Program-made: the position numbers and the translations under genes
Notes under the pieces: model-generated
What the model saw: only the letters and a program-made list of their open reading frames with translations
Told to the model about the DNA's origin: nothing
Database searches by the model: none
Assembly: GCA_008802785.1 (NCBI GenBank)
Contig: VUYT01000004.1
Span: 682,001-746,000 of the forward strand
Length of the DNA: 64,000 nucleotides
From: Symmetrospora coprosmae
Taxonomy: Eukaryota > Basidiomycota > Cystobasidiomycetes > Symmetrosporaceae
Reading direction: 5' to 3'
Shown here: in pieces, positions 1 to 64,000 of the stretch
How the letters are laid out: every line of letters begins with the position of its first letter
Numbering within the stretch: the first letter of the stretch is position 1

Positions 1-36
1 TATGCTGAGGGTGGTGGATGAGGTAGATGAAGACAT
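1..36 (-). CDS. possible 5' end of a gene leaving the window
   Basis: Reading leftward from an ATG at 36, the sequence gives a Ser/Thr-rich start (MSSSTSSTTLSI) that stays open to the window edge. The bases before the ATG (CACTCACA) are a reasonable fungal start context. Only twelve codons are visible, so neither function nor reality can be judged. It could equally be non-coding. Confidence 0.2.
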   Translation of the reverse strand, partial: MSSSTSSTTLSI

Positions 37-480
37 TGTGAGTGGGGGGCGAGCTGAAGGGGCTGACGCTCAGACGAGGTGGAGGTCAGGTCCAAAAGTT
101 TGCCCCCTCGGGCTGAGCTCATCTTGGATGCAGACCACAGGAAGATGGCAGATAGCTTGTATCACTGCATCCAAACAGCTCTGTACAATGTATGCTGCAT
201 CCAGGTCCACTCTTCCCTCCACGGCGAGCACGCTGACCCTCCGCGGGTGCCTGCCTGCCTGCCTGTCTTCCTGTCCTCGGCTGCATGAACGGCCCGGCTC
301 TCCGCGTGCGACTCTCGGCAGCGCGTAATCACTCAGCTCTTTTCCATGCTTACTGACCATTTGGCAGCAACGGCGACGGCAAGGACAGCAATAAGAGCAG
401 CTTCACATAGATCTCCCTTCTTCTCTTTCATCCCCACAGCGCGACCACTATTACACAGACCCCACTTCTCCACCTCAATC
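37..480. other. intergenic, nothing recognised
   Basis: About 440 bases between the possible left-edge gene and the flavin oxidoreductase. Short open frames occur on both strands but none resembles a protein family or has a plausible splice context. A small CCTGCCTG repeat lies near 250-265. It probably holds the promoter of the oxidoreductase. Confidence 0.4.
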
Positions 481-2028
481 ATGGCCCATGACGAGAGAGA
501 GCGCAAGCCCGATACCACCCACCTCCCTTTCCACAGCAAGGGCAACAACAATGCATCAGCAGCTCCCAAGACGCTCCCTCCTGTGTGTGCTGATCGTCAT
601 GTGCCTGCTCGGAAAGCGCTGATTGAGCCTTCTTACTACCTGCCACACAGCCGGGGACTTACTTGCGAGCGCACGCTGATCACCCTGACACGCCTCAGCC
701 CGTCAGTCGCAACAGTTGGAACATTACCACCTCCCCTAGTACTGCTTCGCTGATACGTGTTTACTCGCTTACTGTCCACAGGCCCTCTTCAAGCCCATCA
801 AGCTGCGAAGCGTCGAGCTGAAGAACAGGATTGTCGTCTCGCCCATGTGCCAGTACTCGGCTGCTTCTGGCACAGGCATGCCCTCCGACTACCATCTCGC
901 TCACTTGGGTGCTTTCGCCATGCGAGGCCCGTCCCTCGTATTCACGGAAGCCACCTCTGTCCTGCCGAACGGAGGCATCACCCCGGAAGATCTGGGCATC
1001 TGGTCAGACGACCACGTCCCGGCCTTCAAGCGCATCACGGACATTATTCACTCGCACGGCGCGGTAGCTGGCATACAGCTCGCCCATGCTGGCCGCAAGG
1101 CATCGACATACGCGCCTTGGGAGGAAGGATCGCAAGCGTACAAGACGGAAGACGAGAACGGCTGGAAGGATGTATGGGCGCCAAGTGCCATTCCATTTTC
1201 CAAGGGCTAGTGAGTGCGTTCTGCCGTGGCCCGTGGCGCCCTCCAAGCTCAGCGCCTCCCTTGCACAGTGCCGAGCCACTTGCCATGACTCTCGACGACA
1301 TTGCCGAGTTCAAGCAAGCCTGGACGGCCGGAGTCAAGCGATCTCTCGAGTCCGGCTTTGACGTAGTTGAAGTACACGCAGCACACGGATACCTCCTCAC
1401 CTCCTTCTTGAGCCCTATTTCCAATCAGCGCACGGATCAGTACGGCGGCAGTCTCGAGAATCGGATGCGTCTCGTGCTCGAGATCTCGCAGATCACGCGA
1501 GAGATCTGGCCGCAAGACAAGCCCGTCTTTGTCCGCATTTCGGCAACTGAGTGGGACGAGCGTGGCGAGAAGGACTCGGCTGGCGAATGGTCCAGCTGGG
1601 GCATCGAGCAGTCCATCATCCTGACCCGAGAGCTGCAAAAGATGGGCATCGACCTCATCGATGTCTCGAGCGGAGGTAACTACGCTTCGCAGAAGATCGA
1701 CATTGGACCCGGATACCAGGTGCCGTTCGCGAACGCCATCAAGAAGGCCGTGCCAGATATCCCCATTAGTTCTGTAGGCCTCATCACGAGCGGTAGTCAG
1801 GGTGAGTTGGATGTGCATGTGTCGAGCTCTTGGACAGCGGAAGACTGACAATCTGGCATTGCTGCAGCCAACGAGATTATCGAGAGCGGCAAGGCAGACG
1901 TCGTCATGCTCGCGCGCGAGCTGCTCAGGAACGCCGACTTTGCCTTCGACGCTGCCGGCGAGCTCAACTCCGTCGTCAAAGTGCCGGTGCAGTACGAGCG
2001 TGCTTTCACCCGCATGTATAAGCAATAG
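481..2028 (+). CDS. NADH:flavin oxidoreductase, old yellow enzyme family
   Basis: FMN-dependent ene-reductase of the old yellow enzyme family, YqjM/OYE-like class, predicted to reduce activated C=C bonds with NAD(P)H in the cytosol. Four exons (481-582, 782-1209, 1269-1801, 1868-2028) join in frame to give 407 residues, a normal length. The TIM-barrel start LFKPIKLRSVELKNRIVVSP is followed by MCQYSA. HAGR is present in the first half. EVHAAHGYLL and the conserved DQYGGSLENR lie in the third exon. The last exon carries the phosphate-binding region (VMLARELLRNADF). The first 34 residues are not conserved; the first intron (199 nt) is longer than its neighbours and its donor is the least certain. 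Known family: ene-reductases. The natural substrate cannot be inferred. Confidence 0.9.
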
Positions 2029-2438
2029 AGACGGCATCCTAAAGAGGCATTGTGGTGGTGTTGAATGCGTCCCCGCCAGTAGAAAAGGCAATCTAGCTTG
2101 CATTAGCCTGGTCAGATAAATCTTCGCGTAGCTGTATTATCCTTCAGTGTTCTCGACAAGGGTTGCCCGTATACAGAAAGGCGGGCGGCAGCTCTTCAGC
2201 CCAACTGACGTCGACTCCATCTCTGATGCTATATTTAGCGGGAGCGGTCGCAGCGGAGATATTCTGGGTCGCAGTCGTCGCGCAGGCTCCAGAATGACCG
2301 CAGCGCTGTGTCACGACGACTCACTTCCGCCTTGCCTGTCATATCACTCCGAGGCAGTCCCCAGCTCCACAGGCTTCTCAAGGCGTCTCGCGACCTCTCG
2401 GCATCCACAGCCTCTGTCGAGTCCCTCGCCTTGTCGGA
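2029..2438. other. intergenic region between two co-oriented genes
   Basis: About 410 bases, presumably the 3' UTR of the flavin oxidoreductase and the promoter and 5' UTR of the antiporter. No protein-like frame, repeat or RNA gene was recognised. Confidence 0.4.
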
Positions 2439-4813
2439 ATGGCCCGTCAGAGCGAGACGATGGACTCCACCTGGCACGTTCCAGCACCGGCATCCCCTGT
2501 TACGATGCATCTGACAGAGTCTCCCGAGGCTGGAGACGCCGGTCTCGCCGATGGAACCGCTGGCAACACAAGTGTTCCGGGCAAGGGACAGAAGCGCTCG
2601 CAGAGCCTACGCATCGAGGAAGGCGACGTGCAAGAGGCCGAGAAGGGTCAGCACCGCGGCTCGTTCGGCCGCAAGGTCGAGGGTCTCCGCCAGCGGGCAA
2701 AGAACCGCGGGCATGGAGCAAACGGCACCAACGTCTACTCTACAGACCCCAACAAGCCGCCAGAGAGGCACTACTCTACTGGCATCACTGGGTTCGTCCA
2801 GCGCGTTGCCACGGTGGGCTTTGACCATCTGCACTTCCCTTGCGTCGCGCTGCCTATATTGACGGGTCTGTCTTGATGTAGGGATTGTCCGAGCCGCGTC
2901 CCAAGAGTACGGCCAGACCTCCTAGTCGCTTTTGAGGGATCCACCAGACTGATCTTCCCATTGCGTCCCTACCGAAGTCCGGAAAGAGCCAACGTGGACC
3001 CAGTCCTTCCGCGCGATTGCCACCGCATCCTGGTTGAATGTCTTACTCGTGTTCATTCCCGTCTCATGGGCGCTCCACTTCGCCAAGGTCGACGACACGA
3101 TTGTCTTCGTGATGGCGTTCCTTGCCATCATTCCGCTTGCGAAGCTGCTGGGTTTCGCCACCGAAGAGCTCGCTCTGCGGGTGGGGCAAACGCTCGGAGG
3201 ATTGCTAAATGTGAGACGGGCATCCGCTTACTGGCTCGTAGCCTATGAGGACTGCTGACCCATCGCAATGCAGGCGACACTTGGAAATCTCGTGGAATTG
3301 ATCGTGTCCATCCTGGCGCTCGTGAAGTGCGAGCTTCAGATTGTGCAGTCCTCGCTACTGGGGTCCATCCTCTCGAACCTCCTCCTGGTCTTGGGCAGTA
3401 AGCCTCCTCGGAGAAGATGAGCAGGAGGAAGGTGCGTTTGCGCACCGAGCTGACCTGGCTCATACCCGCAAACAGTGTGCTTTTTCGCTGGAGGACTGAG
3501 GTTCAGCGAGCAAAGCTTTGGCGATGCCGGAGCCCAGATCAATTCGTCTTTGCTTGTCATCAGTGTCATAGGTGAGCGATCACTCCGCAGCGGGGTATAT
3601 TGAGCTCGCGCGTTCTGACATCGTCTTGGACCCGCTTCAGCCATTCTCATCCCTGCAGGCTACCATGCTGCCTTCGCCGGGACGGTCACCGAGCAAGAAG
3701 ACGTGCTGGCCATGTCGAGAGCGACGGCAGTGATTGTTCTCACCATTTACATCGCCTACATGATCTTCCAATTGTGGTCGCATTCCCACCTCTTCGTCGA
3801 TGCGGGCGACGAGTCCGTAATGAAGACGCGGCGTGTCGGCAAGCACACAATGTTCAGGGAAGCCAAATCGATGAAGCGGGCTCAGGCAGCTGCAGGGTCG
3901 TATGCAGGCGGTGCGGGCGCTGCACTAGAAACGAGCCGAACCACCAGTGACGAGATTGAGACTGGCCCAGAAGAGGAGGAGGAAGAAGAGCAGCCGTCTA
4001 TCAACGTCGGAGCCTGTGTCCTCCTGCTGCTCGCAGACGCGGTGCTTGTCGGTGTCACGGCAGAATGGTGAGTGTCATGCAGAGGCGCACGGGGATAGAG
4101 CCAACAACCCAAATCTCCACGCAGGCTCGTCGACTCGATCAACGGTTTGGTCGCCACAGGCGGTATCAGCGAGCAGTGGGTCGGACTAATTCTGCTGCCA
4201 ATCGTGGGCAACGCTGCAGAGGTGAGCCGTCTTTATTGTCAACCTAGTCTCCTAGGTTAGCGTTTGACAACCCGATACGCTATTTTTCCTGCAGCACGTC
4301 ACCGCCGTTACAGGTGCGTTGGGAGCAATTGGCGTGGCCGTGCGGTACGCATTATCTGACGTAACATCTCACCTAGTCTCGTACAAGGACAAGCTCGACC
4401 TGTCCATCGGTGTCGCGGTCGGCTCCTCTATCCAGATCGCCCTCTTTGTCATCCCGGTCTTGGTCCTTCTCGCGTGGGCGCTCGGCAAGCCACTCTCACT
4501 GCTCTTCGACCCATTCGAGAGTGTTACGCTCTTCCTCGCGGTACTTCTCGCGAACTATACTATGCAAGATGGGCAGTCCAATTGGCTCGAAGGGTAAGAT
4601 ATGTTCCGAGCATCGAATGCGGTAGGCTGCAAAAGCTGACTCCTTCCCTTTTCGTAGGTATCTCTTGATGATGACGTGCGTAGAGCAAACCCCGCGCATG
4701 ACGAGGTTTCAGGCTGATGCGTTTGCGCTTCTCACAGATACGTGATCATCGCGGTATCATTCTGGTACTACCCGAGCCAGGAGACCGCTGAGGCTCGTCT
4801 CCTTGTCTGCTGA
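2439..4813 (+). CDS. Ca2+/H+ antiporter, CAX/VCX1 family
   Basis: Vacuolar-membrane calcium/proton exchanger of the CAX family. The hydrophilic N-terminus (about 120 residues) leads into the motif [20 protein letters not shown]. Both alpha repeats are clear: [10 protein letters not shown] with [16 protein letters not shown] in the first half, and GNAAEHVTAVT with [20 protein letters not shown] in the second. An acidic stretch (PEEEEEEEQ) sits between the halves, as expected for the family. Exons with frame-checked joins are 3274-3397, 3476-3571, 3641-4067, 4125-4221, 4295-4313, 4377-4593, 4658-4675 and 4738-4813. The second exon ends at 3210, but the first intron borders (about 2810-2980) are unresolved. 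Two internal exons are only 19 and 18 nt. Start 2439 is chosen over 2460 only because it is upstream. Confidence 0.93.
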
Positions 4814-4834
4814 TCAGTTTGCCGTTGCTGGAGT

Positions 4835-6553
4835 GTGCGGATAGACCTGTACGAGTATTATGTGTCCGTCCATACACGTCTCGCTGTGTCGCCTTTGACG
4901 TATTGTAGCCAGCGGTGCGCTCTGATTCCACGAACCTTTGCCTTCGGCCAACTCGGACAATGGATGGATCGCCTCGACGGGCTGCTGAGGCAGCTACTGT
5001 CGACAGAGACGCATATCTCAAATAATGGACATTGCCGCCATGTCGCGCTCAGGCTGCTCCGGCGGCTCAGCCACGGGAGTCGCGGAAGTCTGGAGCTGCG
5101 GTACCTGCTGGACGATCTGCTCGCTAGCAGTCCACAGCCGATGCAAGGCGGTACGCTCCACGACGATATAAAACAGCTCGCGGAGCTCCTTTCCAGCATC
5201 AGCATACCCCTGATACGGAATCCGCCAAAAGCGAAGCGGCACCTCTCGGCAGACCCAGAGGAAAAGGATGTTCGCGGCGAACCTCCGAAGCGGACAAAGC
5301 GCGCCTTGGAGGACGCACAGATGCTCTACAACTACCTCATACCTCTGCCGAAACCGGTTAGCTCGGCCGCTGGAGTCCCCTCACCTGCCACGCCCTCGAT
5401 AAAGTCCCTTCTCGCAAAGCCCGGGGACTCTACGGACCCGAGCATACCGGAAAGCGATGAGATTCCGACACTGCCGCATCTCTTCGCTCGCTTGAAGACC
5501 CTCATCCCTCTCCGCGGACGCTTCATCACGAGAGCACGCGAGCTTGAGCGACTGTGCAATGTCCCATTGCCAACAACGGACGATACTCTTGCGACACTCA
5601 CTGAGCTCGGTGACACCATCGCCGAGCTGTGTGCCCCAGTGCGCGATGCTGAGGCTCGAGCTTTGAAGGATAACATCGCCGCCAGTCGGCAATACCGGTC
5701 GCTAGGCGACCCACTTCTGCAGGAAAGCATCGCCACCTCGTTGCGTCAGGCCGGCGGTCTGGTAGAACACATGCATCGCGACATGAAGCAGTTCTCGCTA
5801 GGCCTCACAACTGTCTCGCACAGTGAGGAAGAGCTGGCGGCTTCTGTGCGAGCTGAGGGTATGAAGCGGGAGAGAGCGGCTATCGAGGACCTGCTGGACG
5901 GCGAGGGAGGATCCGCCCTCTCACGGACATCAGACTGGCAGCAGAGCAGGACAGGGGACGCTGCAGTCAGCAGGACCAGCGTAGCAGCTGCCCTCTTTGA
6001 CGCGCTCTTCTCGAGCGAGCCGGTCACTATGACAGCCGAAGACCACAGTATGCCGTCCAGCAATGTACTGCCGCCCATTCTCTACTTGGCACGCCGCCAC
6101 CTGTTCCTCATGCAGAATTGGCTGCAGGCTATCGTCGTACTCGCCACCCTCTCGACGCTCGTAGCAGCGCAGACTGTCGCTCGAGACTGGTCCAAGCGCG
6201 TTTGGACATTGCTCGCGGAGGAACTCGAGTCGGGCAATCAAGATTCGCCTCTCCGGCTGGCCAGCATCGCGGATGAAGTCATTCGAGCCGATGGGCAGCA
6301 GCTCTCTGAGGACCGAGTCGCCAAGATCCGGACGAACGTCGAACGGATGGTCAGATTGGACGATCCAGTCTACATGCTGCTCAGTCGGCGTCTGCGAGAC
6401 GGACTTGTGGCTGCCCAGATGGACGCAGGCTCGTCCGTTGCACATATCCAAGGGTATCAGACTGCGCCTTTGCCTGTGCAGATACACGAGGTCTACAAGC
6501 ACGCCCGCAAGATGCTAGACTGGGCATGCGAATGCTGGCGGATCCCAGCATGA
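4835..6553 (+). CDS. TCP11/SOK1-family protein
   Basis: Single open frame of up to 572 codons. The central segment LCAPVRDAEARAL followed about 35 residues later by HMHRDMKQFSL matches the TCP11 domain, where a 'CAPVRD' element precedes a 'MK.DM.NF' helix. The family includes yeast Sok1, a suppressor of cAMP/PKA defects, and mammalian T-complex protein 11. A basic NLS-like stretch (PPKRTKRALED) lies before it. The frame opens at 4835, only 21 bp after the antiporter stop, but the first protein-like methionine is at 4963 (MDRLDGLLRQLL). I think the latter is the more likely start, which would leave about 150 bp for the antiporter 3' UTR and this promoter. Converges on the glutamate decarboxylase. 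Confidence 0.65.
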   Translation: MRIDLYEYYVSVHTRLAVSPLTYCSQRCALIPRTFAFGQLGQWMDRLDGLLRQLLSTETHISNNGHCRHVALRLLRRLSHGSRGSLELRYLLDDLLASSPQPMQGGTLHDDIKQLAELLSSISIPLIRNPPKAKRHLSADPEEKDVRGEPPKRTKRALEDAQMLYNYLIPLPKPVSSAAGVPSPATPSIKSLLAKPGDSTDPSIPESDEIPTLPHLFARLKTLIPLRGRFITRARELERLCNVPLPTTDDTLATLTELGDTIAELCAPVRDAEARALKDNIAASRQYRSLGDPLLQESIATSLRQAGGLVEHMHRDMKQFSLGLTTVSHSEEELAASVRAEGMKRERAAIEDLLDGEGGSALSRTSDWQQSRTGDAAVSRTSVAAALFDALFSSEPVTMTAEDHSMPSSNVLPPILYLARRHLFLMQNWLQAIVVLATLSTLVAAQTVARDWSKRVWTLLAEELESGNQDSPLRLASIADEVIRADGQQLSEDRVAKIRTNVERMVRLDDPVYMLLSRRLRDGLVAAQMDAGSSVAHIQGYQTAPLPVQIHEVYKHARKMLDWACECWRIPA

Positions 6554-6705
6554 GGTGAGCAGACTGCCCCTTCCATAGCGCAAATGAACGTATCTGACGG
6601 GACTCAGTACAAATCCTAGAGTACAGCGTTTGTGCGATCGGTCGTGTTTGTGCGCACGGTCTGCTAGTCGAAAGACGCGGATCTCGGATTGGAGCGGCGA
6701 GCCAC

Positions 6706-9197
6706 TTAGCAGACTGCGTGTGTCTTGCCATGCTTGCCCTGCAGAGAGTGCTTCTCCTGGTGCTTGATGTGCGTCTTGTTCTGGTGCCTCGTGTGGTGAG
6801 ACGAGTCTGGCTTCTCCGACTCCTTCTTGTTGTGCTCGAGGACCTGGTCCGGCGTGTCGTCGAGGGTCTTGATGGCGGCTGGTGATGGTCAAGCTGTCAG
6901 CTCGGCAGTCAGCGCCGCAAGACCGCGCTGAAACAGCATACCCTTGAGATCCCTGACGAACGCCTCGCATCGCGAGCGAGAGAAATCCTCCCTAACGACC
7001 ACGCGGAGAAGCTTGATACTCTCGCAGCTGCAAGACTGCTAATCAGCTCACGGCGTTCATGCTTCAGCCAGACCGCGTCACCCACTGAGGCGCCATCGTG
7101 TAAGCGGGGACGATCCATCCTCTCTGCCGAAGAAGGCGAGCGAGAGCGAACTCGTCCCACTTGGCCGCGCCGTCCTTGAGCTGCCACGCGACAAGCGGCA
7201 GTCCTCGTCCGTTTGTCTCGCTCATCAGCTGGAAGCGCTTGCCGCCGTCAATCTCCTTGACGGTCTTTGCGAGGTAGTCGGACGTCTCGATGAGATTCGA
7301 CATAATGGCGCGGTAGCCGTTCTTGCCGAGTCGCAGGAACTGGTAGTACGAGCCGATGACCTGGGTCGGCAACGAGGCAGAAGGGAGCTTGCTATCAGAG
7401 CCTGCGTATAATCTTCAAGTAGGTGCCGCCGTTGCACACCTGTACACCGCTCTTGCTGAAGTTGAGCGTGAAGCTGACTGGAGGACAGGCCAAGCGATTG
7501 TGACATTCAGTTCGGTAGATGCCGGAGGAGGGCTGGTCAAACGCGCAGGGACATACTCTGCGGGCTTCCCAGGTCTGTATGTGGCAATCAGTTAGCTTGG
7601 ACGGTCAAGTTGATTTGCCAGATCGACTCCGCCCACAATTGACTGTAAAGACGATCTCGTCGGGTAGGAAGGACTTGTCTCGGAGGACGAGGTAGCCGAC
7701 GCCAGCGTACGCGAGACCGTACTTGTGACCTACGAGCAGGAAAAGCGGACCCTGCCTGCATTAGCTAGCACATCCATCTCAAACCGCAGATGACCCTACC
7801 CGACGTGTTGATGCTGCAGACGAGCGAGTTGCGGAAGTCCCACTTGAGATCCGGTGTGACGAATGGCGCAACAAACCCCCCAGACGCCGCATCGACGTGG
7901 ATGTGCACGTTCGTGCCGAGCTCTGCGTTCTTCTTCTCTAGGAGATCGTTGATCGCCTGCACATCCTCGTACTCGCCCGTGTAGGTCGTCCCGACAATCG
8001 CGCAGACGAGGACGGTGTTTTCGTCGACGAGGTCTACGAGCTCTTTCGGGGGAGGGATGTACTGGCCGGGCCGGCAGTACCAGTAGCGCTCCTCCACCTC
8101 GAGGTACCTTGCGGCCTGGGGGCATGATTGTGTACCCGTCAGTGAGGCACAGTGCCGGCTGTGCAGACGTGAGTCGGCGGGGATATGGGCGCACCTTCTC
8201 CCAGCACACCTGCACGGCAGCGTTCATGACGAGGTTGGGCTTGTCGACCGACTTGCCTGCAGCCCTGCGCGCATTCTGCCATCGCCTCTTGGCGGCGAGG
8301 ACAGCGAGGATGATGGCTTCGGACGAACCGACGGTGCTCACTCCTAGCGCGTTCTCCTGTTCGCCGAGCGGTGCATTGAAGAGCTTCGCGACGATGTTGA
8401 CGGCGCGGCTCTCGATCTCGCCGAGAGCGGGGTACTCCTCGCTGTGCAGAAGCCGGATCAGTAGGGTTGGACAATCGTCGAAGGGTCGTCTAGGTGAGAG
8501 AGCCGGAGGAGACTCACACATCAATGAAGTTTTTGTTAAGGTCTAGAAGGAGCAGACGACGGACGAGTCTAGTAGTGTCAGCTTTCTGGCGCGTCCAGTC
8601 TTAGCGGACAAGAACTCCATCCAGCACGGCAAGACACTGACTGTCACGCATCAGCTCCTCTGCTTCAGGCTCCTGGTACGTTGTGACGAACGATGCGAGG
8701 TTGAGCGAGGGGATGCCGTCCAGAGCGAGCTCGTCCTGGATGAGGCGCTTTGCGACTCGTGGGTCTGTGGGGGGAGAAAGGACGACGTGCGAGAGAGCTC
8801 AGGACAGGCACGCAGAAAGAGGAAAGCGAGAGAGTCAGGGAGTCAGGGAGGTGCATCCGTACCGAGCTCCTCGTCGTCCATCTCGTATCGCGGGATGTCC
8901 TTGCGCGCCTGTCGACGAAACAAGCACGCAGGCAGGTCAGCCACTGTCTCGCATACACCTCGCCTCGACGACGCGCATGCCACGCAGACTGACGGAGGCG
9001 CCGCCGTAGACGGTCGTCGAGTGGAAGTCATCCTGCATTCGAATTGAAACCGTCGAGGCAGGAAGCCTGTCAGTGTGGGCAACCGTGTCTGCGCTGCCCA
9101 GCGGGCGCGTCCGACGTCATGCTGATCCCCGAGGACACACGCTGAAGGAGCCCGAGCCCTCGCTGCTGTCGCCGTTGTTGCCCTTGACGAGATGCAT
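6706..9197 (-). CDS. GAD1: glutamate decarboxylase (PLP-dependent)
   Basis: Converts glutamate to GABA plus CO2; feeds the GABA shunt and acid or oxidative stress tolerance. About ten exons on the minus strand. The start at 9197 ([12 protein letters not shown]) is followed by VYGGAS and [10 protein letters not shown], the usual family N-terminus, then [20 protein letters not shown] and NKNFID joined to [11 protein letters not shown]. The cofactor pocket is visible as [21 protein letters not shown] and [14 protein letters not shown], where the lysine of HKYG is the expected PLP Schiff-base residue. The C-terminus is Lys/His-rich ([14 protein letters not shown]) and ends KTHAVC, typical of fungal enzymes. 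Some fungal and plant family members bind calmodulin near this end; whether this one does is inference. End-to-end with the TCP11-like gene. Confidence 0.93.
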
Positions 9198-9524
9198 GCT
9201 GGACAGAGTAAGTTGGGTGTCGTAGAGTGGGTTCGACAGAGGGCAAGCTGCTGGTAAAGAGCGCCGACCTGCGAGGTCCGTTTGGCTCGAAATAGACGCG
9301 TGCGTATCCGAGGCCGATCTATTTCATGCTTATGTACACGTCAAAGCTGTGAAGATCCCCTCTCACTGCTCCTTGCGATGCTATCAACAACGAGATGCGT
9401 ACGTTTGCGAACTACAGTGGAGAGAAGACGGGTCAAGCTATAGTTGTTTCCAGTGTACCAGACATCGACAATCAAGCTAGCGGGCGACCCAAAATGAGAG
9501 AAAGAACGAGCAAGCACGGGAGTA

Positions 9525-11007
9525 CTACCTTGGCGGGTATGGCGCATACCTGCTCCTTCTCGCTGCACTCTCCGCCGGAAGCGCATGCGCGTGCGCCTGT
9601 TGGGAGGTAGCTTGGGCCGCCCGGCTGTGCGCGGCCTGGATGCCCCGCATGGCGCTCGCGAGGCGCTCCCGCTCGATAGAGTCGCGCTCGGCTTTGCTCT
9701 TCTGCGGCAGACTGGCAGGTGTGGGCGGGACAAACGGCGCAGCGGGCTCGCGCTCCTTCTCGCGGCGCCCAAAACCACCGTCATCCTTCTTTGCGCCTGC
9801 GCCCACCCGCTCGCGCTCGGCCGCCCCGCTCTGCAGAGCAGCCGTGATCCTGTCTGCGGGCGTCGAGAATCCTGCCGCAGCAGGTGCCTTCTTGCGCACG
9901 GGCGTCTGCATCACGAGCGCGGTTGGGTTGCTGGCTGTCCGGTTAGATGGGGGAGAGACCTGGTGCGGCGGAAGCATGGACGTGGAAGCGATTGGCGTGG
10001 GCGGCGAGGGGAAGAGGACGCGTGGACCAGACTGCGCCTTGAGCCTGCTCTGCAGCTCGGCGTCCTCCGGGTCGTCGTTGTCCGAGGTCGGGTACATGGC
10101 GTCGAGCGAGGCATTGTAGGTGATGCGCTTGCCTCGGCTGATTGCACAAGGAGGGGCGGATGTTAGCACATGCTGCTTCATAGAGTCACACGATCTCAAG
10201 CAATGAGACCCACAAGACATAGGAGACGCGGTCGGTGCCTTTTGGTGCCTGCCTCCTCGGCGCAGCGGGTGGGCTGGCGGCACCCCGCTTGCTGGGCTTG
10301 ACGGTGAAAGGGTTGTCCTCGTCATCTGATAGCATTGTGGCATTGTGATGACTGGCCATCTTCCTCTTTGTCGGCGAGGCAGAGGGTGGTGCGCAGGTTG
10401 TAGGTTTGTTATATCCGTTGCTGGTTCGCCGTGTGGTTGGGCTGCTCGTCGGCGAGTCGAGCACCATGTCCGAGGCAGACGCCAGGCGCTTTCGGACAGC
10501 GGGGGTGTCATTGAACGGATCGTCCTCCTCTACATCCCGCTCCCGACCATCGTCACTGCTGCTGCTGCTGCCATCATCATGCTGCTCGACCTCCCAGTCC
10601 TCCTGCATTCCCATGCCAGCTGCAGTTGTGCGAGGAGCGTGCTGCAACTGCGCAACAGCAGCGAGATCCTCATCGTCCGAGTCTGGTGCGTACTGCATCT
10701 CCTGCTGGTGTCGCGGGTTGAGCATGTCCATGACTCGCTCGTTTACGCTCGCCGTGCTCAGTGTCCGCTTGAGCGTGTGGTGTGGCTGCGCGTGCGTCGC
10801 GGTGGTAGTGGTGGAGGCGGCGGCGGCGTCCATGCTGCCGGAGCTGGAGGTGGACGGGATGCGCAGTCTCCTGGTGTGGCTACTGCTAGCTCTAGAGGGC
10901 GACGATGTCTGCCGTGCGCGTCTGTGCGTCGACGTCGAGGTGGACGCGCCTCCTTCGCGCTCAAAAGGCAGCAGCCCGGCCGGGGGCAGGAGGATCTGAG
11001 GGGGCAT
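9525..11007 (-). CDS. unrecognised low-complexity protein with a conserved-looking core
   Basis: Two exons (11007-10214 and 10137-9525) join in frame across a 76-nt intron. The start at 11007 gives MPPQILLPPAGLLPF. Most of the protein is Ser/Pro/Ala-rich with acidic patches (SDDEDLAAVAQ, SSSSSDDGRERDVEEDD), so likely disordered. The splice creates the non-repetitive segment RVSYVFRGKRITYNASLDAM, the only part that looks like a folded or binding motif. Clusters of SPT, SPP and TPV resemble CDK-type phosphosites, and a basic stretch (SPTKRKM) could be a nuclear signal. The stop at 9525 overlaps a possible donor (CCAAG/GTAGTA), so the real C-terminus may be spliced further left. I cannot assign a function; a nuclear cell-cycle or transcription regulator is only a guess. 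Confidence 0.6.
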
Positions 11008-11344
11008 CGAGTGTGATGGCCGTTGCCGGTGGAGTATACAAACCAAGAAGAAGAAGAAGAAGAAGAGTGTGTACAAAGTGCGTGATACTGCAGTGAAGAG
11101 AATGATGCCCCCGTGTGCCCGTGTTGGTGTCAGAACAGGGCGGGAGGGACGAAGGACAAGGAGGGCGGAGAGGGGGCGAGGGCGAGGCAGACCACGGCAA
11201 CCAGGGACGCGGCGGCGCGTTAATGCATGCGCATTCCTCAGATTAGTCGACTCGCTGTCGTCTCCACTCATTACACATTACTGCAATGCACACACAACCA
11301 TGAAGAAGAGATAGCAGATATCCACTAAGCAGCAGCAGCCGCCA
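11008..11344. promoter_or_regulatory. divergent intergenic region (shared promoter)
   Basis: 337 bases between the divergent starts of the low-complexity protein and SIN1. It contains an AGAAGAAGAAG purine tract (about 11045-11067, pyrimidine-rich on the other strand, as expected in the 5' UTR of the leftward gene) and a G/A-rich stretch around 11135-11200. No specific factor site was identified. Confidence 0.4.
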
Positions 11345-14300
11345 ATGTCGCTGCTCACGGATCAGGAGTCAGTCAGAGTACCGTACCCAGACCCAGGCTG
11401 AACTGCGCTGACACCCCGACACCCACAGCTACTTCCTCCAGTCCCTCCGTCTGGCCTTCCTGCGCTTGGATGCGCCCCTCGCTGCTTCCTCCACTGCCCA
11501 TCTCGTCCACTCGCTGCCCAACTACGGCCTCTCCAGCCATGCTCTCCACGCCGGCCTCTCCCAAGGCGCCGTCCCCGAGTTCGGGCTGTCTCGCTCACCA
11601 GGTCCGATTCCACTGGCGTCCCAGCCGCATCCTGGCCAGCTCGCGGGCGGCTTCCCCACTGCGCACAATGGCCTGCGGAACCGCCCAGACAGGTCGGCAA
11701 AGGAGTACGGGCCGGCGGCAGCGGCGGCCCAGCAGCAGGATGCCGGCAGCAGCAGCGGTCGCAATGGCGGCGGCCGCATAGGAGGAGGGGCAGCAGACGA
11801 CACCGCAGAGGCACTGCGGCGGGCACAGTCTACCCTGCGTCACTCGGAGACCATCGTAGGGCGGCAGGGCGGGGGCAGGAGTACCGGCGGGACGGGCGGG
11901 GCAGGGATGCGCGTCCAAGGGAAACAGTCAAGCTGGAAGCCGAAACCGCACCAGCTCGAGGCTTGGTCGAGCCAGAGCCAGATCCAAGACCAAAGCGTCG
12001 ACAGATCTGCTGCATCAACGTTGAAGGCAGGAGAAGGGGGCGGCCGCCCGAGCTTGGACGATGAGCGGACACCCTTGCCGTCGCGACAGGCCAGCCCGAC
12101 CGCGACCCCGCAGTTGGGTTTTCAGCGGACCTGGGATGATGCACAGGCCAGCAACAGCGCGCATACAGGTCGTGCACATGATCTCTCAACACCATCACAG
12201 GGCGAAGCTGCCGCAGACTACGACTCGAGCGTCGATGGCCGTCCCGGAGGAGACGTCCTCAGCCGGTATCGCCCGGGCTTCGCCCTCGATACTCGCTCGC
12301 TGTCGCAGACTTTGGCTGCGCACCAGCTCGAGTCTCCGACCGATTCCCTCAGTGGCTCTGTACCATCGCCGATATCGCCAGGCAGCGTCGGCGGTGAGGC
12401 CGTGCACATGGGGTCTAGCAACCTCCGGTATCCGGCAGCTGGCGACGCGTTCAGACAGCCAGGCACGACGATACCTGCCTCTCCATCAGAAGGCAGCGTC
12501 GCGGTCGACGAAGACGGCTTCTCTCTATATCCGACCGCGTCCACAATCGTCAGCGACGAGCTCGCCGATCCCGAGAGCGACTACAGCGATGAGGAAGACG
12601 GGATGCATGGCGAGGAAGACGAGGAGGACGACTTTGAGTTCTCTCTCCATGGACGAGACGCCACGAGCTCATTCGAGGCCATCCCGCCGGGCGTCATCAC
12701 GGCGAATCCACCTAGCGCCCTCATGACGCTGGTTTCGCCCACCAACGGCTCGCCGCTCCCGTCGATCGCAGAAGCAGCAGAGAATGCAACTGAGGGAGGG
12801 ATGGACGCTTTGGTTTCGGAGGAGGACGCCGCGCTGAAAGCGGCACAGTCGGCCAGGCGGAGAGCGAGGCGCAGGGTCAACATCTCCGGGCGGATACCGA
12901 TACCGCTCGGGATACCTCAATCGCCAGAACTGGACGCGGTCGGCTCTGCGACAACTGGATCACGCACAGCACCAAGCTCGCCCGCGGCCCCGGGCACATC
13001 CAGGGCCAGCCCTGTGAGGGCATCCTCTTCACATTCTTCCAGATCGTCTTCAAGACCGTCTTCTCCCGCCGTTACTCCTGCAAAACCGTTCGGCGGTGCG
13101 GGGATGAGCCAACCATCCTCGAGGCCTACGACGCCGTCGTCCCCTGCGCGTCCAATGTCGCCCACGTCTCCTCACGGCCTGGCAGCCCACCTGCTGCGCA
13201 GCAGGTCTGGGCGCCTCATCAAAACTCGGCAGCGCTCCCAGACGGATCCGATGGTCCCCACGCTCGGCTCGACGAGCGCAGTCTCGCCGCTGGCTTCTGC
13301 AGGCCGGGAGGCCGAAGCAGACGGCGGCTCGCCGACACCCTTGACGCGCACAAGGGCATTTACCAGTCAGTCTCTTTCGACTTCTCCTGTAAACGCGCTG
13401 CGTCCATTGCCCGGTCCGCAGCGGGGGGCCTCGGACTCCTCGGTACCCAGCGCGTCGTCCACATCACCGGCACCATCCCCACCGCCTCGCTCGCCAGATC
13501 GCGCTCCCTCCTCCTCCGGCACGCAGCCGCTCCGGATACACCGGACATCGTCAACCGGGACAGTCGGGTCTGGCGCATCGCCGTCCCCTTCGCCGCTGCG
13601 GCCTAAGCCTGTTCGGCCTAATCTCACCGTCACCACGCCTTCCACAGCGGGCTTGCCAGGTCCTGGAGATGGAGAGCGCTCACCCAGCGCCGCAAGCGAA
13701 GGCGGCAACAGCGCTGCCGGTTCCCATGCGCCGACGCCCATCACGCCTAGCACAGGCCGGCCTGCCCGAGCGACGCCCTCTCGCTCACCGGCCAAGATCA
13801 CGGACCCATACGTCCTCTTCCCAATTACCAAAATCGAGCCTGCACCCTTTGTGCCGCCGAAGCAGTCTGCCCTGTCGGCCATGCTCAGAAGCGAGGACTC
13901 GTCATCCTCGCCAAGCTCCAACAACCCCTTCAACGAGCTATACGGCGCCCTCTTCGCGCCCGCCTCAGCTAGCACGGGTGCACCCGCTGCGATGCCAATG
14001 CGTCGGCGTGGACCTCCACCAGCTAGCGGCAACTTCGACGTCACCATGTTCTACCCGTTCTCGAAGGAGAGCGGCAAGCCTCTGAAGATGGCGCTCAAGA
14101 ACGACCTGCTTGTTGAAGAAGTGATCGGATGTGCGCTGTGGAAGTACTGGGACTCGGACCGCAAGCCGAGCCTCTGCCCCGATGCTGCAGGCGCCAACAG
14201 CGAGAAGTGGGACGCACAGCCAGAGGTCCAGCGTCGCAGGCTGGACGTGTCCAACTGGACGCTGCGCATCGCCGATGCGGACGAGGATGGCGAGGTAGAC

Positions 14301-15569
14301 GATGACTTCCCCGCGCCGGAGAGATCACGCGCGGCCAAAGGGTTTGGGAACTGCTTTGCCATTGTCGAGGCGAGTGCGCAGCAGACCAAGCAGAACCAAA
14401 CGACGGACGCCCAGATCCAGCGCAAGCCGTCGAGAATCATCAAGCGGATCCAGCGGGTCGCGCCTGCTGGCCCGACAACTAGCACGTCCTCGACTTCTCT
14501 CGGTCCGCCGCCTGGACAAGGTGGCGCCAGCTCGCTGCTGCCGCCAGGCGCGACGAATGGCGGGGAGGCGGGCGCTGCGTCCCTGGCAGCTCCAATGGGT
14601 GCCTCGCTAGCGCCGGGATCATACGTTGGTGGCCCGGCCGCGGGCACCACGCCTGGGGGACGCTCGTTCACCATGGCGGGGTCGTCTGCACCGCTCGTGT
14701 TCCTCCGAATCAGGATCCCGATGAAGGGCGCCTCGGAGGTGACAACGACCCTGCAGGTGCCCCGAGACATGTACCTCGCGGACGTGCTCGAGATGACGTG
14801 CAGGAAGCGCTATCTCGACAATCCAAAGGAGTGGATACTCACCGTCCCAGACCGAGGCATTGTCGTCCCGCTCGACAGGACTGTCGAGAGCTTGCAAGGA
14901 ACACATCTCCTCACGCTCGAGAGGCGGAGCGCGTTGCAACATGCCACAAGCTCGACGAACCTTAATAGGCGGCCGGCGGGAGGCCTAGCCAACACAAATC
15001 CGAACGGTATGTACAGTATATGTTCTCGTACCGCAACCGCATGCTGATTCTCCGTCTGAACATCAGCTTCTATCTTCAAGCGGCTGTCCGAACCACCTCA
15101 GCCCAAGTACGTCACGAACGCGGATCTGAATACGAACTATCGGGTGAGCTCCACACTCTCAATGACAGGGAGAGCGGCGCAAGAAGCGCTGACTCACTTC
15201 CCCTTCACACAGTCATACGTAGTGCAGCGAAAGATGCCCATGCCGCTGGGTCGGCACGAGCGCATCTTCTCGCTCGACAACGACTATATCCACATCATGC
15301 CTTCCGAGACCAAGCTCGTCAGCGGGCCGGTCCGGACGGCGTCGTACCACATCTCGCAGGTGGCCAACTGCAAGACATCACGGCGCGTCCCGAGCAGCTT
15401 CAAGCTGATTGTATGGCGCGACAAGGACAAAGGAGACGTCAAGCGGTACGACTTTGAAGCAGGCAGCGGGCGGATGGCCGCGGAGATTGCGGCGACGGTC
15501 CAGGCGCTCATGCAGGCGTACAAGGAGGGTCTGGAGCGGGAGGCACAGCTGTCGCAGCAGTATCAGTGA
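11345..15569 (+). CDS. SIN1: TORC2 subunit SIN1/AVO1
   Basis: Stress-activated MAP-kinase-interacting protein, the TORC2 subunit that recruits AGC-kinase substrates at the plasma membrane. Four exons (11345-11367, 11429-15006, 15067-15143, 15213-15569) join in frame to 1344 residues. The tiny first exon supplies the family start MSLLTDQD, continuing YFLQSLRLAFLRL. A very long Ser/Pro-rich disordered region follows. Near residue 875 the CRIM domain begins (FDVTMFYPFSKESGKPLK, then VEEVIGCALWKYW). A Ras-binding-like domain lies around 1085-1160 (FLRIRIPMKGASEVTTTLQV) and a C-terminal PH domain around 1230-1340 (YVVQRKMPMPLGRHERIFS to WRDKDKGDVKRYDFEA). The domain order is canonical. The unspliced frame would miss the N-terminal motif, so the 23-nt exon matters for annotation. 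Confidence 0.93.
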
Positions 15570-15736
15570 GGTCAGGCTCGCCTCATCATCCAGCTGTTGT
15601 CATAGCACTACAACAAGCACGTAGGCCCTCCATCGTTACTGTTGTTGATCGAACGTAGACTGCCATCATTGCATTCTCTGCCACATTCGAGCTTGCGCGG
15701 GCAACCACGCGTTAGAATTTGTTGCGGTCCGCGAAT

Positions 15737-16640
15737 CTATCGGCGAAGTGTCAGTGATTGTTCACTCCGATCATCCTCGGTCAGTCGCAGAAGGCCGTAC
15801 TTTGTCAGGTCATCCTTCGTCACTAGAGCCAGCACGAACTTCCGTTGTGAGTCTGTCCATAAGGTAGCAACGGGTTGGCTCTGACCTCGGTTGCTCCCAG
15901 TAGCGGTCGAACTGGACAATTCACTGACCTGTGACAATCGCGAAATCGTTCTTGTCGAAGAAGCGTTCCAGAACGGCGAGGTCTGTGCGCACAAGGGTCA
16001 GCACATCGGGCCTTTACATCTAGCTTTTAGCACGGGTTACCGAGCGTACCTGTATCTGGCGTGATGACTGGAGCAAGAGAGAGCGGAGGTATACAGCGCG
16101 CAACCAACAATCAGCTTGCTCGCCGCCGTTCCTGCTCCCTCGGGTCTGTGCTCACCTTGGTAGTCCTGCTTAAGCGCGAAGCCCTTCATCCGGGCCGACA
16201 GAGGATCTTCGGGCACCAAGCTTCCCTTCTCCAACTGCCGCAGGAGGTCTGCTACATCAACGTAGCCAACGGGCTTCCTGTTCTCAGGCGAGAGAACGGG
16301 AAGCGTATCGAATTCGCGCTGAGTCGCGACTGATGGGCATGTAGGCGCGAGGGACATGAGGAGGGTGCCAGGCGTCAGCGGGAGGGAGGAAGGGATCAGA
16401 GAGTGGATGAGCGACAGCGTGCATCCTGACGCACGCTCGATAGCACGTCCAACGGTCCTGTACGGGTTCCGCATCGTCTCAGCCATGTTGAGCGTGCTGG
16501 GCGCTCGAGAATCACGTGGTCGCCCATGCAGGCACCCCACCGCACAGAGGCTTGACCTACTCTTTCGCACTCAGCGCGAACGCTGCGGGCAGCTGCAGGT
16601 CATCGACATTCGAGCCGCGGTACTTGTCCCCACCAGGCAT
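15737..16640 (-). CDS. CBS-domain pair protein
   Basis: Small protein with tandem CBS motifs, which usually bind adenosyl ligands. The start at 16640 gives MPGGDKYRGSNVDDLQLPAA. The next exon continues TMRNPYRTVGRAIERASGC; a later one carries FDTLPVLSPENRKPVGYVDVADLLRQL, a classic CBS core ending. The second CBS repeat spans DLAVLERFFDKNDFAIVT and RKFVLALVTKDDLTKYGLLR. About five exons; borders are approximate except the first join (AKE/D at GTAGGT). The read-through C-terminus stops at 15737. An alternative very short intron would instead give FADRNKF and a stop at 15712. It resembles stand-alone fungal CBS-pair proteins more than AMPK gamma (SNF4), which has four repeats. Ligand and partner unknown. 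Confidence 0.7.
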
Positions 16641-16929
16641 GTTGCACTGCTCCAGTGTCGTCGTCTAGCGCGGTCGGGCTTCACGACGCTGCGGTGCGGT
16701 CCGGGAAAGGCGAACCCGCGAACGGCAGTGAGGCGAGGGCACGACCACACAATGGCATGCAAGGCATCCGCAACCATCGTATTCTCTAGCGCGGTTGTAT
16801 TGTCTAGTACTTCGTATCTCTAGGCTGCAACACACGTCGGGATTTTGGTATCGCTATTCTACATGGGCAGCGAGAGCCGTTCGTGCGAGCTATAGCGCAT
16901 TGCCAGTGGAGACAAGCAAGCACGCTGCT

Positions 16930-19514
16930 CTAATACGAGTCCCACCTCTGTGAAAGGCGTGGAGCGGTGTCAGCGAGGAAACTGTCACGGCCGGAACCAA
17001 CCGCACTCACGTTCGAACTCAGCGCAATGAGGCGATTGAAGAGCTCGTCGCGGCGCGGCAGTGCGGTGATCGTGGTGGTCTTGCCGTCCCTTGTGACGAC
17101 CGAGAGGGCATCAATGACCTCCATCCCGAGCACGCCTCCGACAATGAGCTTGGACTTCCAGCCGAGGCCTCCCAGCTTCTTCAGCTCGGCAATGTCATCG
17201 ATCTGAATCGAGAATTTAGGGTCGAATTCAGGCGTGCCAGGTAGCTTGTTTTCGCGAACCCAAGAGATTAGCGGTGTCGTGGCGCTCGTGCTCTGCAGAA
17301 TGCGCCCGCCATGATTCGCACATTAGTAAGAGCCATCTCTCGAGTGCTCGTGTCACCTACAATGATTAGCCAGCCCTTCTTGCCATCAGAACGGCACTTG
17401 TACATGGACGGGCCATCAATGTATTGCCTCCGTCTGAGAACACCTTGCCGTTGCTTCGACTTGCTGCTCCCGATCTGCGCTTTGACGCGGTCGGCACCGA
17501 GTACGGCGGTGACGCCAGTCTTGGCCGTCCCCTTGACAAAGTTCACGAAGCGATGCTTCTTCTTTGGCTTGCCCTCGTCGTCGAGCCCATCGTCCGGTTC
17601 CACATCTGTTGTCGAGTCCGCATAGTACTCGTGGTCGTGCGAAAGGTCACGCTCGGCCGTATCTGCGTTGACAGGTGGCAGATTGTCCTCGAGTTCCGGA
17701 GTCACTGCTCGCTCGGGAGGAGCTTCCGTATACTTGGGCGGAGGTGGCAATGGGGTGTCGTGCTCTTCTCCGATACGGAGCAGAGTCAAGGCTAGCTGAC
17801 TATTCGACGGCACTCCAGCGAGCAGTGTGCTAGGTGACGCGGACATCGACACATGCAAATCAGCGCTGACGTACCGCCAGCACATCAAGCAGCAGGGCGA
17901 CTCACTTCTGGACCTGGAGGAAGTCCATCCAGTCTGGATACTTGGTGACGAACCAGCGGAAAGCTTTGCTCATATAGGGCTGGCTGAAGAACAGGACGCC
18001 GGTCAAGAGGCTCGCGCCACGAGCGAGATACTGCGTCTTGACGAAGATGGTGATGAGTGCAATGGGCAGAAGGACAGCGGCCAGTCTCAAGCGAGGCAGA
18101 TGCTCCGGGTACGGATGAGTGGGTGACAGGGCGCTGCAAAGACCGCATGTAATGCTTTGATCAGCTTAGGCAACTTTCAGGATTCGCATCCAATCTGCAC
18201 ATACTTGGCCAGCCTTTCGTAGTTGTCGCAGAAATCCTCGATGCCCCGCATAGCCGGCCTCATTCCTTTCCAGATCGAGTCAATGATGGGGTCTTTCGCC
18301 TTATTGTGCTCCGCTGTCGCCAGTTCGCCTCCAGCCTTTGCCTTGCCCTCCGCTGTGGACATGGTCATGTCTACAGGGTCGGGCAGGACTTTGTCTAATG
18401 GCGTCTTCTTGGCAGCCTGATCTCGATCTGACTCGTGTGACTTGCCAATGGCAGAGGCCATGGCCACGGTTGCAATGCCATTGACAAAGTTGCTGGCCTC
18501 GTTTTCGACGGCTTCGCCCTTGTGCGCTTCAGCGGCACCCGTCAAGCTTGATCCGTTATCGTGGAAGCCAGGATGGTAGTCAGAGCATGCGCAAGTGGGC
18601 AGTGACGAGACATGCACAGCTCACCTATCCTTCGAGCCGACCTTGTTGCCAGCTTTTGGCTTTTGCAGACCACCGGAGCTCGCAGAAATCATCGAGAGCG
18701 GGGCAGGCGGGAAGACAAAGTGCCGTGAAGGCGGATAGACGATCAGGGTGATGAGGAGGCCGACGAGGAGAAGACCGACTTGTGCAGGGATCCAGAAGGC
18801 GAAGTACGTGACACACCAGACGATGGTGCGATTGTACTCGTTCCAAGAGCGGACGCGCTGAACGTGCTTGATGAAACCAGCAGAGCCTACGACGAAATTG
18901 ATGTACAATCTCTCGATGTTGCTGCGGAGCCTGTCTGGGCTGAACTCCTCGTCGGCCGCGTTGACAAGATCCATCTCCCGCTCCGGGTAGAGACCGCGCC
19001 TGCTGCCATCCTTGCAGGCTTTGACGTGGTACATCTGCTTGTCGAACCTCCTGACAATCTTGAACAGTTCGTCGTTGGCCAATCCCTCGACAACCTCTTT
19101 GGGAATCAGTGCCGGGTCGGACCAGACGTTGTGGGTATGCGGGTCGATGGCGTCGTAGTCGGCGGTGTCATGCTGCTTGACCAGCCCTCCCGTGCTGACG
19201 TCCTGTGGCCTGGCCAATCCAGCTGTCTCCTCCGCATTCTCGTGCAGTTCGTGCTCCGAACGCGTCCTTGTCGGTAGCCCTAGCTCGTTCGCGACGGCCG
19301 TGTGCGACACGTCGCCCGTCCCTTCAATGTGCGGCGCAGCAGCCGTGTCCTTCATTGCCTGAGTGGCAGGCATGTGCCCTGCAGATGCTGTCTGGCTCAC
19401 CACAACAGGTGCAGGCACAGCCGCAGAGGGTGCTGGCGGTGCTCGACTCGCAGCATCCGCTTCTGGCAGAGTGAGCTCGCCAGCTGCGACACTGCGCGGC
19501 GTGTGCGTGCTCAT
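16930..19514 (-). CDS. DUF3292-like membrane protein, copy 1
   Basis: About seven exons encode a protein of roughly 750 residues matching the fungal DUF3292 pattern; function unknown. N-terminal half: variable disordered region, then LARPQDVSTGGLVKQHD, VWSDP, and NIERLYINFVVGSAGFIKHV. Hydrophobic spans follow at IVWCVTYFAFWIPAQVGLLL and, two exons later, LAAVLLPIALITIFVKTQYL with LLTGVLFFSQPYM. The C-terminal half has NSQLALTLLRIGEE, a proline-rich linker, a basic region (GKPKKKHRFVNFVKG) and a PH/GRAM-like segment (YIDGPSMYKCRSDGKKGWLI, then GLGWKSKLIVGG). The last exon gives RWDSY. Start 19514 aligns with the start of the neighbouring copy. Inference: membrane-tethered lipid-binding protein. 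First exon 19514-18625; other borders approximate. Confidence 0.8.
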
Positions 19515-19895
19515 ATCGTGGGCGTGACGTGTTTTCCTTGTTGCTTGTTCTGCTGTCGAAGCAGAGACAAGGGGCACCGTGCCATTGAGTGCTTGGTGCA
19601 GTGCGCAGTGGGCCCCATGGAACCCGAAACATCATGCCGACGTCAATCCCGCGGTCGTCATCAGCAGGCCCAGGCCCAAGCTTCAGACGGCGCGGACGAG
19701 CGAATGCACAAGAATCATCGTACCTGCATTGCTGCTGAACTCGTGTGTATCAAGCGTAATCTGGCTCTATCGGAGGGATGCGCCTCTGCTCTATGAACAT
19801 GACTACAATTACTCCGAATCGGCTCCTGCAGACAGATATAGCATACCGCAGACTCATGCACTGCAAATACTTCTTACGTGGAGCCGATGCTGTTT
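19515..19895. other. spacer between tandem DUF3292-like paralogs
   Basis: About 380 bases holding the promoter and 5' UTR of copy 1 and the 3' UTR of copy 2. No protein-like frame or obvious residual repeat from the duplication was seen. Confidence 0.4.
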
Positions 19896-22488
19896 CTAGC
19901 AGGACTCCCACCGCTGCGACAGAGCAGGGTCAGCGTTGAAACGTCCTGGCGCGGATGATCAGGTGTCCTAGACCCACGTTGTGGCTCAAAGCGAGCAAGC
20001 GATTGAAGAGGGCGTCCCTGCGCGGAAGCGCAGTAAAGGTCGTCTTTTTTCCGTCAACCGTGGTGACCTCAACGGCGTCGGCCAGGTCAATATCCAGCAG
20101 ATCCGAGAGCACAAGCTTGGACTTCCAGCCTAGACCACTGAGCTTCTTCATCTGGATAATGTCGTCGACCTGAATTGAGATCTCGGGGTCAAAGCGCTTG
20201 GTGTCTGGCAGATGATTCAGGCGGACCCAAGAGATGCAAGGTGTTGTTGCGCTCGTGCTCTGAGGAATGGTACACGAAGGAGACAAACAGTGTCATCAGC
20301 TTACAGATGCACGCTGTACGACTGATGTAGCTCGCAAGACTCACAATGAGCAGCCAGCCCTTCTTGCCATTGTAGCGACAGTTATAGACAGACGGCCCAT
20401 CGACAAAGTGGCTCTTGTCGAGGGCTCCCTGACGCTCCTTTGACATTGGACTGCCCGTCTTTCCCTTGAGCCGGTCAGCGCTCAACACAGTGATCGCGCT
20501 GGACCGCGCTGAGCCTTTGACAAATCTGACAAAGCGGTCAAGCTTCTTCTTGGTCTTCCCACCGTGATGGCGGCTATTGTCGTCCTCGTCGTCTGCCGCT
20601 TTGTCAGGAAAGTTGTCTGACAGATCTCCAATAGCCGTATCTGGGTTGACATTTGGCAGGTCGTCCTCAATCTCGGGTGTCACAGGCCGCTCGTGCTCTT
20701 CGTCGGGCGCGTAGCTGGGTGGTGGTGGGAGAGGCGTGTTCTCCATTTCGCCGATACGGAGCAGCGTCAAGGCGAGCTGGTTGTTGGATGGTATGCCTAC
20801 CAGGAGGGTGCTGTGGTGAGAGGTAGAGGACCTCGTGAGCGTTCTGTGCCTTCAGCGGACATGCGAATGACTCACTTCTGCAGCTTGATGAGCTCTCGCC
20901 AGTTCGGGTACGTCCGAATCGCGTATTGGACGGCCCTAGACATGTATGGCTGGCTGAAGAACAGAACGCCTGCCAGGAACGAAGCGCCACGAGCGACGTA
21001 TTCCGCCTTGACGAAGGTAGTTGTGAGAATGATAGGGACGATGAGTGCAGCTAGCCTGCACCGGTGGTAGTGCTCTGGGTACGGATGGACCGGCGAGAGT
21101 GCGCTGTGTGATTGAGCAAGCACGTCAGCTCATCTGGAGCAGTCCGACTGGCCTACTTGACCATGCAACGCACAAAGCCACTCTCTCATAATTGTCGCAG
21201 AACTCCTCGATGGCTCGCATGGCAGGTCGCGTGCTCAGCCAAAGGGCATCCGTCACGGGATCTTTCGCCTTTGTGTGCTCGGGCGTGTCCTTGTCGCCGG
21301 TAGTCTTTTCCTTGCCTTCCGCTATTCATCGAGACCGAGGTCAGCCCGCTCGTACCCATCGAGTACACCGCCTAGATCGAGTGGGACGAACCAGCAGCTG
21401 CTTCCTTGACAGCATTGGCGATGTCGTTTACGTACTGTCTCGCCTCATTCTCAACGGCCTCGCCTTTGTGTGCCTCTCCACCTCCAGCTAGACTGGTGTG
21501 GGGAGTGTTTCGGAGAAAGAGGAGGGTGGAAACCGTTCGTCATTCGCTCTTGGTGCTCGTGTTGCCTCTGTCTCCTTCCGTAGCTCGGATGAAGTCACCT
21601 GTCTTTCGAGCCAACCGTGTCGCCAGCCCGTGGCTTCTGCAGGCCTCCAGATACAACTGACACCATGGACAGAGGTGCAGGAGGGAAGATGAACTGGCGA
21701 GACGGAGGGTAGACCATGAGGACGATAAGAACACCGCCTAAGAGGAGGCCGACCTGATGCGCGAGCCAGAAGGCGAAGTAGATGGTGCACCAGACGACGG
21801 TCCTGTTGTACTCGTTCCACGATCGCACACGCTGGATGTGCTTCGCCGCGCCTGCAGCTCCAAGGACGAAAGTCAGGTAGAGGCGTTCTAGGTTGCTCCT
21901 CAATCTGTCAGAGCTGAACTCCTCATCAGAAGAATTGACGAGATCCAGCTCCTCCTCCGCAAATTGTCCCCGCTTGCTGCCGTCTCGAAAAGCTCTGACC
22001 GAGTATAGCTGCTTGTCCATCCGGCGCACGATCTCGTACAGTTCATCGTTGTCCTCCAGACCTTCGTAGATGTTTGTCGGTACTGCAGCGGGGTCGGACC
22101 AAGTGTTGTGCGTGTCAGGGTCTAGGGCACTAACAGAGGCAGTGTCTTGCTGCTTGACCAGTCCTCCCGTGCTGACGTCCTGAGGACGGGCAGGTCCCAC
22201 AATCCCCTCCGGCGGGACCTCCTGCAGGTCCTCATGCTGAGCACGCGTCACGGTCGGGAGACCAAGCTCGTTTGCGACGGTCGTACTCGAGACGTCTCCT
22301 GTTCCATCGATATAGGGTGACGCCGAGGCGGCCTTGACGGCATCGGTCGCAGACGTGTGCGTGTCTGCTGGGCCTGCGAGATGCTCAGCCACGAAAATAG
22401 GGGTAGCTGACTGTCCTGCAGCGTGTCCTGCTTCGGGCAAGACGAGTTCGCCAGAGGCGACAGCCTGAGGCGTGTTGTGAGAAGTCAT
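19896..22488 (-). CDS. DUF3292-like membrane protein, copy 2
   Basis: Paralog of the gene immediately downstream on the same strand, with the same exon order. Start 22488 (MTSHNTPQAVASGELVLPE) aligns with MSTHTPRSVAAGELTLPE of copy 1. Shared blocks include ARPQDVSTGGLVKQ, VRSWNEYNRT, VYPPSR.F.FPPAPLSM, AHKGEAVENEA, GVLFFSQPYMS, NQLALTLLRIGE, VDGPSVYNCRYNGKKGWLLI and GLGWKSKLVL. The last short exon reads RWESC before the stop, matching RWDSY of copy 1, which supports splicing out the apparent read-through tail. The linker exon between the two membrane regions is shorter than in copy 1. The N-terminal 100 residues and the basic region have diverged most. Same inferred role: membrane-anchored protein with a PH/GRAM-like C-terminal part. 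Confidence 0.8.
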
Positions 22489-22705
22489 CGCTCCGAATGG
22501 TTTTAATGTGGCACAACGAGGAGAGACAAGGGGTGGTCTACCGCGTTTGACTTTGCCCCCCGGAGCGTCCTCGAAATGACAAAGAGACGAGAGCCGACGT
22601 CATGACGGATCCGCGTGTTCTTTCGGACAAGACGGAGTTTCGGCGATCCCGCTTGCAATAGTTCTACGAGTACAACGACATTGGGTTACAGCTGGTCCTC
22701 CCTGG

Positions 22706-23597
22706 CTATGCCTCGCCGCCGGCTTTGCCCTTGCGCTTCTTGCTACCGACTTGGCCAACGCCAGGCTTGCTCCCGAGCAAGCGCGCCAGCTTGTCGGAGT
22801 CGACGCCTTCGCCTATGATCTTTTCAAGACGTTCGTAGTGCTCGTCCTTCTGCGACAGGTAGCAATGCCTGGCTTGGAGTGTCCTAACTTCCTGGAGCAG
22901 CTTCCTGTACCTGCAGCGCGTCTGTAGCATTCAGCTCGGAGGAAGCAACTACCGTAAGATTCTCAGTGCGCCTCACCCTGTAAGCTCTTGCTGCTCTAGC
23001 TGCTGTGAGCGTGCGTTAGGCGTAGGCCATTCGGAAGGAATCTCGTCCAGCCAGTCGTCTCTGTTTCGCAAGAGGCAAGACGCGTCGGTCCGGCGTGTTG
23101 TGAGGTCCAACCCTCGCTGAAGCGGAACTGCTCCCTCACATGTCCACCCTGACGGTCCCTTCGTCACTGTTTACCTGCAGCGTATGTAGACCTGCTAGAT
23201 GCTCCTCCTTCAGGTAGTCTACCTGCTCGACGACTGCCTGCAGCGAGGCCTCATTGAACCTCTTCTTGCGCCTGTCGACGAGCTCCGAGCTGGCAACAGG
23301 TGCAGCATCAGCTCCGGCTTCGGTCAGCCTTTCGCCCCCTGAAGCTGTCAGTACTGACTTCAGCGCTTTCACAGCCTTGTCGAGCGTCTTTTGCGCTGGC
23401 GGCTCCACCTCTGTCCCCTCCTGGTCTTCGAAGATGTACTCGTCGCGCCCGAGCAGCTTCAGCGGCTGGTCCAGCGTTTCGATCTGCTCCTTGAGGAAGG
23501 TCAGGACGTCTACGGTAGCAGTCTCGCCATCGTCGCTACGCTGTTGATGCCGTGCCTTGCCCTTGTCCTTGCCCTTGCCCTTGCCCTTGCCTGGCAT
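22706..23597 (-). CDS. candidate kinetochore protein Fta4/CENP-U-like
   Basis: Three exons on the minus strand. A Lys/Gly-rich start (MPGKGKGKGKDKGKARHQ) precedes FLKEQIETLDQPLKL, a helix with LDKAVKALKSVL, then RFNEASLQAVVEQVDYLKEEH. After an intron (donor at 23174, acceptor near 23070) comes DWLDEIPSEWP, and the last exon gives GYRKLLQEVRTLQARHCYL and HYERLEKIIGE. This order (an 'LSQPL' helix, a 'QA..HVAEQID.LY' helix, a W..LP..WP element and a C-terminal coiled coil with YR.L..L) recalls the Fta4 family of the Sim4/COMA inner kinetochore complex. I rate this as pattern recognition, not proof. The gene is divergent from SCS7, separated by about 510 bp. Exon 1-2 join unresolved; exon 2-3 join in frame. 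Confidence 0.55.
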
Positions 23598-24108
23598 GCT
23601 CGAGTGAGCGGACTCGAAGTCAAGAGGCAGAAGAGCACGTGCGCATCGCAAGGACCCAGAGAGACGTGCCGCTGGCGGCGCTGCATCGTAGGCGTGTACG
23701 GATGCAGCCGTCACTGCTGTGCCTGCGTCCGCCTCGCTCGCATTGCAGACCAGCCAATCTGACGCATCAGTCGCTCGGCACTTACTTATCTGATAAATGC
23801 GCCCCCCGCTGTGGTCAGGCCACTTTTCCCGGGCCCTGTGCCCGGACCGGGGCCTTGCCCCCCTGCGATCTTGAGCTTTGCCACCAGCGCCCTTGAAATT
23901 GGCGGAGGGCGAGGGCAGGCCGCAGCGAGCTCGGACGGACGGGCTGCCGTTTGTCATCGCCTTTCTTTGCTTGCACCAACACCACGAACGCACCTCTCGC
24001 ATATTTGGAGTATACACAGACGCACCACTACTGCTGCGTCGCACCCGAGTTTCAGCACCAGCCCTCGTCCACACTCTCTTTACGCTCACTCACGCACGCT
24101 CGCCAGCC
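23598..24108. promoter_or_regulatory. divergent intergenic region
   Basis: About 510 bases between divergent starts (Fta4-like leftward, SCS7 rightward). The part near SCS7 is C/T- and CAC-rich (about 23970-24108), typical of a fungal 5' UTR. No specific site was identified. An open frame of the minus strand extends through it but its composition is not protein-like. Confidence 0.4.
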
Positions 24109-25349
24109 ATGACCGTCTCAACAACAACCAAGCGAGGACCCTCGCAGCGCAGGATCTACACGGCCGCTGACGTCGCAAAGCACAACACCAAGAAGTCATG
24201 CTGGCTCGTGCGCAACAACACTGTGTACGACTGTACCGAGTTCGTGGCAGACCACCCGGGAGGAGACGATCTCATCCTGGATTGGGCAGGCAAGGACATC
24301 GACGGAGTGATGGAGGACCCGGCAGAGCACACGCACTCGGAGTCGGCATACGACCTGCTCACCGAGTACGCTATCGGCGTGCTCATGACGGGCGAGGCCA
24401 TCGTCGACGACAATGTCGAGATCGACGAGAACTTTGAGCCAGAGGCCACCGACGAACAGCGCGACTTCTCCAAGAACGCCTTCCTCGACCTCAGCCGACC
24501 GCTCATCATGCAGGTCTGGTATAGCAACTGGAGCAAGGACTACTACCTCCAGCAGGTTCACCAGCCGCGTCACCTGCCCCAGCCAGCGAGGCTGTTTGGG
24601 CCATGGTACTTGGAGATGTTCACGAGGACACAGTGGTACATCGTCCCTCTCATCTGGGGACCCATTGCGCTTGGGTTCCTCTACCGCTCCGTAGTTGGAC
24701 AACTCGCAGAGGGCGTCAGCACAACCACCACCACAGCAGCTACATTTGCGTGCTTTGCCTTTGGCGTCTTCTTCTGGACGTTCATCGAGTACTTCATGCA
24801 CCGCTTCCTCTTCCACGTCGACGATTATCTCCCGGACCACCAGTTCGCCCTCCTCCTCCACTTTCTGCTGCACGGCATCCACCACTACCTACCGATGGAC
24901 AGGCTGCGCCTCGTCATGCCGCCCATCCTCTTCGCCGCCCTCTCCGGTCCCTTCCTCAAGCTGGCGCATGCTCTCTTCCCGACAAACTACGCGAACGGCA
25001 TCATCGCAGGGAGCTACACAATGTACATTGTGTACGACTGCATGCACTACGTGAGTCGCACTGCCGGCCGCTCTACATACCTCCCAGCGAGGTTCGGCGC
25101 TGACTTCGCCCATACCCCTCGTATCCACTCTGACACAGGCCATGCACCACAGCAAGATGCCACAGTACATGAAGCAGATGAAGGTGTACCACCTGCAGCA
25201 CCACTGGAAGGTGAGCGTCCATGCCAGAGCCGGCTACCGGACTGTGTTGCTATGAGCGATTCTGACATCTGGAACATCGACAGAACTACGAGCTTGGCTA
25301 CGGCGTCACGTCCAAGTTCTGGGACGTCATCATGGGCACGACCTTGTAG
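24109..25349 (+). CDS. SCS7: sphingolipid fatty-acid 2-hydroxylase
   Basis: ER di-iron enzyme adding the 2-OH group to very-long-chain fatty acids of ceramides. Three exons (24109-25050, 25139-25210, 25284-25349) join in frame to 359 residues. The N-terminal cytochrome b5 domain has the heme motif HPGG at residues 49-52 and a second histidine near 74-76. The hydroxylase domain supplies the histidine clusters EYFMHRFLFHVDDYLPDHQ, HFLLHGIHHYLPMD, MHHSK and YHLQHHW, with YDCMHY between. The C-terminal exon reads NYELGYGVTSKFWDVIMGTTL. Membrane spans flank the first cluster. All expected metal ligands are present, so it looks functional. Its last exon plus intron tail is duplicated immediately downstream. 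Confidence 0.95.
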
Positions 25350-25466
25350 CTGCCTCACGTGCTTCTGACATCTGGAACATCGACAGAACTACGAGCTTGG
25401 CCACGGCGTCACGTCCAAGTCCTGGGACGTCCTCATGGGCACGACCTTGTAGCTGCCTCGCGTGCT
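25261..25466 (+). repeat. 103-bp tandem duplication containing the SCS7 last exon
   Basis: Unit 1 (25261-25363) and unit 2 (25364-25466) are adjacent direct repeats with four differences. Each holds 23 bases of intron tail with the CAG acceptor, the whole 66-nt last exon including its stop, and 14 bases after it. In unit 2 the exon frame is still open and ends in the same stop. Three differences fall in codons and all change the residue (Tyr to His, Phe to Ser, Ile to Leu). The fourth is in the 3' flank. Confidence 0.95.
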
Positions 25467-25727
25467 CGCGGGCGGCTGCTCTAGAGGTGTACCCGATCCT
25501 CCTCCACTCTCTTTGCTTTTCTCCCGGTGTTGTATCTCCTGTCGCGCTCGCTTCTTTGTCTAGCAATTCACGCTTTTACCTGCGATATGTTCAGAGCTTT
25601 GTGGGCGATGCGCAGAGCTTCATTGCTCCCTGTTCCGTTCCTCTTGCCCAACCTGTGCAGCTCAACATCGTCGGTCTGCAAGTGCTCTCTTCCCAACCAA
25701 CATCTTGGGCAGTTTGCGACCTGGTCA

Positions 25728-27543
25728 ATGTCGCGGAGCGGCTCGAGCAAGCCAGCGGGATCATCCGCATCCACTTCCGCCTCTCTGTCGAACGTCGTTT
25801 CCTCTCTTGTGCGCGCCCAGCATGGCCTGACTGCCCGCGAAGGCCTGGAGAGTGAGACAGACCTGGACCGCCATGTCGCCGACCTGCTGCTCAAGGACGC
25901 CAAAGCGCGAGAGGAGCGCGCAGCGCGCGAGAAGGCGTCGTACTGGCGACTGAGCGACGATGAAGGGTGGGCCGCTCGTCTGCTGTGGTTAGCGTGTGCG
26001 GGCAAGCCAGCTGACACGCACCTACCTTCCGGGAACCTCACAACGACGAAGGGAGCAGCAGTATCAGTCAAAGACAAACAAGCGCTTCCTCAAGAGCATG
26101 CTCCGCAATCTTGAGGACCACAACAAGCCTCTGATCCGCCCAGAGTCGCGCAAGGAGCAACTCGACGCCATCCGTGCTCGAGACCGCGCCGAGCGAGAAG
26201 CACGACGTGCTGGCAAGGAGGCCGCCGGCGCCAGTCAGGCAGAAGCCCAGAGAAGCTCGAGTCGCAGTGGGAGCGCCGATGTCGCCCGCGTCAGCAGCAG
26301 CAGAGACGCCTCGGAGCCTGTGCGCGCCACCGAGGGCAGCTCATCACGGTCGCGAGTGGCGCCTTCCGGCTTCGCTGCAAAGGCTCTAGCGCAAAGTATC
26401 GGTGGGCAGGCACGAGGCAGCGGTTTGCGATCCAACGGCAGTTCGTCGAGAGCTGCGGAAGCGGCTGTACCCACCTCAGACTATCGCCACGACAAAGGCC
26501 GTTCTCGCTCTCGAGACCGCAGTCGCAGTGGCGACAACCATTACACAGACAAGGGCAAAGGAAAGGAGAGGGCAGCAGATAGGGAAGAGGCGGCTGAGCC
26601 TTCGCGTAGCCGCTCGAAGCGATACCGAGGTGACTCTGCAGACCTGCGGGAGGAGTCTCCGCCCCGGACGTCGAGGCGCGATGACAAGGCAAGATCGACC
26701 AGCGATCGACACTCTCGTACATCTCGAGAAATCGCACCGCAGGATAGGCCGACTAGCGAGGACAGGGAGGGCAGAGATGACTTCCGTGGACGCCGTTGGT
26801 CACGTTCACCGCCGAGGTCTACGTCTGAGGTGGGAGGTTCTGCGCGGCATCGCCGCGGCCGCGATGAAGATCGCAAAAGGGACACGCGGGACGTCAACAA
26901 ACATGTTCAGTCACAGCACAGCCCAATCCCACCTTCTGACGATCACAGCAAGCGGCGCGAGCGAAGGAGGCGAAGGTCGCCATCCACGGCTCAATCCGAC
27001 TACGGTTCGTCCGACACGTTTATCGACACCACTGAAGGTGCGGCTATCGCAAACGGAGGCGGGTCCAAGATGGACAAGTACTTCTCTTCGATGTACGACC
27101 CGGCGCTAGATGTATCCGTGACCGACCTAACGGACCCGCGAACGGGCCTCATCGCGGAGGGGAACTTTGAAGGCTGGGACGCGATGCTGAGCGTGCTCAA
27201 GCAGCGCAAGGAGGATAAGGTGTCTGGCGTCAGTAAAGCACAGGAGGAGGAGCGGGAGCGGCAGATTCGCAAGCTCGAGCGAAGGCATCGGAGGGAGGAG
27301 CGAGAGCTACGGCGCGCCGAGCGCCGAGAGAAGAAGCGGCGGAAGAAGCGGAGACGTGGGAGCGATTCCGAGAGCAGAAGCGACAGTGACACCAGCTCGA
27401 GCAGCCGAGGACAACACCGTCATTCTAGCGGCCGGTCCAGATCCAAGCCGAAGGTGGTCGGAACTGTCAATGTTGACGGGTTCGAGTATGTCAGACAGGG
27501 AGGAGAGCGGGCTTGGGATATGGGCAAAGACAAGATGCTGTAG
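25728..27543 (+). CDS. Arg/Ser-rich (SR-like) nuclear protein, unassigned
   Basis: Two exons (25728-25966, 26052-27543) join in frame to 576 residues. The conserved-looking N-terminus has an acidic/basic helix (VADLLLKDAKAREERAAREK, then YWRLSDDEG), and after the intron TNKRFLKSMLRNLEDHNKPL. The middle is rich in RS, SR and RD dipeptides with many SP sites. A second ordered segment (KMDKYFSSMYDPALDV, GNFEGWDAMLSVLKQRKEDK) precedes a long charged coiled coil of Glu/Arg and a poly-basic run (REKKRRKKRRRG). Composition suggests a nuclear pre-mRNA-processing or chromatin factor. I do not recognise the exact family. The start at 25728 was chosen because its frame joins the second exon with a consistent phase. 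Confidence 0.7.
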
Positions 27544-28091
27544 CGACGTGTATGCGTGGATGCACATGCTTGGATGCGCCGCTTCCTTAAAGCCGACTGC
27601 CTTGCTTGCACAAACCCCGTGCTGCTCGCTCGAGCTCGTGCAGACGCGTCTGCCAGATGGCCGCGTTCGCGCAAAGAAAGGCTCGCGTCCTCAGCGTATT
27701 TCTGAGTTGTGCACGCTGCTCGTCAGTGTGATGTGTTGCACATGAATCTGCAGCATGACTAAGACTCGGCGACGCACGGGCCTCTTTCTGTGGTGGTGGT
27801 GGTGGCTTTGCGCCGGAGTCCTGCCGCCGACTGAGGACGCGCGCGTCTTCGGAGTCGGCTGCTGCCCCCCTTTGACTTTGCGACCGACAAGAAGCACTGC
27901 CAGGACAGTCAACTGCAGGAAATCGCAGGTAGAAGTGTACAGCAGTCCAGGTCGCCGGATGCAGGTCGACAGCCAGTAGGAGAGGAGACCCATCCATCTA
28001 TCCACCCTCGACATCCAGCTCGGTCAGCAGCAGCCCCTTCGGACGGAAGCGACGACGCGCCGCGCCTGAGACTCCTGTCTCCTGGACAGAG
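27544..28091. other. intergenic region upstream of the flippase
   Basis: About 550 bases between co-oriented genes. Contains a short GGT repeat (about 27791-27806, 'tggtggtggtggtgg'). Otherwise no recognisable element; presumably 3' UTR plus the flippase promoter. Confidence 0.4.
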
Positions 28092-31000
28092 ATGCCGCCT
28101 CCAGCAGGACAGCACGATGCATATGCATATGGCCAGCAGCACAGACTGGCCACGCACATCGAGGAGCCGAGCACATCCAGCGTCGACAGCAGCGGGATGC
28201 CAAGGGTCACGTACCTGAACGTGCCCGGAATCGAGGACGAGGACCACCGCCTGCGGATAGTGCGGACGCCCACAGCATCCATCCTCGAGGCAGATCGCGA
28301 GGACGAGCGGCGCAGAGTCGGCAAGCGCAAGCGCAAGGGGACCTTCAAGCGGTGGGCAGCGAGCGGCAGCAAGCTGAAACGCGGGTTGAGCGTGTCGACA
28401 ATCGGGACTAGCCACCATGGCCACGACCACGACCCAATGCCACCTGGACGCGCCGGCAGTGGCATCGCTCAGGCTGGACTCGCCATGGGCGGCTTTGGCG
28501 AGCTCGGACGCGTCGCTGCTGCGAACGCGGGTGGGCCAGCCGGAGAGCCAGTAGGACCGAACACGCGCACGGCCGACCAGGAGCAGGATGCAAAGGCAGA
28601 ACAGTTTCACACTCCCGTGGAAGAAGGATTCGACACGGAAGCAGGAAAGAGCGCGTCAAAGAAGAACAAGCGAGCCGCAGAGCTGCGGCGGAGGAGAAAC
28701 GTCTATCTGAACATGGAGCTTCCAATGACCGAGTTGGACAAGTACGGTCAGCCAACAACATACGCTAGGAACAAGGTCCGCACGTCAAAGTACACGCTAT
28801 GGACGTTTCTGCCAAAGAACCTGGGAGAACAGTTTCGGAGGGTGGCCAATCTCTACTTTCTGGGTCTTATTGTCCTGCAGGGTGAGTCTAGACACCTCTC
28901 CATCGAGGTTGTCTTTGCATGACTGAGGCTGCATCGATCCGCTCTCCAGTCTTCCCCATCTTTGGTGGAGCTTCGCCTGTTTTGGCCATGCTGCCACTAC
29001 TCGCCATCTTGGTGATTACGGGCGTGAAGGACGGAGTTGAGGACTACCGGCGGCAACAGCTCGACGAGGCGGTCAATAACTCTGCAGTAACACGCTTAGG
29101 CGACTGGCGTAACGTCAATCTTCCATCCTACACGCGCGGCTTCTTCGCAAGGCTCTTGGGCCTGTCAGGCGGTCAGCGAGCCGTGAACCGGTCAGCAAAG
29201 GTCAGCAAAGGTGTTCGTAAACTACGCGAGAAGGAAGGAAGCTTCTCAGCCGACTTCTTGTACGAGGGAGGAGCGCATTCATCCTCGGTTGACCTGGAAC
29301 CAACACGCTCGAACGGGTCTGCGCCCGGCGCCGGCCGACACATCAACAGCCTCTCTGGGCCAGAACAGCACATGGACGCCAACGGGAATGTTCTCGAAAC
29401 GCTCGACAGCCACTCAGACGAGGACCAGATATCATCGGCAAGCCATGCTGCCCGACCGTCAGCGGGTCCCATGGGCCGACACCGCTCCAACTCGTTCGCA
29501 ATGAGTCTCGCAACGACAGCTCGATCGATGCCACAGAAGGGAGTTGTGGACTACCAGCGTGCGTCGCCGGGCACAGCGAAGTGGGAGCGGACGCTCTGGA
29601 AGAAGCTGGAAGTGGGTGACGTGGTGTTGCTGCGGGAGAATGACCAGATCCCAGCGGACATTGTGGTCCTGTCAACGTCGGACGCCGACGGCCAGTGCTT
29701 TGTCGAGACAAAGAATCTGGACGGGGAGACCAACCTGAAGCCCCGTCGAGCGCTGAAGGCAACGATGGGCATCCAGCACGAAGAGGATGTCGAGCATGCT
29801 CAGTTCCTTGTCGACTCGGAACCGCCGCACGCCAACCTATACTCGTACAACGGCGTGCTTCGCTACTTCATCAAGGGTGACTTGCCTGGGCGAGAACACC
29901 CGGTGGTCGAGCACGCGCAGATGCAGGGCAGACAGGAGAAGCAGGAGGCCATCACCATCAACGAGCTTCTGCTGCGTGGATGTGCCATCAGGAACACGAC
30001 GTGGATCATTGGCCTGATCGTCTATACGGGCGCAGATACGAAGATCATGCTGAATCAGGGAGAGACGCCCTCCAAGCGGAGCAAGATTGAGAAGGAGACC
30101 AATTTCAACGTCATTGCCAATTTCCTCATCCTCCTCGCCATCTGCATCGCCTGTGCCATTGCCAACGGCCTCTTCCTTGCGGAGACCGATACTTCAGCCT
30201 ACTTCTACGAGCGCGGAGTAGCAGCGTCCAGCAGCAATGTTGTCAACGCCATCATTACGTTTGGGTGAGTGGCCTCTGACCGGAACATTGGAGCTCGCAG
30301 TAGCTGACCAAGTTGGCTCGCTGCCCGCCTGTAGCGCCTGCCTCATCGTCTTCCAGAACATTGTGCCCATCTCGCTCATCATCACAGTCGAGCTGGTCAA
30401 GACCATTCAGGCCATCTTCATCTATCAAGATATCGAGATGTGGTATGAGCCCCTGGATCATCCATGTGTGCCCAAGACCTGGAACATTTCGGATGATTTG
30501 GGCCAGATCGAGTACATCTTCTCCGACAAGACGGGCACCTTGACGCAGAACATTATGGAATTCAAGAAGTGCAGCATCAACGGCATCTCCTATGGCGAGG
30601 GAGTCACCGAGGCCATGCTCGGGGCAGCCAAGCGGGAAGGGCGCGATACATCGGCTTTCGATCCTGCGGCAGACGCTGCTGCCTTGGAGCGCTCCAAGAC
30701 CCAGATGGTCCAGATGATGAACACCATGTTCAAGAATCGCTATCTACGAGAGGACAAGCTCACCTTTATTTCGCCCAAGATTGTCGAAGATCTCGGAAAC
30801 AAGCAGGAGAGCATTCAGCGCCAGAACATCATCACCTTCTTCCGCGCGCTGGCCGTCTGCCACACCGTCCTTGGCGACCGCTTTGACCCAGACAACCAGA
30901 ACCTTATCGAATACAAGGCAGAATCGCCGGATGAGGCCGCCCTTGTCGCAGCTGCCCGAGACGTCGGCTTCGCGTTCGTCCAGCGTCAGACAAACGAGAT

Positions 31001-33642
31001 CGAAATCGAAGTTATGGGTCAGCCCGAAAGGTACAAGCCTCTACGCGTTCTTGAATTCAACTCATCCCGCAAGCGCATGAGCGTCATTGTCCGGCAGCCG
31101 GATGGGAGGATCCTCATGATCTGCAAAGGAGCAGACAGCGTCATCTACCAACGCCTACGCCCAGATCACAGCACCGAGCTGAAGGACGCCACGAACCGTG
31201 ATATGGAAGAGTTCGCCAATTCTGGTCTTCGTACGCTCTGCATCGCATACAAGTACCTCAGCGAAGAGGAGTTTGCCAGCTGGGCCACCATCTACGATGC
31301 AGCTTGCGCAGCTGTGACGGACAGGGAGGACGAGATAGAGAAAGCGTGCGAGTTCATCGAACACGGCCTGACTATTCTCGGAGCCACTGCTCTTGAAGAC
31401 AAGCTACAAGTGGGCGTCCCCGATGCCATCGCCCAGCTGCACAAGGCCGGCATCAAGCTTTGGATTCTCACGGGTAAGTCGCCGCTGTCAATGCTTCGCT
31501 AAAGCCAAGATTGTGCCTGACTGACGCCTCCGCCTATGCTGCAGGTGACAAGGTCCAAACCGCCATCGAGATTGGCTTCAGTTGCAATCTCCTCACATCG
31601 GACATGGAGATCATGATCATCTCGTCCGAGAGCGAATCTGGTGCGCGTACTCAGATTGAGAGCGGTCTAGACAAGATCAACCAGGCACGGGCAGATCCGT
31701 CTCTGGCGCCCAAGGACGGTTTCGCGGTGGTCATCGATGGCGAGACTCTTCGCTTCGCACTCGACCCATCCCTCAAAGGTCTCTTCCTGGACTTCACCAC
31801 CCAGTGCAGCGCTGTTGTCTGCTGCCGTGTCTCGCCATCTCAGAAGGCTCTGACGGTCAAGCTCGTGAGTGGTGACTGAATCATGTCGTTCAGTCAGCTT
31901 CCGCCCGAGCTGAAGCGTTGGCCCTCTTTGTTAGGTCAAGGACGGAAGGAACGCCATGACATTGGCCATCGGCGATGGAGCCAATGATGTGGCCATGATT
32001 CAGGAGGCGCACATTGGTGTCGGTATCGCCGGTCTCGAAGGTGCTCAGGCCTCGATGTCGGCCGACTATGCCATTGGACAGTTCCGCTTTCTGCAGCGAC
32101 TACTGCTGGTGCACGGCCGGTGGTGCTACATCCGTGTTGCAGAGATGGTAGGTTGGTGCGCTGTACGAGACCTTCACACAAGCTAACGTTTTTGCCGTCC
32201 TCAGCACGCAAACTTCTTCTACAAGAACATCGTCTGGGTCTTTGCCATGTTCTGGTATCAGCTATTCTGCAAGTACGTTGGCCGATACGCTTATCCGGAA
32301 GATAGATGTCATCAAGCTGATTTGCCGGTCACCGGCTTCGCACTACCAGCTTTGACGGCGGCTATCTCTTCGACTACGTGAGTCAAAGCGTGCCGTTGTC
32401 CGAGCTCTTCAAACGCTGATGCAGGCAACATCTACCGCAGACGCTCGTTCTCCTCTACAATCTCGCCTTCACTTCCTTGCCAGTCATCGTCATGGGCGCG
32501 TTTGACCAGGACATTGATGCAAAGGTCTCTCTAGCCTATCCGCAGCTGTACAAGCGCGGGATCAAGGGGCTAGAGTACTCGCGCACCGTCTTTTGGACAT
32601 ACATGCTGGACGGCCTCTACCAGTCGGCCGTATGCTTCTTCCTGCCGTTTATCGTCTACCAATTCGGTATCACGGCCACAGGCCAAGGTTACGGAATGGA
32701 CGGGCAGGTCGAATTCGGCACGACCGTCGCAGCAGCAGCTGTCATCACGGTCACGCTATTCGTGGGCCTCAACAACAGCTACCACACCTCGCTCATGATC
32801 GCAGTCCTTGTGATTTCAGCCCTGCTCCTCTACGTGAGTGTTTTCTGGTGTGTATGCTCCCGATTTCAACTGATCATAGCTCGCTCTCCTAACCGCAGAT
32901 CTGGGTCGCCATCTACTCGGCCTTTCCGTACAGCTTCAACAACCTCGTGGTCATCCTCTTCAGCACCTTCGACTTCTGGGCGCTCATCGTCATCGTCCAG
33001 ATTGTCGCCTTGGGCCCCCGCTACATCTACAAGTATGTCCAGTCGAATTACTGGCCCATCGACAACAACATCATTCGCGAGGCAGCGGTGGTGCATCGAC
33101 TGGCCGACAAGCTGGCCGATGCCGAGCATGGCGACTTCAACGCGCCTCCGCATTCGAACGGTGACTCGAAGCGAGGTCAGACACCGGCACCGCGCATCAA
33201 TGTGCCCATCTCCGAAAGTCCAGTCATGGGCATGCGAAGGACGCCCTCACCGATGCCGGGCCTCCAGATGAAGGACGGCCAGCAGGTCGAAATGGCGGAG
33301 TTCAGCCAGCACGCTCAGCGACCTCCAGCCTTTTCTGCCATCCCGATCGCACAGCACAGCCCATCCAAGGCTAGCCGGCATCGAGTTGCCGATGACACGT
33401 ATGCTGAAGTCGGCGAGGAGGCACTTGCGTCGCCTACTTCTGCGCGACACCTCAATGTGCACCGGGACAGGCAGCACAGCGGGACACCACTGTCGCCGAG
33501 TCTATACGCCAGCCCGCCCGAGTCTCCGGCCGGGTCACGCGCAGGGATGCGGAGAGAAGGCAGCACGGCCTCGTTCGCCACGGCGACGAGCGAACCATAT
33601 TCAGACGGAGAAGGGGACCAATTTGCTGGCTATGCGAGGTAG
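28092..33642 (+). CDS. phospholipid-translocating P4-ATPase (Dnf1/Dnf2 type)
   Basis: Flippase moving phospholipids to the cytosolic leaflet at the plasma membrane or endosomes. Nine exons (28092-28881, 28950-30264, 30335-31473, 31545-31864, 31935-32147, 32205-32272, 32350-32377, 32441-32833, 32899-33642) join in frame to 1669 residues. Key motifs: [11 protein letters not shown] in M1, [14 protein letters not shown] of the actuator domain, [20 protein letters not shown] in M4, [16 protein letters not shown] with the phosphorylated Asp, [19 protein letters not shown], and [13 protein letters not shown] in the C-terminal membrane part. A roughly 200-residue insertion in the first cytosolic loop and long disordered ends, including a Ser/Pro-rich tail ending FAGYAR, fit the DNF rather than the DRS2 or NEO1 class. 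Needs a Cdc50-type partner, not seen here. Confidence 0.94.
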
Positions 33643-33961
33643 CGTCGGAAGCTAAGCTCGTCAATCGTGAACAACCCGACCTCGTTCATACCCTCAGCAG
33701 CAGCATCTGTTCTTTCATAGATCAGCAGGAGTGCCAGGTCAGAATCTAGACTTTGTGCACGATTTGATCCGCTGCGCTATGCCGCATATGCGGCCTAATT
33801 GTTGTGTCTCCCGCTATCGATACCCTGGGCTAGAAATGCATTGACACCAACCCTGGGCATCTAGACCTGCAGCCTGAGGATCTGCCTCTCTGGGCGCTCG
33901 CTACAACAACATTACTGCTAGGTCAGATCCACCCATGCGCCTCATCTGGAGCCCACCGTGC
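33643..33961. other. convergent intergenic region
   Basis: About 320 bases between the 3' ends of the flippase and the Nnf1-like gene, so mainly 3' UTR sequence. AT content is higher than in flanking genes. No RNA gene or repeat recognised. Confidence 0.4.
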
Positions 33962-34922
33962 TCAAAGCTTATCCATGCCGATCAGCGGTACGAGAGCGTC
34001 CAGCTGTTGTTGCAGGGCTTTTGCGTCGATAGATTCCATCTGCGCCGAGCCCTGGGAGAACCGTGACCAGGCAGAAGTGTCAGATGCCGTAAACATGGGC
34101 CAGGGCCCCTCAAAGCACAACGCATTTTACTGACCTCCTGAATCGATGAGAGAAGGGTCTGTATCTCGCCCTCGAGGGCATCCGCTTCCGCCGTCGCGGT
34201 CTGGGCGCGTCTGAGCTTTGCACCTACCTGCTCTTGCAGCTGGGCAGACCAGAACGCATCAGCATTGCTTGGTGGTGCATTGAAGGGTTCGTGGGCACTT
34301 ACGCTCTCGCGCGCGTCCCTGACGGTGTCGAGGTGTGCCTGCAGCTTCGGGATCATTGCAGCTGCGATGGCCAAGTCCGGGTCCCTGCCTCGTCTGTGGG
34401 TTTAGAGCGTACGGGGTGCACGTTAGTGCCGTACTGCGGTTATTGTGGCATAGAGACGTTTGACGCACTTCCAAGCATCGAGCGGAGCCTCGCCTCTCTG
34501 AGCTCGCTGGCTCGCGTCAGCCACTATGTCGTCAACCTCGTTCGACTTTGCGATAAAGGTATTGTAGTGGCTGTTCGTGAAGAGGTCAGTCCAGGCTTCC
34601 TGTTGGAGGGTCCCGGTAAAGCGGCTGTCAGCGTCCAGACGCGTCGCTTGCGCCACAACAACATGGCGTCGGGTAGCCTCCTTGCAATGCAAAGATTGCG
34701 CACCTGGAAGCCAGCTCTGAGGTGTTCAGCTGTTCGCTCCGTTAACAGCTTGATGAAGTCCCTGTCGCTGTCGTTCTCGAGCAGATCCGGGAAGGACTGC
34801 TCCATGGTCTCCAGCGTGATGCGCTCGACGACCCTCTCGCTCGCCCGGTTGATGACATTCTGCGTCTTGGTGGCTCGGACACCGATGGGGACGGGTGCAG
34901 CTGAAGTGGATGCCATTGCCAT
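33962..34922 (-). CDS. candidate kinetochore protein Nnf1/PMF1-like (MIND complex)
   Basis: Minus-strand gene of about five exons. The first exon (start 34922, alternative 34916) contains RASERVVERITLETMEQSFP then LLTERTAEHLRAGFQ. Splicing (donor after FQ, acceptor near 34600) continues EAWTDLFTNSHYNTFIAKS, NEVDDIVADASQRAQRGEAP, and later exons give MIPKLQAHLDTVRDARESVS, an Ala/Gln-rich coiled coil (QEQVGAKLRRAQTATAEAD) and the end MESIDAKALQQQLDALVPLI. A 'CFP' helix followed by 'W..L......F..I..+R++...LN.LD.L+.+A' is the Nnf1 signature, and the coiled-coil remainder fits the Mis12/MIND complex. Length, about 220 residues, is right. Divergent from POP5 with only about 190 bp between starts, so promoters overlap. 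Confidence 0.55.
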
Positions 34923-35111
34923 CCTTCTTCTGTCTTGGCGTCGTCAGGGCTGCCGTTGCTCCACCGTAGGCAGCTGCAAGAGCTGGCTTCAGGCAGAGAC
35001 GCGCGAAAAGAGGGGTTGACCGCGACGAGACAGAGACCTGGCAGCCCGCTGGTTTGCATCTCATCAGGCTCGCCACGCTCAGAGTCAGCATAACTCCGAC
35101 ATTGTGGGACA

Positions 35112-35754
35112 ATGGTCCGCTTCAAGGTGAGGCTGACTGCCTGGCTGAGATCGTGCTCTGCCCGCCTGCCTGGCCCCCGGCTGACACTCGGGAGGCGTCG
35201 ACGTGATGCGATGGCATTGCTCTGAATGGCACGCAGAACCGGTATCTGCTGGTCGAGCTCCTCTTCCCGGAGGACGTCTCCAAGCCCAACATCACCGAAG
35301 GACTGCTGCACAGCATCATCCGAGACTCCATCGCTGCCAATTTCGGCGAAGTCGGATGGGCCCAGGTCGGAGGCACCCTGAACAGTCAGTCACGCACCGA
35401 ATCTACATCCTGCACAAGCGCACTCCTGGGCGCAGTCTAACTCATCCATTCGCTGCAGTCAAGTATCTATCGCAAACTACCAACATCGCCATCATCCGGA
35501 CATCCCGCCCGACACTATCGACCGTCTGGGCCGCCATCACCCTCATCCGAGCTATCAAGAATGTCGAGCTGTGCGCTAGGGTGATTCACGTCGGGGGTGA
35601 GTCTCTGACACGCTCTGCGAATCGTCTCTGCTGCCCGCACTCATGCCGGGACCTTCTGCCACAATCAGGCACCATCCGCAAGACCCAGCAGGCCGCCATC
35701 CGCTACGATAGACAGGTCATTCTGGCATTGGAGTCGCCTGATCCGGGTGTGTGA
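35112..35754 (+). CDS. POP5: RNase P/MRP subunit POP5
   Basis: Protein subunit shared by nuclear RNase P (tRNA 5' maturation) and RNase MRP (rRNA processing). Four exons (35112-35126, 35237-35384, 35459-35596, 35669-35754) join in frame to 128 residues. The 15-nt first exon encodes MVRFK, continued by NRYLLVELLFPEDVSK, LLHSIIRDSIAANFGEVGWA, IKYLSQTTNIAIIRTSRPTL, RVIHVGGTIRKTQQ and AIRYDRQVILALES. The family start 'MVRFKNRYLL' is exact, which fixes the tiny exon. Length is normal for fungal Pop5. The gene lies head-to-head with the Nnf1-like gene. Confidence 0.93.
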
Positions 35755-36271
35755 TCGTAGCGGCGCCAGGCACAGACTTGATGGTACTTCAATCTGACAC
35801 CCGCGTCCGCTTGTCCACCGCCAGCAGCGCCAGTCTCGGAAAGCACGCAAAAGCAGATCCTCGCAAGCCAGAAGGCCATAGAAGCGCTGGAAGCCTAATA
35901 CGTCAGACCGAATGTTCTCGCGCCCTTACTACCCATCGTTTCATTCCCACGCTATCGATACCCTCAGCACGACCCGCTCGCTTGCGTTCTGAGTGTTGTA
36001 GCTCATCACCAGGACCTGAAGATGTATTACTGGCTGGTATGGCTGCTGCTGCGACCTTCTCTATCGTATAAGCAAAGGTAGTAGTCCTTCTTGTGCTGCA
36101 CAAGCTCCGAAGCAGTGACCGACATTCTTCCTGCGATGGCACAGTCGGCTCGCTCTTGACATGTTCACGACAGCGGCAGATGCATTTCCGCGGATATCTC
36201 TGCGGCGGGACGAGGTACGCTAGACGTGCGTCAGCACGTCTGTGCGGGACAGCAGATGTGCGGGTTCATCC
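35755..36271. other. convergent intergenic region
   Basis: About 515 bases between the 3' ends of POP5 and the next minus-strand gene. No protein-like frame, RNA gene or repeat was recognised; base composition is less GC-rich than the genes. Confidence 0.4.
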
Positions 36272-37376
36272 TCACCAGATCTGCTGACTCTCGCTCTCGT
36301 CAGCATTGCGCCTGTGTGAGCTCTTGTTGGCTCGCTTCCGGGTCCTGGCGTCGTTCCTGGCCTGCTCAGCTCCAGTGCTCTCGCGCTCCTCCTCCTCGCG
36401 CGCTTCCTCCCTGAGCATCTTCTCGCGTGTAGTGAAGCCCTTGAGTTCGACCTTGCGCGAGCTGCGGGGTCGCTCGTGCGGTGGTAGAAGCTGCTGCACG
36501 TCAGGAATCTCGAGGCCGCTTATGACGAGAGCACACCAGATGCCTACAAGTTTGCATCAGAAGTGACGGTGTCAGAATAAGCAAATAGTATAAAGTCGTG
36601 CAACGGCACATCCGCCTATACTGACCTGCAGGACCGGCATACGAGTCGCTACGGAAGGGACCGATCGTCTCAGCGCTTCAGTCGAGTAAGCGGATATGAA
36701 TCGAAGCACATGTGTGGTACTGACGGGCTGATAAAGTCGATGTGATCCGAGCAGATCCGCTCGTCGAACCAGAGCTGGTACTGCTTCAGTTTCGCCTTGA
36801 CTTCGGAGTGGAGCGTGGGGAGAGCTAGTGCTTGCTTTTTCGTATAGTAGTGCTGAACGCGAAGGTAGCCGATGCGCTCGTTCCCTCCCGGGGGTGTGAC
36901 GACGCAGGCATCAAGGATCTCTGCGACGTCGAAGCACTCGTCCGGAATGTCTTCCATCCGCGCAACGGCTTTGTCGCCCAGCGCAGTTGCTGTAATGCGC
37001 GAAAGGTACCAGATCTTGTCTCCACGGGAGAACTTGGTCTTCTTGCCAGCGACCGTGCAATTTATGCTTGCGTTGAGCGAGACTGTGTCGGCAAAGTTGT
37101 CTGTGGTCACGCCAACATCGGCAAGGGACTCTGCCAATCCGATCTGTAGTCACAGAGGCAGCATGTCGCGAAGTCAGCCGTATGCCGGGGTGCTTCGTAT
37201 ATTCGGTCGGGCAGGTAGCGCACGTCCAATACCTCCACCTCATCCTCATCATCGTCGACGACAATTTCGCTTCCCAGATCGGAACCGTCGCCGTTGCCGC
37301 TGTCCCGCGTCGTATTTGCTCGGTCGGATCGGGAAGAACCTTTGCGCTTGTTCGTGTTGGATTTAGGTCGCGTCAT
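36272..37376 (-). CDS. unassigned nuclear protein, possibly BAH-like
   Basis: About four exons on the minus strand. Start 37376 gives a basic N-terminus (MTRPKSNTNKRKGSSRSDRA) and an acidic patch (VVDDDEDEVEVLDVRYLPD), then a Cys-pair segment (TCCLCDY). The central exon has SRGDKIWYLSRITATAL, VARMEDIPDECFDVAEILDA and ERIGYLRVQHYYTKKQ, then DERICSDHIDFISP. This order (a 'GD.VWYLARI..I' strand, a 'RV.WYYR'-type strand, and a late 'SDH.D' element) loosely recalls bromo-adjacent-homology domains. The next exons give TIGPFRSDSYAGPAG and GIWCALVISGLEIPDVQQ. The C-terminus is a charged, basic helix (TREKMLREEAREEEERE, RTRKRANKSSHRRN). A chromatin-associated reader is an inference; I do not recognise a named ortholog. 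Confidence 0.6.
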
Positions 37377-37910
37377 TTCGTGGTTTGGTCAGGAGGGCTT
37401 GTGCTGAAGGCGAGATGAATGGATGCAAGGGGAGTGTGGAGAACGTGACAGACGCTCCAGGGACAGGGGAGGAGGGGAGTCAGGAGGTAGTGATGGATCG
37501 AGGGATCAGTACAATTCCAGCAGTGTGCATTGTGAGACACTCACCCGCGTGAGCTTGTCGACTGTGTAAGATGAGGATCTGAAAGTGCGGAGAGAGCGAA
37601 TGGAAGAAGGAGAATGGAAGGGAAGGGAAAGGGAGGGATGGGATGGGAGGAAGGGAAGGGAAGGGAAGGGAAGGAAGGAGGGAAGGAGGGAGAAGGAGCA
37701 GAGCACGGTGTGTCCAGGGCCGAGGTCACCGTGCACGCACCTCTCCGACCCATTCTCCGTCTACCAAACAAGCTCGACTGGACCCCCCTTTTCTAGACGC
37801 GTCGAGACGCGTCGTGCCAGACAGATCCTTCACAACAGCTGGCGAGGCAAGACCGCGTTGGTAGTTTCTTCTGTAGTACATAGTGCGAAAGCAAGCCATT
37901 CCGTGTGCGC
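37377..37910. other. intergenic region with purine tract
   Basis: About 530 bases between the start of the BAH-like gene and the 3' end of the first DMT transporter, both on the minus strand. The promoter of the former lies here. The main feature is a strongly G/A-rich tract, listed separately. Confidence 0.5.
37598..37700. repeat. G/A-rich microsatellite-like tract
   Basis: About 100 bases almost purely purine on the plus strand, built from imperfect GGGAA and GGAAG units (longest clean run near 37652-37675). It lies roughly 220-320 bp upstream of a minus-strand gene start, so it is a pyrimidine tract on that gene's coding strand. Such mirror-like purine tracts can form triplex DNA and are length-variable. 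Confidence 0.8.
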
Positions 37911-39257
37911 TCAAGCTGAATACTCTTGCCCTTTCCTTCCTTGGCCGGCGACGGGCTTCTCCATTTCGTGCTCCTCCTCTTCCTGTCCCACCGAGCTGTA
38001 TGCGGCTCCATCGTAGGATGTCCCTCGCTCAGCGTCGCTAGGTGCCACGTGGGGCGCTGGCGGCTGTGCCTCCTTGCTGAGGGTGATGGCGATGGCGCTC
38101 GCGACGATGATGATGCATCCGACGCCGCTCCATATGGACATAATGTCACCGAAGGCGAGCCAGGAGAGGAAGACCGTGAGAGGAAGCTGCACGTAGAGAA
38201 GCAGGGTGGTCCTCCCGAGTTTTGAAAGCTCCACGGCCTTGTTCATGACGAAGGTGGCCAAGAAGCCAGTGGAGGATAGCTGATGCCAGGATGCAACATG
38301 ATGTCGATCAGTGAGCGCGTTACCTGAAGTGTCACCAAACATGGAAACGAGAACACTTACCCCGATGAGGTAGAGGGGGACCGGCAGGTCAAACTTTCGC
38401 CAATCTGGCCGTTGCTCCTCATCGTACCACATGAGAACCGCCATTAGTGGCGTGGTGACGATGCCAAAGTACGAGACGAAGAAGAGTGCATTCACTCGAC
38501 CCCTGCAGTGCCGGAGTATGACAAAGACAACTGCGCCGAGGAGAGTTCCTATCCCAGCTTGAAGAAATCCGAGCGCCTGGGTAGCAGCTTCCGTGTCGGG
38601 TGGGTCGAGTTGACTGCCGCCGAACAGAAGAGGCGGTCGAATGACAAAGAGCACGCCGATGATCGATACGCCGCCGCAGATGCCCTCCGTTGGCGTGTAA
38701 GGCTCGCCGATGAGGCAAGCAGCCAGGACGCTGACTGCGCAGAGCAAAGAGCAGCAGGTCAGCCGGGGTTTCCTGCGCTACATCGCAAGGTAAACACGAC
38801 GTACCGATGATAGGGCATGTGAACCAGATGCTGATTGCATCGCCCAGCTGCAGGACCCGCAGACTCGTGTAGAAGAAGAAAACGTTGACTGCTCCGAGAG
38901 CGCCTCGAAGAAGCAGCCAGGATCGCATATCAGGCGGACCCAGGATGGAATGCTCGACGCCCGTATGACGCATGTACAGGCAGGCGAGGACAGTGGTGAC
39001 AGACATCCGGCAGAAGATGATGAAGGCCTGTTGAGGACGGAGGCGGCAGAGACCAATTAGTCAACCATTGACCATAGCATGACCAGCGATCCGCACAATT
39101 GCATTCGAATACACACCACCGGAACGCCGTGCACATCAGACAGCAGTTTCGCAAAAGTGTCCATAGTGGTGAAGCAGCATCCGCCGAGCGCCATCAGCAC
39201 AGCTGCCAGGTACTGCGCTGGAAGGGCTGCACGCCCGCGTTCGAGTAGCTCATTCAT
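37911..39257 (-). CDS. DMT/EamA-family transporter, copy 1
   Basis: Ten-helix drug/metabolite-superfamily carrier, related to SLC35G/EamA proteins, substrate unknown. About four exons. Start 39257 gives MNELLERGRAALPAQYLAA, then helix 1 (VLMALGGCCFTTMDTFAKLL). The next exon has AFIIFCRMSVTTVLACLYMR, the family motif RSWLLLRGALGAVNVFFFYT, and LQLGDAISIWFTCPIIG. After a splice comes VLAACLIGEPYTPTEGICGG and, in the second EamA repeat, LGFLQAGIGTLLGAVVFVIL. The last exon has LSKLGRTTLLLYVQLPLTVF, SWLAFGDIMSIWSGVGCIII and a cytosolic acidic tail (SSVGQEEEEHEMEKP). The 'G..A..L...EP' element after helix 4 is typical. Tandem paralog of the gene upstream on the same strand. Confidence 0.85.
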
Positions 39258-39610
39258 GACGTTTCTTCTGTCTTCAGTGCGTGCTGAGGGGGACGCTGAG
39301 CTTGCTGGCTACGCGAGGTGACACTGCGGTTCGGTGGTCTGACGCGCATGACGTCCGGGCTCCAGCCGAGCGGAGGTGGGCGGACGTCCGGTGCAGAGGA
39401 CCGCTCGAACGGAAACTGCAATGCTTTGTACGAGTTGAAAAACGACGCTACGGGGCCGTCCGACTCTACGAGCGAATTATCGCAAGCACGTCGCCGGAAG
39501 CCAGAGCCTCGATGCGCGTGGCAAGCGGAGCGAAGTTCGGGTGCTTGCACTAGCCTTTCGCCAATGACAGCCCTGCTTTGCTGTACATCTGACCGCCTCA
39601 CTCCTCGTTA
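39258..39610. other. spacer between tandem transporter paralogs
   Basis: About 350 bases with the promoter of copy 1 and the 3' UTR of copy 2. No recognisable gene or repeat. Confidence 0.4.
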
Positions 39611-40935
39611 TCAGCCGCGACTCCCAGGCTTCTCCATTTCATGCTCCTCCTGCTCCACCGGTCGATATGCAGCCTCCGCATCCCCATCAATCCTCCTCGT
39701 CTCGTCTCGGCCACACGTCGGCTCCTCTGTCTTGGTCTCCTTGCTGTGGACAATTGCGATAGCGCTCGCAACAATGAGAGCGCAGCCTACCCCAGCGGAG
39801 AGTGACATGACGTCGCCGAACACGATCCAGGACAGAAAGACCACCAGAGGGAGCGTGACATATAGCAGCAGGGTGACCCTGCCGGCTTTCGCAAGCTCGA
39901 GAGCGAGGTTCTGAATGTAGGTTGCCAGGAAGGCTGTGGTGGAGAGCTGAGCGCGCCCGCGAGCAGAATCAGGTCAGCTGATCTGTTCCGAGCAAAGTCT
40001 TGATAGATAGTGGACTCACCCCAACAAGATAGAAACACGCTGCTATGTCGATCTTGCTGCCGTCTAGCCTCTGGCCCTCGTCATATACCATGAAAACGAG
40101 CATGACTGGCGCGCCGACCATGCCAGAATACGAGACGAAGAAAAGGGGGTTCGTCCGTCCTCTCAGGAAGCGGAGCAAGACGAAGATGAGCGCTGCGAGG
40201 AAGGTAGCAATGCCAACTTGTATAAAGCCGAGTGCCCGATCGACTGGTACGGTGTCGGGGTCGCCAACGTCGCTCGCCCCGAAGAGGAAGCATGGCTGGG
40301 TCACCAGTAGCACGCCGACAACCGAGATTCCACCGCAGATACCTTTCAGGAGGGTGTAGGGCTCGCGAAGGAGGATGGCAGCTAAGACGCTCACTGCGGG
40401 AGCGGAGGCCAAGCTGTCAGTCGTGAACCCGGGAGTCCTCCTTCGAAAGCAGCACACCGAGGATGGGACAAGAGAAATACACGCTGAGCATTTCCCCCAG
40501 CTGCAAAGTGTTCAAGCTCGAGTAGAGGGCAAAGATGGCGACAGAACCGAGTAGGCCCCGCACGACCAGCCAAGCGCGCATGCCAGGAGGACCCAGGACT
40601 GGACTGTCGACTCCAGTGTGTCGCATGCACAGAATGGACAGAGCAGCAGTGACGATCATTCTGACCAATACGATGAAAGCCTGATGAGCGTGGCGGCGTG
40701 GCGGAGGAGGATACGGCATTGGAAGACCGTGCTGTTAGGAATCGCTAGAGCCGTCTTCCAGATTGAAGGCGTGAAGAGAAGTCAGTCCGCTCACCACCTG
40801 TATGCCTTTGACGTCGCCCAGCAGCTTGGCGAACATGTCCATGACAGCGAAGCAACACGAGCCCATCTTGAAGAGTGCGGCGCCGAGGTGTTCATCTGGG
40901 ATGTTGCTTCGCGCCCGCGTGAGGAAGCCTGTCAT
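39611..40935 (-). CDS. DMT/EamA-family transporter, copy 2
   Basis: Paralog of the gene downstream, same strand and same exon layout. Start 40935 gives MTGFLTRARSNIPDEHLGAA, then KMGSCCFAVMDMFAKLLGDV. Later blocks are AFIVLVRMIVTAALSILCMR, RAWLVVRGLLGSVAIFALYS, LQLGEMLSVYFSCPILG, VLAAILLREPYTLLKGICGG, LGFIQVGIATFLAALIFVLL, and LAKAGRVTLLLYVTLPLVVF with SWIVFGDVMSLSAGVGCALI. The tail again ends in an acidic EEHEMEKP motif shared with copy 1. Conserved tail sequence between otherwise diverged paralogs suggests a trafficking or degradation signal (inference). Upstream lies a long intergenic stretch. Confidence 0.83.
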
Positions 40936-41921
40936 GGCTTGTGCGAGGGTGGTTGATTATGGTGAAATGTGAAATGAGGAGACACAGACAGCTCGTCTGC
41001 GACCTGAAGACGGCGTCTGACGTGCATGACGGAGTCCAGCGAAACCCGCGACAGCTCCGGCGATTCGCGCAAGAGCGGACTTCTTCATCATGGTGTTGCT
41101 TCAGTTTGTCTTAACCAGCTTTTCGACACGTGATTGTCTGTGCGACGTGTGCGGACGTGTATGGAAAGAAGCGGACATGTCTGAGACAGCCAGCGCAAAG
41201 CTACCGTATCTGAAGTGTCGCTCGGAGAAAGCGGGCCGAGCAGTGGTGGCGGCGGCGGCGAGGCCCGGCGGGCAGTTCAACTGCCAGTGGGAGCGGAGAC
41301 GTGCGTCGAGGGCTCTGAGACACGCTCCGCAGACCAATACGAGGTGCTTTCGCAGGACATTTGCCTGTACTTGCGCTCGTCTGACCTGCTCCTTCCATTG
41401 CTTTGAACGTCGAGCTCGATCGAGGTGTCACCGCGCCGTCTCTCCTCTTACGTCGCTGTGCCCCAAACCCCGGAGGGCCGTGTGGGAACCCCCGACACTT
41501 CCGAGCACGCTAGCGCGCGCGGACCAGGTTCATCGATAACACGACCTGGAGGAATCGCCCGGACGGTGGCTGGTGGTCGCTTTGACCTGCGACTGTATCT
41601 CGAGTTCATCTGGTCGTCAAGCAGTCTGCCGGCCTTTACGAGCTCCATTACCGGCTCCTCTGCTCTGCGTGCTGATCCCCCGGCGCCTGAAGAAGGCGGT
41701 TGCTGAGCCAGCGCAGAGAGAGAGCAAGGGCGGAGGGAGGAACACTCAGACGCTCAGGAGGAGAGAATAGCAGGAGACGTACATAGGACCATCAGCGGAG
41801 GAAACGGGTGTGGAGTATTCGCAGCCCGAGCCTTGGAAGGCAGACAGGCGGGCGCTTCGGAAGCCCGGTCGGTGGTCGTCACACTCGGGGCCGGAAAGAG
41901 GAGATACGATAGGCCTCGGTC
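40936..41921. promoter_or_regulatory. long divergent intergenic region upstream of the Con7-type factor
   Basis: Nearly 1 kb between the divergent starts of the DMT copy 2 gene and the zinc-finger gene. No protein-like frame with plausible splicing was found. Purine-rich stretches (41705-41765) occur near the zinc-finger gene. A long upstream region is common for fungal developmental transcription factors and may carry a long 5' UTR; individual sites were not identified. Confidence 0.45.
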
Positions 41922-44803
41922 ATGGCGTCCGATGGCTCCTCGACAACCACTCAGCAGCAGCAACAGCAGCAGCTTGGCTTCTCGTACGGTCCCGCGACGT
42001 CTCCGTCTGCGCCGCTGACGGAATCCTTCAGGCCGCCCACCTCAAGCGGCGCTCGGTCGCATCAGCAGCAGCAAACCGCAGGAAGCGGCGTCGCCAGCAG
42101 CCGTCCGGGGACCAGCTCTGGCGAGCAGCAGCAGCGCTTCGACAGGGTATACCCTGACCCGTTAGCAACGAGCGAACTGCTCACGGGAGGGCAGTCCGGT
42201 GCGGAGGCCGCTCTCCAGCAGCAGCAGCAGCAGCAACCTGTCAACGGTGGCAATGCGCATTCGACCAGCAGCAACAGACTCCACGAGCAGCAGGCTGCAG
42301 CCCTAGCTCTCGCACAGCAGCAGCCATACATGTACGGCTACGGCTACAACTCTAGCAATACGTGAGTCCCCGTCGAGTGCTGTAGAGCCCCCTCCTGTCG
42401 AGGGCGACCCGCCGTTAGCGGACATCCCGGTTCGGACAACGCTGCCGCGGAGCATAGCGTCTGCTCGACGCGGATGTGCAGGCCAAGCAGGACGATAGGG
42501 AAGTGTGTCAGATGCTGACCCAGTAGTGCTCTCGTCCATCTCGTCCCTGCAGACGCCCCATGACGGCTCCTACGCACAGCTTGCTCAACGGCGGAGCAGG
42601 CTACAACCACGGGCCCATGTTCTCGCCGGCGACCTACAGCACCGCTGGCTTTCCTCCAAGCTTCATGCAAGCGGCGCAACTACAGGCGCAAGCACAGGCT
42701 CAGCAGGCGTCTGCATCCGGGTCCGGACTGCATCACTCGATGCGTGCGGGGCCGAGCCACTACCCATCTGGCCGGGACGCTGTGCCGGGCAGTTCGAACG
42801 GCATCCCTCCCGACACTTCTGGGTCAGACATCTTCGGTTACGCTCCTCCAGGCACGGCAGGAAGTCTCTCGGGGGCCCCTCCGTTGCCTCATGCCCCGCA
42901 AAGCCAGCATCTCCACCAGGCAGGACAGTTTGCCTACACACGCCCAGATACGGGACACTCTATCTACGATGATCTGGAGGGCCGGTATAGACCGGGGACA
43001 TCAGATACTCTGCGCCCAGATACCGCCGTCTCGGTCTTTTCGGATCTAGGCGGACCGTATCCGCACCCTGCCCTCAACGCACAGCAAGCTGCAATGGCTC
43101 TACATGCAGCGAACCTGGGCTCTGCCGGAGTCAGCATGGGTCTACCGCAGGTCCATCCGGCGTATTATCAGGCAGCGGCGGCGGCTGCGGCAGCCTCGAA
43201 CGGCGGGTCGCATCCCCCGCCATACCCCGACTGTCAGCATCCGTCCGTCCTCGCTCACTTGCATCAGCAGCAGCTGCAGCATCACCACGCCCAGCACCTA
43301 CCGCGACAGCAGTTCGACCCTATTGCCGAGGCCAACGCTGCGCATATGCAATCGCATCAGCAACAGCAGAAATACTCGTTCATCCCCTTGCCCTCACAAC
43401 CCAAGAAGCGGCCTCGCCGGCGTTTCGAAGAGATCGAGCGCCTGTACAACTGCAACTACCCTGGATGCAAGAAGGCATATGGCACATTGAATCACCTGAA
43501 CGCGCACGTCAGTATGCAAAAGCATGGGCCGAAGCGGATACCGTCAGAGTTCAAGGAGATCAGGAAGGCATGGCGGCAGAGGAAGAAGGATAACGAGGCG
43601 GCAGTTGCGCGGGGCGAAAAGCCAGATGCGGGAGCACAGGCGGGAGCGGAACCAGATGGGAACGATGACTCGGGCGAGGAGGACGAGGGAGGAGGCGGCT
43701 CCGGTCTCAACGATTCCCGGCGTGCATCTGCATCGCATCATCTACCGAACGGAATGTCGGACATGCTATCGAAGCCCGCCCCAGCGGTCTCATTCGCTTC
43801 ACCACCGCCTCGACCTGCTTCTCAGGCGCAGATAGCATCCCTGCCAGATGATCTCAGGCATCAGGTCCGCCATCCAGACGACGTCACACCCCCAACATCC
43901 ACCCAATTCCCCGCGACAGCTACCTTTGCCCATTTTGCCGGCTACCCCGGCGCGGTAGGCGTCAGTACCGACAGATACTTGGGCGCAAGTCGCGCTCAAC
44001 CATACGCACAGGCCAGCAGCGGCCCGGAGGCATACGCCTACAGTGCGCCTCACTCCGAGATCTCGCCAGGCTCGAGCTACGGCGGTCGTCCATCGACTGC
44101 CCCCGGGCACTACTCACAGACTGGCTTTGGCGCGGCAGCATCGAGCCCGGTCTTTCCCGGCGGTCACTTTATGGCCAGCGGCAACGGCAGCGGCAGCGGC
44201 AGTGCATCGCCTACGCTGCTCCTTCACTCTGGCTTGTCCCAGGGCTACAATCCCGCGTTGCGAAAGCAGAGCATCACGTCGTTCCCGCCGGCGTTTGCGA
44301 GCATCCAGGAGGAGCCGGCCAATGAGGCGGCAGAGGAGGAGCAGCAGTTCGGATACAATCCGCCGCGGACAGGCGACCCGCAGTATCGGTCTGGGGGATA
44401 TGAGCAGCCTGCACACCACGCGTACAACTCTAATGCACCTCCGTCGGCAGCCAACAGCTATCCGCAGCATGCACCAGAGATCACTCAGCAACAGACATCC
44501 AGACCTGGAACTTCTGGCAGCATCTCCTCTCCCTTTCAGTTCTCGGCGCATCAATTTTTGACAGCTTCGGAGAACGGAGCACCAAGCGAGAACGCGCCTT
44601 CGCAGCCCCACTCGCGCCCGGGCAGCCAAAGCCAGCATCTGCCGCAGCGGCACTACATCGCGCCGCACCAGATGGGTGAGGAGGTCAGCGGGCACAAGGG
44701 CAGTGTCCGGACTGAGAGCGCAGATCAGCCGCCCCTCGTCGGTACATGGAGCCCGGGCTGGTCGTCCCTGACTCGCCCTGGGCGGCAGGAAGAGATCAGG
44801 TAG
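41922..44803 (+). CDS. CON7: C2H2 zinc-finger transcription factor, Con7 type
   Basis: Nuclear transcription factor of the Con7 family; in Magnaporthe Con7p controls spore morphology and infection structures. Two exons (41922-42361, 42553-44803) join in frame to 896 residues. The signature block starts YSFIPLPSQPKKRPRRRFEE, then IERLYNCNYPGCKKAYGTL, NHLNAHVSMQKHGPKR and EFKEIRKAWRQRKKDNE, i.e. one C2H2 finger (C-x4-C ... H-x5-H) with a basic helix on each side. Outside it the protein is disordered, with poly-Gln runs in the first exon (about 41946-41969 and 42220-42238) and Gln/His-rich stretches before the finger. Phenotype in this organism is unknown. Confidence 0.88.
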
Positions 44804-45105
44804 CATGGCGGAATCGCAACATCCTGTAGCTAGCATCTTCATATCCCGATCCGCATGCATAATCTGTCTGAGCTTGACGTGCATTAGTTCGACTCGCCGG
44901 GCACTGAAACGGGTACGACGGCTAGACCGCCCTTTCGGGGAGCGACGAGGAGAGCTGTCGGCAATGACGCTCATGACGAAAACCTGGGTGGAAGGTATTG
45001 CGGATCACATCAAAGCAGACTGCGTAGTCGTACAGGACTGTCTCCCTAGATGCGGCCTGCTCCGCCTTCTTCCCGCCTAGGCTGGACCGCCAGATAGCGA
45101 CCAGC
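44804..45105. other. convergent intergenic region
   Basis: About 300 bases between 3' ends of the Con7-type gene and the ubiquitin fusion gene. Nothing recognised beyond presumed 3' UTRs. Confidence 0.4.
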
Positions 45106-45820
<715 letters not shown>

Positions 45821-46123
45821 GGTTGATCCTTCTTCTAACGAATGCTTCGTATCCTAGACGATGGATGCGGAAAAGCGTCACTCCAGCGAGCGTCGAGTTC
45901 AACCGTCCCAATCCTGCGTGTGCTTCGATCGGCTTCCCTCCAATTTTCAGCCAGGCCAGGCGAACTCGCGGTGGCAAATTTGAGGGGACGGGGCGCGCAG
46001 CTGCAGAGGCAGAGGCAGAGGGCAGAGGGCGACGCAGGGGCAGGGGCAGGGAGAGGAACAGGCCACTGCTGAAGCGGACTCGGAGGCAGGAAGAACACCA
46101 ACCACCACGTCCGACACTTCAAG
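45821..46123. promoter_or_regulatory. bidirectional promoter of two ribosomal-protein genes
   Basis: 303 bases separate the ATGs of the ubiquitin-S27a gene (leftward) and RPL37 (rightward). The RPL37-proximal half is purine-rich (GGCAGAGGCAGAGG series, about 46002-46060). Shared control of the two ribosomal-protein genes is the likely function. No known factor-binding element was identified with confidence. Confidence 0.6.
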
Positions 46124-47334
46124 ATGACAAAGGGTACCCAGTCGTTGTGCGTATACTTGCAGAGGCTGCTACTTTTTGCATGCACGTTGGACGGGCAATT
46201 GTCGCAGTTCGAGCTGACCCTCGTCCATCCTCGTCGCCGTTGCTGTCTCGTTGTCCTTGCTGTCCTGCAGCGGAAAGTGCCAGACCAAGACGCACACTGT
46301 GAGTTTAGCTGCGGCATACTCTGCTCCGGCACATTGCTGCATCCCTCACGACCGCGCGCATGCTTATACGCTTCCGTCCATCCCACAGCTGTGCCGTCGC
46401 TGCGGCAAGAGGTCGCTGCACAAGCAGAAGAAGGGTGAGTAGGAGCAGCAACGCCGACGTAGAGGACTCGACATGCGGAAGCACGAAAGACACCAGGCTC
46501 TGATACTGGTGCTGTACGCCTCCACCGCACACGCAGAGTGCGCATCGTGCGGCTACCCTTCGGCAAAGATCCGCTCATACAACTGGGGATCCAAGGCAAA
46601 GAGAAGAAAGACCACCGGTACCGGAAAGATGTCCTACCTCAAGGTGAGGAATCTCTACGTGTGCTACGCTGCTGCTGCACCCGCGCCTGTGTCTGGACGA
46701 GCGACGACGAAGCGACGCCCGGATCGACATCTTTTACGACCACCGACTTTTCCGAAGCCTGCCCCGACATGGCCTACGCGGCGCTGCGAGAGACGACATC
46801 GCAAGGGGTCAAGTGATACACGCGCAAGTGATACACGCGCTAGCAGGACAGGCAGCGCGTGGCAGACGCGGACGTCGAAGCTCAGGGGAACAAACAAAGG
46901 ATTTGGCGGATAGGCTGGCCTGCGAGCGCTGCATAGCGAGCGTCCTGGGAACCCGCCCGGGACTTGAGAAGGACACTTCCGCGATGCCAGGAGCAGGATA
47001 GGCATGCCACTATGGTGGACGCGTGCCGCCTCGTCCGCTTCAGGCTCGCCGCGCCACACCGCATTCAGCGCGCCTCACAGCCGCCCCTCCTCCCGCCGCG
47101 CACCCTTTGCTGCAACGGGCGCTACAGCCTGCTTGACAACGTCACAACCCCACACCCAGCACCAGACACAGGACTTCGCAGAAGCAGCAGCAGCCACGAC
47201 AATGCGTCATACAACGCTAAGCATGTCTTCGTTTTTTCTCTTACCCGCAGCACGTCTCCCGCCGCTTCAAGAACGGCTTCCGCGAGGGACAGGTCGCCAC
47301 CCGCAAGGTCAAGTCCTCGAGCACTGAGGCGTAA
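46124..47334 (+). CDS. RPL37: 60S ribosomal protein L37 (eL37)
   Basis: Zinc-binding protein of the large ribosomal subunit. Five exons (46124-46146, 46271-46298, 46389-46434, 46537-46643, 47251-47334) join in frame to 95 residues, normal length. The product begins MTKGTQSFGK, has [20 protein letters not shown] and [19 protein letters not shown] (the four zinc cysteines), then [19 protein letters not shown] and ends STEA. The last intron is 607 nt, many times the local norm, and holds a perfect 15-bp tandem direct repeat (46811-46840). I looked for box C/D snoRNA signals there and found none convincing. Confidence 0.95.
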
Positions 47335-47752
47335 GCCATCTATGCGGGATGACTTTCGGAAGGGCTCTGGACGGGGCTAGTCTTGTACCAGGCGCGTCCG
47401 AACGACAGGAAGGAGTACGGTCTGGATCAGGATAAAACTTGGCTGCTCGCAGACCTGTCATGCGTAGACGAGTCGCAGTGGTTGGGAATTACAGCAGAGG
47501 CACATTTCCTCACCACATCCATTTCTCTTCGGCTTTTTTCGGTCTGCGGTGATGACACTTTCGCAAAGTGCTGCGCTTCTGCCCGGTGGCTCTTCTGCCC
47601 TTCCGCTCTTGTGCATTGTCCGTCTTGCGTGCGTCCATGTTGAGCGTATTAGGTCTGCCCTCCCCTCTCGCCGCCATGCATGTCTCCCGGCGCGCAATGG
47701 GCTTGCTCAGCAGACCCTCTTTCTCCGAGCAACCAGCTGGCATCTCAGCGCA
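47335..47752. other. intergenic region between RPL37 and CFD1
   Basis: About 420 bases with no recognisable gene. It should hold the RPL37 3' UTR and the CFD1 promoter. An open frame runs into CFD1 from 47549, but its codons are not protein-like and the family start is at 47753. Confidence 0.4.
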
Positions 47753-49072
47753 ATGTCGACAGTGGATCCACAAAAGCTAGCACGGCGTCTGAGCAGCGTC
47801 AAGAACATCCTCCTCGTCCTCTCTGGCAAGGGCGGGGTCGGCAAGTCGTCCATGTCGGTGCAGCTGGCTCTCTCGCTGCTTGCAGGAGCTGGCATGACGC
47901 CCGACGACGACGACGACGACGGAGGAGGAAAGCCACTCCGGATTGGGCTGCTCGATATCGACCTCACTGGCCCCAGCATACCGCGCATGCTGGGTCTCGA
48001 TGGCCAGAGCGTGCATCAGTCCAACGATGGCTGGGTCCCCGTCTACCTGCCCATTCAGCACCTAAAGGCGAGCGTCCCGCCGCAGAGTGATGCAACTTTC
48101 GCCACCAAAGGCGGGCCGGAGCAGCAGCAGCAGCAGGATGGGCAAGGAGCGGGGGCTGTAGAAGGTGCCAATGGCCATAGTGCTAGCTCCGAGGTCGAAG
48201 ATGGTGCGAGGTCTTCCACGAACCGGCAGCGTCGGCGGCGCAACAACACCAAGGACGAATTCAAGGTCATGTCCATCGGCTTCCTCCTCAAAGACTCGCG
48301 CCAAGCCGTCGTATGGCGAGGGCCCAAGAAGTCAGCCATGATCCGCCAGTTCCTTGCCGATGTCCGCTGGGGCGAGCTCGACTGGCTCGTCATCGACACT
48401 CCTCCAGGTGCGTGCGGGCACAGGTCGAGCATGCCTGCTGAAAGACCAGCGCTCATACTGTTCTGTTTTGCACCTCCCACGACAGGGACATCGGACGAGC
48501 ACATATCGCTCCTGGAGAATCTCCTCCCCGCGTTGCAGGCTACGTCGTCCACCACCACACTCAACTCTGTGCTCGTGACGACCCCGCAAGCCGTCTCGCT
48601 CTCGGACGTCTCCAAGGAGCTCTCCTTCACCCGCCGCGTCGGTCTACCCGTCCTTGGACTCATAGAGAACATGTCGGGCTACGTCTGCCCACACTGTGGT
48701 GACATCACCAACATCTTTGGCAAAGGCGGCGGAGAGGAGTTCTGCCGCCTCGAGAGCGAGAAGGTCGACAGGGCCGAGCAAGCTGCTGCAAGTGCGGCTG
48801 TGGTGCCAGCAGCCAGCGGCACGGAAGCTCCTGCAAAGCGACTCAGGTTCCTTGGGAGGGTCCCAGTCGATCCCGACTTTGTCAAGGTCGTCGATGGTCC
48901 TGGCGAACAGGGGCTCGGCTTGCTGGAGCGCTACCTTCAGACGCAGAGTAGCAAGATTCTGGCCGACATCGCGGAAGGCATCCACGTCGCTGTTGATGCG
49001 GAGCGCAAGCAGCCGGCCGCCGCAGCCGAACTCACGGAGAAAGACGTTTCTGGTCTTAGCGTGTCGGCTTGA
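47753..49072 (+). CDS. CFD1: cytosolic Fe-S cluster assembly ATPase CFD1/NUBP2
   Basis: P-loop NTPase scaffold that works with Nbp35 to build 4Fe-4S clusters for cytosolic and nuclear proteins. Two exons (47753-48407, 48486-49072) join in frame to 413 residues. The start MSTVDPQKLARRLSSVKNIL leads into the deviant Walker A GKGGVGKSS. Then come DIDLTGPSIPRMLGL, KVMSIGFLL, VVWRGPKKSAMIRQFL and LDWLVIDTPPGTSDEH. The bridging-cluster cysteines are in GYVCPHCGD. A Gln-rich and Arg-rich low-complexity insert of about 50 residues (48088-48254) interrupts the usual fold and makes the protein about 100 residues longer than yeast Cfd1. The 78-nt intron is in frame and free of stops. The lack of an N-terminal 4-Cys cluster separates it from Nbp35. 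Confidence 0.93.
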   Translation: MSTVDPQKLARRLSSVKNILLVLSGKGGVGKSSMSVQLALSLLAGAGMTPDDDDDDGGGKPLRIGLLDIDLTGPSIPRMLGLDGQSVHQSNDGWVPVYLPIQHLKASVPPQSDATFATKGGPEQQQQQDGQGAGAVEGANGHSASSEVEDGARSSTNRQRRRRNNTKDEFKVMSIGFLLKDSRQAVVWRGPKKSAMIRQFLADVRWGELDWLVIDTPPGACGHRSSMPAERPALILFCFAPPTTGTSDEHISLLENLLPALQATSSTTTLNSVLVTTPQAVSLSDVSKELSFTRRVGLPVLGLIENMSGYVCPHCGDITNIFGKGGGEEFCRLESEKVDRAEQAAASAAVVPAASGTEAPAKRLRFLGRVPVDPDFVKVVDGPGEQGLGLLERYLQTQSSKILADIAEGIHVAVDAERKQPAAAAELTEKDVSGLSVSA

Positions 49073-49811
49073 AGAGATCGACGGGGTTCAGCAAGAGCTC
49101 CTATGGATCAGTGGGCGGCTCGAAATCTTGTTGTTGTCACACTCGCTGAGCTTTGCAGCCTCTTGCTCAACTCGATGAGCCCTCTCACCGTCTGGGTCTG
49201 CTGGTCTCTTCTCGCACCACTGGTACTGACGCCCGATTTCCAGTCACACTGGCCCAACGCAAGTACCATGAGCGTTCCCGTACTGGCTCCGCTCGTCATC
49301 GCCTTGCAGCACCGCCGAGACGTCTGGAGTCGCCAACTCTGGCGCTGGCAGACCGGGCTAGCCAGAGGCTTCTGTGGCGAAAAGCTGCTAATGCATGAAG
49401 AAGCTGGACCCAGACTCGGATAGCCCCTTTATCTTGCCAGTGATATTGCAATCCCGTGCCGCATGGGCGTTCTGACCGACGTTCCCGAGTCTCCGACGGT
49501 CCTATCGGGCGGAATGCCGACCCCCTTTTCCCCTCCTCAGCCCGGGAATGTGGGCGGAGAGAGCCAGGAGGTCTCCGTCGGCCGTACCGCAACGCTGGTA
49601 AAAGGAAAGGCGCTCGCATGGCTGCTCTTTCCTCTCTCCACTCATCAGCTCTTCTCCCGCTGCACTCTACCCTTGTGTCCTGGCTCTTTGGCAATCCGCT
49701 ATCAGCCTCTTACACCTCCGACTGCGCACGGACGACCCCTTACATCAGGACGTCTCCACCTTTCGACAAGGCACTACCACACACTCGATACGCTCCACTT
49801 TCGAATTCACC
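49073..49811. other. intergenic region, no gene recognised
   Basis: About 740 bases between co-oriented genes. Several short frames exist on both strands but none shows family motifs, consistent splicing or codon bias. C/T-rich stretches just before 49812 suggest the 5' UTR of the next gene. Confidence 0.4.
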
Positions 49812-51361
49812 ATGCCTTATATTCCTAAGTTCTGCAGAAGCATCGCCACTGCTTGTCACATCCTTAAACCCGAGCCGGTGAGTACCTTCTATCGTAGCTT
49901 CAGCTCGCTATCATACACCGACCCTGATGCTCACTTTCCATCGTTCAACGCCACTCGCAGTATGTTGTCGGGCCTCCTCCATATACGTTTGATGACTACA
50001 ACGCCATTATGGGGAAGGTAGAGACGCAAAGGCAAGACAAGGCCAAGCGTATCGCGCGCGCGCACACGCGTGCTCAGATCGAGGACGAGGAGTTTGGCTG
50101 CTTCGAAGCCATGGCCATCTCCCGCTCGCCTTCGCTCGCCTCCTCGGGCGGGTCTTCCCCGAACATGTCGACCGCCTCCCCACCGGCCGCCAGAAGCACG
50201 TCTTCAAAAGTGCGCACGGAGGAGTACACGATCCTAGGATGGCGGCGAAAGCGGCGTGTCGTTCAGCAAGCCTCGACCGGCTCTCCCGCTGCACGGTCGC
50301 CGACCACCCCGGCACGATCGCCTCCAAGCTCCTCAGCATCTTCCTCAGCCACTTCGCTCACCTCGTGCCTGGCCAAATCGTCGAGATCGTCGCACAGTAC
50401 GGCATCGACATCCGCCACCACGCACAACGGCTCGCCCACGTCGAGCCCGAAGCGAAAGTCTGTGCGATTTGGAGACTTGGGCCCATGTCAGGAGGACTGC
50501 CTGGAACCCATCTCCTTCCTGAAGAACCCTCCGCTTATGGGCCCGATTCAACTCGGTAGGGTGGTAGAGACTTCTCGCGTCCCCACCACGCCCGCCTGGA
50601 TCGCTCCCTCGGCGTCTGGCCCATGCTCGCCGAAAAGCTTGCCAGCTGCAGCCCCGTCGACCACGCCCATGCCTACCTTTGAGCTCTGTGTCTTCCGCGA
50701 CTGCCGTGGGGCGTACGAGCGCCGCGACCTAGACCTTCGCACCAATTTCGTCATAGCCGAGCCGCTCCTCCCCGGGACGTCTTCCACAAAGGACGATGGA
50801 ACAGTCACCACCCATTACCGGAGCACTGCCGCAAGGAAGCAGAGATGGTCCCCTGACTGCTTCATCTATGGCCCGCGAGAGGTCAACCTGGCCGGCGACA
50901 AGGCGTGCGCCGACGTGGCGAGCGTCAGTGATGACAGGCCGTCTCCTTCGAACATCGACATGGGCGACAACGAGGACACTGTCGTCATCGAGGGCGTGCC
51001 CGGTATCGAGGTGCAGCGACTTTGGGGGAGCCTTGCGTACCATGACGGCTGGGCAGAACGCATCGAAAACCTCGCAGCTCTGCACCGAGGGGCCCTTTCC
51101 GCGGAGCGTATTACGCTGCGGCAGGCCCACATCGCTGCCTTGCTCAAGCGAAGCTGCTTTTACGTGGACCTCGAGCACTCGTCGAGGAGCCAGACTTGGA
51201 TCGTCACCGTGTCTCGCCTAAACAGCACGGCGAGAAATCCGCACATGGATCGCGACGACCGTGCCATGTTCTGCATCGGAAGACTCTACTCCGCAATCTA
51301 CAGTGCCGCCCGCTTGGCCGGCCACTACCATGAATGTGCACCCTTCTGCGCGTGGGACTGA
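49812..51361 (+). CDS. unrecognised 488-residue protein
   Basis: Two exons (49812-49877, 49961-51361) join in frame. The N-terminus is short and basic (MPYIPKFCRSIATACHIL), followed across the splice by YVVGPPPYTFDDYNAIMGKV. A long Ser/Pro/Thr-rich linker follows, with KRKSVRFGDLGP, which resembles a PP1-docking RVxF-type site (KSVRF). The C-terminal 150 residues look folded: VQRLWGSLAYHDGWAERIEN, ITLRQAHIAALLKRSCFYVD, DRAMFCIGRLYSAIYSAARL, with CxxFC-type cysteines at the very end (HECAPFCAWD). I do not recognise the family. PP1 regulatory association is inference from one short motif. Confidence 0.6.
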
Positions 51362-51602
51362 AGTTATGACTCCCCACTTGTTTATAGTTCGTCATTTACG
51401 GAAGCTTTTGCAGTGGATCGTGGGATAGATCGTGTTTGTATATAGAACAGTCTAGAGCAGTACTGCGATGATTCACACCTTCCCTAACTGTACTGTACAT
51501 CACACGTAACCGAGTCCGTCATCCATATCTACATCATGCCATGGCATTGCTTTTGCTCTAATGCACGATGGATTTTTGCCATTGCAGGCTAGCTATACGA
51601 AT

Positions 51603-52882
51603 TCAGGCTTGACGCGCTGAGAACGCTACTGCGATCTCCGCTGCCGTTGCTCGCAGCTTTCGACGCTCGCAAGCCTGCAAGCCGTCCTGTTTCCATCGTT
51701 GCGCTGCCTCCGGAGTCAGGACTCTCGGGGCTGCGGTGAATCGCGGCATCCTCTTCAGGCCCGGCAGCCCTTCTGGTTCGCCGAGACTGGCTATCAACGA
51801 CCAGCATACGAGTTCGTCTCGAATGTCGTCAATGTCTAGATATTGAACGGTGTCGGGGATGGCGTAGGCGAGATCTCGGCCGTTCAGCGGTGCTTCACTC
51901 TTGGACACCTCGCTCGCCAAGTTGTCCTCCGAGAACGCGAGAGGTGCCTTCCTTTGGGGATGAGCAGGCTCGAGGCTCAGCCTCCACACCCTCGGGCAGC
52001 CTTTGAGTATCTGTACAACTGCAGCATCGCTGAATTGGCGCAAGGCGAGCCGCTCCAGCGTTGAGAACTGGTAGGTACCCCATTGCTCAACGGTGGCGCT
52101 CAGTGAGCTCGAGCCATCGGCGCACAGTGATAGTGACCGCAACTGGCGTGCGTGCTGGAGAACCAGCACAGAGAGGACGTCTTGGCTGATGGGCCCGACC
52201 GGCGTGATGGACAGGCTTTCTAGCTTGGACATGTGCCAATCCTCGGCCTGCGTCCACCCATGCGATGATGCCAGACTGACCCTGTAGATGGCCAGGACCC
52301 TGAGACGGTCCTTGCACTGGTGCAACGCCTGCTGGACGAAGTCCACCGGGACGATAGCAAGCTCAAGCGACGTCAGGTTGGCTAGCGGGATGGCCGCGAC
52401 CAGCTTGGCCTCCTCTCTGAGCGACGGCAGCTCGAAATCGAACAGGGTGAGGCGTTGCAGATTGTGCAGGCTGGATAGCACGTCGCAGATAGGGAAGGAG
52501 TGGGCAGCGTCGCAGTTGAGGAAAAGTGATGTAACCAGCAGCGCGCCCGATGGATTCTCGCCGAGGGCCCGCGCCAGGAGACCGACCTCGTGCCTGTAAC
52601 TGACACGGACGTGTCGAAAGAGGTTCTGGCGAGCGGGCTGTATGTGTGCAGGTCTGGGCAGTTCAGATCGCTGGCCGCGAGCTGGATCAGGGTGGCGAAC
52701 CGCAGGCCCACCTGAGACCAGTCGCAGCTATTGATTCTGCATAGCTTTGCCATGTCGCGGAGAGACCAGAGAGGGCCACCGCAGTGCGAGAGAATCTCGC
52801 AGATGATGTCATTCGGGATGGTCCTGTACTGCCCGGAGGTTGGGCAGGTCTCCACAACAGCCATATCCTCTGCCGGATCCAA
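51603..52882 (-). CDS. F-box protein with leucine-rich C-terminal region
   Basis: Likely substrate adaptor of an SCF ubiquitin ligase. Two exons (52882-52712 and 52625-51603) join in frame across an 86-nt intron to 397 residues. Exon 1 holds the F-box (YRTIPNDIICEILSHCGG, LRDMAKLCRINSCDWSQ). The splice gives NLFRHVRVSYRHEVGLLARA, the usual 'LYR.V.+' strand after the box. Leucine-rich segments follow (LHNLQRLTLFDFELPSL, NLTSLELAIVPVDFV, KLESLSITPVG, RQLRSLSLCAD, TLERLALRQFSDAAVVQIL, PRVWRLSLEPA), spaced like degenerate LRRs. An alternative start is 52864 (MAVVETCP). Such proteins are numerous and diverse in basidiomycetes; target unknown. Confidence 0.8.
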
Positions 52883-53188
52883 GAATAATGGGTGGTGAGG
52901 CGAAGTTCAAGGAGAATTGGGTATTCGGAGATGATCCTATGTGCGAATCAATCTCATCCGGATCTTGCGACCTCGCTGCTGTTGGCGAAAGCAAAAAGTC
53001 TGGTGTGCGGAGACGAGGCCGAGCTGGCTCTCGGGAGGAGGCTGCCGCCGAGGACCGAGCCCGGACGAGCGCAGCGCAACGCAGCCAGCCTCCATTGAGC
53101 AGCCAACACACGTCCTCCCTCGAAAGGCGTCAGCGTCAATTCACCCTGCCAAGAGATACGCATCGCATCACATAGCAGCCATCTGATC
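52883..53188. promoter_or_regulatory. divergent intergenic region
   Basis: 306 bases between the divergent starts of the F-box gene and ARPC3. No specific element recognised. Confidence 0.4.
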
Positions 53189-54014
53189 ATGCCTGTCAGT
53201 GGTCATGCCCGCTGCAGCGAGCCGCCGCCAGTGGGGGAAACGGGTCGCTCGCACGCACGCGCTGATACCGACCGAGATCTACTGTGGCCAACACTATACC
53301 CCCGCAGGCATACCACTCGAGCTACAATGACGCAGCAGAGTACAGTATTTCTGGCAACACCGCCATCCTGCCGCTGAAGACGAGGATCCGCGGGCCGGCA
53401 CCTAGCATGGGTGCGTCCGTCACGCACGTCACGGGTCTCGAGCCGTCAAGACCAGCCAGTGCTTGCAGCTAATGCGTGCACGGCTGTACGTCTTGCTTGC
53501 ACAGAGGACCCATCGCAGCCGGATATCATCGATGAAGCCATCACCCTGTTCCGCGCCAACTCCCTCTTCCGCAACTTCGAAATCAAGGGCGCTGCCGACA
53601 GGACGCTCATCTACCTCATCCTCTACATTTCGGATTGCCTAAACAAGATTGCCTCGCCCGCAGCGCGGAACTGGACGCCTAATGAGGCAGTCAAGCAGCT
53701 CACCACACTTGCCCTCGAGAACTTCTCCTTGCCCGGTGACGCCGGGTTCCCCCTCAATACGGCTTTCCAGGCGCCAAAGAGCAGGAGTGAGGCCGATACG
53801 CTCAGGCAGTACCTCAGTCAGTGCAGACAAGAGATGGCACCCAGATTGGTTGAAAAGGTGTATGGGGAAGACGGCAAGCCGAGCAAGTGGTGGATGGCTT
53901 TTCAAGTGGGTCCGCTTTGGCTATTGCTACCCTTTCATGCTGGGCTTCGCGCTAATCAAGGCAGCTCCCGCGCAGAAACGGCGGTTCATGGGCAAGTCGC
54001 TGTCTGGGCCATAG
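53189..54014 (+). CDS. ARC18: Arp2/3 complex subunit 3 (ARPC3/Arc18)
   Basis: 21-kDa subunit of the actin-nucleating Arp2/3 complex, needed for cortical actin patches and endocytosis. Four exons (53189-53194, 53308-53410, 53505-53905, 53976-54014) join in frame to 182 residues. Exon 1 is only 6 nt (ATGCCT) followed by a GTCAGT donor; it restores the family start MPAYHSSYNDA. Downstream: TAILPLKTRIRGPAP, DIIDEAITLFRANSLFRNFE, IKGAADRTLIYLILYISDCL, PLNTAF, DTLRQYLSQCRQEMAPRLVE, KPSKWWMAFQ and the C-terminus KRRFMGKSLSGP. All are strongly conserved in the family. The gene ends about 170 bp before the convergent membrane-anchored protein gene. Confidence 0.95.
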
Positions 54015-54186
54015 CCAGTGTGCTCGAGGCGCCTTGTTGTACAGCAGTCAAGAGACTGCTTGCTGCAACTTTAGCATTCCTTGGTTTCCGGTCTATGCGA
54101 CCATGCGACGACATGCGGTGGGTTGGTGACTACAACATCAACATCATAAGCGGTCGAACTTTAACGTATGGGCAAATAGAGAGGCG

Positions 54187-55816
54187 TCATGCCATTGCCG
54201 GCTGGAGAGACTCGTGAAGGTAATGCAGCAGCATGTCTGCCGCCAAGAAGTTGGCGCCGCTCTCAGCTTTCCAGTGGATCGCATCAAGATAGTCGGTGTA
54301 GCCGTGGATCTTGGGTGCCCCTGAGCAACCATCATCGACGATGTCAGCTGACGTACGAGTTGAGTACTGGGCCTCGACTTACATTCCAATACAGGAACGC
54401 CCAGCTTGTGCATCAGAATACGGGTCGATTGGTTGATCTGCTCAACATCGCTGGAACCCGTCATGCCCTCGCCTGCCTTGCCCGTATGGGCGTTCATGGA
54501 ACGCAGATGGGCCGGCTTCCACATGATCTGCGTTTGTGGGTAGCGCTTGCGGAGGTGCTGAACCATCTCTGACACCCGCTTGCGATGGTAGGCCAGCTCG
54601 GAGTAGCTGTAGCCTTCCCGGTCATACGGCAGGACTGGGTTATGGTCGTACTTTCCTGCCCTGTTCAGCGAGAGCAGACAGATAATTATCGGCTCAGTCC
54701 CTATACATCTGCCGACGCGCATCTCGGAGTCGCCCACCTATATCCCAGGAGCACGGTGTCCCAGTAATTTGAGTCGAAGACGAAGAGACCCGGTGTCCCG
54801 TCGATCTCGGCTCGGCGGGAGTGCAGCTCGTCCAAGCGCTTCTCGAATTGGTACGGCGGCTCTTGCTTGCCGATTTGGGGAGCCATTTCAGCCTCTTCTT
54901 CCTTAACGATGCCAAAGTGAAACCAAGTGGACATGGTGAAGTTGAGAGCCGGTATCTTGCAGATGGTGTGGTTGTGCAGCGAGAACTCGAAGGTAGCTGC
55001 ACCAGGTGCTTGAAAGGCGCAAAAGCCTGCGACAATTCCGCTGCAGTGCGAGTCACAGCTGAGCACGACGTGCTTGTCGCGCATAAAGGCGAGTTCCGTT
55101 CGCTTCTCGGCGTCTGGCTCGCCTACCCAGCGCAGGTAAGGAGGTGCCGCCCGGGCGAGAGCTGATGAAGGCGGGCCAGAGGTCGAGTCGAGCTCGACAT
55201 TCTCGTACAAATTGTCGACGTCGTATGGAATGAAGCGCGTTTCCTTGACCTTCTTGGACCACCAGACGTCTATTGGAGGGGTAGAGCCAAGTCAGTGGAT
55301 CGTTGAGGACGCTTTCGCATTGAGAGACGTAGCTCACAGCCTGGTTGCCTGTACGGATCCTCGGGGCTGGCTATTCGCAATCCCAGCACTATCTGGCTCC
55401 TGCCGAGTACGCGCGAGGGCACCTTGGCCCTGACCACCTGCACTAGTCTCTGTGCTGCCGGGACCGCTGGCTGCATGAGCCGTGAAGTGGCAAAAAAGCC
55501 AGGATATCAGCGTGGAAGCTAGCGAACGACCGCATAGACATGTACGCACGCTAGACACGGCTTCAATGCTTTCAGGAAGACCTGGTACCTCTCGCAAGCT
55601 GAGAACCCCCAGTACTCCGATGGTGAAAACGATGAGGGCAAGACCACCGGCGAGAGACCGGGTCTTGCGCATCGACGTCACGGAGCTGGCGCGTCGACCG
55701 AACATAGCGAGTTTTGTGAGTGAATAGTGCAGAGGAGACATGCAACAGGGGCGGACGCACCGTAGAGCAGCCTGCGTGGGACTGAGTGTCCGCTGGAGCC
55801 CAGATGCAGTCTTCAT
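54187..55816 (-). CDS. type-II membrane protein with SGNH/PC-esterase-like domain
   Basis: Multi-exon minus-strand gene. Start 55816 (MKTASGLQRTLSPTQAAL) is followed, after a probable intron, by MRKTRSLAGG and one hydrophobic span (LALIVFTIGVLGVLSL), so an N-in signal anchor is likely. The lumenal part has SKKVKETRFIPYDVDNLYEN, VVLSCDSHCSGIVAGFCAFQ, STWFHFGIV, FVFDSNYWDTVLLG, YSYSELAYHRKRVSEMVQHL, QIMWKPAHLRSMNAH, and near the end GYTDYLDAIHW, where Asp and His resemble the DxxH dyad of SGNH hydrolases. Related folds acylate or deacylate surface glycans in fungi and plants. The catalytic Ser block is not certain ('SCDSHCSG' is a candidate), so activity is inference. Exon borders in the N-terminal third are not resolved. 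Confidence 0.6.
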
Positions 55817-57049
55817 TTCCAGATGCGACTGAAGTGGTCGCTTGCCAAAGTCGAGGGTAGCACGGCTGGAAAGACGCAAATGCTCAAGTGCAGGGACGTC
55901 GTCGACTGCTGCACGAGCTAGTCGTACAGCCCTGCATCATGCTAAACGCCTAGGGTTCAGAATAAATCGAGCAGTTCTTTCGGATGCAGGGCCGCCGAGC
56001 ACAACTGCGCGATCAGGCACAGCTGAGCTGTATGCGCGCGAGTTGGGCTGATGTCGAGATTGTGAGGCCATCAAGCAGGCGCCGCAGCGTATGTACAGTT
56101 CTGCCTTGCATACATGCATCTGCAGGGATATCGACCAGCCTCCAGCTCTAGAACTCGTCGTTTATGAGTGGCAGGACCCTGACAGGTCCGAGAGTGCGTC
56201 CTGCCATTCGCGTCTTGTCAGGCGAGCGGAAGCATCGCGGCCCAGATCCGATGGCGCCCCCGTAATCTCAGCTCGCCATCAGGGCTCTCCGCGCGCGCTA
56301 GCCTTTCGATCTCCTGCGGTTGTTCGGCCATACAGATAGTTCGGCACACTGCAGTGCATCCTTGACAGCGGGACATGGTGATCGCCTACGACTTGATTTT
56401 CGGCGCACGGTACCGTATCTCGACATGGCGAGCGAGGGACTGCAGCAGACCAGGAACCCAGAACGGCTGGCCACATTGCACGTGCCGGCTGAGTCAGCTG
56501 TGGACTGCATGGCAGATTCGCGACCTGCAGTTCGCGAGCGACCTTCGTGAGCGTCTCATGCATTCACAAAGCTTCATACAGAGCTTTTGCACAACAACGA
56601 TGTCGGAATATCGCAACCTGGCTACACATACTGCTGATCGTGATGGGGATTTTGTCCATAGCTCGCTTGGTCGCCTTCAACTAACAATGCACCGGCATCC
56701 ACCGGTGTGCCCATCCCTTGACCGCTTGGCAGCCGCCTTCTTTGGCTTTACTGGTTCTGGCAGAATCGCCAGATACGTATTCCTGCGCAGTCAGCAGCGT
56801 TGGTGGATCTGGCTCGCAGGGTAACGGGGAATGACACGCACCTGCTGCAACCGCATCGCTTGGCCGAATATTCAAGTGAACTACCGTCACCTCGCCTTGC
56901 CGGATGTTATTGTCTGTCGTATCCTGTACATCAGCTTTGCGAGTGTAGAGCGATAAGAGACAAGGTGTCGAGTCTGGCTCACACTGCAGAGTCGTGCCCG
57001 GTTCCAGGATCTTGCCCCTGCACAATCTGTGGAGCACACCAAGGGAACG
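55817..57049. other. 1.2-kb region without a supported gene
   Basis: Longest gene-free stretch in the window. Short frames on both strands have no family motifs or consistent splice signals. It is upstream of the SGNH-like gene and downstream of the small gene at 57050, both on the minus strand, so much of it could be promoter and 3' UTR. No repeat, tRNA or transposon feature was recognised. Confidence 0.4.
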
Positions 57050-57726
57050 TTAGAGCTCTTTGATCGCCTGCAGGATCGTCTGGGCCGTATTCCACAATTC
57101 GCTAAACCCACAATCGCAAACGCGTTACGCTGTCAGGACGTTCTTCCGCCCAAGCTGGCAGGTATAACCGGTGAGGGGACAGTCAGTAGTGCGATAGATA
57201 CTCTTGCGCTGCGCACGCACCTCCTGGCCAGTCCGCGTATATCCGCGCCGTCACGTCTTCGACCAGCGCATTGTGGGGCAGGTTCAGGCGTTGGCGGCCA
57301 CCGGACTGAATAAGCTGTGATGGGAAAAGGGTGTATAGCGCAGGGTGAAGAAGGTACATCAGCACATCGATGATGTGCAAGTCCAGTCTGCCACTCCTGG
57401 AGCTTCGTGAGCCTCACAAGCTCAATGGAGACGTCGTCGTTGGTGGCAGCCGGCGCTTGTGGCACCGGTGCAGCAGGTACCGACACAAAGGAAGGCGGCA
57501 TGCTATTTGACAGGTCGTCATGACCTAGCGCTACTGCTTCTGCTGCTGTTCCGTGAGCGCCCGTCGAGTCCGCCGTAGATGCATTGTCGCCGCCCAACTC
57601 TTGCCCGAGCTGCGACGCTTGCAAGGGGTCCTTCAGGCGACCGAAAGCTGCGACGTCACTCTGCGCAGCCGTTTCTGCAGTTGTGGTGCGCATCAATGGC
57701 GCAGTGTTGGCTGCCGACGCTGCCAT
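57050..57726 (-). CDS. small unresolved protein-coding gene
   Basis: Likely spliced minus-strand gene. The start at 57726 gives MAASAANTAPLMRTTTAE and an Ala/Ser-rich first part ending DDVSIELVRLTKLQEW. A protein-like block in another frame follows (LDLHIIDVLMYLLHPALYTL, FPSQLIQSGGRQRLNLPHNA, LVEDVTARIYADWPGG). A splice using a GTGCGC donor then gives ELWNTAQTILQAIKEL and a stop at 57050. The join between the first and second blocks (near 57385-57400) is not explained by a standard intron I can find, so either the first block belongs elsewhere or the intron is unusual. No family recognised. Confidence 0.4.
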
Positions 57727-58057
57727 GGCGCAGTCGAGGAGGCAGCGAAGCCCGCGCCTCCGAGCAGGCTTCGGGCCAGCCTGGTCGAGTGGCCTCGCAG
57801 CGAGAGACACGAGCGGCTATGGCAGGCTCGACTGGCAGAGACGATTGCCGAAGAGATGTTGCGTAGATTGACAAATGCTGTCCCGATTGAGCGGTCGCGA
57901 AGAGCAAAGGGTCAAATGAGCTCCGAGTGAAGTGGCGGAAGCAGGCGAGCCCTTTGCTCGAGCGCCCAGGTAAGCTGTCGTGACATGCGCATCTCGGCAT
58001 CACTTCGATTCGTTGCGCACAGCGGCATGACTACTTCGTCTACAAGTCGAAGTCGCT
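57727..58057. other. intergenic region
   Basis: About 330 bases between the start of the small gene and the 3' end of the P5B ATPase, both on the minus strand. Nothing recognised. Confidence 0.4.
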
Positions 58058-61000
58058 TCAATCCTCCATATCGCGCTCAATGAGCTTATAGAGCTTCCCC
58101 TCCTGCACACGCCTGCTTCCTCTCCATCGTCTCCAACGGCGCTTCAGCTGCCCAAACTGGCTTGCGACCGGCAACGAAAGGTGCTGCAGGGAGATTTCCT
58201 GTCAGTACCGCCAGTTGCGATGACTAGCGACGCATTTAGGGTTCCCTACCTTTTCCCAAATCCAGGAGACCCCAGTATTGGCCAGGGCGAGGAGGAACAG
58301 CTCGAGCTGGAACTCCCTCGGAAGGTCGACCAGCCCAAGCATGTTGAAGACGACACCATAGTGCACGAAGACTGTGTACGTTGAAAATCCAGCCAAGATC
58401 ACGAGCGCGAGGAGAAGAAGGATATTTGAGTGGATCGGCTTGCGGTATGGTGGACCGACGCAGAAGACGACAGCGACAATGATGTATTGGAAAGACGAAA
58501 TCAGGAAGAGGGCTGAATTCTCGTAGCTGACGGTGTCGAGCTGGTCGGGGTCAATGACAGGCGCCTCGTACCTGGAGATGTCAGGTTGCGTCAGCTGGGT
58601 TCCGAGGACAACGGGAGCCAGATTCGCTCACCAAGGCTGAGTTCGGACATAGAGGAAGACAAAGAGCTGGAGGCCGGACGTAAGGATAATCTGCCCGAGT
58701 AGCGACGTGAGGACCTTCTTGCTGACGAGGTTGGCTGTGGGCCTCTTCGGCACAATGCGCTGGAAAGGCTCGGTCCGCCCCATCGTGATGGCAATCGGGA
58801 TGATGATCGCCAGGTCGATGTACAGGAATTGAAAGTCCCCCAGAGAGGAAGCCAGAGAGTAGAGCAGCGTGACGGTCGTGAACTGGATGAGCGAGTAGAG
58901 GGCCATGAATTTGAAACAGCTGAAGCTGGTGACGAGTGCTGCACGACCCTCTCTGATCACCTCGAGGAAGCAACCGATGTCGGTCGATCTACTGGTGAAT
59001 GGTGCCGCAACTGACGCTTCCGCTTCTGAGAGAGACAGGCCAACGTCTGCGGCTTTGAGAGCACCACAGTCATTGGCGCCGTCTCCACAGAAGCCGACAG
59101 TGTAGCCGAGGTGCTGCAGACGCTCAACAATCTCGTGCTTCTCATCCGGCGACATCCGCGCATATATCACGCAGCGGATCAAAAGCTAGCGTCGGAGACG
59201 TTAGCCCAGGCGTGTTCAAGGACTGGTGAATCTCGACTCACCCGATGCAAAGTATCGCTTGACGCATAGTCGATCATCCAGCGGAAGACGTCACCGCTTA
59301 CGGCCAGGTGATAGGCTCGGTCAGCCATGTCAAAGCTCAAGAGGGAGCCGTCATCGGTGACCGGTACAGTCGGCTGCATCAGGGATACGTGTCAGAAACT
59401 CAGCTTATGCGAATCAGATGTCTTTCTGGCTTCGGTAAGGCGCTCACCTTCAGGCTGTACGGATCCAGCTTCAATCGCTCATCTTCAACGTGATTCCATT
59501 CGATAATCGATTTCGGCGTGCTCATGTCGCCCTCCTTGAACGTCGGCATGTAGACATGGTCGTGGTAGTTGACCATGCCACACTCGCGCGCGACGCTCAC
59601 GGCCGTTCTGATGTTGTCTCCGGTGACCATGCGGCATGGGATATGGGCGTTCAGGAGGTTACGGATAGCCGCGCCTGTACCAGGCTTGAGCTTGTTCTCG
59701 AAAACGATTAGGCCAAGGAAGCGGAGATCGGATTCGACCTCCTCACTGCGAGTGCGAGTAGAGTCGAAAGTCAGTTGAATGCCAGTCAGGCCATGGGGTA
59801 GATCCCACTTGCTCACCGCTTTAATCGCTGAGCTTTGACCCAAGTCAATGCGGGAATGCTCTTGGCGGCAATGGCTATGACTCGGTAACCATGTCGTGTG
59901 TAGTTCTCGAGGATCTCGGCGTAATCTTCTGGTACTGTGACGGGCGGTCTCGGTCTCAGCCATGTCACTTGCCACGACAGCAACCTAGGCAGTGACGTAC
60001 GCGATTCCTTCGTACAGATGTCGAGCATAACCTCGGGCGCTCCCTTGACGTAAGCCTCGATGGTCTGCGACTTGAGCTTCTTAACGAGCACCGACATCCT
60101 CCTTAGCGAAGAGACAAAGTCGAATGTTCGAATGACGCCGAGCTCGAGGAAGTGTGCGTGCTTCTTGCCGGCACGCAGGGCATCCTCCAGCTTGAAAGAC
60201 TCTCCGCCAGGTGGGCGGACCACGCTCTGAACCAGTGTCGCCGGTCGGTCCGGAACACGATCAGTTTTGGGTTTCTTGGCTCGGCCTTCCCTGCGCTCTC
60301 GATCCTGGCTAGGACGGCTGCTTTCTTTGCCTTCTTCCAGTGTCCACCTGGTGAATTCGAACATGCGTAAATCCAGCGGGTCTCCGATGACCTCGCCATT
60401 GACGAGCTTCAAGCCGTGGCAGGTAGCTAAAGCATGGGTGAGAGGCGTCTTGGCGTCGGCCGCCCCGACAATGGGAACGTTTTCGACGTCCTCGTACAGT
60501 TCAGAGAACCGCTTGTTTGTGCGGTCCACGCTCCGAATGCCAAGCACGTCGAGCCCTTCCTCCGTGAGCGTTCCCGTTTTGTCGAAACAGACGAGATTGA
60601 TCTTGCCTCCAATGTTGACGCGATTGGGGGAGATGCAGAAGATGTCCTTCTTGCGCAGACGCGTGATCGCGAATGAGGTACCAATGGACATGGTTGCTGG
60701 CAAGGCTGGCGGGACGACGATGGTGACGAGATCTAGAGCTCGAATCAAGATCGTTTGCCATTTGATCTGCAGGAAGATCAGTCAGCGAGGCAGCGAGAGC
60801 GACGTGCAAATACAAGACACGCTTACCCCGAGCTCAACGAATTTGAAGGCACTTCCGAGGAAGCCCAGTCCAGCAATACCGGCCAGAACACCAATGAAGC
60901 GGAATGAATCTCTGTAGAACTTGAAGCCCATCGGCTTCGGGAAGAGCATGGATCGCACGAGGGCACCCTTTGTGGTGTTGAAGCCTGTCCTAACGACCAT

Positions 61001-63679
61001 GCCGATGGCTTCTCCGCCCTTGACGGTGCTATGTGCACTCTCGGTCTTCCTGATTCGAACGATTCGCGTACCGCAGAAGAGGAAGTGCTTGCCAAGGTCG
61101 GGAGAGACGTCCCCTCCGACCGACGTCATGCTCTGTACGCCTGCATCGTCTATCGGAATCTTCGAGACGGGAACAGATTCTCCCGTAAGCATCGACTCGT
61201 TGACGATGGCGTCACCGGAGAGCAGGACGAGGTCGGCAGGGAAGGTGTGCATCGATTCTTCGGACAAGTCGACCAGATCTCCCGGGACGAGCTCCGAAGA
61301 GTCGACTAGCTCCCAGACCGACTTCCGCCAGACTCGGACTGTGCAGACGAAGCGGGACATTTCCCGCATGCGCTCCACATTCTGGGCAGATGGGAAAGAG
61401 AGTTAGGACGATCGACTTGCGGCAACTCTCCGCCGACTGTCAAGCTTACATTTCGAGTCTCGATGAGAGTGGTTGAGATGCTCAGCACGCTAATGAGTGC
61501 GATGGTGACTGCGTAGAAGTAGTAATCGTCGAGCGACCATAGGATAATGGAGGCAATCTGGAAGATGTAGAACGGATGTAGGACCTCGTCAATGAGCAGC
61601 TGACCGATGGATCGTGCTTCGATCTCGATAGTGTTGTGGTCGAACATGGTCTTGCGGTCCTCCCTGACGGCGTCCGTGATGCCGCCTCGTAGCGACTTCA
61701 GGGTCGTCCAGTTCGGGTCTCGCCAATCACTGTCATGCAGTGGCATGGTAAGCCAGGCTTCCACTCGGGGTCTGCTGCCGCGAATCTGAGCACCCACCGG
61801 GACATGTAGAAGTTGCCAGTGACGGGATGAAGGAGGAACCGGTAGTATCTGAAATCTACGTACTTGAACTCCTTCAGCCGGGCCTCCTTTCCGCTTCGCA
61901 GAGAGCCTTGATCCGCCGGAGTCGCAGAGCCGTTGCTCTTGGCCACCGGATGAGCTGAGCCATTGGCGGTGCCATTGACTGCAGGCACTGCCGAGCCGGG
62001 ACCGGAAGTCACCACAGCCTGTTGATTTGAGTTCGTCGAAGACGCAAGAGCAGTGACGGCCCCATTACTCTCTGTATTGGCACCTGTCTCGTCATCAGAA
62101 TCCTCGAGTGACTCGTTCCGGCTGGTAGGTGGTGGCAACGAGGTCGGCGGGAAGATAGTAGATATGGCTACCGGATTTGAGAATACCAGCTTCTCCATAT
62201 TGACAACATAGATGGTGCCGTGCGATGTCTGCAATAGGGCGAGGCTGAGTCAGCCGCAATTTCGACGCACAAGCCATCTGTTAGGATGAAGTATGAAATG
62301 ATTCAAACCTTCACCACAACCTTGCTGGCTCTACCGAACTCGCGTGTCTTCCCTCGTCCGCTCAACCACCATCCAGGAATCCACTTGCCCAGCAAGCTTA
62401 GAGCGCCCAGCGACAGGATGCATCCGATCGTCCACAGGATGGTTTTGTACGTCTTCTCGCCCCAGCCCTCGAAGAGGATCTGAAGATCTTCGTCAGGGAT
62501 GTAGATCGTCTGACGCGTGGCGGTGACCTCGTCAAGGAAGAAAGGCTCTTCATCCTCCGAGAGCTCTCCTTCCGAGCCACGCGGTGAGCCGGTCTCGTCG
62601 ACTTCGGACCGGCCATCGCCGAACAGCGGATCTCCTCCGCTCATCGAGCCCAAGAACATGCTACCTCCAGCCTTTGAGCGGCGCTTGTATCGCCGACTAC
62701 GCCCATCGTCCGTCGACGCAGACGAGTTGGACGAGGCGGATGTCGTCGAGGTGCTGATGGACGATGACGAAGAGCCGTACAGCCCGTAGGGGTCGTTCTC
62801 ATCGACTTCATCGTCGGAAGCCTCTTCGAGCTCGCGCTGCGACTGCTCGCGCTCCTCCCTGTCCCTCTCGCCTCGTAGGCCAGAGATGGAGGATGTCCGC
62901 CTCCTGTGCCCCTTGCGCTTCTTTGGCTCTGTGCCAGACTTGGCCGACCGCCGTGTCGACTTGCTCATGAACGAAGCCGAGCTCGATGCTCGCTCCATGG
63001 ATGGACGCTTTGGCGTGCCATGCGAGCTAAAGAAGGCGGACAGCATCCCCTTGCGCTTTGGCTTTTTTCCCCCTTCTTCATCCTCCTCGGCCTCGGTGTC
63101 GGAGGCGGACTCTACAGCTGTCACTGGCACCTTGCGCTTGGACGAGCCCATCTGGACGACGTCCTCGCGAGACTTTGAAGCTGCGCTGCTGACGCTCCCT
63201 CTCCTGCTTGAGCGACCCGAGGCAGAGCGGCGCGTTGACGGGCGCCGGCTGCTGCGCTTGCGCGATGATGAAAGACGGCCGTTGCTCCTGGCAGACGATG
63301 CCAGGTAGACTGCGCTTCCCGCGTCAGACTCGACGTCGCTCTTGTCTACGGCGGACTTGCTTCTCGAGCGTCGTCGCATCGTCGTCATCGAAGTTGGGAC
63401 GGACGTCGCGAGCGGGCCAGCGTACATGGACCCAGCCGGGTCTTCGTACAGGTCACGGTGCTCATCGGACGAGTATGCAGCTTCCTCCTCTGCCTTCTGC
63501 GTCTCGAGCAGCGCCTCTGCTTCCTTTGCGTCGACATCCTCCTCTGGGAAGAAGTCGGCCTGCTCCTCGTCCATCTCGCCGACCGTGTCGGTTTCTGCTT
63601 GTGCCCGGTGCTTCAGGACGCCACGCGGCATCACCGGCGCTGCCGACGAGCTCCCGGCGGATGTGCCATCATTCTCCAT
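58058..63679 (-). CDS. YPK9: P5B-type ATPase (YPK9/ATP13A2 type)
   Basis: Vacuolar/lysosomal polyamine-transporting P-type ATPase; yeast Ypk9 protects against heavy metals. The long disordered N-terminus (about 400 residues, Ser/Arg- and Glu-rich, start 63679) precedes the first membrane segment ([19 protein letters not shown]). Then GNFYMSR joins [11 protein letters not shown] by a checked splice. Motifs in order: [16 protein letters not shown], the P5B-specific [34 protein letters not shown] with the phosphorylated Asp, [29 protein letters not shown] and [20 protein letters not shown]. The last exon gives [11 protein letters not shown] and ends [17 protein letters not shown] rather than PPELP separates P5B from the P5A enzyme Spf1. 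At least eight exons; not all borders were resolved. Confidence 0.93.
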
Positions 63680-64000
63680 GTCTGCCTATCGCTGCCCTTT
63701 CTGGCTGTCGCTTCGCTTTTCGCCTTGATGACTGCCTTTGACGTCGAGCCTGGACTCCCAAGTCCCTATCGCGGGCCCGCTAGCTTCGGCAGAGCTGGAT
63801 GGGGAGCTGAGGCTTCGCGTCGAGTAGATGAGAGCGTGATTGTACGTGTGCGATAGTCGACTGCTAGCACTCCATCTTGGAAGCGGTCAGCAGCCTGCTC
63901 GAACGGTTGTCCTGACACGAAAGGGCAAAGACAGCAACGGCGGAGCACGAGGCCCACAGTGACGGTACATCCCGACCGGGGTTGCCACTGATGATATGGA
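63680..64000. other. upstream region of the P5B ATPase
   Basis: About 320 bases to the window edge, presumably the promoter and 5' UTR of the minus-strand ATPase gene. No gene recognised. Confidence 0.4.

Follow-up and report, generated by a model that had tools for sequence, protein, structure and literature searches.

The last coding exon of a predicted SCS7-type fatty acid 2-hydroxylase gene in this fungus is present twice, in two adjacent 103-bp units that each carry the end of the preceding intron, its splice acceptor, the complete exon and a stop codon. The repeat lies within the 64-kb stretch of DNA analysed here over its full length (the window). We think it probable that it arose by recent tandem duplication, with the first copy (unit 1) serving as the working exon and the second (unit 2) drifting as part of the 3′ UTR. 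This reading is favored because unit 2 departs from the family at two constrained positions, because its changes resemble unconstrained mutation and because its use would require a 176-nt intron.

Results

The gene spans positions 24109–25349 on the plus strand, with the unit 1 copy as its last exon, and encodes a 359-aa product in three coding exons, all features being on that strand. Coding exon 1 (24109–25050, 314 codons) is an open frame with the Cyt-b5 domain and the start of the FA_hydroxylase domain. Intron 1 (25051–25138, 88 nt, GTGAGT...ACAG) was placed by the gapless join of frames matching yeast Scs7, and coding exon 2 (25139–25210, 24 codons) by its frame and Scs7 match. When joined to the unit 1 exon, intron 2 (25211–25283, 73 nt, GTGAGC...ACAG) falls within a cluster of likely intron lengths at 50–89 nt, and the presumed working exon 3 (25284–25349) encodes NYELGYGVTSKFWDVIMGTTL followed by a stop, in agreement with the Scs7 C-terminus NYQLGFGVTSWFWDEVFGT and with the family columns described below. 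Retention of intron 2 would lead to a stop after VSVHARAGYRTVLL, and retention of intron 1 would cause exon 3 to be read out of frame. From a G+C content of 0.59–0.60, the genome size and the intron lengths, the source may be a basidiomycete yeast, although this is a guess.

Yeast Scs7 (PDB 4zr0) matches the protein with an E value of 1.2e-95, and the likeness covers the Cyt-b5 and hydroxylase domains, with 53% identity across the aligned hydroxylase part, and extends to the C-terminal motif present in unit 1. The Cyt-b5 domain (PF00173, 74.9 bits, residues 18–93) and the hydroxylase domain (PF04116, 50.9 bits, residues 216–357 in the unit 1 version) both score above their curated cut-offs and stand in the order expected of SCS7/FA2H proteins, N-terminal cytochrome b5 and then fatty acid hydroxylase. 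An NCBIfam search of the protein returned no family. On domain content and the Scs7 match, the gene is predicted to encode an SCS7-type fatty acid 2-hydroxylase.

Tandem Repeats Finder (TRF) reports the duplication as a single array at 25260–25466 with a period of 103 bp, 2.0 copies and a 96% match. Because TRF starts the array at 25260, one base earlier than unit 1, at most 1 bp is common at the joint. By TRF and direct comparison, unit 1 (25261–25363) comprises 23 nt of intron 2 tail, the 66-nt exon and 14 nt past the stop, and unit 2 (25364–25466) is a gapless head-to-tail copy sharing 99 of its 103 bases. Each intron tail includes a branch-point-like CTGAC and a CAG acceptor, and the 23-nt tail of unit 2 is letter-identical to that of unit 1, with the right phase. 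A whole exon has been copied in tandem within the gene together with its acceptor, as in other tandem exon duplications. The exon 3 copy in unit 2 (25387–25452, presumed unused) encodes NYELGHGVTSKSWDVLMGTTL followed by a stop. Donor 25211 is in phase with both 25284–25349 and 25387–25452, the product is 359 aa long either way and both C-terminal versions end in MGTTL. The two exon copies are one base apart in frame, so that read-through of the first stop would fail to continue in the second copy.

Four positions separate the units: 25299 T/25402 C, 25318 T/25421 C, 25329 A/25432 C and 25357 A/25460 G. The first three change Y to H, F to S and I to L (unit 1 to unit 2) and the fourth lies beyond the stop; at all four sites (only four in number) unit 1 has A or T and unit 2 has G or C. 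The original prediction of two adjacent 103-bp units, each with intron tail, acceptor, last exon and stop, is thus borne out by TRF and direct comparison. Its description of unit 2 as an open exon in the right phase from exon 2 agrees with the 359-aa translation obtained either way, and its count of four differences, with all three coding ones altering residues, matches the comparison.

The repeat exceeds chance (self-BLAST, E value 1.6e-42) and is the sole TRF array with a period of at least 50 bp, and the sole adjacent self-match of at least 40 bp by self-BLAST, in 264 kb made up of the window and 200 kb of the same contig beyond it. The window was picked for holding the repeat, so the unbiased count is that of the 200 kb, in which there were zero arrays and zero adjacent self-matches at these thresholds. 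The closest thing to the SCS7 event within the 200 kb surveyed is a two-copy tandem duplication of 32 bp with a 96% match (L013, positions 1967–2031; G000:C44:61967–62031).

Several other repeats were seen in the same DNA. Two diverged copies at 17032–19328 and 19999–22311, about 2.97 kb apart and with stretches that are 63% and 69% identical, are probably a tandem gene duplication; a minus-strand open reading frame lies at 21595–22488. A further diverged pair, at 38070–39035 and 39737–40688, is 1.67 kb apart and 64% identical over 981 aligned positions. Outside the window, G000:C44:68805–70498 and 71311–72989 (L013 and L014) match each other in three stretches, 67–80% identical and about 2.5 kb apart, probably another tandem gene duplication. 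TRF also found a CCTTGC hexamer array of 6.2 copies on the plus strand upstream of SCS7 (23555–23591) and a purine-rich GAAGG/GGAAGGGAG array with several periods (37600–37698).

Across the genome (20.05 Mb in 77 contigs), a single match to the SCS7 locus was found. A protein search of the genome gave at least eight matches, at least four of them at the SCS7 locus (exon 1, exon 2 and both copies of exon 3) and at least four elsewhere, covering only query residues 11–94, the cytochrome b5 part. No second hydroxylase domain was matched at an E value of 0.001 or better in the 20.05 Mb. That another hydroxylase gene donated sequence by gene conversion was considered and is unsupported, since no other hydroxylase was matched at that threshold. 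An assembly or sequencing artefact, with misjoined reads or two alleles placed side by side, is highly improbable: the units carry four differences, two of which hit constrained residues, a pattern not expected of functional alleles at a single-copy locus, and the locus has a single genome match; these points are an argument and not read-level evidence.

To see which copy is family-like, both were compared with related proteins. Yeast Scs7 has F at each of the first two changed columns, in the motifs GFGVTS and FWD, and unit 2 departs from it at both. Scans of genomes for relatives gave one, which was bacterial. Family rows came from a search with a two-row alignment (the SCS7-like protein and Scs7) against 282 genomes of the phylum to which this bacterial relative belongs, which gave matches in 157 of the 282; its best 30 loci and three loci from other searches made up the 33 bacterial rows compared, 32 of them distinct because L027 and L028 are one gene. 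Among these 33 rows, the first changed column holds F (22), Y (10) or M (1), the second L (18), F (10), V (4) or A (1) and the third V (31), L (1) or C (1). The unit 2 residues H and S are absent from their columns in the 33 bacterial rows, although choosing rows by similarity to the unit 1 query and Scs7 favors F and Y. The expected placement of two changes at conserved positions holds in the Scs7 alignment and the 33 family rows; the third difference (I>L) is uninformative on this comparison. Putting unit 2 in place of unit 1 lowers the Pfam hydroxylase score from 50.9 to 44.6 bits, a loss of 6.3, which still leaves it above the cut-off of 31. On the simplest view, unit 2 acquired at least two of the changes, the first and the second.

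The pattern of change was set against a null model of random single-base changes from unit 1 over 20 codons, with transition weights from 1 to 4. Under this model the probability that three of three changes are nonsynonymous without a stop is 0.35–0.40, and two or more of the three give family-unseen residues or stops with a probability of 0.63–0.66. The three coding changes, two of them at constrained positions, fit unconstrained mutation, although so few give a weak indication about selection on the unit 2 protein. The open frame of unit 2 is likewise weak evidence for function, given that a copy diverged by 4% is likely to keep its frame anyway.

Use of unit 2 would require a 176-nt intron (25211–25386), as implied by donor 25211 and the unit 2 acceptor. 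We estimated likely intron lengths from pairs of donor and branch point/acceptor motifs on both strands of the 264 kb; these are motifs and not transcripts. With the first motif pattern there is a large excess at 50–89 nt (347 pairs against an expected 177, z 12.8) and no clear excess at 90–139 nt (194 against 221), 140–189 nt (242 against 221, z 1.4), 150–200 nt (249 against 226, z 1.5), 190–289 nt (456 against 443) or 290–399 nt (485 against 487). Three further motif choices gave z values of 16.9, 13.1 and 6.7 at 50–89 nt and 0.3, 0.2 and −0.3 at 150–200 nt. A 176-nt intron would therefore be unusual here, though possible: the 180–189-nt bin of the first histogram stands above background (63 seen, about 44 expected), which makes rare long introns possible, and one further motif choice reached z 2.0 at 190–289 nt. 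RNA folding of 25205–25395 is not more stable than that of shuffled sequences (z 0.89; of 200 shuffles, 162 are at least as stable), which does not point to a compacting structure. A survey of 42 eukaryotes inferred that fungi recognize splice sites mainly across the intron and that cassette exons are rare in them (PMC2397502).

These results bear on whether unit 2 is a nascent alternative last exon, with some transcripts joining donor 25211 to 25387 and altering three C-terminal residues. Unit 2 keeps the phase, an open frame to its stop and splice signals identical to those of unit 1, and a duplicated terminal exon is used alternatively in oyster AOX (PMC5589949). Against this stand an intron length beyond the 50–89-nt cluster with an identical acceptor nearer to the donor, two substitutions at positions constrained in Scs7 and the 33 rows, and the ordinary folding of the region. 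Both versions also end in MGTTL, which gives no reason to expect an altered terminal signal. Such an exon is unlikely on balance, and low-level use of unit 2 is possible.

A role for unit 2 other than as an exon, at the DNA or RNA level, altering the SCS7 3′ UTR or the spacing to the next gene, is extremely improbable. Unit 2 does lie past the SCS7 stop and ahead of a plus-strand reading frame at 25527–26114, but there was no Rfam match at the gathering score in the 64-kb window and no other pointer to a signal. A tRNA search of the window found none, and an rRNA search gave no match.

Discussion

Recent duplication with a relic second copy would account for the locus as follows. One recent 103-bp tandem duplication, with at most 1 bp common at the joint, would have occurred in a single-copy SCS7-like gene and taken in the tail of intron 2, the whole last exon and the start of the 3′ UTR. 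The spliceosome would pick the nearer acceptor, removing the usual 73-nt intron and using unit 1, and unit 2, past the first stop, would be untranslated 3′ UTR and free to mutate. The duplication itself, the frames, the matching splice signals, the lack of another copy and the family-atypical residues of unit 2 are observed; the acceptor choice, the transcription of unit 2 and its lack of constraint are the parts that we infer. Several observations pull against this account: unit 2 keeps an open frame and a stop, with a CTGAC and an acceptor identical to those of unit 1, the four differences are too few for testing constraint, the intron lengths come from motif-pair statistics with a raised 180–189-nt bin and a z of 2.0 at 190–289 nt, and the family rows were selected by similarity to unit 1 and Scs7. 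The original prediction had left the choice between a decaying duplicate and a nascent alternative last exon; constrained residues and intron length favor the former, and phase and splice signals leave the latter possible, with the open frame as its sole positive evidence.

SCS7 hydroxylase is metal-dependent, as is AOX. In the oyster Crassostrea virginica, terminal exon 10 of AOX is tandemly duplicated and both copies are expressed (PMC5589949). On that description the likeness lies in a single-copy oxidase/hydroxylase-type gene with a tandemly duplicated terminal coding exon, one copy being family-like and the other carrying novel residues. However, the oyster copies are described there as old and strongly diverged with the second copy family-like, whereas here they are 96% identical and the first is family-like; exon use is known for the oyster, and the SCS7 copies are known from DNA alone. 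Tandemly duplicated terminal exons have also been described in human, fly and worm genes (PMC9013439, PMC9741552). As described there, a terminal coding exon is copied in place and the copies are potentially used singly, as in SCS7, but the SCS7 case is from a fungus with short introns and its exon use is putative. A literature search, with subscription journals mostly outside its reach, met no fungal duplicated terminal exon of this sort among the papers listed, which is no proof of absence. By structure the SCS7 gene belongs with the known duplicated terminal exons; alternative expression of its second copy is unproven.

The duplication is real but ordinary, and offers a clean, young case of a terminal exon duplicated with everything needed for splicing. 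A silent unit 2 would show that, of two identical acceptors, the closer one prevails and the duplicate is left to drift; if unused and transcribed, unit 2 forms part of the 3′ UTR. Should it be expressed, the locus tests whether a short-intron fungus can adopt an alternative last exon. Its use would change two constrained positions that are aromatic or hydrophobic, and weakening of the enzyme would then be likelier than a new role. That a mutually exclusive last exon is just emerging in this fungus, with one donor joined to either copy and two hydroxylases that differ in three C-terminal residues and possibly in ceramide hydroxylation, is decidedly unlikely.
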